A program made the position numbers and the translations under genes. From Acidimicrobiia bacterium (GTDB taxonomy: Bacteria > Acidobacteriota > Vicinamibacteria > Vicinamibacterales > UBA2999): 64,000 nucleotides of DNA. Of the stretch, positions 1-64,000 are shown in pieces. The stretch spans positions 1-64,000 of the forward strand of contig VFZG01000002.1 in NCBI GenBank assembly GCA_016871275.1, given 5' to 3'. A model generated the notes under the pieces. The model made no database searches. It saw only the letters and a program-made list of their open reading frames with translations, and was not told where the DNA came from. How positions within the stretch are numbered: position 1 is the stretch's first letter; each line of letters begins with the position of its first letter.

Positions 1-29
1 TGCTGCGACTTTCGCGGTCCACTCAGAGC

Positions 30-118
30 GGAGAGGTACCGAAGTGGTCGTAACGGGGGCGCCTCGAAAGCGTCTTGTCCGAAAGGGCACGTGGGTTCGA
101 ATCCCACCCTCTCCGCCA
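30..118 (+). tRNA. tRNA-Ser (anticodon CGA)
   Basis: A complete type II tRNA can be folded by eye. The 7-bp acceptor stem pairs GGAGAGG (30-36) with CCTCTCC (108-114), followed by discriminator G and an encoded CCA (116-118). The anticodon stem GGCGC/GCGTC encloses loop CTCGAAA with anticodon CGA at 65-67, which reads UCG serine codons. A long variable arm (GTCC-GAAA-GGGC, about 77-88) is the hallmark of tRNA-Ser. The T arm contains GGTTCGAATCC. The strand just downstream turns AT-rich. Confidence 0.95.
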
Positions 119-379
119 TTAATTACGATTAGAACCCTTTAAATCAATAACTTATAGCCCAGGCTAAACCTCAGATCCCACGATTTATCCCACATTAATT
201 CCGGGTTCGCTCAGCCTCGGAACAGCTGCTCCCAAATCAGTCGTCATCCATTTTGACTGCTCCAGCATTCCGGAGCGTCGTTATCGCGTCGGTGTACAAG
301 GGACACGCGTCGATAAGAACTCCCGACTCACCGTCCCAGTTTCTCGCGGCCGGCCGATGGACAAGATTCTGCGAAAGGC
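119..379. other. AT-rich gap after tRNA-Ser, no gene seen
   Basis: About 260 bases without a convincing gene. Positions 119-205 are far richer in A+T than the rest of the window and contain no clear terminator hairpin. The 3' end of tRNA genes is a common integration site, but no integrase and no second copy of the tRNA end are visible here, so this is only a suggestive composition change. Confidence 0.4.
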
Positions 380-1381
380 GTGACGGGGCGACGGAACTGG
401 TACTATCAGACCTTGACGCTTGGATTCGTCGGAGATTCGCCCCCGGCCACAGCCGCGTTCCTGCGACGGCCGCGCGCGATCGCCATGGCGCTGGCGGCGA
501 CGCTGGTCGTTGCGGCGCCGGGCTGCGGGAGGTCGGGCGCAAGTGGCGCCGTGATCACCAGTCCAAGCAGCCCGCCGCCCCCAAGTGGGTCGCTCTGCAC
601 GGCACGCGTGAATCCTGCCCCCGGTCCGGTGCTGGATCCGAACGGTCCGATGTTCCATCAGATCGTGTTGGCCCGGTCGAGCGACGGCATCTCCGTGTCC
701 GACGCCCGGATCGTGCAGCCGGCGGCCTCGGTGCCCGACGGTGTTCGCGCGGCTGACGGGCGCGTGCTCGTCTACTACGTGAACGGCGCCCAGCATGGCG
801 TGTGGGTCGGGACCGCCACGGCGGGAAGCTGGTCGCCCGTCGGTCCGATCTCGGTCGATGGCATCCCCGACCCGCTGGGCATCGTGGATCCGGATGCCTA
901 TCGCGTGGGCGACCGCATCCGTCTCGCCTATCTCTCCAACTTCCCGGGTCAGAGCCAGCGTGCCATCTGCCTGGCGGAGTCCGAGGATGGCAGGTCGTTC
1001 CGCACGCTGGGTCTGGCGGTCGATCTTCGGTCCGCCGGCACCATCACCGATCCATCGGTCGTGCAGCTGCCGAACGGCTCCTGGCTGATGGCGCTTTCGG
1101 CCGGTCAGACGACACGCCTCGCGCGGTCCACCGACGGCCTGTCGTTCACGCTTGGCGAGACGCTCACCTTTGGCGGCGTGCCGGAGCTGGCCATCGCCGA
1201 AGACGGTGCTGTGCGTCTGTACGTGTGCGCGGCAGGCATCGTCGCGTACCGGTCGTCAGACGCGGTGTCGTGGCAGCGCGAGCAGACCGTCGTCACGCGC
1301 GGGCCGAACGGCTCGATGCTGGTCTGTGATCCCAGCCGCGTGGCGGGTACTGACATGTTCGTGTTCAAGACCGGGATGTGA
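380..1381 (+). CDS. Putative secreted beta-propeller (sialidase/GH43-like fold) protein
   Basis: Protein of unknown function, up to 333 aa from a GTG at 380. Residues 29-50 look like an export signal (RRPRAI, then hydrophobic ALAATLVVAAPGC), with a Cys that could be a lipidation site. This suggests the true start lies downstream of 380; an ATG at 485 would lose the charged n-region, so the start is unresolved. The mature part has repeated short beta-type motifs such as RSSDGIS, ESEDGRSF, RSTDGLSF and RSSDAVSW, spaced like blades of a five-bladed propeller (sialidase or GH43-like). No catalytic residues can be assigned. It is convergent with the next gene. Confidence 0.55.
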   Translation: MTGRRNWYYQTLTLGFVGDSPPATAAFLRRPRAIAMALAATLVVAAPGCGRSGASGAVITSPSSPPPPSGSLCTARVNPAPGPVLDPNGPMFHQIVLARSSDGISVSDARIVQPAASVPDGVRAADGRVLVYYVNGAQHGVWVGTATAGSWSPVGPISVDGIPDPLGIVDPDAYRVGDRIRLAYLSNFPGQSQRAICLAESEDGRSFRTLGLAVDLRSAGTITDPSVVQLPNGSWLMALSAGQTTRLARSTDGLSFTLGETLTFGGVPELAIAEDGAVRLYVCAAGIVAYRSSDAVSWQREQTVVTRGPNGSMLVCDPSRVAGTDMFVFKTGM

Positions 1382-1420
1382 CCCGGAGTCCGGGCTGCCG
1401 GCCCCCGCGTTGAGACCGGG

Positions 1421-2422
1421 TTACGGCACGATCGTGAGCCGTTGCCCGTCGAACACACACGCACGAGCCCCAAAGCGCTGGCGCCAGGTGCTCACCAGTG
1501 TGGTGAAGTCGGTCAGCTCGATGGTGCCGCGGGCGCGTTCGGCCGCCAGGGGCGCGATGATGGTGTTCTCCAACGCGCCGCCTCCGGCGGCCAGGAAATC
1601 TCGCGGGGGCAGATGGATCGAAGCCGTCAGCAGACAGCTCGGAGGCACCCGCCCGCTGGCGTTCAACGCGACCAGCTCGGCGATACCGGCCAATCCGTTT
1701 CTGAACGCCCCGATGGCGGTGATGTTGCCGGACGGATCGTCCTCGAAATAGCGTGAGCGATCGCGCGGCCGCCAGACGCCGCTCACCACCGGATCGTTGA
1801 CGTGATTGGGTGTGCCGCTACCCATCAGGATGTCGCCGCGCCACGCCGCGGACGGATAGTGCAGGCCGGCCACCGGCGCGCGAAAGCGGTCCCAGCCCTG
1901 AAACTGCGGCAGCGCGGGATCCCAAATGTGTCCACCGATGACCGTGCTGCCACCAACGCCCAGTCGGTCCAGCAAGTACGCGACGTCGGGGTAGTTGTAG
2001 CCGCCGTTTTCGTGCGAGTGCGGATCGATGCGCGCGCCGAGCGTGTCGCGCAGATAACGCAGCAGGGTGACGCCGCCGGTGTTCGCCGTCATAGCGGCAT
2101 CTTCGTATAGCAGCGCCGCCTCGAGGAGCTTCCAGTCCGGTTGCAGCGACCACGGCACGCCGTTACGGCTGGTCCGCTGGGCCAGGTCGACGAGTGCGCT
2201 CCGAACATTCGCGTATGCCGCTCGAGTGGCGGCCGCCCCCAGCACTCCCGCCGGCGTGTTGTCTTCGATGTGCGTGAACGCCACGACGAATACTGGCGGC
2301 CGTCCGGCGGCGCTGGTCTCGGTCGGAGATGGCGCGGTCGGCGCCGCAGCGGTCGCCGCCGGTCGTTCCGAGCACGATGAAGCGGCCAACGCCGCCAGGG
2401 CCGCGACCAGAATCGGGATCAT
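1421..2422 (-). CDS. Lipoprotein with polysaccharide-deacetylase-like motifs
   Basis: 333 aa. The N-terminus [17 protein letters not shown] is a lipoprotein signal with the lipidated Cys at residue 17, followed by a Ser/Thr/Pro/Ala linker. The mature domain has [10 protein letters not shown] near its start and [15 protein letters not shown] mid-protein. A His-x-His-Glu motif followed by a Tyr/Asp-rich loop resembles metal-binding polysaccharide deacetylases and related carbohydrate hydrolases. That assignment is weak: the full NodB motif set is not evident. It is transcribed away from the PQQ dehydrogenase at 2516 and shares a short divergent promoter region with it. Confidence 0.5.
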
Positions 2423-2515
2423 GAGCCTCGCGATCGCCGGCCCAAGGATACACCGCCGTCAGCGTTGGGTGGAACCGCAGCCTCACTGTATGATGCACCC
2501 GCAGGAGCCCACCCG

Positions 2516-4543
2516 ATGCTGACCCGCCTCGTCTCGGCGCACGCCGCGCTGGCCGTCATGATCGCGATTGTCCCGTTGGCGTCGCCTCGAGCGCAGGCGC
2601 CGCCGAACGACTGGCCGCTGCATGGCCGCGTCGAGGGCGAAACGCGCTTCAGCCCGCTGGCGCGCATCAATGCCGACACGGTGAAGAACCTCGGCCTCGC
2701 CTGGTCGTTCACCACTGGTACCACCCGCGGGCTCGAAGCGACGCCGATCGTCACCAACGGCGTGCTCTACACGTCGGGCAGCTGGAGCGTCGTCTATGCG
2801 ATCGACGCACGCACCGGCCGGCTGCTCTGGAAGTGGGATCCACAGGTGCCGCGGGCCACTGGGGCGAAGGCCTGCTGCGACGTCGTCAACCGTGGCGTCG
2901 CCGTGCACCGCGGGCGCGTCTATGTCGGCACGCTCGATGGGCGGCTGGCCTCACTGGATGCCGAGAGCGGCAAGGTGCTCTGGCAGTCCGTGACCGTCGA
3001 TCAGGAACAGAACTACACCATTACCGGCGCCCCTCGCATCGTCAGGAACAAGGTGATCATTGGCAACGGCGGCGGCGAGCTCGGCGTGCGCGGCTACGTG
3101 TCGGCATACGATGCCGACAGCGGCACGCTCGCGTGGCGCTTCTACACCGTGCCGGGCGATCCCGCGAAAGGCTTCGAGTCGCCTGTCATGGAACGTGCGG
3201 CGAAGACCTGGACCGGCGAGTGGTGGCGGCAGGGCGGAGGCGGCACGGTGTGGGATTCGTTGTCGTACGATGCCGAGCTCGATCTCCTGTACGTCGGCAC
3301 CGGGAACGGTTCGCCCTGGAACCAGCGGCTGCGAAGCCCCAAGGGCGGCGACAACCTGTATCTGTCGTCAATCCTCGCGCTGCGTCCTGAGACCGGTGAG
3401 CTGGTGTGGCATTACCAGACCACGCCCGGAGAAAGCTGGGACTACACCGCCACGCAACACATGATCCTGGCCGATCTCACCATCGGCGGCCGCGCGCGCA
3501 AGGTCCTGATGCAGGCGCCGAAGAACGGGTTCTTCTACGTGCTCGACCGGACGACGGGCGAATTGATCTCCGCGGCGCCGTACACCGAAGTGACGTGGGC
3601 CAGCGGCATCGACATGAAGACCGGCCGGCCCATCGAATCGCCGCAGGCGCGCTACGCGAAGCCCGAAGTGATCAAGCCTGGCCCGTTCGGCGGACATAAC
3701 TGGCAGCCGATGTCGTTCAACCCGCTGACCGGCCTGGTCTACATTCCCGCGCTCGACGCGTCGTTCGGATATGCCGACGATCCGACGTTCAAACCCGGTT
3801 CCCCGGGGTGGAATCTCGGCATTGATTTCGCCATGGTGGCCGGACCTCCCGGCACGGTCGTGAAGCCGCCGGTGGGATCGCTGCTGGCGTGGGATCCCAT
3901 CGCGCAGAAGGCACGCTGGCGCGTGACGCATGCCACCATGTGGAACGGCGGCACGCTCACCACGGGCGGCAACCTGGTGTTCCAAGGCGGGGGCGACGGC
4001 AGATTCGTCGCCTACCGCGCGGACACCGGCGCACAGGTGTGGGACATGAACGTCGGCAGCGCCATCAACGCCGCGCCGATCACCTACGAAATCGACAACA
4101 CGCAGTACGTGGCGGTGATGGCTGGTTACGGCGGCGCCATGCGCATCGGCACGCCGGAGCCGCCGCCGGTGCAGGGCCGCTTGCTGGTCTTCAGGCTCGG
4201 CGGGAACGCGAGGCTCGCGCCGCTCTCGACGGAGGCAAGGACCCGGCCTGCCGCGATCCCTGTGCCAGCCGCGTCAGCAGACACCCTGATGCTCGGCGCG
4301 ATCACCTACGCGCGACGCTGCATGGCGTGCCACGGCGCCGAAGCGGCTTCGGGCGGCCTGGCGCCGGACCTGCGCTACTCGCAGGCGATCACGTTCGATC
4401 GCTACGACCAGATCGTGATGGGCGGCGCGCTCGCGGCGCGTGGGATGCCCTCGTTCAAGCAGGCGCTGATGGATAACGAGCTGGCCGCGATCAAGGCGTA
4501 TGTGTTGACGCGAAGGGCTCTGCTGACCCAGGGCAAGGATTGA
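2516..4543 (+). CDS. PQQ-dependent alcohol dehydrogenase with C-terminal haem c (quinohaemoprotein)
   Basis: 675 aa periplasmic enzyme. The ATG at 2516 is chosen because AGGAG lies 8 bases upstream and it begins a signal peptide ([18 protein letters not shown], cut near PRAQA). An eight-bladed PQQ propeller covers about residues 30-570. Diagnostic features are the vicinal Cys pair C120-C121 (KACCDV), GTGNGSPWN, and the catalytic-region motif ESWDYT. The residue two after the catalytic Asp is Thr, so a Ca2+ rather than lanthanide enzyme is expected. A C-terminal cytochrome c domain has CMACH at 602-606 and an axial-Met candidate in ARGMPSF. It probably oxidises alcohols or aldehydes and passes electrons through its own haem. 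A YVTN propeller and a di-haem protein follow on the same strand. Confidence 0.88.
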
Positions 4544-4624
4544 GCTGTCTTGGGGAACGTGTGAATGGTGGTAATCTCGCCCTGGAAAAGTCGGTCGGTA
4601 CCGTGCAGCTCACGGAGGTCAGTT

Positions 4625-5764
4625 ATGGCAAGGTTCCAAGTCGGCCAGGCGTTGCAGGTCGCGTGTGGCGTGGTGCTCGTGGCGGGGCTGGCGGAGGCAC
4701 AGGGCGTGCCTCGCCTGGATTCCTACAACGGCGTCGCGGTCCGGATTCTGCAAAGCAACAACGCCGGGAACATCCACCACATCATCGACCCCACCATCAA
4801 TCGCGTCGTGGGCATCATCCGGGGGTGTCCGCATGCGCACAACCTGACGACACATCCCGACGGGCTCTACTACTACTGCGCCAACGAACAGGACAAGACA
4901 GTCGACGTCTTCGACACGAAGACGCTGAAGCTCGTCCAGCAAATCAAGCTGTCGGAGCGGCCCAACAAGATCGCGGTCAACAAGAAGCACCGCAAGATCT
5001 ATGCGGGCATCGTCACGCGGCCGCTGGTCGACGTCATCGACATCGCCACCCACACGGTGATCAAGAGCATTCCGGTCAGCAAGACCGTGCACAACACCTA
5101 CGTCACGCCGGACGAAAGCCAGGTGGTGGCCGGGCTGCGAGGTGATGTCAATCCCGGCGAGCCGACGATTGAACTGATCGATCCGAGGACCGACACCGTC
5201 GTCGGAGGGATCGAGCTGACGGGGCACACGCAGTACGGGCGCACGACGCACGAAGTCAGGCCGATGGCCTTCGAAGCCAACCCCGATGGATCGGTGAAGC
5301 GGATGTTCGCGCAGGCCACCGGCATCAACGCGGTCTGGGTGATTGACTGGAAGACGCGGAAGGTCGTCGACATGCTGTGGCCGCCCAAGCTGCCGCTCTG
5401 GAAGCAGAACGCGGATGGGATTCAGACCGGCGACATGCACGGTGTCGAGGTGCTGCCGGATCGTTCGGCGGTGTGGGCGTCGAGCCGGCTCGACAGCCGG
5501 ATCTACGGGTGGCGCCTGCCGGATCTGAAGTACCTCGGCGCGGTCGAAGTCGGCCCCAGCGCCAACTGGATGACGCCCACGCCCGACAGCAAGTACATGT
5601 ATGTCGCGATCTCCGGTGTTGACCACACCATCGCAGTGGACCTCAAGACACTCGCGATCGTCGCCAAGATCAAGACCGGCGCGCGGCCGGCGCGAATCAG
5701 CACCGCGATCCTGCCGCTCGATCGCGTCAATCCTTCGACCACAATCAGCGGCCGGCAGGAGTAG
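4625..5764 (+). CDS. Secreted YVTN-family beta-propeller protein
   Basis: 379 aa. The ATG at 4625 has a GGAGG site six bases upstream and starts a signal peptide ending near AEAQG. The mature protein is a seven-bladed propeller of the YVTN/surface-layer type, shown by repeated blades such as KTVDVFDTKTLKLV, PLVDVIDIATHTVI, TIELIDPRTDTVVG and HTIAVDLKTLAIV. No enzymatic residues are recognisable. It sits between a PQQ dehydrogenase and a di-haem protein, with only five bases before the latter, so a role in the same periplasmic oxidation system is plausible but inferred. Confidence 0.75.
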   Translation: MARFQVGQALQVACGVVLVAGLAEAQGVPRLDSYNGVAVRILQSNNAGNIHHIIDPTINRVVGIIRGCPHAHNLTTHPDGLYYYCANEQDKTVDVFDTKTLKLVQQIKLSERPNKIAVNKKHRKIYAGIVTRPLVDVIDIATHTVIKSIPVSKTVHNTYVTPDESQVVAGLRGDVNPGEPTIELIDPRTDTVVGGIELTGHTQYGRTTHEVRPMAFEANPDGSVKRMFAQATGINAVWVIDWKTRKVVDMLWPPKLPLWKQNADGIQTGDMHGVEVLPDRSAVWASSRLDSRIYGWRLPDLKYLGAVEVGPSANWMTPTPDSKYMYVAISGVDHTIAVDLKTLAIVAKIKTGARPARISTAILPLDRVNPSTTISGRQE

Positions 5765-5769
5765 ATGCG

Positions 5770-6630
5770 ATGAGCAGGAGCATCGCCCCGGGAAGCGCCG
5801 CGACGACCGCGGCGCTCGTCGCCGCCGCCGCGTTGTGCGTGGTCAGCCTGGCCACGCGCACGTCGGCATCCGAACAAGCGGGGTTTCCCACCGCGGCCGA
5901 CATCGAATCGTATCGAACTAAGGTCGAACGCGTCTTCATGACAGACCGGGGAGGCACGACGCCGAACTATGCCGCGTGCGTGATGTGCCACACCTGGCAG
6001 ACGAAGGTCAGGTTCAGTCTCGAGACGCCGGCCACCGACGCCGGATGGACCACGGAGCAGTCGCGGAAGAACTTCGACGTGGTCACCAAGCTGGTGAACA
6101 CCGCGGCGCCCGCGACCAGCCGGCTGCTGCTCAAGCCGCTCGATCCGTCCGCCGGCGGCATGGGGCACACCGGCGGCTCGTTCTGGAAGTCCCGGACCGA
6201 CCCGGAGTACCTCGCCATCCTGAGCTGGATCCAGAGCCTGCCGGCGGATCGCTACGTGGCCACGGCCGATGCGCCGGTCGACTTCGAGTTCTTCCGCGCC
6301 TGCGTGCAGCCGGTGTTTGCCAATCCGCGTGACGGCCACATCAAGTGCAGCAACTGCCACGCCGGCGGCCTGATTGGCTTCGCGCCGGTCCCACAGAACG
6401 GCAGCGCGTGGAGCGATGCCGAGGCCAAACGCGCGTTCTCCACGATCTCGAGGTTGATCCTGCCCGGCAATCCCGAGCAGAGCCGTTTCCTGTTGAAGCC
6501 GCTGCATCCCGACGGCGGCGGCTCCTACACGCACAACGGTCCGCGCCGGTGGCAATCGAGGAGCGATCCCGAGTGGCAGATGCTCTCCCAGTGGGTTCGC
6601 GGCGAGCGCAAGGGCACCACCTGCGGCTGA
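5770..6630 (+). CDS. Periplasmic di-haem c protein with internal duplication
   Basis: 286 aa with an N-terminal hydrophobic segment (residues 10-33) ending in a signal-cleavage-like TSASEQ. There are two haem c motifs, CVMCH at 70-74 and CSNCH at 193-197. The two halves (about 45-160 and 170-286) are clearly duplicated: each has an upstream Phe/Arg helix, the CxxCH, a Trp, an LLLKPL motif, a Gly-rich turn with His, a W-x-S-R-x-DPE motif and a closing LSW/LSQW. It starts five bases after the YVTN gene and is probably co-transcribed. A role as electron carrier or small-molecule oxidase is inferred; no named family is recognised with certainty. Confidence 0.75.
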   Translation: MSRSIAPGSAATTAALVAAAALCVVSLATRTSASEQAGFPTAADIESYRTKVERVFMTDRGGTTPNYAACVMCHTWQTKVRFSLETPATDAGWTTEQSRKNFDVVTKLVNTAAPATSRLLLKPLDPSAGGMGHTGGSFWKSRTDPEYLAILSWIQSLPADRYVATADAPVDFEFFRACVQPVFANPRDGHIKCSNCHAGGLIGFAPVPQNGSAWSDAEAKRAFSTISRLILPGNPEQSRFLLKPLHPDGGGSYTHNGPRRWQSRSDPEWQMLSQWVRGERKGTTCG

Positions 6631-6633
6631 TGC

Positions 6634-7193
6634 AAAGCGCCGGCGAGTGCCCAGGAGCCGGAAGGCGCGAAGGATCATCCGATGATTCCGCGCATGTCGA
6701 AATTCGAGATTGGCGATTTCGACGACAACGACTTCGAGTCGGCGACGTTCCCCCTGGCGAATGACGGTGAGAACACGCTCGAAGGACGGCGTTGGCGCAT
6801 CCAGCACTTCCTGAAGGAGGGCGCCCGCAAACCCTCGGAGCTGGAGATCCTCCGCAACTACATCAACGCGTTCAAAGCCAAGCATTGGAAGACCGAATTC
6901 CTCCAGGAGCCGGCACATGGCGTGTTTTCGCTGAATAGCGGCGGTTCCGAGATCTGGTGCCGGATCCGCCCGGCGGCCGGCGGGGCGGAGGCTATGTCGT
7001 GGAAACCATCGAGCGCGCCGGCATGACGCAGTCAATCGAACTGAACGCGGCCTATTTGATCTCGAAACACGGCATTGCCGCGGCGAGGCTGACCGCAGTC
7101 GGACTGGGTGACACGAAACCCGTCGCGCCCAACACCGGTGAAGAAGGCCGGGCGCAGAACCGGAACGGCGAGCTGGTGAAGAAAGGCGGCTAG
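6634..7193 (+). pseudogene. Decayed OmpA-family outer membrane protein gene
   Basis: Three separate lesions are visible. (1) The 5' end is cut: the frame is open from just after the stop at 6630 and encodes the tail of a signal peptide (PASAQEPEGAKDHP) without its hydrophobic core. (2) The frame shifts by -1 around 6980-6992: the first frame reads through EGRRWRIQHFLKEGA and EIWCRIRPAAGG, while GGYVVETIERAGMTQ continues in another frame. (3) The middle of the OmpA domain (the FDTGKA to GHTDN core) is missing, since ERAGMTQ joins almost directly to the C-terminal SKHGIAAARLTAVGLGD. The terminal NRRVELV signature has become NRNGELV. A functional product is unlikely. Confidence 0.7.
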
Positions 7194-7215
7194 TTCCGCG
7201 TGGTAGCATCTAGCC

Positions 7216-7836
7216 ATGAAGCAGCGGATGATCGCCCGCACACTTGCCCTCGTGTTGTTCGCCGTCTCCATCGCGCTGCAGGCCGCGGCGCAGTCGGTGG
7301 TCGGCAAGGGGAAGACGGGTCCGGCCCCCGATCCGGTGAACCTCGACTTCACGGGGCTCTTCCAGGTGAAGTTTGCCAGCGTCGGCACCGACCTGTTCAT
7401 CGCCGGCCAACCGACGGAGCAGGCCCTGCGCGATATGAAGGCCAAGGGCGTGACGACCGTAATCAACCTGCGCATGCCGGAGGAAATGCTGAAGGTCGGC
7501 TTCGACGAAGCGGCCCTGCTGAACGAGCTCGGCATGAAGTACGTGCACATCCCGATGCGCGGGACCCCGGAGAATCCCTACGGACCGAAGCAACTCGATG
7601 AATTCGCCGCCGCCCTGGCCGCGGCCGACGGCAAGGTGCTGCTGCACTGCACGGTCGCGTGGCGCGCCAGCCACATCTGGGCGGCCTACCTGATTCGCGA
7701 TCGGGGGGTGCCAGTGCCCACCGCGCTGGCGCAGACCCGCAGCATCAACCTGCGTGACGAGGCGCCGTTCGGCACCGTGCAGCCGATCGAAGGCTTCCTC
7801 GGCCGTTCGATCCCGGAACTCGCCAAACCCAAGTAA
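7216..7836 (+). CDS. Secreted DUF442/dual-specificity-type phosphatase
   Basis: 206 aa with a clear signal peptide (MKQRMIARTLALVLF to AAAQ). The fold markers are those of the DUF442 (beta-lactamase-hydrolase-like) branch of Cys-based phosphatases: IAGQPTEQALRDMKAKGVTT near the start, VINLR, and an active-site loop HCTVAWRAS with His144, Cys145 and Arg150 (CX4R spacing, as usual for this branch). The Gly normally found in the loop is replaced by Ala/Trp, which may alter activity. Substrate unknown. It converges on the PQQ dehydrogenase that ends at 7917. Confidence 0.7.
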   Translation: MKQRMIARTLALVLFAVSIALQAAAQSVVGKGKTGPAPDPVNLDFTGLFQVKFASVGTDLFIAGQPTEQALRDMKAKGVTTVINLRMPEEMLKVGFDEAALLNELGMKYVHIPMRGTPENPYGPKQLDEFAAALAAADGKVLLHCTVAWRASHIWAAYLIRDRGVPVPTALAQTRSINLRDEAPFGTVQPIEGFLGRSIPELAKPK

Positions 7837-7916
7837 CACAACCGCGCCACGACGGCCGCCGGCGGCGGGAGGCCGGTGATCCGCCGACGGCAGCGCGTGT
7901 TCGTCGTGACGCAGCG

Positions 7917-10028
7917 CTATTTCGGCTTCTGCGCGAGAGCGGTATCGGCCATCCGGCGAAGGAAATGCTGCAGCGCCGCCAACTCCTGATCGGTGATGTC
8001 CGCATACATCGGCATGCCGCGCGCCGTGCGCGTGCCGCCGCGGACCACCCGGGCAAACTGTTCGGCTTGCGTCACCACGAACGACGCGCGCAGATCAGGC
8101 GCCATGCCCGCGGACTGCCCGCCTGGACCGTGACAAGCAGTGCAGCGCTCGCCGTACAGCGCTGCGCCGGCCTGCACCAGCTTCGGATCGACCGTGAACT
8201 CGGCCTGCAACGGCGCCGGGAAGGTGGGCGGCGGTTGCGCAGGCAGTGCCGCCTTGCCGTCGAGCGCCAACGCCACCAGCATGCGCTTGTGCACGCCATA
8301 CGCCCAGCCGTGCATCGATGAGACTGGGCCGCCCAATCCGGCCATCGCGCCGCCCCAACCGACCAGCAGCGCCACGTATTGCTTGCCGTTCACCGCATAG
8401 GTGACCGGCGGCGCCGAAATGCCAAGACCGAGATTGGCGCGCCACACTTCCTTGCCGGCGTCGGCCGTGTAGGCCCTGAGCGATCCATCGTTGCGGCCCT
8501 GGAACACCAGATTGCCGGCCGTGGTCATGGTGCCGGGATGAAACACGCCGTCCATCGGCACTTCCCACGCGATCTGTTTCTTGATCGGATCCCACGCCTG
8601 CAGTGACGACATCGGCGTGCCTGGCTTGGACGGCCCGCTGATGAACGAACCGCCCACGCCGTAGCCGATGCTGAACGGCGTCGCCCGCCACGTCTTGGGA
8701 TCGAACCCCTTGTCGTTGAAGGTCGCCTGCAGATGCATCGCCGGGTAATACGCCAGCCCGGTCTTCGGATTGAACGACATGGCGTGCCAGTTGTGCGCGC
8801 CAATCGGCGTCGGCGCGACCGTGGCCACGCCGCGCTCGTAACGCGCGCCTTCCACCTCAATCGGCCGTCCGGTGTCCGGATCGATCCGCGTCGCCCAGGT
8901 GGTGCGCGTGAACGGCTCGGCCGAGATCAATTTCCCGGTGGTGCGATCGATCACGTAGAAGAACCCGTTCTTCGGCGCGTGCAGGATCACCTTGCGGGGC
9001 TTGCCGTCAATCGGCAGGTCCGCGAGGATGATGTCCATGTTGGAATTGAAGTCCCACGTCTCGCCAGGCGTCGTCTGGTAGTGCCACTTGTATGCGCCGG
9101 TGTCGGGATTGAGCGCCACGATGGAGCACAGGAACAGGTTGTCGCCGCCCTCGGGGCTGCGAATCTTGCGGTTCCACGGCGAACCGTTGCCGGTGCCGAT
9201 GTAGAGCGTGTCGAGCTCGGCGTCGTAGGTGAAGCCGTGCCACGCGTTGCCGCCGCCGCCGTGGAGCCACCATTGCCCGGTCCACGTCTTGGCCGCCATG
9301 CGCATGGCCTCGTTCTCGAAGCCGTCGGCCGGATTGCCAGGGACGATGAAGAAGCGCCAGGCTTGTTTGCCGGTCTCGGCATCGTAGGCGGTGACGTAGC
9401 CGCGTGAGGCGCCGTGCTCGGTGCCGCCATTGCCAATCAGCACCTTGCCCTTGAAGATCTTCGGCGCGCCGGTGATGTACAGCGGCTTGCCGGGTTCGAA
9501 GGTCTGCGCGCGCCACACTTCCTTGCCGGTCCGCGCGTCGATCGCAATCAGGCGGCCGTCCCACGTGGCCACGTAGACCTTGCCGTTCCAGAACCCGATG
9601 CCGCGGCTGTGGTCCCAGCCGGCGCGCATCTGCCCGGCGGCGGCCCGCACCTCCGGGTCGAACTCCCACAGCTTGGCGCCGGTGGTGGCATTGACCGCGC
9701 GAACCACGTTCATGCCGCGCACGAAATACATCACGCCGTCGACGACCAGCGGCGTCGACACGAGGCCGCGGTCGCCGGACAGCTCGACCACCCACTCCGG
9801 AGACAACCGGCCGATCGTCGATTCGTTGATCTGGGTCAGCGGACTGAAGCGCTGCTCGCTGTAGGTGCGGCCGAAGGCCAGCCAGTTGTCACCGGCCGCC
9901 TCATTGCCAAGGGCGGCATCGTTGACCACCAGTGGTTTGGCGGGCGTCTGCGACGACAGGATTGAGCCAGCGAGGCACAGCACGGCGAGGAGGACGGCGG
10001 ATCGACGGTGGGTGCGCATGGCGGGCAT
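7917..10028 (-). CDS. PQQ-dependent dehydrogenase with C-terminal haem c, no vicinal disulfide
   Basis: 703 aa from the ATG at 10028; an in-frame ATG at 10019 gives a slightly shorter signal peptide (MRTHRRSAVLLAVLCLAG). It is homologous over its whole length to the enzyme at 2516 and shares GTGNGSPWN, a WDF catalytic-region motif and NWHAMSFNP. The C-terminal haem site is CTACH at 629-633. The position equivalent to the adjacent Cys pair reads MRAGWD, so the vicinal disulfide is absent. The residue two after the catalytic Asp is Asn. It lies 26 bases downstream of a cupin-type regulator on the same strand, which may control it. Substrate probably an alcohol. Confidence 0.86.
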   Translation of the reverse strand: MPAMRTHRRSAVLLAVLCLAGSILSSQTPAKPLVVNDAALGNEAAGDNWLAFGRTYSEQRFSPLTQINESTIGRLSPEWVVELSGDRGLVSTPLVVDGVMYFVRGMNVVRAVNATTGAKLWEFDPEVRAAAGQMRAGWDHSRGIGFWNGKVYVATWDGRLIAIDARTGKEVWRAQTFEPGKPLYITGAPKIFKGKVLIGNGGTEHGASRGYVTAYDAETGKQAWRFFIVPGNPADGFENEAMRMAAKTWTGQWWLHGGGGNAWHGFTYDAELDTLYIGTGNGSPWNRKIRSPEGGDNLFLCSIVALNPDTGAYKWHYQTTPGETWDFNSNMDIILADLPIDGKPRKVILHAPKNGFFYVIDRTTGKLISAEPFTRTTWATRIDPDTGRPIEVEGARYERGVATVAPTPIGAHNWHAMSFNPKTGLAYYPAMHLQATFNDKGFDPKTWRATPFSIGYGVGGSFISGPSKPGTPMSSLQAWDPIKKQIAWEVPMDGVFHPGTMTTAGNLVFQGRNDGSLRAYTADAGKEVWRANLGLGISAPPVTYAVNGKQYVALLVGWGGAMAGLGGPVSSMHGWAYGVHKRMLVALALDGKAALPAQPPPTFPAPLQAEFTVDPKLVQAGAALYGERCTACHGPGGQSAGMAPDLRASFVVTQAEQFARVVRGGTRTARGMPMYADITDQELAALQHFLRRMADTALAQKPK

Positions 10029-10054
10029 TATAGAGGGTCAATCGGCGCCGGCTC

Positions 10055-10636
10055 TCAGGCCGTGGTCACCACCAGGGCCTCGCAGTGACCGTGCCCCGAA
10101 GCCGAGTAGGCGTGCGGCAGGGACGAGTCGAAGTAGATGGAATCGCCGGCATCCAGGGCATGGTCGTCGCCGCCGATGGAGATCGTGAGCGCGCCTTTGA
10201 GCACGTGGACGAACTCGCCGCCATCATGCTGGTGGGCTCGCGGCCGGCCAGGCTTGTGGAACCGCACCCAGTAGGCATTCAGCCGCCGCTCGGTGGCGGT
10301 GAAATCAAGGCACTCGAACTCCCACGCCACGTCGCGGCCGCCCAGTTTCTCCGCAAACCGGTTGCGCTCGTGCTGCCGGACGATGCCCAGCGACTTGCGG
10401 GCCGCGCCGGCGGTGAAGAAGTAGTCCAGCCCGACGCCGAACACCAGCGCGATGCGCAGCAACGTCGGCAGCGTGGGAAACAGCCGGCCGCGCTCGAGTT
10501 TCGACAGCATGGCCGCCGACAGCCCGGTATGCAGGGCCAGCTCCACCAGCCGCATCTTCTTGCGGAGCCGGAGGCCCCGCAGCCTGCCCGACACGTCGTA
10601 GGCCCGCAGTCCGCGGTTCAGGGTTTGTGAAGTCAT
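10055..10636 (-). CDS. XRE-family regulator with C-terminal cupin domain
   Basis: 193 aa from the ATG at 10636. An upstream in-frame extension exists, but family alignment starts near MTSQTLNRG. Residues 18-72 form a helix-turn-helix of the XRE/Cro type (ELALHTGLSAAMLSKLERG). Residues about 110-190 form a cupin with ligand-like His/Glu in RAHQHDGGEFVHV and a second motif DAGDSIYFDSSLPH. Such HTH-cupin proteins sense small molecules. The PQQ dehydrogenase follows 26 bases downstream on the same strand, and the fasciclin gene diverges upstream, so either could be a target. No strong ribosome binding site is seen. Confidence 0.85.
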   Translation of the reverse strand: MTSQTLNRGLRAYDVSGRLRGLRLRKKMRLVELALHTGLSAAMLSKLERGRLFPTLPTLLRIALVFGVGLDYFFTAGAARKSLGIVRQHERNRFAEKLGGRDVAWEFECLDFTATERRLNAYWVRFHKPGRPRAHQHDGGEFVHVLKGALTISIGGDDHALDAGDSIYFDSSLPHAYSASGHGHCEALVVTTA

Positions 10637-10651
10637 TTGAGCATTAGTTAA

Positions 10652-10660
10652 ACATATTGT
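10652..10660. promoter_or_regulatory. Candidate operator in the XRE-cupin / fasciclin divergent promoter
   Basis: The 114 bases between the divergent genes include an AT-rich core (10637-10672), unlike the surroundings. ACA-TAT-TGT at 10652-10660 is a small perfect dyad lying 16 bases upstream of the regulator's start, a position suited to autoregulation. No convincing sigma70 pair can be fixed. Proposed by position and symmetry only. Confidence 0.3.
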
Positions 10661-10750
10661 CTTTTTGTGAATGTCGCGAAAACCACCTGACGCGGTCACG
10701 GACCCGGGGGCGCACCAGCCTCGTCCAAAGAGCAAGAGGAGCCAAGACAC

Positions 10751-11236
10751 ATGAGGAAATTTATGAACCACGTGCTCGCCGGACTGATCGTGCTCGGCGG
10801 CGCCATGACTTCCACCGCCCACGCGCAGGGCACGATTGTCGACGTCGCGGTCGCGGCCGGGCAGTTCAAGACGCTGGCGGCAGCACTGACCGCTGCGGGC
10901 CTGGTCGACACGCTGAAGGGCGCCGGCCCGTTCACCGTGTTCGCGCCGACCGACGAGGCGTTCGCGAAGCTGCCGAAGGGAACGGTCGAAGATTTACTGA
11001 AGCCTGAGAACAAGGCGAAGCTGACCGCCATCCTGACGTATCACGTGGTGCCGGGCAAAGTGATGGCCGCAGACGTGGTGAAGGTGAAGGCCGCGAAGAC
11101 CGTTCAGGGCGGATCAATCACCGTCAATGCCGCCGGCGGCAAGGTCATGGTCGACGCCGCCAACGTGGTGAAGACCGACATCGCCGCGTCGAACGGCGTG
11201 ATCCACGTCATCGACAGCGTCTTGATCCCGAAGTAG
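10751..11236 (+). CDS. Secreted fasciclin (FAS1) domain protein
   Basis: 161 aa. The ATG at 10751 is preceded by a strong AGAGGAG site. A signal peptide runs to HAQ at about residue 26. The rest is one FAS1 domain: [32 protein letters not shown] (the H1 motif), LTYHVVPGK, and the C-terminal [11 protein letters not shown] (H2 motif). FAS1 proteins are extracellular adhesion-type or ligand-binding domains. It is a single-domain protein of the usual bacterial length, followed by a strong hairpin and divergently arranged with the XRE-cupin gene. Confidence 0.9.
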
Positions 11237-11269
11237 TTCGCCTGCCAGCCGGCCGGCGCCGAGTGGGAT

Positions 11270-11301
11270 GTGCGGGCGAGGGCTGGAGCCTTCGCCCGCA
11301 C
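11270..11301. terminator. Bidirectional hairpin between convergent genes
   Basis: A 10-bp perfect outer stem (GTGCGGGCGA with TCGCCCGCAC) continues into an inner GGCT/AGCC pair around a GG loop, giving about 15 paired positions. It sits between the stops of the fasciclin gene (11236) and the NHL gene (11307, minus strand). There is no long T run on either side, so it may act as a factor-assisted or bidirectional barrier. Confidence 0.6.
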
Positions 11302-11306
11302 GCCGT

Positions 11307-12464
11307 TTACTTGCGCGAGTACTTGGTGAACGCGCCACCGGCCACGTTCAGCGAGTTGGGACCTTCGGCCGCATAAATGGTGCCGTCGGCATCCACCGCC
11401 ACACCTTCACCCGCCGTACCCTGGTAGACGCGATCCTCGCGCTCGAACGGCGGCACGAACGCGACAATGCGATCTTCGTCCAGCGGGCCGATGCGCACGC
11501 CATTGCGCCAGTTCGGATGATTGATAGGGCTCGACTCCGAGTCGATCGCGTAGACCTGATTGTCCTTGATCATGAAGCCGCTGATGCGCCCGTAGGCGTA
11601 GCGCGATGCCAGATAGTTGCCCTCCTGGTCGAAAATCTCCAGCCGGTGGTTGCCGCGATCGGCGACCCACAGGCGGCCGAGCGGATCGAACATCAGCGCG
11701 TGCGGCGTGCGGAATTGGCCGTGGAGAACGCCGAGGCCGCCCCAGGACTTCACGAACTTGCCGTCGGCCGTGAACTTGCTGATCCGGGCGGTGTCGCCGC
11801 GCTTGATGCCCTCGGCAATCGCCTGCATGGTCGTCATGCCCTGGCCGTTGTGGCCGTCGGACACGTAGATGCTGCCGTCGGGGCCGGTCACCACGTCGTT
11901 GGGCTGGTTGAACTGGCCGTCGGCGTTGCCCGGCTTGCCGGCCATCCCGAGGCTCATCAGCTTCTGGCCCTTGGGGCTGAACTTGTGCACTTGGTGGCCC
12001 TTGGTGCCTTCCTTGTTGCCGGCGAAGTCGGCCACCCAGACATTGCCCTGCCGATCGACGTGCAGGCCATGCGGGGTCACCATCACACCCTTGCCGATCT
12101 GCGCCAGCAGCTTTCCGGTACCCTTCTCGAACTTGAGAACGGGATCGACCGGGTTGTTGTCGCAGTCCACCGGGCCGCCGCCGGCGGTGCCGGCGCTGCA
12201 CCGCTCGTAGGCCCAGATGTTCCCGTCGGTCGGATCGATCTCGATGCCGGCGGAGGTGCCCCACTTGCGGCCCGCGGGCAGCTCGCCCCAGTTCTTGGTG
12301 ACGACCGGTGTGGGATTGGGCAGCCCCTCTCCGGTGATCGGATTCGCCGCCGCCACGGGCTTCGGCTTCGCCTGCGCGTGCGCGGCGCTACCGGCGTCAC
12401 GCGTCACAAACAGTCCAATCGCTCCAATGCCAAGTGCCAATACGAGAATGCGCAACACGGTCAT
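11307..12464 (-). CDS. Secreted NHL-repeat beta-propeller protein
   Basis: 385 aa from the ATG at 12464, chosen over a GTG at 12470 because AGGAG lies seven bases before the ATG. The signal peptide (MTVLRILVLALGIGAIGLF) ends near AHAQ. NHL blades are evident: PHGLHVDRQGNVWVADF, PNDVVTGPDGSIYVSDG, PHALMFDPLGRLWVADRG with a following HRLEIFDQEG, and GVAVDADGTIYAAEG. It resembles the propeller of peptidyl-alpha-hydroxyglycine lyase-like proteins, but no lyase residues can be assigned, so it may be only a binding scaffold. Confidence 0.8.
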   Translation of the reverse strand: MTVLRILVLALGIGAIGLFVTRDAGSAAHAQAKPKPVAAANPITGEGLPNPTPVVTKNWGELPAGRKWGTSAGIEIDPTDGNIWAYERCSAGTAGGGPVDCDNNPVDPVLKFEKGTGKLLAQIGKGVMVTPHGLHVDRQGNVWVADFAGNKEGTKGHQVHKFSPKGQKLMSLGMAGKPGNADGQFNQPNDVVTGPDGSIYVSDGHNGQGMTTMQAIAEGIKRGDTARISKFTADGKFVKSWGGLGVLHGQFRTPHALMFDPLGRLWVADRGNHRLEIFDQEGNYLASRYAYGRISGFMIKDNQVYAIDSESSPINHPNWRNGVRIGPLDEDRIVAFVPPFEREDRVYQGTAGEGVAVDADGTIYAAEGPNSLNVAGGAFTKYSRK

Positions 12465-12589
12465 AGCCACTCTCCTTGAATGTGGCCGTTAGTCTAACCT
12501 GACGGCCGACAGTCTTCACAACGGCAGCGGCGGTAGCCGCCACGTATAATCGGCGGCGGTCGTGATCAACCTGCCGGAGCGGCCGCCAG

Positions 12590-12610
12590 CCCTGAGCGGA
12601 GTCGAACGGG
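12590..12610. repeat. Palindromic repeat, family A (intergenic copy)
   Basis: CCCTGAGCGGAGTCGAACGGG is an imperfect palindrome in the 220-base gap between the NHL gene and tadA. Related copies occur at 15311-15330, 34375-34432 and 49034-49054. The rest of this gap holds a TATAAT at 12545-12550 without a clear -35 partner, and no gene. Confidence 0.6.
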
Positions 12611-12700
12611 CGCGGCGCCTCGACAGCGCCACCCCGTCAGGCGGCGGCGTCGCCCGCGCCTGCCAGCCGCGCCGGTTCCGCCTGAGTGATCTGCTTTAGG

Positions 12701-13159
12701 ATGCACGGAGTGGCCGACCACGAATCGTTCATGCGCGTGGCGCTGGCGCGCGCCGCCGACGCTGCGGCCGCCGGCGAGGTGCCGGTGGGCGCCGTGGTTG
12801 TGCACGACGGCGCGATCATCGGGGAAGGCTTCAACCGGCCGATCTCCTCGCACGATCCCACGGCGCACGCCGAAATCGTCGCCTTGCGCGCCGCGGCGCA
12901 CGCCGTCGGGAACTACCGCCTGACGGGCGCGACGCTGTATGTCACGGTCGAACCCTGCCTGATGTGCGTCGGCGCCATGGTGCACGCCCGCATCGGCCTG
13001 GTGGTCTACGGCGCGCCGGAGCCCAAGGCCGGCGCATTGGTGTCCATGACCAGCGCCCACGAGCTGGCCGGGTTGAATCACCGGCTGTCGGTGATCGGCG
13101 GCGTGCTGGAAGACGACTGCCGCGCGGTGCTGCAGCAGTTTTTTCACGATCGCCGCTAG
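12701..13159 (+). CDS. tadA: tRNA-specific adenosine deaminase
   Basis: 152 aa from the ATG at 12701; a GTG at 12686 is a possible earlier start. It converts adenosine 34 to inosine in tRNA, classically tRNA-Arg(ACG), a gene for which lies at 17312. The zinc deaminase signature is complete: HAE at 56-58 (His56 ligand, Glu58 proton shuttle) and PCLMC at 85-89 (Cys86 and Cys89 ligands). The N-terminal helix MRVALARAADAAAAGEVPVGAVVV is typical of TadA. It is followed closely by a TPR protein gene on the same strand. Confidence 0.93.
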   Translation: MHGVADHESFMRVALARAADAAAAGEVPVGAVVVHDGAIIGEGFNRPISSHDPTAHAEIVALRAAAHAVGNYRLTGATLYVTVEPCLMCVGAMVHARIGLVVYGAPEPKAGALVSMTSAHELAGLNHRLSVIGGVLEDDCRAVLQQFFHDRR

Positions 13160-13202
13160 TCGGCTCTGAGCTAAAATGCTCTGGTTCCTGGAGGATTCGA
13201 CG

Positions 13203-14801
13203 ATGCGCCGACTCGTGTTGTGTCTTTGTTGTTGCCTGATAGCCAGCTCTTCGCCGAGCTGGGCCCAAGAGAGTCATCTCGACAAACCAGGCGAGGTCCC
13301 CAAGTACGCACGCGACCCAATCCCCTACTTCACCACCGGGCTTGGCTCCTTCCACCGGCCGATTTCCTCCAAGAACACCGAAGCGCAGCAGTTTTTCGAC
13401 CAGGGCTTCCAGATGATGTACGCGTTCGCGCGCATCGACTCGATCCGCTCCTTCCGTGAAGCCTGGAAGCGCGATCCCGAGTGCGCGATCTGCTACTGGG
13501 GCGAGAGCTGGGCGTGGGGCTCGTACCTGAACGGACCGATGTCGGTCGATCAGTCACCGTACGCCTACGCCGCCCTGCAGAAGGCACTCGAACTCAAGGA
13601 CCAGGCGTCACCCAGGGAGCGCGCGTTCATCGAGGCGCTCAGCGTGCGCTACGTCAAGGACTTCAAGGAAGAGAAGCGTCGCGAACTGGATCAGGCCTAC
13701 GCCGATGCGATGGCCAAGGTCGCCGCGCAGTACCCCGACGATCTCGACGCCATCACGCTCTACGCCGACGCGCTCTTCCTCCTCGAACCGCGCCGCGGCC
13801 GGCGCGACCTCGAAGCGCCGAACGTCAAGCGCTTGCACAAGGTTCTCGAAGGGGCGCTGGCCAAGGATCCGAAGCATCCCGGCGCGTGCCACCTCTACGT
13901 GCACGCCACCGAATCGACGGCCCGTCCGCAGCTCGCCGAGCATTGCGCCCAGTACCTCGGCAAGACCATCCCCGGCGCCAGCCACCTCAACCACATGCCG
14001 TCGCACACCTGGAACGAGGTCGGCCGGTGGGGCGACTCGGTCGACGCCAACACGCAGGCGTGGCATTCCGATCTGAAGGCCGATGCCGGCGAAGGCTTCG
14101 CGATCTACCCCGATCACAACCTGCACATGCTGCTCTACGCGGCGGCCATGGACGGCCAGGGCGCGCGTTCCATCCAGGCGGGCAAGGACTACGCCAAGCG
14201 AACCAACGACACGATGTATCACGCGCTGACGCTGATCCGTTTTGGACGCTTCGACGAAGTCGTCGAGATCACCAAGCGTCCCGAACGCGAAATCCCGGCG
14301 GCGGCGTTCGACTTCTCGCAGGGCTACGCCAAGCTGAAGCTCGGCGACGCCGACTTCGCCAAGGCCTACCTGGCCAAGGTGAAGAAGGCCGCAGACACCA
14401 GCAAGGCGCAGTTCCGCACCCACCCGGCGGCGCGGCTGGTCGGCGTAATGGCCGACCTTCTCGACGGCGAGATCACGCGCATGGCGGGCGACCTGTCGGG
14501 AGCGATCGCCAGGTTCGAACAGGCCGTGAAACTGGATGACGAGATGGACTACGACGAGCCGGAGCCGCTGCCGTTTCCGGCGCGTCATTGGCTCGGCGCG
14601 GCGCTGATCGAAGCGAAGCAGTTCAGCGAAGCCGAAGCGGTCTATCGCGAAGATCTGAAGCAGCACCCGCACAACGGCTGGTCGCTGCTCGGTTTGCAGC
14701 AGGCGCTGAAGGGCCAGAACAAGACCGACGCCGCGGTGGACGCCGACTTCGCGAAGAGCTGGTCGCGATCGGATACGTGGATTCGCGCATCGAGGTTTTG
14801 A
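13203..14801 (+). CDS. Secreted tetratricopeptide-repeat protein
   Basis: 532 aa. The ATG at 13203 has GGAGG upstream and starts a signal peptide (MRRLVLCLCCCLIASSS, cut near SWAQ). The body is helical, with TPR-like repeats at both ends: the N-terminal block contains QQFFDQGFQMMYAFARID and a CAICYWG motif, and the C-terminal block has EAEAVYREDLKQHPHNGWS. A His-rich central stretch (HLYVHATES, SHLNHMPSHTW, YPDHNLHM) is conserved-looking and could bind a metal. Function unknown; large soil bacteria often encode such proteins. Confidence 0.7.
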   Translation: MRRLVLCLCCCLIASSSPSWAQESHLDKPGEVPKYARDPIPYFTTGLGSFHRPISSKNTEAQQFFDQGFQMMYAFARIDSIRSFREAWKRDPECAICYWGESWAWGSYLNGPMSVDQSPYAYAALQKALELKDQASPRERAFIEALSVRYVKDFKEEKRRELDQAYADAMAKVAAQYPDDLDAITLYADALFLLEPRRGRRDLEAPNVKRLHKVLEGALAKDPKHPGACHLYVHATESTARPQLAEHCAQYLGKTIPGASHLNHMPSHTWNEVGRWGDSVDANTQAWHSDLKADAGEGFAIYPDHNLHMLLYAAAMDGQGARSIQAGKDYAKRTNDTMYHALTLIRFGRFDEVVEITKRPEREIPAAAFDFSQGYAKLKLGDADFAKAYLAKVKKAADTSKAQFRTHPAARLVGVMADLLDGEITRMAGDLSGAIARFEQAVKLDDEMDYDEPEPLPFPARHWLGAALIEAKQFSEAEAVYREDLKQHPHNGWSLLGLQQALKGQNKTDAAVDADFAKSWSRSDTWIRASRF

Positions 14802-14802
14802 T

Positions 14803-14901
14803 CCACGGATTACGCAGATTGCACAGATAGCGGACTGAACGGCCCGCAGGGCCGTCGCGCGTCACGACTCACAGCATCTGTGCCATCGGTGGCCTCTGTG
14901 G
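14803..14901. repeat. Imperfect inverted repeat with an inner hairpin
   Basis: A 26-base arm at 14803-14828 (CCACGGATTACGCAGATTGC and on) is imperfectly complementary to 14876-14901 (ATCTGTGCC to CTCTGTGG). Between them lies a compact hairpin, ACGGCCC-GCA-GGGCCGT at 14839-14855. The whole gap separates the TPR gene from the third PQQ dehydrogenase and may act as a terminator. The outer sequence resembles a widespread environmental-genome repeat. Confidence 0.5.
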
Positions 14902-14915
14902 ATACACTCACCTCC

Positions 14916-16868
14916 ATGAAGCGCGGCCTTCTCACCTTCGGCATCGGTATCGCTCTGTGGTCCCAACTCAGCGCCCAGCAATGGCCGTTCTACGCCGGCG
15001 ATCAGGCCGCGAACCACTACTCCCCGCTCGATCAGATCACCGCAGCCAACGTCGGCAAGTTGGCGATCGCGTGGGAGTGGAAGCCGGACGAGAAGGTCCT
15101 GCCGCAGTTCGGCACCCGGCCAGGCGCGTTCCAGAACACGCCGCTGGTGATCGATGGCGTGATGTATCTCAGCACGCCCTACAACCAGGTCGTCGCGCTC
15201 GATCCAACGAGCGGCAAGGAACTCTGGCGATACGACCCGAAAGCGTACGAGGATGGCCAGCCGCCGAACGGCCAGGGCTTCGCGCATCGTGGCGTGGCGG
15301 CCTGGCGCGACCCCTCGACTGCGCTCGGGGCCGGCAAGGGGCAGCTCCGCATTTTCCTCAACTCGCGCTACAAGCTGATTCAGCTCGACGCCAGGACCGG
15401 TACGCCCGTGCCGTCATTCGGCAAGGCCGGGGTGATCGATCTCAGCGAGGGCCTGGTGTGGGCGATCAACAAGAAGCACTACACCAACACGTCACCGCCC
15501 ATCGTCTACAAAGACCTGGTCATCGTCGGCAACGGCGTCGGCGACCGCCTCACCTACAAGCACGATCCGCCGGGTGACGTACGTGCGTTCGACGCGCGCA
15601 GCGGGGCGCTCCGGTGGAAGTTCAACACCATTCCGCAGCGCGGCGAGTTCGGCAACAACACCTGGGATGCCGGATCGTGGCAGTTCACGGGACACACCAA
15701 TGTCTGGGCGCCGATGAGCGTCGACGAGCAGCGCGGATTGCTGTACATGCCGGTGAGCACCCCCAGCAACGACTATTACGGCGGGCGGCGGCCGGGCGCC
15801 AACCTGTTCGCGGAATCAATCGTGTGCCTGGACGCCAATACCGGCGTGCGCAAGTGGCACTTCCAGATCGTGCATCACGGGCTGTGGGACTACGATCCGG
15901 CATCGGCGCCCAATCTCGTCACGCTCACCATCGACGGCAAGCGCATCGATGCGGTGGTGCAGCTCACGAAGCAGGGCTGGGCGTTTGTGTTCGATCGCGT
16001 CACGGGGCGGCCGCTGTGGCCAATCGAGGAGCGCCCCGTGCCACGCAGCGATGTGCCGGGCGAGGCCTCCTGGCCGACGCAGCCCTTTCCCACCAAACCG
16101 CCGCCGTTCGAATCGCAGGGCGTCACGCTGGATGATGCGTTCGACGCGACGCCGGAATGGAAGGCGCGCGCCACCGCCGAGCTTCAGAAGTATCAGCTGG
16201 GCCCCATCTACACACCGCCGTCGCTGCGCGGCACGGTGGTGTTGCCTGGCGTGTGGGGCGGCGCGAACTGGGGCGGAGGCGCCTTCGATCCGGCCACCGG
16301 CCGGCTCTTCATCAAGACGACGAGAAGTCCGGCAATCTTCAAGATGGAGCCGTTCAACAACGGCGCGCAGACCGGGGTCCCCGACGCGCGGACTGTGCGC
16401 GATGGGGTGGAGTCGCGGGATCGGGTCGACGAGGTAGACGCCGAGTACGTGCAGCGCAGCCCCTCGTCATTCATCGACGGTGTCCCGATCCTGAAGCCGC
16501 CCTACGCGCACCTGGTTGCTCTCGACTTGAATCGCGGAGACATTGCGTGGCGGGTGCCGTTCGGCGACGCGCCGGAGATTCGCGCACTGCCGGCGCTCAA
16601 GGGCGTGCCGCTGCCCGATCGGCTGGGCGCGGTTGGCCCGCCGGGAGCCATCGTCACGAAGTCCGGGCTGGTGTTCGTGGGCGGCAACGATATGGCGTTG
16701 TCGGCATTCGACGCTCGAGACGGCCGCGAGCACTGGCGCTACGTCTTACCGAGGCAGGCAACGGCGACGCCGATGACGTATCTCGATGCGAACGGCCGTC
16801 AAGTCATCGTCATCGCGACCGGGCGGGGTGAAGATACCGCGCTGGTCGCTTTCCGGTTGGAGCCCTGA
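14916..16868 (+). CDS. PQQ-dependent dehydrogenase, glucose-dehydrogenase-like, no haem
   Basis: 650 aa with a signal peptide (MKRGLLTFGIGIALW, cut near LSAQQ) from the ATG at 14916. Propeller motifs include WPFYAGDQAANHYSPLDQI at the start, the GDH-type catalytic-region motif HHGLWDYDPAS, GGANWGGGAFDP and GGNDMALSAFD. It lacks the five N-terminal membrane helices of E. coli Gcd and any C-terminal cytochrome, so it must pass electrons to another partner. An in-frame 20-base palindromic repeat at 15311-15330 contributes DPSTALG (residues 132-138), which looks inserted relative to relatives. A small secreted protein gene begins one base after the stop. Confidence 0.85.
   Translation: MKRGLLTFGIGIALWSQLSAQQWPFYAGDQAANHYSPLDQITAANVGKLAIAWEWKPDEKVLPQFGTRPGAFQNTPLVIDGVMYLSTPYNQVVALDPTSGKELWRYDPKAYEDGQPPNGQGFAHRGVAAWRDPSTALGAGKGQLRIFLNSRYKLIQLDARTGTPVPSFGKAGVIDLSEGLVWAINKKHYTNTSPPIVYKDLVIVGNGVGDRLTYKHDPPGDVRAFDARSGALRWKFNTIPQRGEFGNNTWDAGSWQFTGHTNVWAPMSVDEQRGLLYMPVSTPSNDYYGGRRPGANLFAESIVCLDANTGVRKWHFQIVHHGLWDYDPASAPNLVTLTIDGKRIDAVVQLTKQGWAFVFDRVTGRPLWPIEERPVPRSDVPGEASWPTQPFPTKPPPFESQGVTLDDAFDATPEWKARATAELQKYQLGPIYTPPSLRGTVVLPGVWGGANWGGGAFDPATGRLFIKTTRSPAIFKMEPFNNGAQTGVPDARTVRDGVESRDRVDEVDAEYVQRSPSSFIDGVPILKPPYAHLVALDLNRGDIAWRVPFGDAPEIRALPALKGVPLPDRLGAVGPPGAIVTKSGLVFVGGNDMALSAFDARDGREHWRYVLPRQATATPMTYLDANGRQVIVIATGRGEDTALVAFRLEP
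15311..15330. repeat. Palindromic repeat, family A, inside PQQ dehydrogenase 3
   Basis: CCCCTCGACTGCGCTCGGGG matches the reverse-complement form of the repeat at 12590. It lies in frame within the coding region and encodes part of DPSTALGAGKG, in a loop between two propeller strands where the two flanking beta segments would otherwise join directly. Confidence 0.6.
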
Positions 16869-16869
16869 C

Positions 16870-17130
16870 GTGGTCGACAACTACACCAGGACTGTCCTCA
16901 CCGTGATTGCCGGCGCACTCCTCCACCGCTGCGTCGCGATGACGCCGTTGCCAGCCGCCCATGCGCAAGGTGTCACCAAGCGCCCTGGCGAATTCAGCAG
17001 TCCAGCAGAAGTCGTCATCACCGGCTGGAAGAGCACCGCGCCGATTCCCATCGTCTCGAACGAGCCGATGCGGGTAGTCACCGAGCGCAGCTCAGGCGCC
17101 GCGGATCGGGTGGTCCTGGTCGGGTGGTAG
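16870..17130 (+). CDS. Small secreted conserved-type hypothetical protein
   Basis: 86 aa from a GTG at 16870, one base after the PQQ dehydrogenase stop, with GGAG upstream inside that gene. The N-terminus VDNYTRTVLTVIAGALL followed by AHAQG is a signal or anchor peptide. The remainder contains PAEVVITGWK, an IPI motif and RVVLVGW at the end. Short proteins opening with a Tyr-Thr-Arg-x-Val-Leu-Thr-Val-Ile-Ala segment are, from memory, frequent in related genomes. Their role is unknown to me. The C-terminus stops abruptly after VGW. Confidence 0.5.
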   Translation: MVDNYTRTVLTVIAGALLHRCVAMTPLPAAHAQGVTKRPGEFSSPAEVVITGWKSTAPIPIVSNEPMRVVTERSSGAADRVVLVGW

Positions 17131-17269
17131 CAGATGGCGACGCCAGAGCGGCCATCGAGCACGAGGAACTGTGTGGCGTTGCCGAACTCGACCCGCTCCC
17201 GAGCACTGCCCGTCACGCAGCAGTAGCCGGCGTCGCCGAAGCGTTGCGCGAAGGCCCGTCTCGATGGGC

Positions 17270-17299
17270 TTGTGGGCGTTGTCTCGTTGTTGGTATGAT
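17270..17299 (+). promoter_or_regulatory. Promoter of tRNA-Arg
   Basis: TTGTGG (17270-17275) and TATGAT (17294-17299) are separated by 18 bases, with an upstream TG extending the -10 box. The -10 box ends 12 bases before the mature tRNA 5' end, a fitting distance for a sigma70 promoter. Confidence 0.6.
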
Positions 17300-17309
17300 C
17301 GAAGATCTG

Positions 17310-17388
<79 letters not shown>

Positions 17389-17453
17389 GCCTTCGCTCGC
17401 GGTTAAGTGCTTTGCGAGCTACGGCTGGTAAGCAAGCTTTCCCCGGGAAGAAA

Positions 17454-17700
17454 TCAGCAACTCGCCTTGCTCATCATCCCTTGAATAGACGCGATGCTTT
17501 CCTGGAGGAACTTGACCTGCTGCTTCTTGTGCTTGCGTTCCAGGTCGGTCTTGGCGCGAGCCAGTTCGCCTTGCCTGGACTTGAGTAGCTCATACCGATT
17601 GTCGAGCCGGGCCTGGCAGTCCTTGCAAGTCGTCGCCCCCCTGCGCATCTATGACCGTCGACAAGGTCAGCACGATAATCCCGGAGAGCAGCAGCCTCAT
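17454..17700 (-). CDS. Small secreted coiled-coil protein, frame interrupted at a C6 tract
   Basis: Two frames together make one sensible protein. From the ATG at 17700 (with GGGAG upstream) comes a signal peptide, MRLLLSGIIVLTLSTVIDAQ, but this frame soon stops. The other frame, ending at 17454, encodes GATTCKDCQARLDNRY and then a Lys/Glu/Gln-rich coiled coil to the C-terminus. The join falls on a run of six C (17636-17641; six G on the coding strand). Removing one base restores about 80 aa with cleavage after DAQ and a CxxC pair. It may be a sequencing error, a recent mutation or slippage-based phase variation. Function unknown. Confidence 0.5.
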
Positions 17701-17883
17701 GTCAGTTCTCCCTTTCAGCGAAACCCAGACCGGATGTCGAGCTACTGGCACCCATCAAGACTCAGGATGCGCTGGACAAGCCGGGTAGATAAGTAGACCG
17801 GGCTTACGCCTGGCGCACCATACACGGCTAGTTGGACCCCCGTGGTGGCCCCTCCAGTCGTTCGAGAGCTGACTTGTGAGACG

Positions 17884-18585
17884 ATGACGCACATGCACGG
17901 ACTGATCGGCAAGATGGTCGCGCGCCCGGGTTCGCGGGATGCGCTGGCCGCCATCATTCTCAGCGGCACCGGCGACATGCCGGGTTGCCTCAGCTACGTC
18001 GTCGCCAAGGACCCGCGTGATGCGGATGCGTTGTGGATCACCGAGGTGTGGGACACCGCCGACAGCCACCAGGCATCGCGGTCGCTGCCATCGGTGCGCG
18101 ACACAATTGCCAGGGCGCAGCCGCTAATCGCCAGCTTCGGCGATGGCGTGACCAGCGAACCGATCGGAGGAGTGGGATTGGCTACACAAAGCGCACCGGT
18201 CATCGAACGGCTGAATCCGCAGGGCCTCTCCACGCCGACCGGCTACACGCACGTCGTGTCCGCGCGTGGCGGCCGCACGGTCTACATCGCGGGGCAGATC
18301 GCGCTCGACGCCAGCGGGCAGCTCGTCGGCAAGGGCGATCTCGCCACGCAGACCCGTCAGGTGTTTGCCAATCTCGACGTCGCGCTGAAGGCGGCCGGCG
18401 CGTCCTTCAAGGACGTCGTGAAGACCAACTACTACATGCGTGACGCCAGCCAGGTGGCGGTGGTGCGCGAAATCCGGTCGACGTATTTCTCGGCGCCCGA
18501 TCTGCCGGCCAGCACGCTCATCGAGGTGCCACGTCTGGCGCAGGCGGACTTTCTGATCGAAATCGAGGCCATCGCCGTCGTCTGA
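17884..18585 (+). CDS. Fusion of an ABM-type monooxygenase domain and a RidA domain
   Basis: 233 aa from the ATG at 17884. Residues 3-85 resemble the antibiotic-biosynthesis monooxygenase (ABM) ferredoxin-like fold: LIGKMVARPGSRDALAAI, CLSYVVAKDP and ITEVWDTADSHQAS. After a short linker, residues about 110-233 form a RidA/YjgF domain: VYIAGQIALDASGQLVGKG, TRQVFANLDVALKAAGASF, TNYYMRD and IEVPRLAQADFLIEIEAIA. RidA proteins hydrolyse reactive enamine/imine intermediates. An in-frame TTG at 18178 with GGAGGAG five bases upstream could give a RidA-only product of 135 aa. The pairing in one chain is unusual. Confidence 0.8.
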   Translation: MTHMHGLIGKMVARPGSRDALAAIILSGTGDMPGCLSYVVAKDPRDADALWITEVWDTADSHQASRSLPSVRDTIARAQPLIASFGDGVTSEPIGGVGLATQSAPVIERLNPQGLSTPTGYTHVVSARGGRTVYIAGQIALDASGQLVGKGDLATQTRQVFANLDVALKAAGASFKDVVKTNYYMRDASQVAVVREIRSTYFSAPDLPASTLIEVPRLAQADFLIEIEAIAVV

Positions 18586-18600
18586 CGGCTTCGTAATAAG

Positions 18601-19959
18601 ATGCGCCTCGTGCGCCAACTGATCGCCCTCGCCGCCGTCATCAACGGGATTGCCTTCACCCCCCTCCACGGAGGGCAATCGACGCCACGCCCGAACGTCG
18701 TCCTGATCATGACGGACGATGTGGGGTACGGCGATCTCGGCAGCTACGGCGCTCCTGACGTCAAGACGCCGAACATCGATCGCCTCGCCACAAGCGGCGT
18801 GCGCTTCACGGACTTCTACGCCAACGGATCGACCTGCACGCCGACGCGCGCCGGGTTGATCAGCGGCCGCTATCAATCGCGCTATGCGATGGATCGGCCG
18901 CTGCAGGTGAGCGGCGATCTGGAGCTGGGTCTGGCGCCGATGCCCTACTCGCTGCCGCGGCTGTTGACGAACAGCGGCTACAGCACCGCGTTGATTGGCA
19001 AGTGGCATCTCGGCTTCACACCCGAATTCAGCCCGCTCGCGCACGGGTTCGGATCGTTCTGGGGCTACAAGAGCGGCTACGTGGACTACTACCATCACAC
19101 GCGCAGCGACGGCGAGGCCGACCTGTTCGAGAACGACGCGCCGACCAAGGCCGACGGCTACCTGACCGATCTGATTACCCAGCGATCGGTCGACTTCATC
19201 ACCAGGCATGCGAAGCAGGACCAGCCGTTCTTCCTCGACGTCTCCTACAGCGCCGCCCATTGGCCCTACCAGGTTCCAGACCAGCCATCGAAGGCGATCG
19301 ACAACTCGCGTCACGTGGTGGCCTACGACGCCAATCCCGAGACGCGCGCCGACTACGTCAAGATCCTTGAGCGCGCCGATCAGGGCATCGGCCAGATTGT
19401 GGCGACCATCGAGAAGCTCGGCCTCGCAAGCAACACGCTGATCATTTTCACCAACGACAACGGCGGCGAGTGGTTGTCGAGGAATACGCCGCTGTTCAAT
19501 CGCAAGTTCACGCTGTGGGAAGGCGGCATCCGCGTGCCGGCAATCGTGTCATGGCCCGGCCGCATTCCTGCCGGTCGCGTCACACCGCAGGTTGGCATCA
19601 CGATGGACCTGACTGCGACGATCCTGGCGGCGACGGGCACGACGGTGCCTGCCGACGCGAGGCCGGAGGGAATCAACCTCCTGCCGCTGCTCGAAGGCCA
19701 GGCGCCGGTGACCGAGCGCACGCTGTTGTGGCGCGTGCGCACCGTCGGACTGGACCAGCGCGCGATTCGCAGCGGCAACTGGAAGCTGCTCGAAGAAGGC
19801 ACCGCGCGGCTGATGCTGTTCGATCTCTCGAACGACATTGGCGAGCGCAACGACCTCTCCGCGGTCAGGACCGACGTGGTGCGCCAGTTACGCCAGCAGG
19901 CGGTCGCCTGGCAGAAGGACGTCGATAGCGAAGCCGAGGCCCGGTCCGGCGGCAAATGA
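18601..19959 (+). CDS. Secreted arylsulfatase-type sulfatase
   Basis: 452 aa with a signal peptide (MRLVRQLIALAAVINGIAF). Sulfatase hallmarks: the metal-binding Asp pair in LIMTDDVGYGDLGSYGAPD (Asp39 and Asp40), the formylglycine motif CTPTR with Cys79 (Cys-type, needing a formylglycine-generating enzyme not seen in this window), GKWHLGF, and the second metal site FTNDNGGE. Length is normal for the family. It likely hydrolyses sulfate esters of polysaccharides or small aromatics in the periplasm. It begins 15 bases after the RidA fusion gene and converges on a GH3 gene. Confidence 0.9.
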   Translation: MRLVRQLIALAAVINGIAFTPLHGGQSTPRPNVVLIMTDDVGYGDLGSYGAPDVKTPNIDRLATSGVRFTDFYANGSTCTPTRAGLISGRYQSRYAMDRPLQVSGDLELGLAPMPYSLPRLLTNSGYSTALIGKWHLGFTPEFSPLAHGFGSFWGYKSGYVDYYHHTRSDGEADLFENDAPTKADGYLTDLITQRSVDFITRHAKQDQPFFLDVSYSAAHWPYQVPDQPSKAIDNSRHVVAYDANPETRADYVKILERADQGIGQIVATIEKLGLASNTLIIFTNDNGGEWLSRNTPLFNRKFTLWEGGIRVPAIVSWPGRIPAGRVTPQVGITMDLTATILAATGTTVPADARPEGINLLPLLEGQAPVTERTLLWRVRTVGLDQRAIRSGNWKLLEEGTARLMLFDLSNDIGERNDLSAVRTDVVRQLRQQAVAWQKDVDSEAEARSGGK

Positions 19960-20001
19960 CGGCGGTGCGGCTTCACACTCCACCTTCGCCTGCGGCCGAC
20001 G

Positions 20002-21804
20002 TCAGCGCGTGGAGTTTCGCTGAATGCCGTGGCCGATCGGAAACAGCCCCGGCAGTCCAATCGGCAGCCGGCCGTTGATCGGAATCTCTCCCGCCAGCGC
20101 CTTCACGGCAGACGACTCGGCGTAGTCCGAAAAGTCGTAGGTCACCAGCATCGTCGGAATCTCAGGGATGTAGATCGACGCGTAGGGGTTGCCGAAGAAC
20201 GCCGCCACGAACGGCTGCGAGCGGCGCTCGCTGCCGCGGCCGAGATCCTGCAGCAGGCGAACCACCGGGGCGGCGAGGTCGAGCCGGCCGCTGCCCGATG
20301 ACGCGCGCACGAAGATGCCGGCGACGATCGCGTCGTAGTTGTCGGCCATCGCGCGAACCAGGTCGAGCTCCTGCGGCGTCGTGCGATCGGAAATCTCCAC
20401 CGCCTCGACGGTGGGCCAGCGGCGACGCAACTCCGGGATGACGGCGCGGCTTGGCGCCGCGATCCGCCACCCCGACGGATAGTCGAGCACCGACAGGTAC
20501 AACACGCTGCCGGTACGCGGGGTCGACAGCGGGACGTAGTTCCGGGCATCCTTGATCAGCGTGATCGACCGTTCGCTGATCGTCCGTGCGACGGCATCGT
20601 GCCTGCGGCCGCCGACGCTGAGGCCGACAGAATCGAGATTCACGGTGCGCGACTTGTGCAGTCCGAGGCGCGCCTTGGCCTCGAGCACGCGGCGCGCCGA
20701 CTGCTCGATCCTCTCGCGAGGTACATCGCCGGATTTCACGGCCGCCACCACCGCCGCTGCCGCCGCCGCTGGATCGGGCGAATCGAGCACCACGTCGATG
20801 CCGGCCTTGACGGCGCGGATCGCGGCGTCGCCTGGCGACGCCATCTCGGTAATGGCCTGCATCTTCATGGCGTCGGAGAAGATCAGCCCGTTGAAGCGCG
20901 GGCGCAACAGGGTGTTGATGACCTTCGAGCTGAACGTCGCCGGCACCTTCTCCGGATCGATCGACGGCAGCTCGATGTGCGCCACCATCACCGCGGCCGC
21001 TCCCGCATCGAAGCCGGCGTGGAACGGCGGCAGCTCCACCTGCTCGAGGCGCTCGCGCGGATGCGCGACCAGCGGCAGGCCGAGGTGCGAATCGACATCG
21101 GTGTCGCCATGCCCCGGGTAGTGCTTGAGCGTGGCCAGCACGCCGCCTTCCTGCAGGCCGCGCACCCAGCCGGCCACCATGGCACCGGCCTGTTTCGGGT
21201 CTTCCCCGAACGATCGGATGTTGATCACCGGATTGCGCGGGTTGTTGTTGACGTCGGCGACCGGGGCGAAATTCACGTGCACGCCGAGCGCGCGCATTTC
21301 GGCGGCCACCACCTTGCCGGCCTCGTAGGCCAGTTGCGGATCGCCGGTCGCGCCGAAGGCCATGGCGCGCGGGAACTTGGTGGCGCCGGCAATGCGCATC
21401 TGCACGCCCCACTCGAAGTCCGAGGTGGTGAGCAACGGCAGCGCCGAGATCGCCTGCAGCCGGTTGTGAATCGACGCCAGCTCCAGCGGTTGACCGAGGA
21501 TGACGGCCCCGTAGGTGTTGTTGAGCATCACCTGCGGCACCGGCTCGCTGCCGCCAAACGCGATCACGCCGCCGACGTGCGACTCATGAATCAGCTTCGC
21601 CAGGCGATCGTAATCGTCGCTGTCGCTGCTCATGTAGGTCGAATTGAAGGCCGGAAAGATCATCTGGCCGACCAGCTGCTCAATCGACAGCTTCTTCATG
21701 GTGCCGTCGACCCACGCGCGCGCGGCCTTGTCGAGCGGTTGTTGAGTGTCGACGGCGGCCGTGAGGGTGAGGATCGCAAGTGGCGCAGCCAGACGGCGGA
21801 GCAT
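20002..21804 (-). CDS. Glycoside hydrolase family 3 (beta-N-acetylhexosaminidase-like)
   Basis: 600 aa from the ATG at 21804, secreted (MLRRLAAPLAILTLTAAV). The N-terminal TIM barrel has the NagZ-type motif KHYPGHGDTDVDSH with the catalytic His/Asp dyad loop, TSDFEWGVQMR, VNFAPVADVNNNP and SFGEDP. The nucleophile is most likely the Asp in LIFSDAMKMQAI. A C-terminal alpha/beta domain follows (TLIKDARNYVPL to the end), as in two-domain NagZ homologues of Bacteroidetes and Bacillus. It likely removes GlcNAc from peptidoglycan or chitin fragments. It points away from moaB. Confidence 0.88.
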   Translation of the reverse strand: MLRRLAAPLAILTLTAAVDTQQPLDKAARAWVDGTMKKLSIEQLVGQMIFPAFNSTYMSSDSDDYDRLAKLIHESHVGGVIAFGGSEPVPQVMLNNTYGAVILGQPLELASIHNRLQAISALPLLTTSDFEWGVQMRIAGATKFPRAMAFGATGDPQLAYEAGKVVAAEMRALGVHVNFAPVADVNNNPRNPVINIRSFGEDPKQAGAMVAGWVRGLQEGGVLATLKHYPGHGDTDVDSHLGLPLVAHPRERLEQVELPPFHAGFDAGAAAVMVAHIELPSIDPEKVPATFSSKVINTLLRPRFNGLIFSDAMKMQAITEMASPGDAAIRAVKAGIDVVLDSPDPAAAAAAVVAAVKSGDVPRERIEQSARRVLEAKARLGLHKSRTVNLDSVGLSVGGRRHDAVARTISERSITLIKDARNYVPLSTPRTGSVLYLSVLDYPSGWRIAAPSRAVIPELRRRWPTVEAVEISDRTTPQELDLVRAMADNYDAIVAGIFVRASSGSGRLDLAAPVVRLLQDLGRGSERRSQPFVAAFFGNPYASIYIPEIPTMLVTYDFSDYAESSAVKALAGEIPINGRLPIGLPGLFPIGHGIQRNSTR

Positions 21805-21871
21805 GCGACATCGTAGCAACCTTTGCCACCCTTGTAACCCTGGTAACCCTCGTGTCCGCTAGAATTGCCCA

Positions 21872-22375
21872 GTGAGCAGCCAGGACCACAAGGCGGCGGC
21901 GCCGCCGCGGGCGCGGGTGTTCGTGCTGACGGTGTCGGACACCCGCACCAACGCCACCGACACGTCGGGCGCCGCCATCATCGAGCTGCTGAAGGCCGCC
22001 GGCCATCACGTGACCGGCACGACCATTGAGAAAGACGAACCGGTGCGGGTGGCGGAACTGGTGCGCCAGCAGGCGGTGATCGGAGACGTGGATGCCATCA
22101 TCACCAACGGCGGCACGGGCCTGACCAGCCGCGACAGCACCTTCGAAGCCATCGACGCGCTCCTCACCAAGCGGCTGCCCGGATTCGGCGAGCTGTTCCG
22201 TATGCTCAGCTACCATGACATCGGCTCGGCGGCGATGATGAGCCGCGCCTGCGCCGGCACGATTGGACGAGTCGTCGTGATTTCACTGCCGGGATCGGAA
22301 AAGGCCGTAAGACTGGCGATGCACAAACTGGTGATCCCCGAGCTTGCGCATCTGGTACAACAGGCGACAAAGTAG
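21872..22375 (+). CDS. moaB: Molybdenum cofactor biosynthesis protein B
   Basis: 167 aa from a GTG at 21872. MoaB/MogA fold motifs: [35 protein letters not shown] (the adenylylation-type molybdopterin-binding loop), and [19 protein letters not shown]. It activates molybdopterin by adenylylation before Mo insertion by MoeA, whose gene follows 46 bases downstream. The cofactor is required by the CoxL-type enzyme at 41481-43859. No moaA, moaC or moaE is present in this window. Confidence 0.92.
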
Positions 22376-22378
22376 TGA

Positions 22379-22418
22379 CCCGACTACCCGACTACCCGAC
22401 GTCCCGACAGCCCGACTG
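22379..22418. repeat. Octamer tandem repeat between moaB and moeA
   Basis: Five tandem copies of CCCGACNN (TA, TA, GT, AG, TG at the variable positions) fill almost the entire gap between the two genes. No ribosome binding site for moeA is visible within it. Confidence 0.75.
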
Positions 22419-22421
22419 CTT

Positions 22422-23666
22422 ATGAAGTCCGAAATGAAGCCGATCAAGGAAACGATTCCGCTCGAGGAAGCGCGCCAGCTGATCGCCGAGGCGTGCCGGC
22501 CGATCGATCGCACCGAGCGCGTGCGCCTGGTCGATGCGAACGGCCGCGCTGCAGCCGGCGCCGTGCAGTCCACGCGCGACGTGCCGCCATTTGCGCGCGC
22601 GGGCATGGACGGCTATGCGGTGCGCGCCGAAGATACCTTCGGCGCCAGCCGATACGAACCCAGGGTCCTGCGTGTGATCGACAAGGTCTACACCGGTCAG
22701 GTTCCCACCCGATCGCTCGACGCGGGCACCGCCATCGAGATCGCCACCGGCGCGCCCATGCCCGAGGGCGCTGATGCGGTGGTGATGGTGGAGGAAACGG
22801 AAAGGGCCGTCGAGCACGTGCGCGTCCTGACGCCGGTGTATCCGCGCCAGAACGTCGGCCGTCAGGGCGCCGATATCGTGGTCGGACAAACCGTCATCGC
22901 CCGTGGCAATGTGTTGAATCCCAGCCGCATTGGCGCGTTGGCCGCGCTGGGCATCGCCGACGTCGAGGTGTTTGCGAAGCCCACGGTGGCAATCCTCTCC
23001 ACGGGCAACGAGATCGCGGACCCCGGACAGGAACTGCGGCCCGGACAGATCTACGACATCAACAAGTTCACGCTGAGCACCATCATCCAGGAACACGGCG
23101 GCATTCCGACGCCGTTCTCAACCGCGCAGGACACCATCGACGCGCTCGAGGATGCCATCGACACCGCGCTTGGGTGCCGTAGCCTTGGCGAAGGCGACGC
23201 CTGCGACGTGCTGGTGTTCTCCGGAGGCAGCTCGGTCGGCGAGCGCGACTTGATCCTCGACGCGATCGGCCGCAAGGGTGAGATCGTCTTTCACGGCATC
23301 GCCGTAAAGCCCGGCAAACCAACGGTGTTCGGCACCATCAACGGCAAGCCCGTGTTCGGCATGCCCGGCTATCCCACGTCGTGCCTGTCGAATGCCTACA
23401 TGTTGCTGGTGCCGGCGCTGCGATCGATAGCCCGGCTGCCGCCTCGTCACACCGCCACCGTGACCCTGCCGCTCGGACAGCGAATCGTGTCGACGACGGG
23501 GCGGCACCAGTTCTACACGGTGCGAATCGTCGACGGCCAGGCAATGCCGGCGTTCAAGGCCTCGGGCGACATCACCTCGATGTCGCAAGCCGACGGCTAC
23601 ATCGAGATCCCCGCCCAAACCGACATCGTCGAAAAGGGCGAACGCGTCGACGTCAGGCTGTTCTGA
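22422..23666 (+). CDS. moeA: Molybdopterin molybdenumtransferase
   Basis: 414 aa from the ATG at 22422 (or 22434; neither has a clear ribosome binding site). MoeA motifs in order: PPFARAGMDGYAVRAED, ATGAPMPEGADAVVM, GRQGADIVVGQ, VAILSTGNE, GQIYDINKFTL, VFSGGSSVGERD, VKPGKPTVFG and FGMPGYPTS. It inserts molybdate into adenylylated molybdopterin. Around residues 250-260 the sequence GCRSLGEGDA, just before CDVLVFSGG, is encoded by a palindromic repeat (23182-23195) and looks like an in-frame insertion. Operon with moaB. Confidence 0.92.
   Translation: MKSEMKPIKETIPLEEARQLIAEACRPIDRTERVRLVDANGRAAAGAVQSTRDVPPFARAGMDGYAVRAEDTFGASRYEPRVLRVIDKVYTGQVPTRSLDAGTAIEIATGAPMPEGADAVVMVEETERAVEHVRVLTPVYPRQNVGRQGADIVVGQTVIARGNVLNPSRIGALAALGIADVEVFAKPTVAILSTGNEIADPGQELRPGQIYDINKFTLSTIIQEHGGIPTPFSTAQDTIDALEDAIDTALGCRSLGEGDACDVLVFSGGSSVGERDLILDAIGRKGEIVFHGIAVKPGKPTVFGTINGKPVFGMPGYPTSCLSNAYMLLVPALRSIARLPPRHTATVTLPLGQRIVSTTGRHQFYTVRIVDGQAMPAFKASGDITSMSQADGYIEIPAQTDIVEKGERVDVRLF
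23176..23198. repeat. Palindromic repeat, family B, inside moeA
   Basis: The core GCCTTGGCGAAGGC (23182-23195) folds as GCCTT-GGCG-AAGGC, preceded by GCCGTA. A very similar element lies between sufU and sufS (49542-49557). In moeA it is in frame and encodes RSLGEGD. Confidence 0.6.
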
Positions 23667-23786
23667 AAAATGTATCCGGATGTATCCGGGACTGGCACCT
23701 CAACATGTTGTTTTGTTGACGTTTCTGCCACGTCCGCAGAAACTGAAACGAATTCCCATGGTGTGGGGTCAGTCCCCGTTACAAAG
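23667..23786. other. Repeat-bearing gap between convergent moeA and a membrane protein gene
   Basis: No gene. A tandem pair of ATGTATCCGG occurs near 23670-23690, followed by GGGACTGGCACC, and near 23763-23776 the dyad GGGG-TCAGT-CCCC. Elements of this GGGGTCAGTCCCC type recur between genes in many environmental genomes. It may serve as a bidirectional terminator. Confidence 0.4.
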
Positions 23787-24194
23787 TTACGAGACCGCGC
23801 GGCGATGGCGCAGCGCCATCCAGCCCCTGGCAATGCGATAGATCGCCCACACGCCGAGGGTGAAGAACCCTACGCCCCAGATCACGAAGCCGACTAACAG
23901 CAAGGTGAGCGGCAGGCCCATTAGAAACACCAGTGCCGCCCAGCCGACCGCGTACCAGAACGTGCGAATTTGCCACGCGAAGTGCGACTCGAGCCACGTG
24001 CCGCGCGCGTGACCACGCTGCACGTAGTTGACGATCACCGCGATGATCGACGGCCAACCGAACAGGAACGAACCGAGCACCGACGCCGCGCCCAGCGCGC
24101 CGATGGCCAGGCCCACCGCATGCAGCGCGTAGGTGACGTGCAGCGTGGTAATCAACGATGGATCGGGCTCTCGAACGACGGTGGCATCGGTCAT
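23787..24194 (-). CDS. Integral membrane protein, DUF4870-like
   Basis: 135 aa. The ATG at 24194 has AGGAGC upstream. There are three or four membrane segments: residues 18-45 (HVTYALHAVGLAIGALGAAS), 45-60, and a C-terminal pair around 82-120 (YAVGWAALVFLMGLPLTLLL, then GVGFFTLGVWAIYRIARG). The sequence RGTWLESHFAWQIRTFWYAV is characteristic of a widespread family of small membrane proteins of unknown function. It is encoded just downstream of the outer-membrane channel gene on the same strand, with 15 bases between. Confidence 0.7.
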   Translation of the reverse strand: MTDATVVREPDPSLITTLHVTYALHAVGLAIGALGAASVLGSFLFGWPSIIAVIVNYVQRGHARGTWLESHFAWQIRTFWYAVGWAALVFLMGLPLTLLLVGFVIWGVGFFTLGVWAIYRIARGWMALRHRRAVS

Positions 24195-25642
24195 CGACGT
24201 GCAGCTCCTTTAGAAGCGAACGACATTTTCGACAAGCCAGAATCTGAGGCGCTTGTTCGTAAACCAGTGCTGGACGACATCCCCGGCTGACATCGTGGCC
24301 ACATAGCCGTTGATCGACCAGTACGTCCGGATCGGTATGTCGACCGCCGCCTCGACTACGGTGCCGAGGCCGGTCTTGCCGCCGGACGCCCGCCCGGAAA
24401 AGCCGAAGTAACGGCCTGAACTGGACGTGGCGCCGCTGCCCGCATACCAGTGGTCCGTGGCCGCCGCGAGGTGGAGCGCATGTAGTTCGATACGTGCGCG
24501 AAACTGCGCGGGTTCAATGGACAGCTGCGCGAACAAATCGCGCAGGTTCATCTGCGACGCCACCGTGGACAAGGTGTACTTGCGCGCGGTGGGGATCATC
24601 TGGAAGAACGTGCCGTGACGGGAATCGCCGCCGTCGCCATCCCCGGACGCCCACAGATACCCGGCGCGCAGCCATGGCTTCATCGGGGCGGCCGTCCACC
24701 GATGCCCGCCCTCGAGCGCGACACTGGCGGCGCGATGCGGCCGGCCATACCAGTCACCGGCTTGGGCGGCGACCCACGCCACCGCGTCGACCTCGCCGGT
24801 TCTCACCGGCGACAACGAGACATACGACGCGCCGCCCGTCACGACCGTGATGTCGACCGGACGTTCGAGGGTGATGGCGTTCTGGACGACCGCCTTGTCG
24901 GGACGGCGATCGCGATAGAGCGCCCCGAACACCTGGTATTCCGATGCTGGGCGTTTGAAGGTCGCCGATGAGGTGGCCACTTGCACTCCGGGCATCGACA
25001 GGTTGGCCGACTCCTCGAAGCCGCCTTGCGTCGGCACGAACACGCCGGCCGTTGCGTGCCATGCCGGCCGATCGTGATCGAACCGGATGCCGTCGAACCT
25101 CCGCTGATACAGCGCGAACTCGAAGTTCCCGATCAGCCGCGAGTGCAGCCGGCTGCGCTTGAGCGCCTCGAGCGGCGCCGACCGGGCGACGAACTCGCCG
25201 CCCGAAGAGAACGGCTGGCGGCCGACGAGCAGCGACGTGCGGCCGTCGCGTGACTTGATCCGCAGCGCCAGCTCGCCCAGGTACAGCTGGTAGCTGTAGC
25301 GCACGCCGGTCGCCGCGAAGTACAGCGCACCGGTGCCGAGCGCGCCTGGCCCAATGGCCTGGGTGGGCAGGTTCTCGAGCCGCACGTAGTTGAAGGCACC
25401 GATGACGTCCAGACGCGCCCCGGCGACGCGAACGCCGAGTTCGGCGCGGTCCCCTATGAAGGTGTAGGTCGGATCGCCGATCGGCCCCTGCGTCTGCGCG
25501 CGCGGCTGTGTCTCCGATGGCGGCGCCGGCTGGAAGTACGACCAGGATTCGACGCGTGTGACGTTGGAGATGGTGCCGGTCACTTTCGGTTCGGCAGTCT
25601 GCGCGGCTGCCGACACCGAAAGCGCGAGCACGAAGAAGAGCG

Positions 25643-26245
<603 letters not shown>

Positions 26246-26373
26246 GAACTCTCTCCTCTTTGGCTGTTCGCCTATTGGCCTCTTGGCCTATCGGCCTGAT
26301 CGCCAGCATTTGGTCCACTGCGATCTTAGCCCACTTCTTCTGATCGTCCGGCACGGCGAGGGCGGGCCGTGAC

Positions 26374-28011
26374 CTACTTGTACCTGGGCACCGTGCGCGG
26401 CAGCGGCTGATCGATGGCCGGGCGCTGCGCGGCATCGCCCACCATCCACACGCTCGCCAGCACGGTTCGCGCGATCGCGACCACCTGGACCGGATCCAGT
26501 ACCCGCGCCTCGTCGGCGGGCAGGTGATAACGGTTGTGAATGCCGGTCGTGTAGCCGAGCGTGAGGATGCCGCGTTCGAGGAACGGGCCGGCATCGGTGC
26601 GCGGGTAGAAGAACTCGCTCTCGGGCGTGTCGTACTGGCGGTTGTAGCGCAGCTTCAGATACTCGTTGTTGACGCCATCGAGCAGCACCGTCGTCTGCCG
26701 GCTCAGCGTGCTCGGGCCGATCAGGAACACTTCGTGACGCTCGGTCACACCGGGCGAGGGGGCGTCGACCGAGCCCGGGCGCCGGCTGGCACCAATCATG
26801 TCGATGTTGAAGTGCGCCACAATGCGGTCGAGCGGCACCGGCGGCGCGCTGACGAAGCGGCGGGTGCCCCACAGGCCCTGCTCTTCCCCGCTGTCCCACA
26901 CGAACACCACCGTGCGCTTCGGCTTCGGCGCCCTGGCCATCTGCTCCGCGATGTTCAAGGTCGCGGCGCTGCCCGATGCGTTATCGTCGGCCGAGTTGTA
27001 GATGCGATCGCCGGCGATGTCGCGCGTGCCGACGGCGCCGTCGAGGTGCGCGAACACGGTGACCGCTTCGTCCTTCAGTTTCGGATCGCCGCCCTCGAGG
27101 ATGGCGACGACGTTGAACGGCCGGTGGATGGTGGGCGCCGACACCGCCACGCGGACCGACAACTTCTTCTTCAGTTCGAACGATGCCGGATAGTCCGCCG
27201 AATCGCCCAACCGGATCGCTGCCGCTGCCGACAGCGCTTCGCCGTCGAGCAGCGCGGTGGTGACGGTGGGCGTCAGCAGCACCGACGTGACCGGGATCGC
27301 CGAGTAGGCCGACGGCACCGGCGGATCGAGTTCGCGGCGCACCAGGTTGCCGCTCTTCACTTCGTCCCACCGAATGAGATCGGCGGCGCGGGTGATGAAC
27401 AGCACGCCGGCCGCGCCGCGCTCGGCGGCAGCCACGAACGGCGACTGCGCGCCCGGCGTGATACGGCCAATCTGCTGGATGGTGACGCCGCGCGGCTGGG
27501 CGCCGGGGCCGTGCACCAGCACGAGCTTGCCGCGCACGTCGAGATTGGCGTACGGGTTGATCATCCGGTCCGGGATGACCCAGCCGTGGCCGGCATAGAC
27601 CACCGCGAACTCGCCGGCGAGCGCGTTGGCCAGCGAGCGCATGGCGAAGTCACGGCCGAACGCAAACGTCTGGCTACCGATCGCCATGGCGGTCAGACCC
27701 GGGTCGACCCGCGTCTCGTGCATCTCGTAGTGCTGGCGGAACGTGCCGTGGTCGCCTCCCGGCTTCAATCCGGCGCGCGCCAGCCTCGCCGAGATGTAGT
27801 CGGCGGCGGCGTCGAATCCCGGTGACGGCGTGTTGCGGCCGCCAAGTTCGTCGGAGGCGAGATACGCAAGGTCCCACGCGACCTGCTCTTCGGAGATGGC
27901 ATCGGCGGCGGCGCGCACGGCAGCAGGCAGCGACGGCGGCTGCGCCTGCAGCACGGCTGAGCTGACAACCACCACCGACGCCAGCAGAATCAGAATCAGC
28001 TTCGAACGCAC
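26374..28011 (-). CDS. Secreted M28-family zinc metallopeptidase with PA domain
   Basis: 545 aa from a GTG at 28011 with a GGAGGTGAG site. Signal peptide MRSKLILILLASVVVVSSA. A protease-associated insert spans about residues 130-250. The M28 catalytic domain has the di-zinc ligands in order: AHLDG, NSADDNASG (bridging Asp), SGEEQGLWGTRRF (catalytic Glu plus Glu ligand), FNIDMIG, and a late TGIHNRYH supplying the final His. It probably acts as an aminopeptidase or carboxypeptidase. It lies downstream of mqnE, separated by an inverted repeat. Confidence 0.88.
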   Translation of the reverse strand: MRSKLILILLASVVVVSSAVLQAQPPSLPAAVRAAADAISEEQVAWDLAYLASDELGGRNTPSPGFDAAADYISARLARAGLKPGGDHGTFRQHYEMHETRVDPGLTAMAIGSQTFAFGRDFAMRSLANALAGEFAVVYAGHGWVIPDRMINPYANLDVRGKLVLVHGPGAQPRGVTIQQIGRITPGAQSPFVAAAERGAAGVLFITRAADLIRWDEVKSGNLVRRELDPPVPSAYSAIPVTSVLLTPTVTTALLDGEALSAAAAIRLGDSADYPASFELKKKLSVRVAVSAPTIHRPFNVVAILEGGDPKLKDEAVTVFAHLDGAVGTRDIAGDRIYNSADDNASGSAATLNIAEQMARAPKPKRTVVFVWDSGEEQGLWGTRRFVSAPPVPLDRIVAHFNIDMIGASRRPGSVDAPSPGVTERHEVFLIGPSTLSRQTTVLLDGVNNEYLKLRYNRQYDTPESEFFYPRTDAGPFLERGILTLGYTTGIHNRYHLPADEARVLDPVQVVAIARTVLASVWMVGDAAQRPAIDQPLPRTVPRYK

Positions 28012-28024
28012 GCCTCACCTCCGG

Positions 28025-28112
28025 GACTGGTTGCCGGTTGCCGGTTGCTGGTTACTGGTTGCTAGTTACCGGGCGGTTCCAGCAACCAGCAACCAACAAC
28101 TAGCAACCAACG
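28025..28112. repeat. Interleaved inverted repeat between mqnE and the M28 gene
   Basis: The left arm holds degenerate heptamers (GGTTGCC, GGTTGCT, GGTTACT) and the right arm their complements. GGTTGCTGG (28043-28051) pairs with CCAGCAACC (28079-28087), and GGTTGCTAGTT (28058-28068) pairs with AACTAGCAACC (28098-28108). The structure covers the ancestral stop of mqnE and could terminate its transcript. Confidence 0.6.
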
Positions 28113-29220
28113 GGTATTCGCACCACGCTGTAGAGCGTGTCGCGCTCGATCGGTTCGCGGCCCTCGGTTCGCGGCCCGCGTCCCAGATCAGCCGCTCGAT
28201 GTCTGTCGTCGACAGCGCTGCCGGCGTCTTCGAGCCGGCCATGTGGTAGATGGTCTCTTCCTGGACGGTGCCGTCGAGATCGTCGGCGCCAAACCACAAC
28301 GCGGTCTGGGCCACGTCGACCCCGCACGAGATCCAGTAGGCCTTGATGTGGTCGACGTTGTCGAGCATCAGTCGCGCGACCGCGTGCACTTTCAGCGTCT
28401 CGCTGGCCGAGGGCGCGGGCAGCTTGCGCATCTGGTTGTGGTCAGGGTGAAACGCCAGCGGGATGAACGCCTGCAGGCCGCCGGTCTCGTCCTGCAACGC
28501 GCGCGTCTGCATCAGGTGGTCGACGCGCTCCTCCGTCGTCTCGATGTGGCCGTACAGCATCGTGACGTTGGTGCGCATGCCGAGCCCGTGCGCGATGCGA
28601 TGGATGGACAGGTAGCGCGCGCCATCACACTTGTCGTGGCAGATCTTCTGGCGCACGCGCGGCGCAAAGATCTCGGCGCCGCCGCCGGGCAGCGAATCGA
28701 GGCCGGCCGCCTTGAGCTCCTGCAACACCTGCGTGTCGGTCTTGCCGTAGTGATCCGCGAAGAACGCGATCTCGACGGCGGTGAAACACTTCAGGTGAAT
28801 GCCCGGCCGCACCTGCTTCAAGCCGGTCAGCAGATCGGTGTAGTAACTGAACGGCAGTCCCGGGTGCAGGCCGTTGACGATATGGACTTCGGTGACGGGC
28901 TCGCCGGCGCGCTGACGAAGCTTGTCGAGGATCTGCGACACCGACATGGTGTGCGAACCCGGCATGCCTTCCTTCAGGCGCGCGAACGAGCAGAACAGGC
29001 ACGAGGCTTCGCAGACGTTGGTCGCCTCGAGCCGCAGGTTGTGATTGAAATAGGTGCGGGCGCCATGACGGCGCTCGCGCTCGCGATTGGCGAGCCAGCC
29101 GAGCGCGAACAAGTCCTGCGACTGGAACAGCGCCACGCCGTCGTCGAACGACAGGCGCTCGCGCGCGCCGACTTTCTCGGCGATGGCGTCGAGGCCGGCG
29201 GACTTGAGTCGCTGCCGCAT
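28066..29220 (-). CDS. mqnE: Aminofutalosine synthase (radical SAM), C-terminus altered
   Basis: 384 aa as it stands, from the ATG at 29220. It catalyses the first committed radical step of the futalosine menaquinone pathway, adding SAM-derived adenosyl to the chorismate-derived enol ether. The 4Fe-4S motif CEASCLFC has Cys70, 74 and 77. Family motifs include HIVNGLHPGLPFSYY, LDSLPGGGAEIF, TMLYGHIET and AFIPLAFHP. At the 3' end a 14-base tandem duplication (28150-28177) shifts the frame: without it the chain would end REPIERDTLYSVVRIPVGC, as expected for the family, but the actual frame ends in an unrelated tail running into a repeat. mqnB and mqnD lie at 36.8-38.2 kb. Confidence 0.88.
   Translation of the reverse strand: MRQRLKSAGLDAIAEKVGARERLSFDDGVALFQSQDLFALGWLANRERERRHGARTYFNHNLRLEATNVCEASCLFCSFARLKEGMPGSHTMSVSQILDKLRQRAGEPVTEVHIVNGLHPGLPFSYYTDLLTGLKQVRPGIHLKCFTAVEIAFFADHYGKTDTQVLQELKAAGLDSLPGGGAEIFAPRVRQKICHDKCDGARYLSIHRIAHGLGMRTNVTMLYGHIETTEERVDHLMQTRALQDETGGLQAFIPLAFHPDHNQMRKLPAPSASETLKVHAVARLMLDNVDHIKAYWISCGVDVAQTALWFGADDLDGTVQEETIYHMAGSKTPAALSTTDIERLIWDAGREPRAANRSSATRSTAWCEYPLVASCWLLVAGTAR
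28150..28177. repeat. Perfect 14-base tandem duplication in mqnE
   Basis: TCGGTTCGCGGCCC occurs twice head to tail (28150-28163 and 28164-28177). Fourteen is not a multiple of three, so the second copy shifts the reading frame of the last mqnE codons. Confidence 0.9.
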
Positions 29221-29287
29221 CAGGCGGTCAACCCTTGGACGTGGGCGATCCTGAACATCACTCCATTGTAGTAACATTTGCCGCTCA

Positions 29288-29404
29288 CAGATTACCCGGA
29301 GAGGAGGGGAAGTGGGTGTGAAGCCCACACGGTCCCGCCACTGTAAGTCACGCCGCAGCCCGCAGGGCGCAGGCGGACGAGTCAGGTGACCTCCTTGTCC
29401 AGGG
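29288..29404 (+). promoter_or_regulatory. Cobalamin (adenosylcobalamin) riboswitch
   Basis: Conserved core elements appear in the right order: GAGGGGAAG, the paired GTGGGTGTGAAGCCCAC helix, ACGGTCCCGCCACTGTAAG (the B12-binding core), a GC-rich paired arm, and CGAGTCAGGTGACCTCCTTG, the last conserved box. It lies directly upstream of a TonB receptor and vitamin B12 ABC genes, as expected for repression by cobalamin. Confidence 0.92.
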
Positions 29405-29414
29405 CTAGTCATTT

Positions 29415-29438
29415 CGAGCGCGCGAGACGCTCGGGAGG
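29415..29438 (+). promoter_or_regulatory. Hairpin abutting the receptor ribosome binding site
   Basis: CGAGCG (29415-29420) pairs with CGCTCG (29428-29433), and the ribosome binding site GGGAGG starts at the last base of this stem, five bases before the ATG at 29444. This looks like the expression platform of the riboswitch acting on translation initiation. Confidence 0.55.
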
Positions 29439-29443
29439 CAACC

Positions 29444-31717
29444 ATGACCGTCGCCATACGTCCGCACCTGCGGGCGCTGCTCTTTCTTTTCACTTCTCAC
29501 TTCTCACTTCTCACTTCCGCTGATGCCGCAGGTCTCAGCGGCCGCGTCGTGGATCCGTCGGGCAAACCGGTCGCGAACGCGGCAGTGATCGTCAACGGCG
29601 CGACGGCCGCGCCGCTGCTGGCGCGCACGGACGGTGATGGCAAGTTCGCCATCGCATCGCTTGAGCCGGGTAGCTATTCGGTGGTGGCCAGCGCGCCAGG
29701 CCTGGCGAGCAGCGCCCAGGCGGTACGCATTGCCAACGACGCCACCATCGAGATTGCGCTGCGGATCAGCGCGTTCACCGAAACGCTGGTGGTCTCGGCA
29801 GCGCAGATCGATCAGCCCCTGTCACGCATTCCCGACAGCGTGACGGTGATCGACGGGCGCGAGATCGACGCCCGCCAGCAGTTCACGCTCGCCTCGGTGC
29901 TGCGCTCGGTGCCGGGTCTGACGCTGCAGCAGAACGGCGGGCCCGGGACGGTGACGTCGCTGTTCACGCGTGGCGGCGAATCGGATTACACCCTGGTGCT
30001 GGTCGATGGCGTTCGAGCCAACGCGTTCGGCGGCGGCCTCGATCTGTCGCAGGTGCCGGTGCAGGACGTGGAGCGCATCGAAGTGCTGCGCGGCTCGCAG
30101 AGCGCGCTCTACGGATCCGACGCAATTGCCGGAGTCGTGCAGGTGGTGACGCGCAGCGCAGGACGCCCGTCCGCACAGGCGCAGGTCGAGGCCGGCAGCC
30201 GCCAGATGCGCCGCGCCGGCGCGGCGACCAGCGGCGAGGTGAATGGTTTCCGCTGGCAGTTGGGCGCCAACTACTTCGAGGACGCCGGCTTCACGGGCAC
30301 CGCCGCCAACGGCCAGTCGGTGTCGAACGATGACGCGCATGGCGCCCAGGGCGCGGCGTCGATCGGCTGGCGGCATCCCGCTCGCGGTTCGGATCTCCAG
30401 GCCTCGGTGCAGTACGTCGACACCGACCGCGGCTCGCCCGGCGCGTATGGCTCCGATCCGGCCCGGCGGTACGCCGGCGTCGATCGCATCTCGCGTGGCA
30501 CCACCCAAAGAGTCGCCGGCGGCGTGCGGATGATGCAGCCGTGGTTCGGCGCCTCCAGCCGCGTCCGCCAGCGGGTCGAGCTCGACGTCGCGGACTACGA
30601 CCTCAGGTTCGTCAGCGCGTTCGGTGCGTCAGAGGGCAACACGCATCGTGCGCACGCGCGCGTCCAGACCGACGTGTCGGCCAACGCCGCGCTCGGTTTC
30701 TCGGGCGGACTGGAGTGGCTGGCTGAGAGCGGCCGCAGCACATTCATCAAGGCCGGCAGCGCTGGAGCGGTCCCGGTGGAACGCGGCGTGCTTGGACTGT
30801 TCGCGGAGACCCGGTGGAACGCGACCAATCGCGCGACGCTGACCGCCGGGGTGCGTGGCGAGCGCATCAGCCGAGAGGCGCTGCGGGGCGATCCGTCCGC
30901 CTTTCAACCGCGGCCGGACTTCCCGGAAGAAACCATCGGTTCGTTCAACCCGAAGATCGCCGGTGCATGGATGGTTCGCGACGGCACCCGCCTGCGCGGC
31001 TCGTTCGGCACCGGCATGCGCCCGCCCGATGCGTTTGAGATCGCCTTCACGGACAACTCGGGACTGAAACCGGAACGGAGCAAGAGTGGCGAGGTCGGAC
31101 TGTCGCAGGCGTTCGCGTCGGGCGCGGTGCAGATCGACGCCGCCGCGTTCTTCAACAGCTACACCGACCTCATCATCTCGGTCGGCCGGGCCTTCTCCGG
31201 CGTGAGCCGCTGGCGTACGGACAACATCTCGAACGCGCGCGCGCGCGGCGCCGAACTGTCCGGCGCCTGGCTTGCCCACCGTGGCCTTGGCGCCGGGCGG
31301 ACCGGACTGCTCGCCCTGCGCGCCAGCTACACGTTCCTCGATACCGAGATTCTTGCGGTCAAAGGGTCCTCGATCGCACAGACGCCGTACACCGTCGGCG
31401 ATCGGCTGCTGCGCCGTCCGAGGCATTCCGGTGCGATTGACGCCACGTGGACCGAGTCGCGCGTGTCCGCGTTTGCCCAGCTGCAGATCCGCGGCGAGAC
31501 CCTCGATGCCGAACCAGCGTTCGGCCCGACCGGAGGGCTCTACCGGAATCCCGGACACACGGTCATGAATCTCGGCGGGTCGTTCCGGCCGGTCAAGACC
31601 ATCGAGGTCTTTGCGCGGGCGTTGAACCTGTTCGATCGCGACTACGAAGAAGTGCTGGGCTACCCGGCCCAGGGCCGGACGGCCTATGTGGGTGCGCGAG
31701 TTGCTGTGGGCCGATAA
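29444..31717 (+). CDS. TonB-dependent receptor, BtuB-like, riboswitch-controlled
   Basis: 757 aa outer-membrane importer. The signal peptide carries a short tandem repeat (CTTCTCA units near 29488-29517) encoding HFSLLTS. Residues about 30-110 form a carboxypeptidase-regulatory-like beta domain (SGRVVDPSGKPVANAAVIV). The plug domain follows (IPDSVTVIDGREID, VPGLTLQQNGGPGTV, DVERIEVLRGSQSALYG, GVVQVVTRS), then a 22-strand barrel ending in ARVAVGR. The upstream cobalamin riboswitch and downstream BtuD-C-F genes indicate corrinoid uptake. It overlaps the ATPase gene by 32 bases. Confidence 0.9.
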   Translation: MTVAIRPHLRALLFLFTSHFSLLTSADAAGLSGRVVDPSGKPVANAAVIVNGATAAPLLARTDGDGKFAIASLEPGSYSVVASAPGLASSAQAVRIANDATIEIALRISAFTETLVVSAAQIDQPLSRIPDSVTVIDGREIDARQQFTLASVLRSVPGLTLQQNGGPGTVTSLFTRGGESDYTLVLVDGVRANAFGGGLDLSQVPVQDVERIEVLRGSQSALYGSDAIAGVVQVVTRSAGRPSAQAQVEAGSRQMRRAGAATSGEVNGFRWQLGANYFEDAGFTGTAANGQSVSNDDAHGAQGAASIGWRHPARGSDLQASVQYVDTDRGSPGAYGSDPARRYAGVDRISRGTTQRVAGGVRMMQPWFGASSRVRQRVELDVADYDLRFVSAFGASEGNTHRAHARVQTDVSANAALGFSGGLEWLAESGRSTFIKAGSAGAVPVERGVLGLFAETRWNATNRATLTAGVRGERISREALRGDPSAFQPRPDFPEETIGSFNPKIAGAWMVRDGTRLRGSFGTGMRPPDAFEIAFTDNSGLKPERSKSGEVGLSQAFASGAVQIDAAAFFNSYTDLIISVGRAFSGVSRWRTDNISNARARGAELSGAWLAHRGLGAGRTGLLALRASYTFLDTEILAVKGSSIAQTPYTVGDRLLRRPRHSGAIDATWTESRVSAFAQLQIRGETLDAEPAFGPTGGLYRNPGHTVMNLGGSFRPVKTIEVFARALNLFDRDYEEVLGYPAQGRTAYVGARVAVGR

Positions 31718-32519
31718 CGTTTCATTTCGCTATGCGCCGGGCGCGCCGCTGGTGGTGGACGGGGTCACCGTCCGACTGTCGGACGGCGCGCTGGCCGGCA
31801 TCCTGGGCCCGAACGGATCGGGCAAGACGACGCTGCTCCGCCTGCTGAGCGGCACACGCCGGCCATCCTCCGGCCGGGTGCTGCTCGGAGCGCAGCCGCT
31901 CGACCGGCTGTCGCGACGCGACGCGGCACGCCAGATTGCGGTCGTGCCGCAGGAGACCGAGCTGGCGTTCGAGTACCGCGCCATTGAGATCGTGTTGATG
32001 GGCCGGCATCCTCATCTCGGTGTGTTCACGGTTGAAGGGCCGGACGATGTGCGAATCGCGACCGAGGCCATGGCCGCAACGGGCACCGGCCACCTGGCCG
32101 AGCGGCCGTTCCACGAATTGAGCGGCGGTGAAAAGCAACGGGTCGTCATCGCCGCCGCGCTGGCGCAATCCGCGGCTCTCTTGTTGCTGGACGAGCCCAC
32201 TGCCTCGCTCGACCTCGGCTACCAGCTGGAGATCTCGTCGCTGCTGCAGCACCTCAACCAGCAACGCGGCGTCACCATGGCGATCTCGACGCACGACCTG
32301 AACCTGGCCGCGTCCATCTGCCGCGAGTTGATCCTGATGCGCAACGGCAGGGTGCTGGCCTCGGGTCCGACCACCGACGTACTGACGCCCGACAACATCC
32401 GGCGTCTGTACGACGTGGAGGCCGACGTGCAGGTCAATAGCGAAACCGGACACACCACGGTCGTGCCGGTGCGCAAGGTCGTGCGGCCCTCCTCCGCCAG
32501 GGCTTCGGAGGGTCAATGA
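31686..32519 (+). CDS. btuD: Cobalamin/siderophore ABC transporter ATPase
   Basis: 277 aa, overlapping the receptor gene; alternative starts at 31692 (GTG) or 31701 (TTG). ABC motifs: Walker A GPNGSGKTTLLRLL, Q-loop IAVVPQETELAF, signature LSGGEKQRVVIAAAL, Walker B LLLLDEPTASLDLG, and H-loop ISTHDLNLA. It belongs to the FecE/FepC/BtuD group. The extreme C-terminus RPSSARASEGQ is encoded by a palindromic repeat (32487-32512) and is probably not part of the ancestral protein. The stop overlaps the btuC start (ATGA). Confidence 0.9.
   Translation: MWVRELLWADNVSFRYAPGAPLVVDGVTVRLSDGALAGILGPNGSGKTTLLRLLSGTRRPSSGRVLLGAQPLDRLSRRDAARQIAVVPQETELAFEYRAIEIVLMGRHPHLGVFTVEGPDDVRIATEAMAATGTGHLAERPFHELSGGEKQRVVIAAALAQSAALLLLDEPTASLDLGYQLEISSLLQHLNQQRGVTMAISTHDLNLAASICRELILMRNGRVLASGPTTDVLTPDNIRRLYDVEADVQVNSETGHTTVVPVRKVVRPSSARASEGQ
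32487..32512. repeat. Palindromic repeat at the 3' end of btuD
   Basis: CCCTCC followed by TCCGCCAGGGCTTCGGA and GGG forms an imperfect hairpin (CCTCCGCC...GGCTTCGGAGG) occupying the last codons of btuD, directly before the btuC start. It is related in style to family B. Confidence 0.55.
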
Positions 32520-33517
32520 GCATCCGCCGCCGGTTGGCGCTCGTCCTTGGCGGCTTCGCCATCTTCACGGCCGCCATCCTGACGTGGGCGCCGACGGTCG
32601 GCAGCACCGCAATCTCGCTGGCGCGCGCGTTCGACCGCTCGATCCCCTGGGAGTCGAATGTCGATGCGCAGATCTTCTTCGTGGCCCGCCTGCCGCGAGT
32701 GCTGGCCGGCGCGCTGGTCGGTGCTGCGCTTGCCGCCGCCGGCGTGGTGCTGCAGGCGCTGTTGCGCAATCCGCTGGCCACCCCGTTTACGCTCGGCGTC
32801 TCGGCGGGCGCATCGCTCGGGGCGATGCTGGCGGTGACCATGCAGCTCGAGTTCGGGCTGCTTGGCATCACCTCCATCCCGCTGGCGAGTTTCGCAGGCT
32901 CCCTGCTCGCCACCGGCATCGTCTACGCGCTCGCCGCGTCGCAGCGGCGCGGACTCTCGACCAACGTATTGCTGCTGGCGGGCGTCACGCTGAATGCGTT
33001 CTTTTCGGCGCTGATCCTGTTCGTGCAATACATTGCCGACTTCGCGGAAGCGCTCCGCGCGATACGATGGATGATGGGCGGCCTGGACGTGGCCAGCTAC
33101 ACGCCGATCGTGGCAGCGCTGCCATTCGTGCTGCTGGCGTTCGGCGCATTTGCCGTCATGCCGCGGACGTTGAACCTGTTGAGCATCGGTGCCGAAGCCG
33201 CATCGGCCAGGGGCGTGGAAGTGAAGACGGCGCAACGGGTCGCGTTCCTCAGCGCGTCACTGGCCACCGGCGCCGCCGTCTCGCTCGGCGGGCCGATCGG
33301 TTTCATCGGCATCGTCGTGCCGCACCTGGTGCGGCTGCTGGTCGGCGCCGACCATCGTATCGTCCTGCCGGCATCGGCGCTGTTCGGCGCGTCGTTCCTG
33401 GTGGTGTGCGATCTCGCCGCCAGAACCGTGATGTCGCCGCTCGAGATCCCGGTTGGGGTCGTCACGGCCTTGATTGGCGGACCGTTCTTCCTATGGCTGT
33501 TGGTGAAACGATCGTGA
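32516..33517 (+). CDS. btuC: Cobalamin ABC transporter permease (FecCD/BtuC family)
   Basis: 333 aa polytopic protein with about ten helices. Family motifs: FVARLPRVLAGALVGAALAAAG, the motif GALLRNPLATP in the form ALLRNPLATPFTLGVSAGAS, the coupling region MGGLDVASY, and GPIGFIGIVVPHLVRLLVGADHR near the C-terminus. It forms the inner-membrane pore with BtuD and receives substrate from BtuF. It starts inside the btuD stop and its own stop overlaps the btuF GTG start, so the three are translationally coupled. Confidence 0.92.
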   Translation: MSIRRRLALVLGGFAIFTAAILTWAPTVGSTAISLARAFDRSIPWESNVDAQIFFVARLPRVLAGALVGAALAAAGVVLQALLRNPLATPFTLGVSAGASLGAMLAVTMQLEFGLLGITSIPLASFAGSLLATGIVYALAASQRRGLSTNVLLLAGVTLNAFFSALILFVQYIADFAEALRAIRWMMGGLDVASYTPIVAALPFVLLAFGAFAVMPRTLNLLSIGAEAASARGVEVKTAQRVAFLSASLATGAAVSLGGPIGFIGIVVPHLVRLLVGADHRIVLPASALFGASFLVVCDLAARTVMSPLEIPVGVVTALIGGPFFLWLLVKRS

Positions 33518-34374
33518 CCAGGATTGGTTGGAAGTGGCGTCCGGCTCTCGCCGGACTGTTGGTGGCGGTGGCCGTCGCCACTGGCGCTGCACAGCCACCG
33601 CGCCGAATCATTTCACTCGTGCCGGCAGTGACCGAGATCCTGTTTGCGATTGGCGCCGGACCACACGTCGTCGCGGTCAGCAACTACGACGTCGAACCGC
33701 CGGAAGTCCGCTCGCTGCCCACCGTCGGCGCGCTGCTCGACCCCGATACCGAGCGGATCATCGCCATGAAGCCCGACCTGGTGATCACCTATGGCAGCCA
33801 GGACGACCTGAAGACGCAACTGACGCGGGTCAAGATCCCGTTCTTCGACTACCGTCACGGCGGGCTCGAGCACATCATCGCGACGATGCGCGCTCTGGGC
33901 GCGCGGACCGGCAACGTCAATCAAGCCGACCAGGCCGCGCGGTCGCTCCAGACCGCGATCGACGCGGTACGACAGCGCGTCGCCGGCAAACCGCGTCCGA
34001 GGACGCTGCTGGTATTCGGCCGGGAGCCGGGCAGCCTGCGCAACATCTACGCCAGCGCCGGCCGCGGGTTCCTGCACGACATGCTGGTGGCCGCCGGCGG
34101 CGAGGACGTGCTGGACGACATTGACAAGGAGTCGGCGCACATCAGTGCGGAGATTGTGCTCGCGCGCCCGCCGGACGTGATCATCGAACTCAACGCCGCG
34201 ACCCGCCTGAACGAGGCCGACCTGAAAAAGGTGGTCGATCCGTGGATGCGATTGTCGTCGGTGCCGGCCGTAAAGAACGGCCGCGTCATCGTCCTCACGG
34301 GACCGGGCATGACGGTTCCTGGGCCACGCGTCGCCGAAGGCGTGGAGAAGATAGCAAGGGCCCTTCACCCGTGA
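33514..34374 (+). CDS. btuF: Periplasmic cobalamin-binding protein
   Basis: 286 aa from a GTG at 33514 that overlaps the btuC stop (GTGA), giving a good signal peptide (MTRIGWKWRPALAGLLVAVA, cut after AAQ). An ATG at 33493 is less likely. Cluster A-type helical-backbone binding protein of the BtuF/FecB family: RIISLVPAVTEILFAIGAG at the start of the mature chain, PDLVITYGSQ, and the C-terminal lobe with DVIIELNA and VKNGRVIVL. It delivers corrinoid to BtuCD. Confidence 0.88.
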   Translation: MTRIGWKWRPALAGLLVAVAVATGAAQPPRRIISLVPAVTEILFAIGAGPHVVAVSNYDVEPPEVRSLPTVGALLDPDTERIIAMKPDLVITYGSQDDLKTQLTRVKIPFFDYRHGGLEHIIATMRALGARTGNVNQADQAARSLQTAIDAVRQRVAGKPRPRTLLVFGREPGSLRNIYASAGRGFLHDMLVAAGGEDVLDDIDKESAHISAEIVLARPPDVIIELNAATRLNEADLKKVVDPWMRLSSVPAVKNGRVIVLTGPGMTVPGPRVAEGVEKIARALHP

Positions 34375-34432
34375 CCCTTCGATTGCACTCAGGGTCACCA
34401 CGAGCGGAGTCAAGGAATGAGCGGAGTCGAAG
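34375..34432. repeat. Palindromic repeat cluster, family A, between two btuF-type genes
   Basis: CCCTTCGATTGCACTCAGGG (34375-34394) begins at the stop of btuF. Two opposite-orientation partial copies follow, GAGCGGAGTC (34402-34411) and TGAGCGGAGTCGAAG (34418-34432). The arms can pair into a long hairpin, which may terminate or attenuate transcription between the two binding-protein genes. Confidence 0.55.
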
Positions 34433-34458
34433 CCTCACAATCCCGTTCGTGTTTGCCG

Positions 34459-35241
34459 ATGTCTTACCCCACCAGGATCGTCTGCCTCACCGAGGAAACC
34501 ACCGAGACGCTGTACCTGCTCGGCGAAGGCGATCGCGTGGCCGGCATCTCGGGCTACACGGTGCGTCCGCCAGAGGCGCGGCAGAAGCCGAAGGTGTCAT
34601 CATTCCTGCGCGCGCGCTACGAGAAGATTGAGGCGCTGAAGCCGGACCTGGTGCTGGCGTTCTCGGATCTCCAGGCCGACATCACCACCGAGCTCGTCAA
34701 GCGCGGCTATCAGGTCTTCACGTTCAATCAGCGCAGCGTCGCAGAGATCCTGCAGATGATCCGCGTGCTCGCGGGCATCGTCGGCGTCGCGCACCAGGGC
34801 GAGGCGCTCGCGGCGCAATTCGAGCGCGGTCTCGACGCGATTCGCGAGCGCGCGGCGAAGCGCACGTGGCGTCCGAAGGTGTTCTTCGAGGAGTGGGACG
34901 ACCCGCTGATCAGCGGTATCCGCTGGACCGAGGAGCTGGTCGAGATCGCCGGCGGCGATCCCATCTTTCCGGAACTGGCCGGCGCCGGCCTCGCCAGGGA
35001 TCGCATCGTGACCACCGAGCAGGTCGTGTCGCGCTCCCCCGACATCATCATCGGATCGTGGTGCGGAAAGCCGGTTCGCAAGGAGCGGATTGCGTCGCGA
35101 CCGGGGTGGCAGGACGTGCCGGCCGTCAAGAACGGCCGCATCTACGAGGTGAAGTCTACCTATATCCTCCAGCCCGGCCCCGCCGCGTTGACCGAGGGAG
35201 TCGCCCAGATCGAGAGGATCATTGCCGCCGTGGCGGATTAA
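34459..35241 (+). CDS. Second BtuF-like cobalamin-binding protein without signal peptide
   Basis: 260 aa from the ATG at 34459; an upstream ATG at 34417 would start inside the repeat. It has the same fold as BtuF: RIVCLTEETTETLYLLGEGDRV, PDLVLAFSDLQADI, VFFEEWDDPLISGIRW, IIIGSWCGKPV and VKNGRIYEVKSTY. No signal peptide or membrane segment is present, so it would be cytoplasmic unless exported another way. Stand-alone leaderless homologues exist in other bacteria and are usually called cobalamin-binding protein. It lies at the distal end of the riboswitch operon. Confidence 0.78.
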   Translation: MSYPTRIVCLTEETTETLYLLGEGDRVAGISGYTVRPPEARQKPKVSSFLRARYEKIEALKPDLVLAFSDLQADITTELVKRGYQVFTFNQRSVAEILQMIRVLAGIVGVAHQGEALAAQFERGLDAIRERAAKRTWRPKVFFEEWDDPLISGIRWTEELVEIAGGDPIFPELAGAGLARDRIVTTEQVVSRSPDIIIGSWCGKPVRKERIASRPGWQDVPAVKNGRIYEVKSTYILQPGPAALTEGVAQIERIIAAVAD

Positions 35242-35250
35242 GATGATGAG

Positions 35251-36318
35251 ATGACCAGACTTGGATTTGCACTTCTTGTAACCCTCGTCGCCGCCGGATG
35301 TGGCGGCAACAGCGGCCCCGCCGCCACACCGGCACCCTCAGCCAACGCCTGGGCGGTGGTGAACGGCAAGGAAATCTCCAAGGACGACGTCGAGAAGGCG
35401 TATCGTCGCAACGCACCGGCGCCCGACCAGCCGCAGCCGTCGGAGGAAGAGGCCTACACGGCCAAGCTGAACCTGCTGAACGAGCTGATCGTTCAGGAGC
35501 TGCTGCTGAGCAAGGCGGCCGAGCTGAAAATCGAGCTGCCCGCCGCGGAGCTCGACAAGGGGTACGAAGAAGCGAAGAAAGACATCGCGCCGGCGCAGTA
35601 CGAGGCGGAGCTCAAGCAGCGCAACCTGACCGCCGCGGACATGAAGGAAGACCTGCGCCGCAACCTGCTTGCACAGAAGGTGGTCGACCAGGAAGTGGTC
35701 GCCAAGGCGACGCCGGCCGATCAGGAAGTCACGTCGTTCTTCGAAACCAACAAGGCGCAGTTCAACCGCACCGAGGACGCGATTCGCCTGGCGCAAATCG
35801 TGATCACCCCGGTCCGCGAACCGCAGCGCACCAACCGCTCGGGTGACGATGCGTCGACGGCGCAGGAAGCGACCGCCAAGGCGCAGATGATCATGCAGCG
35901 GCTCAAGGACGGGGTGCCGTTCGGCGACCTCGCGGCTGACTTCTCCGAAGACGGTGAGTCGGCGCAGCGCGGCGGCGATCTTGGCTTCGTGCCGGTGTCG
36001 GCACTGCGCCAGGCGCCGGCACAGCTATCGAACGCGGTGATGAAGGCGAACCCAGGCCAGGTGCAGCTGGTCAGCAACAACGGCGCGCACACCATCGTGC
36101 TGGTGGTCGCAAAGGACAAGGCCGGCCAGAAGGACCTGAGCATGCCTGAGGTCAAGGAAGGCATCACGTCGATGCTGAAGAACCGCCGCGAGCAGTTGCT
36201 GCGCGCGTCGTACCTGACCAACCTGCGGAACGACGCGCAGGTCAACAACCTGCTCGCGAAGCAGATCGCACAGTCTGGCGGCAAGGTGCCGGCGGCGGCA
36301 CCGGCCGCCAAGCCGTAG
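35251..36318 (+). CDS. Periplasmic PpiC-type peptidyl-prolyl isomerase lipoprotein
   Basis: 355 aa. Lipoprotein signal MTRLGFALLVTLVAAGC, with lipidated Cys17. A SurA-type N-terminal helical domain (residues 35-165: VVNGKEISKDDVEKAYRR, NELIVQELLLSKAAELKI) is followed by a parvulin domain (about 175-300): RLAQIVITPV, AKAQMIMQRLKDGVPFGDLA, SEDGESAQRGGDLGFV. The end is an Ala/Pro tail. It probably helps fold outer-membrane proteins such as the nearby TonB receptor. It starts nine bases after the second btuF-like gene. Confidence 0.88.
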   Translation: MTRLGFALLVTLVAAGCGGNSGPAATPAPSANAWAVVNGKEISKDDVEKAYRRNAPAPDQPQPSEEEAYTAKLNLLNELIVQELLLSKAAELKIELPAAELDKGYEEAKKDIAPAQYEAELKQRNLTAADMKEDLRRNLLAQKVVDQEVVAKATPADQEVTSFFETNKAQFNRTEDAIRLAQIVITPVREPQRTNRSGDDASTAQEATAKAQMIMQRLKDGVPFGDLAADFSEDGESAQRGGDLGFVPVSALRQAPAQLSNAVMKANPGQVQLVSNNGAHTIVLVVAKDKAGQKDLSMPEVKEGITSMLKNRREQLLRASYLTNLRNDAQVNNLLAKQIAQSGGKVPAAAPAAKP

Positions 36319-36340
36319 CAGGGACGTCGCGCGGCGCGGC

Positions 36341-36778
36341 CTAGCTGCCCAGGGCCTTCAACCAGTCCTGCGCGAGGGACCGCGCCGCGTCAACGGCCGG
36401 CTTGCCGGCGCGAAACAAATACTTCCAATGCGGGTCTTGACGTTCGTAGTCCGCATTGACGGAGACCATCCGGCCGTGCGTCTTCGTCGAGGCCGCTGAG
36501 TAGTCGACCGTCGCCGACAGCGTCAGGAACTCACGCAGCCGCTTTGCAACCGGCGCCTTTGGATCAGCGGGATGGTCGTTCTCCCATTGCGCAACCTGCT
36601 GCGCCAGCTCTTTGGCCTGTGCCTGCGCGTTCTGCTTCAGCGCCGCGTCGACCAGCGCCGGGTTTCCGGCCTTGCCCGCGCCCGCCATCTGCTTTCGCCT
36701 GTCCGCGCCGCTCGTTTGCGCGGCCACCGGGGCAGCCACCATCGCCGCAATCGCGACGGCCGAAACCATGAGCTTCAT
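36341..36778 (-). CDS. Secreted hypothetical protein
   Basis: 145 aa from the ATG at 36778 (a GTG at 36784 is possible). Signal peptide MKLMVSAVAIAAMVAAPVAAQ. The mature part is helical and rich in Ala, Gln and Lys, with QAKELAQQVAQWENDHPADP, then SATVDYSAASTKTHGRMVSV and YLFRAGKPAVDAAR. I do not recognise the family. It converges on the PpiC gene with only 22 bases between stops and is downstream of mqnD on the same strand. Confidence 0.6.
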   Translation of the reverse strand: MKLMVSAVAIAAMVAAPVAAQTSGADRRKQMAGAGKAGNPALVDAALKQNAQAQAKELAQQVAQWENDHPADPKAPVAKRLREFLTLSATVDYSAASTKTHGRMVSVNADYERQDPHWKYLFRAGKPAVDAARSLAQDWLKALGS

Positions 36779-36820
36779 GGGCACACATACCAGCCGAATT
36801 GCGGAGCCGGCAGACGCCGG

Positions 36821-37630
36821 TCACACAAACAGCGGCCGCGCCGGATCGGCCGGCGGAAAGACCCCCTCGCGCCGTCCCCACTCCAGCATGGTCCTGACCG
36901 CGCGCTCATCGAGCGCGCGGGTGTACTCGTTCACGTACAACGCAATGTGCCGTTTGGTGACGTCGGGATCCATCTCCCGGGCGTGCGCGGCCACATAGCC
37001 GCGGCTGGCATCAGGATGCGCAAACGCGTAGTCCACGCTCGCCTTCAGCGCGGCGTCCACCCGCGGTGCCAGGTGCGCGAGATCGCGGCGAACGGCGATC
37101 GCCGCCAGCGGCAGAGGCGAGCGCATGCGTTCCTCCCAGACACTGCCAAGATCGACCAGCAGCGTCAGGCCTTTCCGCTCGAACGTGAAGCGGCCTTCGT
37201 GAATCAGCACGCCGCAATCGACGTCGCCGCGCAGCACGGCATCTTCAATCTGATCGAATCGCATCACCACCGTGTCGAAACGCCCCAACTGGCGCAGCAA
37301 CAAGGCGGCGGTCGTTCGTTCACCGGGAATCGCCACCCGCCCGCCGACGTGGCGTTTAGACCGGGCGACGACAATGGGGCCGACGCCGAACCCGGCCGCG
37401 CCTCCGGCCCGCAGCAGCACCAGCCGATCCGCCAGCCCGTGTCCGTAGGCGTTGATCGACACCTTGGTGACCTCCGCCGCGGGCGTCGCCGCTCGAATGT
37501 TGAGCGCCTCGATGTCGTCGAGATGCGCCGTGACCGCCGGACTGTCAACCAGCCCATGCACGATGGCGTGGAACGCGAAGGTATCGTTGGGACAGGGCGA
37601 GAACGCGAAGTTCAGCGGCGATCGATCCAC
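36821..37630 (-). CDS. mqnD: 1,4-dihydroxy-6-naphthoate synthase
   Basis: 269 aa. A GTG at 37630 is chosen: AGGAGG lies ten bases upstream and it reads VDRSPLNFAFSPCPNDTFAF, the family's opening. MqnD is a periplasmic-binding-protein-like enzyme converting cyclic dehypoxanthinyl futalosine to the naphthoate ring. Supporting motifs are SPCPNDTF, KVSINAYG, GVGPIVVAR, the catalytic-His region CGVLIHEGRFTF, and LPLAAIAVRRDL. It overlaps the end of mqnB by 19 bases and is co-transcribed with it. Confidence 0.9.
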   Translation of the reverse strand: MDRSPLNFAFSPCPNDTFAFHAIVHGLVDSPAVTAHLDDIEALNIRAATPAAEVTKVSINAYGHGLADRLVLLRAGGAAGFGVGPIVVARSKRHVGGRVAIPGERTTAALLLRQLGRFDTVVMRFDQIEDAVLRGDVDCGVLIHEGRFTFERKGLTLLVDLGSVWEERMRSPLPLAAIAVRRDLAHLAPRVDAALKASVDYAFAHPDASRGYVAAHAREMDPDVTKRHIALYVNEYTRALDERAVRTMLEWGRREGVFPPADPARPLFV

Positions 37631-38232
37631 GCGAGCAGCGCCTCCTGAGCGGCCCCGGCCGCCTCCCGCAATCGCCACGACCTGACGTCGCGGTTGGTGG
37701 CCAGGTTGCTGATGCCGCGGACTTCACCGACCGGGACGTTCATCAGGTGCGCAACGTGGGCGATCGCCGCGCCCTCCATGCTCTCAACCGCGCCGCCGGT
37801 TCGCGCCGCAATCGCCCGCGCGACGCTGTCGATGCCGCTACAGGTGGACACGGTGACGAACTTCACGCGGCGTTCGACCGGGAACACCTGCATCGGCAAG
37901 TCGTTGTAGATCGGCGCCGCACCGGGCACCACCGGGAAGCCAAGCGCCTTCATGTCCAGGAACCCCGATGGGCTGGCGGCGCCAAGATCGCCGTAGCACT
38001 CCTCGCCGGCGCACACCACCTCGCCGACGTTGAGGCCTGAACCGGGATACGAGCCGCCGACGCCACACACCACCACCGCACGCGGACTGGACTGGGCGAT
38101 CGCGACGGTGACCGCGTGCGCCGCGTTCACCGGGCCGACGCCGGTCACGACGACCTTGACGTCATCACGGCCGGCCAGCCGCTCGCGCAACAGCGCGCCT
38201 TCAAACGCGGTGGCCACCGGCACCAGCAGCAT
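37612..38232 (-). CDS. mqnB: Futalosine hydrolase
   Basis: 206 aa nucleoside-phosphorylase-fold enzyme that removes hypoxanthine from futalosine (or the adenine equivalent). Motifs: MLLVPVATAFEGALL, VVVTGVGPVNAAHA, VVVCGVGGSYPG, the base-binding VESMEGAAIAHVAHLMNVP, and VRGISNLATNRD with the catalytic Asp. Length is typical. With mqnE at 28 kb this places the organism in the futalosine menaquinone route; mqnA and mqnC are not in this window. It diverges from moxR. Confidence 0.9.
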   Translation of the reverse strand: MLLVPVATAFEGALLRERLAGRDDVKVVVTGVGPVNAAHAVTVAIAQSSPRAVVVCGVGGSYPGSGLNVGEVVCAGEECYGDLGAASPSGFLDMKALGFPVVPGAAPIYNDLPMQVFPVERRVKFVTVSTCSGIDSVARAIAARTGGAVESMEGAAIAHVAHLMNVPVGEVRGISNLATNRDVRSWRLREAAGAAQEALLAWIDRR

Positions 38233-38267
38233 CTCGCAAGCATAGCTGATGGCGATACACTGGCGCG

Positions 38268-39146
38268 GTGAAGACCGTCTCGGAAGTGCAGGCGCGGCTC
38301 GCGGAGCACCACTACGTCGCCGATCGGTCGTTGGCCGTGTCGGTGTTCCTGGCCATGCAGCTCGAACGGCCGCTGTTTCTCGAAGGCGAAGCCGGCGTCG
38401 GCAAGACCTCGCTCGCGGCCGCGATTGCCGCGGCGAGCGGCACCGAGTTGATCCGCCTGCAGTGTTACGAAGGCCTCGATATCAGCCACGCCGTTTACGA
38501 ATGGGACCATGCGCGGCAGATCCTCGAGCTGCGCCTGCTCGAGGCGGGCGGCGGGATCGATCGCGCCTCGGCCCGGAAGGCGCTCTACAGCGATGCGTTC
38601 CTGCTGAAGCGGCCGTTGCTGCAGGCGATCGATCCGTCGCGCACGCGACCGGCGGTGTTGCTGATCGACGAGATCGACCGCGCCGACGAGGAGTTCGAAG
38701 GCTACCTGCTCGAACTGCTGTCGGAGTTCCAGGTGACGATCCCCGAGCTCGGCACGGTCCGGGCCAGCCATCCGCCAATCGTCATCCTGACCTCGAACCG
38801 CACGCGCGAAGTGCACGACGCGTTGAAGCGGCGCTGCCTGTACCAGTGGATCGACTATCCATCGCTCGACAAGGAACTCACCATCGTCAAGACGCGCGTG
38901 CCGCAGGCGGCCGCGAGGCTGGCGGCGCAGGTGACCAGGGTGGTCCAGGAACTGCGCGCGCGCGAGCTCTACAAGGTGCCGGGCGTGTCGGAGACGATCG
39001 ATTGGGTGGCGGCGCTCACGGCGCTCGACCGGCAGTCGCTCGATGTCGACACGGCCGGTGAGACGCTCGGTGTGGTGCTGAAGGCCAAGGAAGATGTCGA
39101 TGCGGTGCGCGGCGGCGTGCTGGCCGAACTGATCTCCAGGGTCTGA
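38268..39146 (+). CDS. MoxR/CoxD-type AAA+ ATPase
   Basis: 292 aa from a GTG at 38268. Walker A GEAGVGKTSLAAAI, Walker B VLLIDEIDRADEEFEG, sensor 1 ILTSNRTREVHDALKRR, and the hallmark RLQCYEGLDISHAVYEW. In cox clusters this ATPase (CoxD) works with a VWA protein (CoxE) to mature the Mo-S-Cu or Mo active site of the hydroxylase. Its position directly before coxE (one base between genes) and opposite coxSLM supports that role. Confidence 0.9.
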   Translation: MKTVSEVQARLAEHHYVADRSLAVSVFLAMQLERPLFLEGEAGVGKTSLAAAIAAASGTELIRLQCYEGLDISHAVYEWDHARQILELRLLEAGGGIDRASARKALYSDAFLLKRPLLQAIDPSRTRPAVLLIDEIDRADEEFEGYLLELLSEFQVTIPELGTVRASHPPIVILTSNRTREVHDALKRRCLYQWIDYPSLDKELTIVKTRVPQAAARLAAQVTRVVQELRARELYKVPGVSETIDWVAALTALDRQSLDVDTAGETLGVVLKAKEDVDAVRGGVLAELISRV

Positions 39147-39147
39147 G

Positions 39148-40293
39148 GTGTCGTACTTCGTCGATAACCTGGTGGCGCTTGGCCGCGCGTTGCGGCGCGC
39201 CGGCCTGCCGATCGGCACCGATCGGTTGATGACGCTGACGGAGGCGCTGCAGTTCATCGATCTCAGTTCCGAGGAGGACGTCCGCGCGGCGTGTCTCGCG
39301 GTGCTGGTGCAGCGGCCCGAAGATCTGCCGGTCTTCGAGCAGGCGTTCCACCACTACCGCGGTCAGGCGGCTGACAGTGACGGGGCTGAACAGGCCGGGA
39401 TGTCACACGACACGCTGATCCTGCGGACCTGGAGCGACCTGGATCGTCTGGCGGACAAGGACTTCTCGGAGTTGTCGGACGACGAGCGCGCAGCCGTTCG
39501 CGCCGCGCTGGCCCGGTTGACGTGGAATGTCGACGATCACCGTAGCCGGCGATGGATCGCCGGCCGGGGCCGACGGATTGACCTGCGGCGCGCGCTGCAG
39601 CGCAGCCTGCGCACCGGCGGCGACATCACCACGCTGCCCCGCCGTCAACGTCGCATTCGGCCGCGCCCAATCGTCCTGCTGTGCGACGTCAGCGGCTCGA
39701 TGGAGCTGTACACGCGCACGCTGTTGCTGTTCGCCCACACGTTGTCGAGAGCCAGGGGCGGTGTGGAGGCTTTCCTGTTCGCGACCCGGCTGACGCGCGT
39801 CACCCACGAACTGCGCGCCGCGGCACCAGACGCCGCCATGGCCGCGGTGTCGCAATCCGTTCGCGATTGGTCTGGCGGGACCCGCATTGGCGATTCGCTG
39901 CGGGTGTTCCACCAGCGATGGCGGCGCCGCACGCTCCACGGCAACGCGGTGGTGATTCTCGTCTCGGATGGCTGGGACCGGGGCGACCCGCAGGAACTGC
40001 GAGACCAGATCGCGCGCCTGCAGCGCAGTTGCCACCGCCTCATCTGGCTGAATCCCCTGATCGGCACCATCGACTATGCACCGCTGACGCGCGGCCTGCA
40101 GGCGGCGCTGCCCTTCGTGGACGACTTCCTGCCGGTGCGCACGCTTCGGGACGTTCGCGAACTCGCGTTACACTTGGGCGCTCTGACCCGCCATGGACGT
40201 CACCGGAACGTACACCTTCGCCGCGCCGCCGCAGCGCGTCTGGGATCTGATGATGGACCCGGCCGCGATCGCCTCCTGCATCCCGGGATGTGA
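39148..40293 (+). CDS. coxE: VWA-domain protein, CoxE-type maturation factor
   Basis: 381 aa from a GTG at 39148. The N-terminal helical part (VALGRALRRAGLPIGTDRL) is typical of CoxE. The VWA domain near residues 175-340 has the MIDAS motif DVSGSMELYTRTLL, the GGTRIGDSL loop and VVILVSDGWDRGD. It partners the upstream MoxR ATPase. The last 33 codons overlap the coxG start in another frame (40193-40293), and their composition (HGRHRNVHLRRAAAARL) suggests the C-terminus extends beyond the usual end. Confidence 0.88.
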   Translation: MSYFVDNLVALGRALRRAGLPIGTDRLMTLTEALQFIDLSSEEDVRAACLAVLVQRPEDLPVFEQAFHHYRGQAADSDGAEQAGMSHDTLILRTWSDLDRLADKDFSELSDDERAAVRAALARLTWNVDDHRSRRWIAGRGRRIDLRRALQRSLRTGGDITTLPRRQRRIRPRPIVLLCDVSGSMELYTRTLLLFAHTLSRARGGVEAFLFATRLTRVTHELRAAAPDAAMAAVSQSVRDWSGGTRIGDSLRVFHQRWRRRTLHGNAVVILVSDGWDRGDPQELRDQIARLQRSCHRLIWLNPLIGTIDYAPLTRGLQAALPFVDDFLPVRTLRDVRELALHLGALTRHGRHRNVHLRRAAAARLGSDDGPGRDRLLHPGM

Positions 40294-40645
40294 GCGGCTC
40301 GATCCCGATGGGGTCGATCGCTACCAGGCCGCCATCACGATCGGCATGGCGGCGATCACCGGCCGCTACGAAGGCACGGTCTCGATTGCGGAGAAGATCG
40401 ACGGACAGTCGTATCGACTGCTGGCCGAAGGCCAGGGCCGGCCGGGTTTCGTGAAAGGTGACGTGAGGATCACGCTCCGCGCCGATGTCACGGAGAGCGG
40501 CGACGCCAACACCATCGTCGACGTCGCCGGTACGGTGCAAGTCGGCGGCACCATCGCCCGCCTCGGTCAGCGGCTGATCGGCAGTGCCGCCAGGATGATG
40601 CAGGACCGCTTCTTCGACTGCATGCGCTCGAAAATCGACACCTAG
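40193..40645 (+). CDS. coxG: CoxG-type SRPBCC domain protein
   Basis: 150 aa. It starts with MDVTGTYTFAAPPQRVW, which is where the family begins, so the ATG at 40193 is firm despite a 101-base overlap with coxE. SRPBCC/CoxG motifs: DPAAIASCIPGCERL and the GRYEGTVSIAEKIDG strand. In the CO dehydrogenase system CoxG helps tether or mature the enzyme at the membrane; here the C-terminal anchor is short or absent. Its stop TAG is shared in a CTAG with the stop of coxM on the other strand. Confidence 0.88.
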   Translation: MDVTGTYTFAAPPQRVWDLMMDPAAIASCIPGCERLDPDGVDRYQAAITIGMAAITGRYEGTVSIAEKIDGQSYRLLAEGQGRPGFVKGDVRITLRADVTESGDANTIVDVAGTVQVGGTIARLGQRLIGSAARMMQDRFFDCMRSKIDT

Positions 40646-41484
40646 CGCGCGAGCGCCCTTTCCACCGCCCGGCGCGCGAACACCGGGATCATCGCCTTGC
40701 GGTAGTCCGCGCTGGCGTGCAGATCGGCATTGACGTCGGCGACATCGTTTGCCGCGCCCGCGCATGCGGCCGCTACCGCGTCAGCCCGCTTGCCGGCCAA
40801 CGCCGCTTCCAGGCTCGTGAGCCGCACCGCATGCGTGGTCGCTCCGGTCAGCCCGACTCGCGCCGACCGAATCACGCCACCGCTCACCTCGAGTGCCGCC
40901 GCCACGCCAACCACGGCGTAGTGTGATGCGCGCTGGCGCAGCTTGGCGTAGCCCGCCGACTTCACCGGTGCGAATTGAATCGCGGTGATCAGCTCACCGG
41001 CGCCGAGGTCGACGTCGTAGAAGCCGCGGAAGAACGCGGACGCCTTGACCGTGCGCGCGCCGGTGGGTCCCTTCAACACGATGTCGGCGTCGAGGGCCAG
41101 CACGACCGCCGGGAAATCAGCGGCGGGATCGGCGTGCGCAATGCTGCCGCCGATGGTGCCGCGGTTCCGAACCTGGGGGTCACCGATCTCCGTGGCCGCC
41201 TCGGCCATCATCGGGCACTGGTCCCGCAGCAGCGGCGACGCGGCAATCTCGTAGTGTGTGGTCGTCGCGCCGATCGCGATCCTGCCGCCGCTGGCGCGAA
41301 TGCCGGACAGGCCGGGAATTCTCGCGATGTCGATCAACTGCGCCGGCTCGCTGAGCCGGAGCTTCATCAGCGGCACCAGGCTGTGCCCGCCGGCGATGAA
41401 CTTGCCGCCGCCGGATGCGGCGAGCTTCGCGATCGCGTCATCCACCGAGGTCGCGCGTTGATACTCGAATGCAACCGGAATCAT
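40642..41484 (-). CDS. coxM: FAD-binding medium subunit of a Mo hydroxylase
   Basis: 280 aa. FAD-binding motifs AGGHSLVPLMKLRLS and TIGGSIAHADPAADFPAV, plus a C-terminal CO-dehydrogenase flavoprotein domain (ELITAIQFAP, YAKLRQRASHYAVVGVAA). It passes electrons from the Fe-S subunit to the quinone pool. It is last in the order coxS-coxL-coxM, typical of form II clusters, and overlaps coxL by four bases (ATGA). Confidence 0.9.
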   Translation of the reverse strand: MIPVAFEYQRATSVDDAIAKLAASGGGKFIAGGHSLVPLMKLRLSEPAQLIDIARIPGLSGIRASGGRIAIGATTTHYEIAASPLLRDQCPMMAEAATEIGDPQVRNRGTIGGSIAHADPAADFPAVVLALDADIVLKGPTGARTVKASAFFRGFYDVDLGAGELITAIQFAPVKSAGYAKLRQRASHYAVVGVAAALEVSGGVIRSARVGLTGATTHAVRLTSLEAALAGKRADAVAAACAGAANDVADVNADLHASADYRKAMIPVFARRAVERALAR

Positions 41485-43859
41485 GAGCGGCCTCCGCCGT
41501 GGTTATGGATGATGCGCCACAGTTTCTCTGGCCGCAGCATCATGTCGATGTGCGTCACGCCAAACTGGCTCAAGGCATCCACCGCCGCGGAGACGATGCA
41601 CGGCGTCGAGCCGAGCGTGCCCGCTTCACCCACGCCTTTCGCGCCAAGTGGATTCACCGGCGTCGGCGTGACCGTGGCAGACAGCTCGAATCGCGGAAAG
41701 TCCGTGGCCCTCGGCAAGGCGTAGTCCATGAACGAGCCGGTGAGCAGCTGGCCGTCCTCGTTGTAGACCGCTTCCTCGATCATCGCCTGGCCGATGCCCT
41801 GCGCCAGGCCGCCATGGATCTGGCCTTCGACGATCAGCGGATTGATCAGGTGGCCGGCGTCGTCGACCGCGATCAGCTTGAGCAGCTTCGGCTCGCCCGT
41901 CTCGCGGTCGATCTCCAGCATCGAGATGTGACAGCCGAACGGATAGGTGTTGTTGTTGGGCTCGAAGAAGGCTTCGTCGCTCAGTCCGGGTTCCATCCCT
42001 GGAGGCAGCGGCACCGGCACGTAGGCGTAGGCCGCAATCGCCGCGAACGGCTTCGCCTTCGCCGGCGCGCCCTTGACGCCCACCATGCCGTTCTCAAAGA
42101 CGATGTCGTCTTCGCTGGCCTCGAGCATCGCCGCCGCGAACTGCGCCATCTTCTTCCTGACCTTGCCGCCGGCGAGATGCAGCGCCGTACCCGCGACCGC
42201 CTGCGAGCGGCTGCCGAAGGTGCCGATGCCCTGCTTCACGATGCCGGTATCGCCGTGCAGGATCGTCACGTGCTCGAACGGCACACTGAACTGGTCGGCG
42301 AGCATTTGCGCGAAGGTCGTTTCGTTGCCCTGCCCGTGCGGCGAGGCCCCGGTGGTGGCGGTGATGCGGCCGTCGCGCTCGATCGTCACCTGGCCGTGCT
42401 CCCATCCGCCGGTCGGCAGCGACGACGAGGGGCCGAGGCCGCAGACCTCGACGTAGAACGCGAGTCCGAGCCCCACGAGCCGGCCTTCCGCCCGCGCCTG
42501 GTCGCGTTCGGCGACCAGCCCCTTCCAGTTCGACGCCGTCAACGCGGCATCGAGCGCCTTCTCGTAGTCGCCCGAGTCGTAGACGGCACCCATTTGCGTC
42601 TGGTACGGGAACTGGTTGGGCTTGATGAAGTTCTTCCGCCGCACCTCGGCCGGATCCATCTTCAGTTCGCGCGCCAGCATGTCCATGGCGCGCTCCACGA
42701 AGTAGGTGGCCTCCGGCCGGCCCGCACCACGATAGGCGTCGGTGGGCGTCTTGTTGGTGAACACCTCGGTCAGCGTGGTGCGAATTGCCGGGATGTCGTA
42801 GGTGCCGTTCGCCATCAACATCGTGAGCGTCGGGATGGCCGCCGTCAGCAGCATGTTGTAGGCGCCGATGTCCGCAATCAGCCGCATCTTCAGGCCAAGC
42901 ACCTTGCCGTCCTTGCGCGCGGCAAGGTCGATGTAGCCGATGATGTCGCGACCGTGCGTGGTCGCGACGAAGGCTTCCGATCGGTCTTCCACCCACTTGA
43001 TCGGCAGACCGAGCTGTTTCGACACCACCGAGCAGACGTACTCTTCGGCGTAGATGTTGATCTTGGCGCCGAACCCGCCGCCGACTTCCGGCGCGATGGC
43101 CCGCACCTGGTGCTGGCCCAGGCCGTTCATCGCCGCGATCATCGTCTTCAGGATGTGCGGGTTCTGTGTCGACGACCAGATGGTCATCGTGTCCTTGCCG
43201 GGTTCCCAGTGCGCCAGCACGCCGCGCGGCTCCATGGCATTCGGCACCAGCCGGTGATTGACCATGCGCTGGCTGATGACCACTTCGGCGTCGGCAAAGG
43301 CCTTGTCCACCGCGCTGTTGTCGATCGAGGAGTAATCGGGAGCGACGCCGGTGCCACTGGGCACCAACGCCACCGCCAGGTTGTGTGGAAAGTCCTTGTG
43401 AATGACGGTCGGCTGGCCGGTCATCGCCGCTTCGGGGTCGACGACCGCGGGCAGCGGATCGTAGGTGACCACAATCGCATCCGCCGCGTCGCGGGCGAGG
43501 TAGCGGTCGGAAGCCACGACCAGCGCCACCGGCTCGCCGGCGTAGCGGACCACGTCAACCGCCACGGCGTGGTGAGGCGGCGACGGGAACGGCGTGCCGA
43601 TCGGCATCGGCGCCAGGATCTTGGCGATGTCGGCGCCGGTGTAGACGGCCTCGACGCCAGTCATCTTCGCCGCCGCGCTCGTATCGATCGACGTGATCGT
43701 CCCGTGCGCAATGTCGCAGCGCTTGAACGCGAGGTGACGCATCCCGGTCACCTTCAAATCGTCAACGTAGGTGCCGAGACCGCGAATCAGCCGCGGATCT
43801 TCGCGGCGCTTGACGCGCTCGCCGATCAGCTTGGGCAGCACGGGCGCTGAGGTGGACAT
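41481..43859 (-). CDS. coxL: Molybdenum hydroxylase large subunit, form II CoxL type
   Basis: 792 aa from the ATG at 43859 (GAGGT upstream). Family motifs: IGERVKRREDPRLIRGLGTYVDD, GGGFGAKINIYAEEY, TDAYRGAGRPEATYF, GQGNETTFAQMLAD and LGAKGVGEAGTLGS (with the base Glu). The active-site loop is AYRGAGR at 375-381, the form II signature, not the AYxCSFR of genuine form I CO dehydrogenase. The substrate may therefore be an aldehyde, a purine or another small molecule rather than CO. It needs molybdopterin cytosine dinucleotide; moaB and moeA lie at 22-23.7 kb. Confidence 0.92.
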   Translation of the reverse strand: MSTSAPVLPKLIGERVKRREDPRLIRGLGTYVDDLKVTGMRHLAFKRCDIAHGTITSIDTSAAAKMTGVEAVYTGADIAKILAPMPIGTPFPSPPHHAVAVDVVRYAGEPVALVVASDRYLARDAADAIVVTYDPLPAVVDPEAAMTGQPTVIHKDFPHNLAVALVPSGTGVAPDYSSIDNSAVDKAFADAEVVISQRMVNHRLVPNAMEPRGVLAHWEPGKDTMTIWSSTQNPHILKTMIAAMNGLGQHQVRAIAPEVGGGFGAKINIYAEEYVCSVVSKQLGLPIKWVEDRSEAFVATTHGRDIIGYIDLAARKDGKVLGLKMRLIADIGAYNMLLTAAIPTLTMLMANGTYDIPAIRTTLTEVFTNKTPTDAYRGAGRPEATYFVERAMDMLARELKMDPAEVRRKNFIKPNQFPYQTQMGAVYDSGDYEKALDAALTASNWKGLVAERDQARAEGRLVGLGLAFYVEVCGLGPSSSLPTGGWEHGQVTIERDGRITATTGASPHGQGNETTFAQMLADQFSVPFEHVTILHGDTGIVKQGIGTFGSRSQAVAGTALHLAGGKVRKKMAQFAAAMLEASEDDIVFENGMVGVKGAPAKAKPFAAIAAYAYVPVPLPPGMEPGLSDEAFFEPNNNTYPFGCHISMLEIDRETGEPKLLKLIAVDDAGHLINPLIVEGQIHGGLAQGIGQAMIEEAVYNEDGQLLTGSFMDYALPRATDFPRFELSATVTPTPVNPLGAKGVGEAGTLGSTPCIVSAAVDALSQFGVTHIDMMLRPEKLWRIIHNHGGGRS

Positions 43860-43861
43860 CG

Positions 43862-44338
43862 CTACCTCGCCGCTTTCCCGCTGTGCCTGGCAGCGTGTTG
43901 GATGGCAGTGACAATGTGCTGGTAGCCGGTGCAGCGGCAGAGGTTGCCGGCAATGCCCTCGCGAATCTGCGACTCGCTCGGCGCGGGGTTGTCCTTCAGC
44001 AGGTTGACCGCGGACATGATCATCCCCGGTGTGCAATAACCACACTGCAGGCCATGCTCCTCCCAGAAGCCCTGCTGCACAGGGTGCAGCTGCCCTTCCG
44101 GCGCGAGGCCTTCGACGGTGGTGACCTCGGAGCCGTCGGCCTGGACCGCGAACAGCGTGCACGACTTCGCGCTACGGCCGTCCACGAGGACGGTGCAGGC
44201 GCCGCACTGGCTGGTGTCACAGCCGACGTGTGTGCCGGTGAGATTGAGGTGCTCGCGCAGGAAGTGCACGAGCAGCGTGCGCGGTTCGACGTGCGCCTTG
44301 CGAAGCTTGCCGTTGACCGTAATCGCGATCGGGACCAT
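43862..44338 (-). CDS. coxS: 2Fe-2S small subunit of a Mo hydroxylase
   Basis: 158 aa from the ATG at 44338; an upstream GTG would add twelve residues with no support. Both 2Fe-2S domains are intact: the plant-ferredoxin type ([16 protein letters not shown] and a fourth Cys in KSCTLF) and the helical type ([14 protein letters not shown] and [12 protein letters not shown]). It relays electrons from Mo in CoxL to FAD in CoxM. First gene of the coxS-L-M operon, two bases before coxL. It diverges from the multicopper oxidase gene. Confidence 0.93.
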
Positions 44339-44415
44339 AAGGGCGCTAATCCTACGCCCAACCGGACGCAATGTCGATGGCCGAGCGATCCCGTGGGTGA
44401 TAGGCTCATCTCGCC

Positions 44416-46605
44416 GTGAGCATCCTGCGCGCCCGCTGCGCGCTCCTGCCGATTCTCTGGGTAGCCGTGCTGTCGGGCGAGCAGCCGGCCGTCACCGCGG
44501 CCTGCGCCGCGCTCGATCCACGCGTTTCCGGCGATGCGGATTTGTACTGCATCGATCTGCTGCCGCCTCTCGACATTGAGAAGGGTGCGGGCCGCGCCGA
44601 GCTGCTCCCTCCCGCCACGCCCTTCGGCCTCGCGGTGACGCCTGCCGGGGAGCCGCAGCACGACGTCCGCCTGACGCTGCGCGATCTGCCGCCGCCGGCC
44701 ACGCTCGGCGCGTTCACCGCCTACGTCGCGTGGGTGACCACGCCACAGATGTTTCCGGTACAGCGGCTGGGCGAGGTCGGCAACGGTCAGTTCACGTTTG
44801 GCCGCGTTCACTTCGACCGCTTCATCGTCCTCGTCACTGCCGAGCCGGCCGCGACGGCCGCGACCCAACGCGGCCGGGTGGTGCTGCGGGGCACCTCCGC
44901 CAGCATGCGGATGCAGCCGCACGACGTGGCGTTTACCCTGGCGGGGATGCTCGACGGCGGCGGCGATGCAGCGCATGCAGATCACGCGGATCACGCGGCA
45001 CACGGCGCGGATCCGGGTGGCTGGACACCTCCGCCGATGTATCCCGAGGTCGCCATGCCGCCGGCGATGATGCGGCTTCGCCCCGATGTCTCGTCGTATC
45101 TGCCCGCCGATGCCGCTGACGCCCCGCTTGCCAGGCCGCGGCAGATCCTGCGGCTGAAGGACGGCGAAGCCCTTACTCTGACGGCCGCCCCGGTGCGTCG
45201 TCAGATCGCCGGCCGTTCGGTCACGATGCTCGGCTTCAATGGGCAGTATCCGGGGCCGCTGCTCGACGTCACCGAGCAGTCATCGGTCACCGTGACGTTC
45301 GTCAACCACACCGACTTCCCCACGGCCATCCACTGGCACGGCCTGCGCCTCGACAACCGCTTCGATGGCGCGCCTCACGTCACGCAGGATCCGGTGCCGC
45401 CGGGTGGCCGCTTCGTATACACCGTGCACTTTCCGGACGCAGGGCTCTACTGGTACCACCCCCATCATCGCGAGGACGCGCTGCAGGATCTCGGCCTCTA
45501 CGGCAACCTGCTGGTGCGATCGCGCGAGCCCGACTTCTTCGGCCCGGCGCATCGCGAAGAGGCGCTGATGCTGGACGACCTGCTGGTGGCGGGCGATCGC
45601 CTGGTCGGCTACGGCCGCGAGTCGCCCACGCACGCGCTGATGGGCCGGTTCGGCAATCACCTGATGGTGAACGGCGAACCCGGTTGGCAAACGCGTGCCC
45701 GTCGCGGCGAGGTCGTGCGGCTGCTGTTGACCAATGTGTCGAGCACGCGCGTCTTCAATCTGTCGTTCGAGCGGGCTGGCCGCCCCGGCCGTTCCGGCGT
45801 GCGCATGAAAGTGGTGGCGTCCGACCTGGGCCGCTACCCGCGTGAGGCATGGATCGACAACATCACCATCGCGCCGGCCGAGCGCTTCATCGTCGATGCG
45901 CGATTCGAGCAGGCCGGCGACGTGGTGCTGGTCAACCGGGTGCGCGGCATCGATCACATCCAGGCTCGCTTCTTCGAGGAACGGCGAGAGGTGGGGCGAG
46001 TGACGGTGGAGCGGCGCGCCGCGGCGCCGGATCTCGGCGCGGCTTATGCCACGCTGCGCGAGCCGCCGGGCGTGGCCGCCGAGATGGAGGCGATGCGCCG
46101 GCACCTCTCACGGCCGGTCGATCACGAGCTGCTGGTCACGCTGCAGGCCGGCAACCTGCCATTCCCGCTGCGGCCGATGATGGCGTTCGAATCGGTGTAT
46201 CGCAACCCGGTGGAATGGACCGGCACCATGCCGGAAATGGACTGGGTGGTCACGGGCCGTCAGGCGCAATGGCTGCTGCGCGACACCGCGACGGGCCGCA
46301 CCAACATGGATATCGCCTGGCGCTTCCGCGTCGGCGATGTCGTCAAGCTGCGCTTCGTGAACGACCGCGCGTCGCTGCACGCGATGCACCACCCCATGCA
46401 CATCCACGGACAGCGGTTCCTCGTCGTCTCGACCAACGGCGTGCCCAACCCGCACCTGGTGTGGAAAGACACGGTGCTGCTGCCGGCCGGGTTCACCACC
46501 GAGGTGCTGATGGAGGTGACCAATCCGGGGAAGTGGATGCTACACTGCCACGTCGCCGAGCACATTGAAACGGGCATGCGAATGGTTTTCGAGGTCACGC
46601 CATGA
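44416..46605 (+). CDS. Multicopper oxidase with long N-terminal extension
   Basis: 729 aa with a signal peptide ([20 protein letters not shown]). Residues 30-180 are an extra beta-rich domain, followed by a His/Asp/Ala-rich linker ([16 protein letters not shown]). The oxidase proper begins near 255. Its copper motifs are all present: [20 protein letters not shown], and [12 protein letters not shown] with the type 1 Cys and an axial Met candidate. It could oxidise Cu(I), metals or phenolics. The His-rich linker suggests metal handling. The stop overlaps the amidohydrolase start (ATGA). Confidence 0.88.
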
Positions 46606-48017
46606 ATCGATTGATGCTGTTGCCGCTTCTGCTGATTCCGACGTTCGCGGCCGCGCAGCCCGCGGCGAAGCTCTCGCCCGAGGTCAGGAAGTACGTGTCG
46701 GTGGCCGAACCGGTCGTGGCGCTGACCAACGTGCGGATTGTCGATGGCACGGGCGCGGCGCCGGCCGAAGGCCAGACGCTCGTCATCCGCGACGGCCGCA
46801 TTGCCGGCGTCGGCCCGGCGGCATCGGCGCAGATTCCGGCTGGCGCTCGCGTGCTGGATCTGTCGGGCCACACCGTCATCCCTGGATTAGTGGGGATGCA
46901 CAACCACACCTTCTACACGACGCGCGGACGGAGCGTGCAGCTGCAGTTCTCATCGCCGCGCCTGTATCTCGGCTCGGGCATCACCACCGCGCGCACCACC
47001 GGCGGCACCTCGCCGTACCACGAGATCAACATGAAGCGCGGTATCGAGCGCGGCGAGATTCCCGGGCCGCGCCTGCACCTCACGGGCCCGTACCTGACCG
47101 GTCCGGGCGGCGCCGCCACCATGGCGCAAGTCGGCACCGCCGAGCAGGCCCGCCGCATCGTCAACTACTGGGCCGACGAAGGTGTCACGTGGTTCAAGGC
47201 CTACACCGACATCAGCCGGGAAGCGCTGGCCTCGGCGATCCGCGCCGCCCACGCGCGCGGCCTGAAGTTCACGGGGCACCTGTGCTCGGTGTCGTTCCGC
47301 GAGGCGGTCGCGTTCGGCATCGACAACCTCGAGCACGGGTTCTTCACCAACAGCGACTGGGTGCCGAACCGGCAGCCCGATCATTGCCACAACGACATGC
47401 GCGACAGCCTGCTCAAGGTCGACATGAACGGCCCCGAGGTGAAGCGCACCATCGATGAGATGGTGAAGAACCGCGTGGCGATGTCGTCGACGCTGGCCGT
47501 CTACGAACTGTCCTTCCCGGACCGGCCGCCGCTCGAGCAGCGGGTGCTCGACGCGCTGTCGCCGGAAGCGCGGGAGGAATACCTGACGGCCCGCAAGGAG
47601 TTCTCGACCCGCGCGCCGCAGTCGACCATGCCGGAGTTGTTCAGGCGCGCGCAGCAGTTCGAGGTGATGTTCGTGCGCGCCGGCGGACTGCTCGGCTCCG
47701 GTGTGGATCCCACGGGCGTCGGCGGCGCGCTGCCCGGCTACGGCGATCAGCGCAACTTCGAGCTGCTCATCGAGGCCGGCTTCACGCCGGTGGAGGCGAT
47801 CCGCGTCATGACACTCAACGGCGCGCGCATCCTCGGCGTGGACAAAGAGCTGGGGTCAATCGCCGTCGGCAAGATCGCGGACCTGGCGGTGATTCGCGGC
47901 AACCCGATCGCAACCCCTGGAGACATCCGGCAGATGACGCTGGTGTTCAAGGACGGCGCCGGCTATGACGCCCCGGCGCTGCTCGCCGCGGTCAAGGGGC
48001 TGGTCGGGATTCGCTGA
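46602..48017 (+). CDS. Secreted metal-dependent amidohydrolase
   Basis: 471 aa with a signal peptide ([19 protein letters not shown]). Amidohydrolase-superfamily layout: an N-terminal beta sandwich (LTNVRIVDGTGAAPAEGQTL), the metal motif GMHNHTF with His100 and His102, FKAYTDI, GHLCSV and NLEHGFF His positions, GSGVDPTG, and the closing GSIAVGKIADLAVIRGNP. Imidazolonepropionase/prolidase-like secreted members hydrolyse cyclic amides or dipeptides; the substrate here is unknown. It is translationally coupled to the multicopper oxidase. Confidence 0.88.
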   Translation: MNRLMLLPLLLIPTFAAAQPAAKLSPEVRKYVSVAEPVVALTNVRIVDGTGAAPAEGQTLVIRDGRIAGVGPAASAQIPAGARVLDLSGHTVIPGLVGMHNHTFYTTRGRSVQLQFSSPRLYLGSGITTARTTGGTSPYHEINMKRGIERGEIPGPRLHLTGPYLTGPGGAATMAQVGTAEQARRIVNYWADEGVTWFKAYTDISREALASAIRAAHARGLKFTGHLCSVSFREAVAFGIDNLEHGFFTNSDWVPNRQPDHCHNDMRDSLLKVDMNGPEVKRTIDEMVKNRVAMSSTLAVYELSFPDRPPLEQRVLDALSPEAREEYLTARKEFSTRAPQSTMPELFRRAQQFEVMFVRAGGLLGSGVDPTGVGGALPGYGDQRNFELLIEAGFTPVEAIRVMTLNGARILGVDKELGSIAVGKIADLAVIRGNPIATPGDIRQMTLVFKDGAGYDAPALLAAVKGLVGIR

Positions 48018-48039
48018 AGCGGCACGCGCGCCGCCTGCG

Positions 48040-48534
48040 CTACTGAGTGCAGCGTGGCGCCGCGACGTTGACGCCCTGCATGACCAGCGCCCGATAGTCG
48101 GCGATTTCCTCTTCGCACCTCGCCTTCTTGCTCTTCTGCCACAAGTGCTGCGCGGCCCAGAAGGCCAGCGTCGAGATCGGCATGCCGGGAGTCCGGTAGA
48201 TCGGTGGCGTCCAGAATTCCAGCATCTGACCGTGGGTCGGGGCCGTCCCCGGGACCGCGCCGTTGAAGAGGTCAATGCCCTTCAGCACCTCAATTTTCGG
48301 CGCGGTGCCGTAGACCAACACGTTGAACTCCAGGCGCATGCCGTCGGGATGCTGCTTGTCGCGTTCGGAGGCAATGAACAAGCCACGCTGGATCTTCGAC
48401 AGGGAGACACCAAGCTTGGTGGCGTCGATCTGCGGCTCAGCCTGTTTCTGTCGAGAAGCGTCCGTGGGCGTGTCTTGTGCGGACGCGGGCAATGCCAGTC
48501 CGGCGAGCAGCACGAGCAGGGCAAGGCTCCGCAT
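48040..48534 (-). CDS. Secreted hypothetical protein
   Basis: 164 aa from the ATG at 48534 with signal peptide MRSLALLVLLAGLALPASAQ. The mature part has RLEFNVLVYGTAPKIEVL, GAVPGTAPTHGQMLEFWTPP, and two late Cys (RCEEEI and PRCTQ) that may form a disulfide. I do not recognise the family. It is downstream of the suf genes, 77 bases after sufT, across a CGCCTGCAGGCG palindrome (48598-48609). Confidence 0.65.
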   Translation of the reverse strand: MRSLALLVLLAGLALPASAQDTPTDASRQKQAEPQIDATKLGVSLSKIQRGLFIASERDKQHPDGMRLEFNVLVYGTAPKIEVLKGIDLFNGAVPGTAPTHGQMLEFWTPPIYRTPGMPISTLAFWAAQHLWQKSKKARCEEEIADYRALVMQGVNVAAPRCTQ

Positions 48535-48611
48535 GTGTCGATTATGACGTTGAAGGCGCGGGTGCGGCTTGTGATTCCGCACTGTTTCAAGCCCGCACGC
48601 CTGCAGGCGCC

Positions 48612-49019
48612 CTACAGCATTCCGAGCTGGAGCTTCGCGGCGTCCGACATGCGGTCTTTCGTCCAGGGCGGGTCCCACACGATCTCGACCTTCGCGTCCG
48701 CGACGCCTTCCACCGATCGCGCCTTGTCGCGGACTTCCACGGGCAGCGACTGCGCGGCAGGACACGCCGGCGCCGTCAACGTCATCTTCACGCCGACCTG
48801 GCCGGCGGCGTCGACCAGCACGTCGTAGATGAGTCCCATCTCGAAAATGTTGACCGGGATCTCGGGGTCGTAGACGGTCTTCAACGCCTCGATCACTTTC
48901 GGCGCGATCTCGTCCATCTTCGCCGGGTCGGGAGCGATGTCTTTGACCGATTGGCTCAGTTCGTTGGCTGGACTGTCTTCCGGCAGGCCGCCGGTGGTCA
49001 TGGTGGGTAGATAGGTCAT
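48612..49019 (-). CDS. sufT: MIP18-family Fe-S assembly protein (SufT/PaaD-like)
   Basis: 135 aa from the ATG at 49019, which overlaps the sufU stop (ATGA). DUF59/MIP18 domain: KVIEALKTVYDPEIPVNIFE, MGLIYDVLVD, VGVKMTLTAPACPAAQSLP (with the conserved Cys) and VEIVWDPPWTKDRMSD. SufT-type proteins help mature or repair Fe-S proteins. It is the last gene of the suf operon. Confidence 0.9.
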   Translation of the reverse strand: MTYLPTMTTGGLPEDSPANELSQSVKDIAPDPAKMDEIAPKVIEALKTVYDPEIPVNIFEMGLIYDVLVDAAGQVGVKMTLTAPACPAAQSLPVEVRDKARSVEGVADAKVEIVWDPPWTKDRMSDAAKLQLGML

Positions 49020-49522
49020 TCGGTCGACACCGGCCCTTCGACTGCGTCCAGGGCAAGCGCGTCCGTCCGGTGCTCGACGGCCGCCTTCATCGTGTGCCAC
49101 GCCAGGCTCGCGCACTTCACCCGCGTGGGAAACTCGCGCACGCCCGCCAGCACCGACAGCTTGCCGAGGTCCACCTTCGCACCCTGCGCTTCTGCGGACA
49201 CGTCGGCCAGCGGTCCGCTGGGATCGGACGTAATCATGTTGTGGAAGGCGTCGAACAGCACGCGCGCCTCGGTCACCGTCCTGCCGATCAGCGCGTCGGT
49301 CATCAGCGACGCGCTGGCCTTGGAGATCGCGCAGCCCGATCCCTGGAACGCCGCGTCCTTGATGACGTCGCCGTCGAGCGTCAGGTACAGCGTCAGCCGG
49401 TCACCACACAGCGGGTTGTAGCCTTCCTGCTTCGCCGACGCGTGATCGATGACCCGGAAGTTGTGGGGCCGGCGGTTGTGGTCGAGGATGACCTCCTGAT
49501 AGAGGTCGCTCAGCTCCGACAT
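49016..49522 (-). CDS. sufU: Fe-S assembly scaffold/sulfurtransferase
   Basis: 168 aa from the ATG at 49522 (a GTG two codons upstream is possible). Zinc/sulfur ligands Cys39 and Asp41 (NPLCGDR), Cys64 (GSGCAIS) and Cys137 (VKCASLAW) are intact, matching SufU rather than IscU, which would have a His after the third region. It accepts persulfide sulfur from SufS. The chain is about 15 residues longer than usual: the tail ALALDAVEGPVSTE is encoded by a family A palindromic repeat (49034-49054). Confidence 0.9.
   Translation of the reverse strand: MSELSDLYQEVILDHNRRPHNFRVIDHASAKQEGYNPLCGDRLTLYLTLDGDVIKDAAFQGSGCAISKASASLMTDALIGRTVTEARVLFDAFHNMITSDPSGPLADVSAEAQGAKVDLGKLSVLAGVREFPTRVKCASLAWHTMKAAVEHRTDALALDAVEGPVSTE
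49034..49054. repeat. Palindromic repeat, family A, at the 3' end of sufU
   Basis: CCCTTCGACTGCGTCCAGGG on the plus strand matches the family A consensus. It encodes the last residues of SufU on the minus strand, just before the sufU stop and the overlapping sufT start. Confidence 0.6.
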
Positions 49523-49536
49523 ATGCACCCGTTCTC

Positions 49537-49557
49537 GCCGTGGCCCTGGCGAAGGCG
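49537..49557. repeat. Palindromic repeat, family B, between sufS and sufU
   Basis: GCCGTGGCCCTGGCGAAGGC, followed by GG, is nearly identical to the repeat inside moeA. It occupies the only sizeable gap (31-37 bases) within the suf operon and may modulate the sufS/sufU transcript. Confidence 0.6.
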
Positions 49558-49559
49558 GA

Positions 49560-50819
49560 TCACGAAAACACCTCCTGGACCTTGAGCAGTCCCCTGACGA
49601 GCGCGTCGATGTCCTCGCGGTTGTTGTAGATCGCCAGCGAGGCTCGAATCGTCGCGGGAATGCAGAACTTGTCCATCACCGGCTGGGCGCAGTGCTGGCC
49701 GGTGCGCACCGCAATGCCCTGCTGATCGAGGATGGTTCCCGCGTCGTGCGGGTGCACGCCCTCCATCACAAACGACAGCACGCCGGTCTTGTGTCTGGCC
49801 TCGCCAATGATGCGCACACCCGGAATCTCGCGGACCCGCGCGGTCGCATACGCGAGCACGTCGTCTTCGTGCGCCAGCGCGGCATCGCGATCGATGCCCA
49901 TCAGGTAGTCGATCGCCGCGCCGAAGCCGGCGACGCCGGCGATGTTCGGCGTGCCGGCTTCGAACTTGTACGGAATCTGGTTGTAGAGCGTCTTCTCGAA
50001 CGTGACGTTGGCAATCATGTCGCCGCCGCCCTGGTACGGCGGCATCGCGTCGAGCAGCGCCCTGCGCCCGTAGAGGACCCCGGTGCCGGTCGGGCCGAAC
50101 ACCTTGTGGCTCGACAGCACGTAGAAATCGCAATCGAGATCCTTGACATCGATCGGCAAGTGAGGCGCGGCCTGCGCACCGTCGATCAACACCACCGCGC
50201 CAACCGCGTGCGCCTGCGCGATCATCGCCTTCACGGGATTGATCGTGCCGAGTGCGTTGGACACGTGGCCCACCGCCACGATCTTCGTCCGCTCCGACAG
50301 CAGCGCCGCGTAGGCATCCTGGTCGAGTTCGCCGGCGTCGTTGATCGGCACCACCCTGATCGCCGCGCCGGTCTGCTCCGCAATCAACTGCCACGGCACG
50401 ATGTTCGAATGATGCTCGAGCCACGTCAGCAGGATCTCGTCGCCCGCCTGGAGCACCGAGCGGCCGTAGCTGCTGGCCACCAGGTTGATGCCGTCAGTCG
50501 TGCCCTTGGTGAGCACGATGGTGTGGTCGTCGCCGGCGTTGAGGAACGCCGCCGCCTTCCGGCGGGCGCCCTCGTAGAGCGCGGTCGCCCGCTCGCTCAG
50601 CAAATGCGTGGCGCGGTGAATGTTGGCGTTCGCGTGACGGTAATAGTCGTCGGTGGCCTGGATCACCGCCGCCGGCTTCTGGCTGGTGTTGGCGCTGTCG
50701 AGATACACCAGCGGCTTGCCGTGCACCAGCTCCGACAGGCTCGGAAAGTCGGCACGGACCCTCGCGACGTCGAACCCGACGGCCGTTCGGCCCGACTGCC
50801 CGGCGGCCAGCGTCGTCAT
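49560..50819 (-). CDS. sufS: Cysteine desulfurase, SufS type (class II)
   Basis: 419 aa from the ATG at 50819. PLP enzyme releasing sulfur from cysteine as persulfide. Motifs: VYLDSANTSQKPAAVI, ATHLLSERAT, the PLP lysine in SSHKVFGPTGTGVLYG, and the catalytic Cys in RTGQHCAQP. The single short catalytic loop is class II, expected to need SufU for activity. It overlaps sufD by four bases and precedes sufU. Confidence 0.93.
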   Translation of the reverse strand: MTTLAAGQSGRTAVGFDVARVRADFPSLSELVHGKPLVYLDSANTSQKPAAVIQATDDYYRHANANIHRATHLLSERATALYEGARRKAAAFLNAGDDHTIVLTKGTTDGINLVASSYGRSVLQAGDEILLTWLEHHSNIVPWQLIAEQTGAAIRVVPINDAGELDQDAYAALLSERTKIVAVGHVSNALGTINPVKAMIAQAHAVGAVVLIDGAQAAPHLPIDVKDLDCDFYVLSSHKVFGPTGTGVLYGRRALLDAMPPYQGGGDMIANVTFEKTLYNQIPYKFEAGTPNIAGVAGFGAAIDYLMGIDRDAALAHEDDVLAYATARVREIPGVRIIGEARHKTGVLSFVMEGVHPHDAGTILDQQGIAVRTGQHCAQPVMDKFCIPATIRASLAIYNNREDIDALVRGLLKVQEVFS

Positions 50820-52086
50820 GCCTTCAACTCCACGTCGCGCGCCAGGGCGGTGAAGAACGCCGTCTCGAGCTGCTCTCGCAGCGCCGGGATCTTCACGCCG
50901 TCCAGGACTTCGCCGGCAAACGCGTGCAGCAGCATGTCGCGGGCCTCGATGCGCGTCAGGCCGCGCGCCTGGAGGTAGAACATCGCCTCCTCGTCGAGCT
51001 GGCCGACCGCCGCGCCGTGCGTGCACTTCACGTCGTCGGCGAAGATTTCCAGCTGCGGGTTCGAATTGATGGTCGCATCGTCCGACAGCAGCAGCGCGCG
51101 ATTGGTCTGCTTGGCGTCGGTTTTCTGCGCGTCGATCCGGACGATGATGCGGCCGTTGAAGACCGCCTTCGCCTTGCCGGCCAGAATGCCCTTGTACAGT
51201 TCGTGGCTGGTGCAGTGCGGCATCGCATGATCGAGCGCGGTGTGCGTGTCCATCAGCCGCGCGCCGTCGGCGAGGTAGACGCCGTTCATCGTGCAGTCGG
51301 CGCCTTCGCCCTCGAGCGCGATGCCGATGTCGTGCCGCTGGATCCGCGCGCCGATCGAGAACGCATGCGAGCTGAACACGCCCTTCGCCGACACGTGGGC
51401 CTGGAGGTTGGCGATATGGAACGCCTCTTCGGATTCGCGCTGGTCGGTGTAGTAGTCGATGCTGGCGCCTTCGCCCACCACGACTTCCGACACCGCGTTG
51501 TTGAAGTAGATGCTGCCCGGCGCGCCGATGAACGTGTGGGCGATCCGCACCCGGCTGTTGGCGCCGGCCACGACCAGCACGCGCGGATGCGCCGCCACCG
51601 CCTGACCGTCTCCACCGGTGACCGTCACGATGTGGATCGGCGTGTCGACGCCGGCGCCGGCGGTGATGAAGATCGCCACGCCGTCATCGAGGCGCGACGT
51701 GTTCAGCGCGGCAAGTGGATGCGCGTCGATGCTGAACACGGTGCCGAGGTGCTGCTCGAGGCCATCCGTGCCGTCACGTGCGCCGTCGCGGAGGCCGGCG
51801 ATCCGGATCCCCTTCGGCAGCGCGCTCAGGTCCGACAGACCGGCGGCGAACTGGCCGTTGACGATCGCCAGCCGCACCGATCCGGCCACCCCCACGCTCG
51901 ACACCAGCGACGCCGCCGGCGCGAACCAGCCCTCGGCGTCGGCGAACGTCGTCTCCGCGATCGGCGCGATGTTGGTGAACCGCCAATCTTCGAGCTTCGT
52001 CGTCGGGAATCCGACTGCGGCGAACCGCCTGGCGGCCCGCTCGCGCCGCTCACGCACCCACGCGGGTACCTGGACCAGCGTCTCCA

Positions 52087-52087
<1 letters not shown>
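50816..52087 (-). CDS. sufD: Fe-S assembly complex subunit SufD
   Basis: 423 aa beta-helix protein of the SufBCD scaffold. The C-terminal signature is present: HTALDHAMPHCTSHELYKGIL, NPQLEIFADDVKCTHGAAVGQLDEEAMFYL given here in parts (IFADDVKCTHGAA, QLDEEAMFYLQARG), and a terminal helix with MLLHAFAGEVLD. The N-terminal half is variable, as usual. Its start codon shares one base with the sufC stop. Confidence 0.93.
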
Positions 52088-52845
<758 letters not shown>

Positions 52846-52848
52846 GTC

Positions 52849-54290
<1,442 letters not shown>

Positions 54291-54294
<4 letters not shown>

Positions 54295-54620
54295 GCTGAG
54301 AAACTCTCACCGCACCCGCAGGTGCTCTTGGCGTGTGGGTTCTTCAAAGTGAAACTGGTGGCCAACAGGTTGTGCTCGTCGAAGTCGAGGACCGTGCCGT
54401 CCAGCAGCTTCAGGCTGCGGGGATCGATGAACACCTTGGCGCCGTCCGACCCTTCGAACACCTGGTCGTGCTCTCTCGCCGCCGCGTCCCACGCAAACGT
54501 GTAGCCGAACCCGGAGCAGCCGCCGGCCTTGACGGCAATGCGGAGCCCGCCGCCGGTCTTGTGCTGCTTGACCAGCTGCTTGTTGATGACGCGCGATGCG
54601 CTTTCGGTAATCTCGATCAT
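54291..54620 (-). CDS. sufA: A-type Fe-S carrier (SufA/ErpA-like)
   Basis: 109 aa. The A-type carrier's three Cys ligands are all present: GGCSGFGY and the C-terminal CGCGESF. It transfers clusters from SufBCD to apoproteins. It lies between iscS and sufB in the operon, six bases after the iscS stop. Confidence 0.93.
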
Positions 54621-54626
54621 TCCTGC

Positions 54627-55766
54627 CTATCCCACCGGCGCCAGGCGCCGGAGTCGCGTGACCACATCCGCGACCTTGGAGGCCGCGTGGTCGATGTCGG
54701 CTGCCGTCGTCTGGCGGCCGATGCCGAACCGCAAGCTCGCCAGGGCGCGTGCCTTCGAGTGCCCAAGCGCGATCAGCACATGGGATGGTTCGGCCTGGGT
54801 GCAGGCCGCACCCGAAGACACCGCGATGTCGTCGAGGCCCACCAGCAGCGCTTCACCGTCAATGCCGTCGAAGCTCACGTTCAGGTTGCCGGGCAACCGC
54901 GCATCGAGCGAACCGTTCACCGTCACCCCGTCCGTCGCCGCCCTCAGCCGGTCCAGCAGCCGATCGCGCAGCTGAGCCGATCGCGTCGCCTCCGCCGGCA
55001 TCTCCTGCCGCGCGATCTCCGCGGCGGCGCCCAAACCCACGATCCCCGGCACGTTCAACGTGCCCGATCGCATGCCGCGCTCGTGGCCGCCGCCGTCGAT
55101 CTCCGCCGCGATCGCCACCCGCTTGCGCCGGACATACAACGCGCCCACACCCTTCGGCCCGTAGACCTTGTGCGCGCTCACCGACGCAAAGTCGACATTG
55201 ACCTCGTCGACGTTGAACGGCACCTTGCCGGCGGCCTGGACCGCGTCGGTGTGCACCCACGCGCCCTTGGCATGCGCCGCGGCCGCGACCTCCTTCAACG
55301 GCTGCAGCACGCCGATCTCGTTGTTTGCCGCCATCACGCTCACCAGCGCCGTGCGCTCGGTGATCGCCCGGGCCACGACCCCCACGTCAACCAGGCCGTC
55401 GCGCGTCACCGGCAGCACGGTGACGCGCCAGCCGTCCTTCTCGAGCCGCGCGATCGGGTCGAGCACGGCCGTGTGCTCGGTCGCGATCGTCACGAGATGA
55501 TCGCGGTCGGTCCGCGCCCGCGCCGCGCCCTTGATCGCGAGGTTGTTGGCCTCGGTGGCGCCGCTCGTAAAAACGACGTCCTTGCTCCCGGCACCGATCA
55601 ACGCCGCAACCTGCTTGCGGGCGCGCTCGACGGCGTCGTTGGCGTCCCATCCGAACCGGTGCTGCCGGCTCGCGGCATTGCCGAACTTCTCGGTGAAGAA
55701 CGGCAGCATGGCCTCGAGCACACGCGCATCGACCGGGGTCGTGGCGTGGTGATCGAGATAAATCAT
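54627..55766 (-). CDS. iscS: Cysteine desulfurase, IscS/NifS type (class I)
   Basis: 379 aa from the ATG at 55766, immediately abutting the iscR stop (TAGATG). Motifs: [34 protein letters not shown], the PLP lysine in [33 protein letters not shown], and the long mobile catalytic loop [17 protein letters not shown]. Class I type, distinct from the SufS also encoded in this operon. It may feed sulfur to the rhodanese/E1 fusion encoded upstream or to thio-modification as well as to SufBCD. Confidence 0.93.
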
Positions 55767-56246
55767 CTAGCTCTCCCCAACGGGAGGAATGAACACCATC
55801 CTCGACACGGTGTGCGTCGGCGCCGGTGGCGGGGCCTCCGCCTCCGCGGCCATTTCCGCCACACTGACGGTGTTCAACGAATCGAGAATGCGGTTCTTGA
55901 TCTTCCAGAGCGGGTCACGAATGCTGCACTTGGTGTACTGGTCGCAGTTGTGATCGACGGGCGAGCACGCCGTCACCGTCACCGGCCCATCGACCGCCTG
56001 GATGACGTCGGCCACCGAGATCAGGGCCGGCGTGCGGCCCAGCCGATACCCGCCGCGGGTGCCCTGCACGGACACCAGCAGCTTGGCGCGCACCAGTCGC
56101 TGCAGCACCTTCGCCAGCAGCTCGAGCGGAATATCGTAGGACTCGGAAATCTCCCTCGCGCTCGACGAGGTCCCGCCATCCTGGCGGGTCGCCAGGTGCT
56201 TCATCGCGATCAACGCGTAGTCAGATTTCTTGGAAAGTCTCAGCAT
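55767..56246 (-). CDS. iscR: Rrf2-family Fe-S regulator (IscR-like)
   Basis: 159 aa. Winged helix of the Rrf2 family: KSDYALIAMKHLATRQDG, the recognition helix DIPLELLAKVLQRLVRAKLL, GTRGGYRLGRTP, and ISVADVIQAVDGPV. Three Cys (94, 101, 107; CSPVDHNCDQYTKC) form the cluster-binding motif. Like IscR or SufR it would sense Fe-S status and repress the suf operon it heads. The promoter region upstream (56247-56340) contains a 10-bp hairpin and a 15-base dyad. Confidence 0.9.
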   Translation of the reverse strand: MLRLSKKSDYALIAMKHLATRQDGGTSSSAREISESYDIPLELLAKVLQRLVRAKLLVSVQGTRGGYRLGRTPALISVADVIQAVDGPVTVTACSPVDHNCDQYTKCSIRDPLWKIKNRILDSLNTVSVAEMAAEAEAPPPAPTHTVSRMVFIPPVGES

Positions 56247-56296
56247 TATCGGCGTCCAGGACCAAATCCGACCTGCACAGTCCTAGTTTAGGGCCA

Positions 56297-56323
56297 GAAC
56301 GGCGACCTAGCAAGTCGCCGTTC
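56297..56323. terminator. Strong hairpin between the E1 fusion gene and iscR
   Basis: GAACGGCGAC (56297-56306) and GTCGCCGTTC (56314-56323) are perfectly complementary around the loop CTAGCAA. A second dyad, TGAGACA-C-TGTCTCA (56329-56343), overlaps the upstream gene's stop codon. No T tract follows on the minus strand. Together they may terminate the cysM-side transcript or mark an operator for iscR. Between the hairpin and the iscR start, AGGAC and GTCCT also form a spaced inverted repeat. Confidence 0.5.
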
Positions 56324-56340
56324 AATGTTGAGACACTGTC

Positions 56341-57789
56341 TCAGTATTTGGGCTGGCTGGGGTCGACCTGGTCAATCCAGCCGAGGATGCCACCGGTGAG
56401 GTTGCGAATCCGCGTGAATCCCTTCGAGCGCAGAAAGTCCTGGGCCTTCGCCGAACGCATGCCCGACTTGCACTGCGTCACGATGTTCGCGTTCGGATCG
56501 AGCTCGACGTAGCGCTTCGGCAGATCGCCCAGTGGCATGAGGATCGAGCCCGGCAGGCGGTTGATCTGGTACTCCTGCGGCTCCCGCACGTCCAGGATCA
56601 CCACCTGATCGCCACGGTCGAGCTCCGCCTTCAGGTCCGTCGATGACAGCGCGTCGGCGTGGCTCACCGCCGGCACCGCGGCGGCCAGCTGGTGCGGCGC
56701 CACGCCGCAGAACTGCTCGTAATCGATCAGCTGCATCACGGTCGGGTTCGTCCCGCACACCGGACAGTCGGCGTCCTTGCGCAGCTTGAGCTCGCGGAAG
56801 CGCATGCGCAGCGCGTCGTAGATCAGGAAGCGGCCGACCAGCGGCTCGCCGGCGCCCAGCACCAGCTTGATCGTCTCAGTGGCCTGGATCACGCCGATGA
56901 TGCCCGGCAGCACGCCGAACACTCCGCCTTCGGCGCAGCTCGGCACGAGTCCCGGCGGCGGCGGCTCCGGATAGAGGCAGCGGTAGCACGGCCCCTGGGT
57001 GGTCGCGAACACCGACGCCTGGCCCTCGAAACGGAAGATGCTGCCGTAGGCATTCGGCTTGCCCGTCAGCACGCACGCATCGTTCACGAGATAGCGCGTT
57101 GGAAAGTTGTCGGTGCCGTCGAGAATCACGTCGTATGGCTCGAACAGCCGCAACGCATTCTGCGAGCTGAGCGCTTCGTCGTAGGTCTCGACATGCACGT
57201 TCGGATTGAGCGCGCCCAGCCGATCCTTCGCAGACGCCAGCTTGGCGCGGCCCACGTCCGGCGTGCCGTGAATGATCTGGCGCTGCAGGTTGCTGAAGTC
57301 CACCACGTCGAAGTCGACGATGCCGATGGTGCCGATGCCGGCGGCGGCGAGATACATGGCGGCCGGCGAGCCAAGGCCACCCGCGCCGATGCACAGCACC
57401 TTGGCCGCCTTCAGCCTGCGCTGCCCTTCCACGCCGACCTCCGGCATGATCAGGTGGCGGCTGTAGCGCTTGATCTCGTCGCCGGACAACTCCGGCAACG
57501 CTTCGGCGGTGGCAGGCGCGCCGCCGGCCACCGACGGGATGATGCTCACGGTGTCGCCCGCCTTGAGCGGGGTCTGCTCCTTCTGCAGATACCTGATGTC
57601 ATCGTCATTGACGTAGATGTTGACGAAGCTGCGCAGCTTGCCGTCCGCGGCGTAGAGATGCTGCTTGAGGCCGCCGTACCTGGCGGTGAGGTTCTGCAGC
57701 AGCTCGCCGATGGTCGCGCCGTCGACGTCGACGGCTTCCAGCTTGTCGGTGAAGGGGCGAAGCGGGGTCGGAATCAGGATCTTAGTCAT
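56341..57789 (-). CDS. MoaD/ThiS carrier - MoeB E1 - rhodanese triple fusion
   Basis: 482 aa from the ATG at 57789. Residues 1-90 are a ubiquitin-fold sulfur carrier (ILIPTPLRPF to SIIPSVAGG), ending in the Gly89-Gly90 pair that would normally be the free C-terminus. Residues 104-350 are a ThiF/MoeB adenylating enzyme: RYSRHLIMPEVG, ATP loop CIGAGGLGSP, NLQRQIIH, DGTDNFPTRYL, and zinc Cys268/271 with 342/345. Residues 380-480 are a rhodanese with catalytic Cys440 (QCKSGMRS). Such an enzyme can adenylate and sulfurate carrier proteins. The JAMM protease encoded 19 bases upstream could release its own carrier domain. See the findings. Confidence 0.88.
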   Translation of the reverse strand: MTKILIPTPLRPFTDKLEAVDVDGATIGELLQNLTARYGGLKQHLYAADGKLRSFVNIYVNDDDIRYLQKEQTPLKAGDTVSIIPSVAGGAPATAEALPELSGDEIKRYSRHLIMPEVGVEGQRRLKAAKVLCIGAGGLGSPAAMYLAAAGIGTIGIVDFDVVDFSNLQRQIIHGTPDVGRAKLASAKDRLGALNPNVHVETYDEALSSQNALRLFEPYDVILDGTDNFPTRYLVNDACVLTGKPNAYGSIFRFEGQASVFATTQGPCYRCLYPEPPPPGLVPSCAEGGVFGVLPGIIGVIQATETIKLVLGAGEPLVGRFLIYDALRMRFRELKLRKDADCPVCGTNPTVMQLIDYEQFCGVAPHQLAAAVPAVSHADALSSTDLKAELDRGDQVVILDVREPQEYQINRLPGSILMPLGDLPKRYVELDPNANIVTQCKSGMRSAKAQDFLRSKGFTRIRNLTGGILGWIDQVDPSQPKY

Positions 57790-57808
57790 ATGCTCCTTGC
57801 GAGCGGGT

Positions 57809-58225
57809 CTAGCGACGCGCCGCCTCGACGGTCTCTTCGTCAAAAGCGGAACGGTCGTCTTTCAAACGCCACGAGGTCAACAACGTGTCTGCACCGGCCA
57901 TCACCGACACGATCACGTACGAGAACGACGGCCACGCGTGATCGAGATCGTATTGTGACGGCCGCGCCGGATGATCGGGATGCGAGTGATAAAAGCCGAG
58001 GATGTCGAGGCCCGTCGAGCGGGCGTGCTTCTCGGCCTGCAGGTAGTCCTTGGCGCTCACCAGGAAACGGCGGCGTGGCCCCTCGTCCGTCGTGTTCGGC
58101 AGCTTGAACGCTTCGCGCACCACGCTGTCCTTGCCGAGCATCGCGCCGCAGCACTCATGCGGGAAGGCTTCGCGCCCGTGCGCGCGGATTGCCGCGTCGA
58201 CAGTCGCCGTCAGGGCCAGAGCCAT
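57809..58225 (-). CDS. JAMM/Mov34 metalloprotease (Mec-like)
   Basis: 138 aa. The JAMM zinc motif is complete: Glu24 (FPHECCG), then His80-x-His82-Pro, Ser90 and Asp93 (GFYHSHPDHPARPSQYD). Related bacterial proteins (Mec of Mycobacterium) cleave after the Gly-Gly of a sulfur carrier to release newly made cysteine. It lies between cysM and a gene whose product holds an internal Gly-Gly carrier domain, so carrier processing or cysteine release is the favoured role. Known partner logic is actinobacterial; its use here is inferred. Confidence 0.9.
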   Translation of the reverse strand: MALALTATVDAAIRAHGREAFPHECCGAMLGKDSVVREAFKLPNTTDEGPRRRFLVSAKDYLQAEKHARSTGLDILGFYHSHPDHPARPSQYDLDHAWPSFSYVIVSVMAGADTLLTSWRLKDDRSAFDEETVEAARR

Positions 58226-58277
58226 TTACCGGTGGTCTCTCCCAGCGAGCCCTGCGGCACCGCGGTGAGACGCTCCA

Positions 58278-59231
58278 TTAATTTGTGCCACAGATTGATG
58301 CGCCTTCGGGAGGGTTCTCCCAGAAGCGCTCCGAGAGATAACGCTCGCCGCCGTCACAGCACACGACCACCATCACGGCGCCGGGGCGCGCCAGTTTCAG
58401 CGCGCCAGCCAGGTTGGCGCCGCTCGAGATGCCGACCAACAGGCCCTCCTCCTGCGCGAGGCAGCGCGTCATCTGGTAGGCCTCTTCGGTGCCGACACGG
58501 ACGTCTTGGTCGGCCAGCGACGGGTCGTAAATGCCCGGCACGATGGCCGCATCCATGTGCTTCAGCCCTTCGAGACCGTGCAGCGGAGAATCCGGCTGCA
58601 CCGCGGCGAGCACGATAGACCGGCGGTATTCGCGCAGCCGCCGGCCGGCGCCGATGAACGTGCCGCTGGTGCCAAGGCCGGCGACGAAGTGGGTGAGGCG
58701 CTCACCCATCTGCCGGATGATCTCCGGCCCGGTCGTATCGTAGTGCGCGCGCCAGTTGAAATCGTTGTTGTACTGATCGGCGTAGAAGTACTGCTCCGGC
58801 TGCTCGTCGTTCATGGCCTGTGCCCTGCGAATCGCGCCGTCAGATCCTTCGAGCGGATTGGTGAACACCAGCTTCGCGCCGTAGGCGCGCAAAATGCGCT
58901 TGCGCTCCGGCGTCACGTTCTCGGGCACGCACAGTGTGACCTGGTAGTCCATGGCCGCGCCGATCATCGCGTAGGCGATGCCGGTGTTGCCGGAGGTCGC
59001 GTCGAGGATGGTTTTTCCAGGCGTGAGCAGCCCCGACGCAATGCCCTCCTGGATCATCCGCAGCGCAGGACGATCCTTCACCGAGCCGCCTGGATTTTTC
59101 CACTCGGCTTTGGCGTACAGCTCCACCCCTGGTACGCGGCGCTCGACGCGTCGCAGCCGAATCAACGGCGTGTCGCCGACCAGGTCGACGATCGACGGCG
59201 TCATGCCGGTTGTAAAGGAGGGAATCGCCAT
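58278..59231 (-). CDS. cysM: Cysteine synthase, CysM type (PLP-dependent)
   Basis: 317 aa. PLP lysine Lys52 in NPGGSVKDRPA, phosphate-binding TSGNTGIAYAMIGAA, GLGTSGTFIGAGR, and VGISSGANLAGAL. The segment NNDFNWRAHYDTTGPEI is typical of the CysM branch, whose mycobacterial member uses O-phosphoserine and thiocarboxylated CysO rather than free sulfide. It is first of three same-strand genes with the JAMM protease and carrier-E1-rhodanese. The C-terminal SICGTN may be slightly altered relative to relatives. Confidence 0.9.
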   Translation of the reverse strand: MAIPSFTTGMTPSIVDLVGDTPLIRLRRVERRVPGVELYAKAEWKNPGGSVKDRPALRMIQEGIASGLLTPGKTILDATSGNTGIAYAMIGAAMDYQVTLCVPENVTPERKRILRAYGAKLVFTNPLEGSDGAIRRAQAMNDEQPEQYFYADQYNNDFNWRAHYDTTGPEIIRQMGERLTHFVAGLGTSGTFIGAGRRLREYRRSIVLAAVQPDSPLHGLEGLKHMDAAIVPGIYDPSLADQDVRVGTEEAYQMTRCLAQEEGLLVGISSGANLAGALKLARPGAVMVVVCCDGGERYLSERFWENPPEGASICGTN

Positions 59232-59273
59232 CTCCGACTACAAGAGTTCTACTTTAACGCCGAATATGAATAT

Positions 59274-59305
59274 CGGGCTGCGGGCTGCGGGCTGGCTACG
59301 GGCTC
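59274..59305. repeat. GGGCTGC/GGGCTAC repeat, copy 1
   Basis: Imperfect short tandem units (CGGGCTG, CGGGCTG, CGGGCTGG, CTACGGGCT) between the SIMPL gene stop and the cysM start. The same sequence type recurs at 60027-60067 and, inverted, at 60475-60499. Confidence 0.6.
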
Positions 59306-59306
59306 G

Positions 59307-59999
59307 TCATTTGATAGTGATGGTGAGCCGGACCTGCGCCCGAATCTCGATTTCCCCTGCAGCGACCGGCGTTGCGGCATCGGCTTTCGCCGTCGCGAAT
59401 GCCGCGCGCATCATGGGTTCAGGCCCGCCCCCGCCGGTGAACTGCTCCTCGATCCGAATCACTCGATCCATCGTGCTGCCGGTTCCGGCCGCCATCGCCT
59501 GCGCCTTGGCGGTGGCGTGTTTGACCGCTGATTGAAGCGCGCTCCGCTCGAGTCCCGACCGGTCCTTCACATCAAATCGCAAACCATGCAGCGTGGTGGC
59601 ACCCGAGGCCACCACCGCGTCAAGCACGTCCCCGACCCTCACCACATCGTCGATTCTCACTTCAACGGTGTTGCGGGCCACGTAGCCACGCGGCGTCTGC
59701 TTGCCGTCGCGGTAATCGAATTCCAGCTGCAGGTCGATCGCGGTCGTCTGGATCGCGTCCTTCTGGATGCCAAGCCCAGCAAGCTTCGCCTGCACCGCGG
59801 CCATGGCCTCGGCATTGCGTTGCTGCGCCTCCTTCGATGTCCTGGACCGCGACTCTGCGCCAATGTTGACCCACGCGCGATCGGCGACGGCTTTCACGAC
59901 TCCTTCGCCTGTTGCAATGATCTGTGGCGGCTCAACCGTCTGCGCCGACACCGCAGACGACAGAGCCAGGCTTAACAGCACGATGGCAAATATCCTCAT
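59307..59999 (-). CDS. SIMPL-domain (DUF541) periplasmic protein
   Basis: 230 aa from the ATG at 59999. Signal peptide MRIFAIVLLSLALSSAVSAQ. SIMPL motifs: PQIIATGEGVVKAVADRAWV, KEAQQRNAEAMAAVQAKLAG, TTAIDLQLEFDYRDGKQ, YVARNTVEVRIDDV and HATAKAQAMAAGTGSTM. Family members are linked to oxidative or membrane stress, but their biochemical role is unclear. It is followed by repeats and the cysM gene on the same strand. Confidence 0.88.
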   Translation of the reverse strand: MRIFAIVLLSLALSSAVSAQTVEPPQIIATGEGVVKAVADRAWVNIGAESRSRTSKEAQQRNAEAMAAVQAKLAGLGIQKDAIQTTAIDLQLEFDYRDGKQTPRGYVARNTVEVRIDDVVRVGDVLDAVVASGATTLHGLRFDVKDRSGLERSALQSAVKHATAKAQAMAAGTGSTMDRVIRIEEQFTGGGGPEPMMRAAFATAKADAATPVAAGEIEIRAQVRLTITIK

Positions 60000-60026
60000 G
60001 AACCTACTATTGCAGATTGGGGGGGT

Positions 60027-60067
60027 GCGGGCTACGGGCTGCTGCGGGCTATCGGCTGCGGGCTGCG
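60027..60067. repeat. GGGCTGC/GGGCTAC repeat, copy 2, truncating the IVP gene
   Basis: Units GCGGGCTACGGGCTGC, TGCGGGCTATCGGCTGC and GGGCTGCG lie just after the SIMPL gene start and form the 3' end of the four-helix protein gene on the minus strand, supplying its last codons and stop. Confidence 0.6.
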
Positions 60068-60339
60068 TCCAACAGGGACAATCGCGTTGCGAGGCCCGCC
60101 AGGTGCACAAGTTCCTTCGCCGACCCCAGCGCGATGTCGAGAAACCGCAGGTAGTCCGCCTCTCCTTCCCTTGAACAACCTTCGACGATAATTGTTCGGG
60201 TCGATACTGCGGCGCGCCGCATCTGCGAGCGCAAGCCGTAGCGCTCCGAGGCCGGAAAGCGGTCGGTGTGTCTGTAGACCAGCACCGCCATTTGATCAGC
60301 GAGCTGGAACGCATCAAGTCGCCTGTGATTTCCCGGCAT
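60049..60339 (-). CDS. Four-helix bundle protein (IVP/S23 family), C-terminally truncated
   Basis: 96 aa from the ATG at 60339 (a GTG at 60345 is possible). Motifs of the 23S-rRNA-intervening-sequence protein family: LDAFQLADQMAVLVY, RFPASERYGLRSQMRRAAVS, EGCSREGEADYLRFLDIALGSAKEL. Usual members are near 120 aa and end with a fourth helix. Here the chain ends LLDAARSR where the GGGCTGC repeat begins, so the last helix is lost. Function of the family is unknown. It is flanked by inverted copies of the repeat. Confidence 0.75.
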   Translation of the reverse strand: MPGNHRRLDAFQLADQMAVLVYRHTDRFPASERYGLRSQMRRAAVSTRTIIVEGCSREGEADYLRFLDIALGSAKELVHLAGLATRLSLLDAARSR

Positions 60340-60474
60340 ACCCACATTGGTGCAGCTTTGCTGCCAACTAGTGGATCACTCAACCTCGGTCACATTCCAG
60401 GCTTCCTCACCGGCACGATGTTGCGACGTCGAACAATCTTCCATCTGACTGGAGCGCCAGGCTTGATTCCTGCA

Positions 60475-60499
60475 ACCCGTAGCCCGCAGCCCGTAGCCC
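60475..60499. repeat. GGGCTGC/GGGCTAC repeat, copy 3 (inverted)
   Basis: ACCCGTAGCCCGCAGCCCGT, continuing AGCCC, is the reverse complement type of the copies at 59274 and 60027. The remainder of the gap 60340-60529 holds no gene; the aminotransferase begins at 60530. Confidence 0.6.
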
Positions 60500-60529
60500 T
60501 GGATCAACCGTGAAAGTTATACTGCGCCC

Positions 60530-61690
60530 ATGAAGCTCGAACAGTTCGCGATGGAACGATTGCAATCCACCTATGAAAACCAGGTGGAGTTCAATCTGTC
60601 GGAAAGCGGCGTCCGCCCGCTGACACCGCGTGAAGTGATTGAAGACAGCGCCGGCTGCGAGGGCCTGCTCGATCAGCCGCTCGTGTATACCCAGTCGAAC
60701 GGCACGGTTGATCTGCGCCGCGCCATCGCGTCGATGTATCCGGGCGCCGGCATCGACCACATCGAAGTCACCAACGGCGGGTCGGAAGCGAATTTCATCA
60801 CCACCTTCAACCTGATCGAGCCGGGCGACGAGGTCGTGATGCTGGTGCCGAACTACATGCAAACGTGGGGCTTGTCCCGCGCGTTCGGCGGCACGATCCG
60901 CGAGTGGCGGCTGGTGGAAGATCACGCCGCCGGCCGCTGGCGCGTCGATCTCGGCGCGCTCGATGCGCTGGTGACGCCGCGCACCAAGATGATCGTCATC
61001 TGCAATCCGAACAACCCGACCGGGGCACGGCTGACGGCCGCGGAGCTCGATGCGATCGCGCGCGCCGCCGACCGGCACGGCGCCTGGATTCTCTCCGACG
61101 AGGTCTACCGCGGGGCGGAGATCGACGGCGCCGAGACGGCATCGATGTGGGGACGTTCTAAACGGGTCATCGTCACCAGCGGACTGTCGAAAGCCTACGG
61201 GCTGCCCGGATTGCGCATTGGCTGGATCGTCGGGCCGGCGACGCTGATCGCCTCGTTGTGGTCGTACCACGATTACGTCACCATCGCGCCGGGCGCTCTG
61301 AGCGATCGCCTCGCCCGGGTCGCCCTGCAGCCGGCGCGGCGCGCGCGGCTGCTCGAACGCACGCGCGGCATTCTGCGCAGCAACCTGCCGCTGATCGAGG
61401 AATGGCTGACCGCGGCCGGCGGCTTCCACTGGATCAGGCCCGAAGCCGGCGCCATCGTGTACGTCCGCTACCACCATCCGATCAACTCGACCGAGCTGGT
61501 CACGCGCCTGCGCGTGGAGAAGAGCGTGCTGATCGTGCCGGGCGATCATTTCGGGATGGACGGTTACCTCCGCCTCGGCTTCGGCGAGCCGCCCGGCTAC
61601 AACCGCGCCGGCCTCGATCGACTGCGCGAGCTGCTGTCAACGCTCTCAGCGGGCCGACCGGCCGAGCCCGCGCTGCGCCCCCAGGGATGA
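60530..61690 (+). CDS. PLP aminotransferase class I/II
   Basis: 386 aa cytoplasmic enzyme. Fold type I motifs: TNGGSEANFITTFNLIEPGD, VPNYMQTWGLSRAFG, MIVICNPNNPTGARL, SDEVYRG, and the PLP lysine Lys221 in TSGLSKAYGLPGLRIGW. The opening FNLSESGVRPLTPREV is typical of a subgroup often annotated as aspartate aminotransferase; substrate cannot be fixed. It overlaps the next gene (homoserine dehydrogenase) by four bases, suggesting a link to amino acid metabolism of the aspartate family. Confidence 0.88.
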   Translation: MKLEQFAMERLQSTYENQVEFNLSESGVRPLTPREVIEDSAGCEGLLDQPLVYTQSNGTVDLRRAIASMYPGAGIDHIEVTNGGSEANFITTFNLIEPGDEVVMLVPNYMQTWGLSRAFGGTIREWRLVEDHAAGRWRVDLGALDALVTPRTKMIVICNPNNPTGARLTAAELDAIARAADRHGAWILSDEVYRGAEIDGAETASMWGRSKRVIVTSGLSKAYGLPGLRIGWIVGPATLIASLWSYHDYVTIAPGALSDRLARVALQPARRARLLERTRGILRSNLPLIEEWLTAAGGFHWIRPEAGAIVYVRYHHPINSTELVTRLRVEKSVLIVPGDHFGMDGYLRLGFGEPPGYNRAGLDRLRELLSTLSAGRPAEPALRPQG

Positions 61691-62751
61691 GCCGGCCGGA
61701 TCTCACCCTCGTCCTGATCGGATTTGGCAAGGTCGCACGGCGATTCGTGACGCTGCTCGCCGAGACGGCCGAACGGCTCGACTTCAGCTGGAAGGTCGCC
61801 GGCATTTCCACGCGCCATCACGGCAGCGTGGTCGCTGCCTCCGGCATCGACATGCAGCGCGCCATCGGCATCGTCGAGAGCCGGCAGTCGCTCGATCGGC
61901 TGGATGAGGCCCCATGCGAACGCCGCGGCATCGACGTCATTCGCCAGCTCGCCGATGCGTGCGCGGACGATGCCGCCGAAGGGCGGCTGGTGTGCATCGA
62001 GACCACCGTGCTCGACATCGATCGCGGCGAGCCCGCGGTGTCGCACGTGCGCGCCGCGCTCGAAGGCCAGGCGCACGTCGTCACCGCCAACAAGGGGCCG
62101 GCGGCGTTTGCGTATCACGAGCTCGAAGCCCTCGCCGAATCCGTCGATCGTGTGTTCCTGTTCGAGGGCGCGGTGATGGACGGGGTGCCGGTGTTCAACC
62201 TGGTGCGCGACACCATGCCGGCGATCGCCATCGACGGCTTTCGCGGCGTCATCAACGCCACCTGTAACTTCATCCTGTCGGAGCTCGAATGCGGCAAGGA
62301 ATTCGACCGGGCGCTGGCCGAGATGCAGGCGCGCGGCATCGCCGAAGCAGACCCGTCCCTCGACATCGACGGCTGGGATGCGGCGGCGAAGACCGCGGCC
62401 CTCGTCAATGCGATGATGGGCGGGGTGATCACGCCGCACTACGTGCAGCGCACCGGCATTCGCGACCTGACCGGCCTCGACGTGCGCGAGGCGCGCGGCC
62501 GCAACAAGCGCATTCGCCTGGTGGCGTCGGCGTCGCGCCACGGCGGCAGGGTCCAGGCGCGCGTCGAACCGGAGCTCCTCGATCACACCGACCCGCTTGC
62601 GGGCCTCGTCGATCTCGACAACGCCCTCTATCTCACGACCGACCTGCTGGGAGAGGTCGGCATTGTCCAGCGCGGTGGCAACCTGACACAGACCGCCTAC
62701 GCGCTGCTCAGCGACGTCTCGCGCATCTCACAACGGCTCAAGGGACTCTGA
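61687..62751 (+). CDS. Homoserine dehydrogenase-like oxidoreductase
   Basis: 354 aa. Nucleotide-binding LVLIGFGKVARRFVTLL; TANKGPAAFAYHEL; substrate-domain GVINATCNFILSELE and EADPSLDIDGWDAAAKTAALVNAMM with the catalytic Lys/Asp region. There is no C-terminal ACT domain, so feedback inhibition of the classical type is not expected. It would reduce aspartate semialdehyde to homoserine; in the subgroup lacking ACT other substrates are possible. It is coupled to the aminotransferase by an ATGA overlap. Confidence 0.85.
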   Translation: MSRPDLTLVLIGFGKVARRFVTLLAETAERLDFSWKVAGISTRHHGSVVAASGIDMQRAIGIVESRQSLDRLDEAPCERRGIDVIRQLADACADDAAEGRLVCIETTVLDIDRGEPAVSHVRAALEGQAHVVTANKGPAAFAYHELEALAESVDRVFLFEGAVMDGVPVFNLVRDTMPAIAIDGFRGVINATCNFILSELECGKEFDRALAEMQARGIAEADPSLDIDGWDAAAKTAALVNAMMGGVITPHYVQRTGIRDLTGLDVREARGRNKRIRLVASASRHGGRVQARVEPELLDHTDPLAGLVDLDNALYLTTDLLGEVGIVQRGGNLTQTAYALLSDVSRISQRLKGL

Positions 62752-62793
62752 CGGGAAGCTGATACCGTCCGTTTTGTTGATACGCTCAGTGGG

Positions 62794-63981
62794 ATGGCCG
62801 GACCGTTAGCAGGATTCACGATTGTCGATTTGACGCGCGTGCTGTCAGGGCCGTATTGCACGATGGTGCTGGCCGATCTCGGCGCGCGGGTCATCAAGGT
62901 GGAGCACCCGGGCAAGGGCGATGACACGCGTCACTGGGGACCACCGTTCCTTGGCAAGGAAAGCGCCTACTTCCTGAGCATCAACCGCAACAAGGAAAGC
63001 GTCACGGTTGACTTCAAGCCGCGGGAAGGCCGCGACGTGCTGGAGCGACTGGTCGCCAGGGCCGACGTGTTCATCGAGAACTTCCGGCCGGGCACGATCG
63101 AGCGCGCTGGATTCGGCTGGGAGGCGATGCACGCCCGGTTCCCGCGGCTGGTCTATGCCTCGATCTCGGGATACGGCCAGACCGGGCCACGTCGCGACGA
63201 GGCTGGCTACGACGCGGTGATGCAGGCCGAGGGCGGCCTGATGAGCGTCACCGGCGATCCGGATCGTCCCGGGTATCGGCTGGGCGTGGCGATCACCGAC
63301 ATGGTGTCGGGACTGTATTGCGCGCAGGGCATCACAGCCGCGCTGCTGGTGCGCGAGCGGACCGGACAGGGTCAGCGCGTCGACATCGGCATGCTCGACA
63401 CCACCGCGGCCCTGCTGACCTACCAGGCGGCGAACTGGTTCGCGACATCGCGGATTCCGCCGCGCCAGGGCAACCGTCACGCCACGATCGCGCCGTACGA
63501 GACGTTCACGACCATGGACGGTGACATCGTGATTGCCGTCGGCAACGACCCCACCTGGCAGAAGTTCTGTCCGGCCATCGGCCTGCCGGAGCTGGCTGCC
63601 GATCCGCGCTTCACGACGAACCAAGACCGGATGCAGAACTACCAGGCGATGCGGCCGCCAATCGACGCGGCGTTCCGCACCAAGACCAGCGCGCAATGGA
63701 TCGCCATACTGAACGCGGCCGGCGTGGCGAACGGCGAAGTCCGCGACATCGGGCAAATGCTGACCGACCCCCAGCTCGAGGCCCGCGAGATGATCACGAC
63801 CATGATGCACCCGACCGTGGGGGCGACGAAGGTGATCGGCGCGCCGATCAAGCTCTCGGACAATGCGGCCGCCGTCCGCACCCCGCCGCCGGTGCTCGGA
63901 CAACACACCGACGCGGTGCTGGCGGAGATCGGCTACGACCTGGCGACGATTGCGGAGTTGCGTCAGAAGCGCGTCGTCTAG
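62794..63981 (+). CDS. CaiB/BaiF family III CoA transferase
   Basis: 395 aa. Family motifs: MAGPLAGFTIVDLTRVLSGP, ADLGARVIKVEHPGKGDDTR, FLSINRNKESVTVDFK, DVFIENFRPG, SGYGQTGPRRDEAGYD and the catalytic Asp169 in VAITDMVSGLYCAQG, a position equal to that of the formyl-CoA transferase nucleophile. GQGQRVDIGMLDTTAALL and the C-terminal LSDNAAAVRTPPPVLGQHTD complete it. It transfers CoA between carboxylic acids (succinyl-CoA donors are common); the acid is unknown. No clear operon partner in the window. Confidence 0.92.
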   Translation: MAGPLAGFTIVDLTRVLSGPYCTMVLADLGARVIKVEHPGKGDDTRHWGPPFLGKESAYFLSINRNKESVTVDFKPREGRDVLERLVARADVFIENFRPGTIERAGFGWEAMHARFPRLVYASISGYGQTGPRRDEAGYDAVMQAEGGLMSVTGDPDRPGYRLGVAITDMVSGLYCAQGITAALLVRERTGQGQRVDIGMLDTTAALLTYQAANWFATSRIPPRQGNRHATIAPYETFTTMDGDIVIAVGNDPTWQKFCPAIGLPELAADPRFTTNQDRMQNYQAMRPPIDAAFRTKTSAQWIAILNAAGVANGEVRDIGQMLTDPQLEAREMITTMMHPTVGATKVIGAPIKLSDNAAAVRTPPPVLGQHTDAVLAEIGYDLATIAELRQKRVV

Positions 63982-64000
63982 CGTCCGGCTGTGACCGGAC

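Follow-up and report, generated by a model that had tools for sequence, protein, structure and literature searches.

The main finding of this work was a perfect 14-base tandem duplication close to the 3' end of mqnE, the only copy of the aminofutalosine synthase (radical SAM) gene in the source genome, which shifts the reading frame and removes a C-terminal segment that is strongly conserved among relatives. We consider it somewhat probable that recent replication slippage produced the second copy, with loss of the ending ERDTLYNVV and a product that is probably defective. The source genome is a draft of 3.96 Mb in 124 contigs, and the named genomes closest to it in the collection searched are MAGs of Acidobacteriota, part of them labelled Vicinamibacterales. 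The features discussed here, in the window (the whole stretch of 64,000 nucleotides that was analysed) and in the other sequences compared, are given in Table 1.

Table 1. Positions of the features at the mqnE locus and of the repeats compared with it.
Feature	Position	Strand	Basis
mqnE, aminofutalosine synthase (radical SAM), sole genome copy	28066..29220	-	TIGR03700, 454.2 bits
Frame-shifted tail RAANRSSATRSTAWCEYPLVASCWLLVAGTAR and stop codon (28066-28068)	28066..28164	-	Translation, comparison with relatives
Former coding end, old frame readable as ...ERDTLYSVVRIPVGC-stop	28100..28149	-	Ends a 75-aa ORF; motif kept in relatives
Perfect tandem duplication, 2 x 14 bases	28150..28177	-	Matching run exactly 14, no extra matching base at the edges
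Inverted heptamer arrays (GGTTGCY)n / (RGCAACC)n, long hairpin at mqnE end	28033..28111	-	RNA fold
Cobalamin riboswitch	29272-29412	+	Rfam RF00174, 46.9 bits
PF02621 gene of mqnA/mqnD type, like mqnB several kb away from mqnE	36821-37678	-	
mqnB (futalosine hydrolase)	37612-38232	-	TIGR03664
Short tandem array (CACTTCT)n	29483-29520		
Short tandem array (CGGGCTG)n	59273-59295		
Short tandem array, 8-base (ACCCGACT)n	22377-22409		
Inverted-heptamer hairpins, own sequence	L116:17722-17782; L120:12368-12412; L149:19752-19808		
Inverted-heptamer hairpins, related sequence	L159:5348-5447; L161:4030-4079, 16810-16880; L152:12606-12684; L153:6899-6969		

The Duplication and the Altered End of MqnE

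The 14-base unit TCGGTTCGCGGCCC is present twice, head to tail, with 100% identity over both copies. An order-3 Markov model built on the window predicts only about 0.01 perfect period-14 repeats per 64 kb. The duplication described in the initial annotation was confirmed. In a survey of 846 kb of the source genome it was the longest perfect frame-breaking duplication outside heptamer arrays and a poly-G run, the remaining perfect period-14 repeats being pieces of such arrays or of that run. A run of about 30 G, which is odd in a bacterial draft and may reflect faulty assembly or sequencing, was also observed on the same contig outside the window (L132:7189-7218; contig C2 of G000).

The encoded protein belongs to the MqnE family, since its TIGR03700 (NCBIfam MqnE) score of 454.2 bits exceeds the cut-off of 434.55, and the match covers profile positions 1-341 of 351; the gene probably starts near 29220, where the alignment of the relatives begins. 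The radical-SAM motif CxxxCxxC is found in the translation as NVCEASCLFC, whereas the C-terminal ERDTxY segment, at the end of the profile, is missing. An insertion of 14 bases does not preserve the reading frame, so that beyond ...AGREP the chain is read out of frame and ERDTLYNVV is swapped for 32 unrelated residues, the window MqnE reading ...DAGREP-RAANRSSATRSTAWCEYPLVASCWLLVAGTAR-stop. Downstream of the duplication the old frame still reads ERDTLYSVVRIP and, followed to its terminus, IERDTLYSVVRIPVGC-stop. Programmed frame shifting was considered and rejected, as inspection of the sequence revealed no X-XXY-YYZ slippery heptamer at the two copies.

Both the minus-strand TIGR03700 match and the translation agree with the initial annotation in placing the duplication in mqnE and in an altered C-terminus, while two of its details stood only in part. 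A one-copy version would indeed recover a family-like ending, but the stop would not follow VVRIP at once, since the chain would finish ...SVVRIPVGC-stop, with VGC preceding the TAG at 28100-28102. Likewise, the new tail had been described as read from a repeat, which holds for about 13 of the 32 residues, derived from the heptamer repeat, but not for the first 19, which come from the second copy and from what used to be coding sequence, now read out of frame. Automatic annotation would call this MqnE intact, as it passes the family cut-off despite the missing conserved end, and the finding is in this respect chiefly a quality note.

Conservation of the Lost Ending and Predicted Effect on the Protein

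Of 149 genomes sampled from the order, 123 have an MqnE above the cut-off. Apart from that of the window, one broken by an N-gap and one truncated at a contig end, these matches extend to at least position 348. In relatives whose sequence reaches the gene end, GREPxERDTLYNVV or a close variant of it precedes a short terminus that varies. As claimed initially, the duplication therefore breaks a family-like ending that all uncut relatives keep, and the alignment of C-termini that had been proposed as a check showed E351, R352, D353, T354 and Y356 (G007 protein numbering) to be invariant in 23 of 23 aligned relatives; the altered tail was found in none of the relatives with a readable gene end. 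The ERDTLYNVV-type motif is conserved across phyla, being common to the MqnE of Bacteroidota, and the crystallised enzyme of Pedobacter heparinus (6xi9/6xig) carries RKPIERDTLYNVV.

Three further genes whose profile matches were shortened were examined as candidate C-terminus losses and rejected. In G020 the N-gap sits just ahead of an intact GREPLERDTFYNV, and the genes of G123 and G009 are both cut by contig ends. The gap in G020, which is another species, is 9 bases long and located in the middle of L171 (contig C39); it masks a frame change in mqnE that mimics a loss of the C-terminus.

AlphaFold2 models were made with relatives for the window MqnE and for that of a congener, and PDB 6xig/6xi9 was the best structural match for both. 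The normal ending is ordered in the model of the congener, with strands at 348-352 and 358-360; in that of the window protein, residues 376-403 have pLDDT below 50, and the new tail is predicted to be disordered. From the sequence, the frame-shifted product would keep the radical-SAM barrel and would probably be inactive or weak, because a segment conserved across phyla is missing. A search of the literature on the role of the MqnE C-terminus turned up nothing usable.

The initial interpretation, in which function would hinge on tolerance of the altered tail and the duplication itself could be an artefact, was upheld. If it is real, it constitutes a natural test of the need for the strongly conserved C-terminus. 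A real and fixed duplication whose altered tail is tolerated, leaving a working MqnE, would agree with the intact radical-SAM core around NVCEASCLFC and with a profile score still over the family cut-off; nevertheless, the invariance of the five residues in 23 relatives, the presence of the motif in Bacteroidota and the predicted disorder of the new tail make this outcome improbable.

Age and Origin of the Duplication

Comparison of mqnE codons 20-372 with congeners gave dN of 0.05-0.10 and dS of 0.44-0.70, with no other lesions, as expected if the upstream codons have been under normal purifying selection until now. The low dN and the readable old frame suggest that decay has not begun, and this selection together with the readable frame suggests that the duplication is either very recent or an artefact. 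A profile search found mqnE in single copy in the genome; a second strong radical-SAM match, considered as a backup mqnE, turned out to be MqnC, whose gene lies on contig C44 next to a PF02621 gene of MqnA/MqnD type. The futalosine pathway is otherwise complete. Since the gene is single and the remaining pathway is present, a fixed loss of mqnE would be costly, and an artefact or a population variant is therefore likelier. Divergent from mqnE, and downstream of the cobalamin riboswitch, there is a gene for a TonB-dependent receptor (29444-31717) closest to the B12 receptor family.

According to one explanation, the organism has an intact mqnE, and the second copy entered the draft through faulty assembly, read errors or a mixture of strains. 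The source is a metagenome-type genome in 124 contigs, the old mqnE frame remains conserved, a fixed break is unlikely in a single-copy gene of an otherwise complete pathway, and the strong hairpin that adjoins the site can disturb amplification and sequencing, all of which fit such an error. However, ordinary reads exceed the 28-base tandem, so that assemblers normally resolve such repeats, and about 62 kb of source sequence with homologues, in a screen that tails shorter than 25 residues escape, showed no further internal frame shift, suggesting that the assembly is not generally error-ridden. We consider an error of this kind a real possibility, although a doubtful one.

We favour recent replication slippage, in which 14 bases near the mqnE 3' end would have been copied in the sequenced cells, a process that the long hairpin some 40 bases from the site may have promoted. 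The resulting frame shift swaps ERDTLYNVV for 32 residues, some of them drawn from old coding sequence and others from the downstream heptamer array. The adjacent perfect copies are those of a slippage-type tandem duplication; the lag-14 match run, by contrast, equals the period exactly, and the absence of junction microhomology weighs against slippage, which often leaves some, although this is common rather than required. It also counts against slippage that a consensus genome should rarely hold a broken gene needed by a menaquinone-dependent cell. The mqnE lesion is no new kind of system; it is either an ordinary mutation of recent date or an error of the draft.

Heptamer Arrays and Hairpins

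Both the old and the new stop of mqnE lie inside the pair of inverted heptamer arrays, whose arms (28036-28108) form a hairpin of -59.2 kcal/mol (z -7.2). Lag-7 arrays are enriched in the source genome, with 25 in 846 kb, compared with 9 for lag 6 and 17 for lag 8. Of the 25, 13 lie away from long ORFs, even though coding calls cover about 91% of the sequence. They also occur in congeners, with locus-specific words. Among 22 long hairpins from own and related sequence 10 show period 7, and the inverted-heptamer hairpins use 7-base words that differ by locus and species. The AGCAACC repeat was considered as common to the relatives and rejected, the word being confined to the source genome among those searched, whereas the relatives have other heptamers.

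The introduction of one study (PMC4679880) cites a suggestion that slippage of the polymerase is favoured by units of 7 bases. A tie between heptamer slippage and the 14-base (2 x 7) duplication of mqnE is possible, from this single case. A broader role for the heptamer hairpin, as a hot spot that drives 7- or 14-base slippage in adjacent coding DNA and reversibly damages gene ends, appears very unlikely. Even less credible to us is a contingency locus, in which reversible changes of the two-copy repeat would toggle mqnE among the cells of a population. In its favour, an exact return to one copy is possible for perfect direct repeats, the unit length breaks the frame and a slippage-prone heptamer array adjoins; on the other hand, there are two copies only, and none in relatives, mqnE is a housekeeping gene, and both states are nowhere shown.

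Comparison with Known Systems

The window protein resembles characterised MqnE (TIGR03700; PDB 6xi9, 6xig) in its radical-SAM barrel, its CxxxCxxC motif and its profile match up to position 341, and differs from it in lacking the conserved ERDTLYNVV ending. With slippage frame-shift alleles, that is, short tandem duplications, the mqnE lesion shares a head-to-tail perfect copy, a length that is not a multiple of three and an otherwise intact gene; it differs in having no junction microhomology and in the long heptamer hairpin that stands about 40 bases away. A literature search on short frame-breaking duplications turned up nothing usable.

Heptamer-built hairpins across the genus are a known kind of repeat. 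Heptameric repeats, often as two inverted arrays, have been described in Xanthomonas, and G-rich heptamers in Nostoc (PMC4692102); heptamers of Beggiatoaceae have been described as well (PMC4679880). The repeat neighbouring mqnE is likewise made of intergenic 7-base tandem units, in inverted pairs as in Xanthomonas, but the words found here (GGTTGCY, CACTTCT, CGGGCTR and others) vary by locus and by species.
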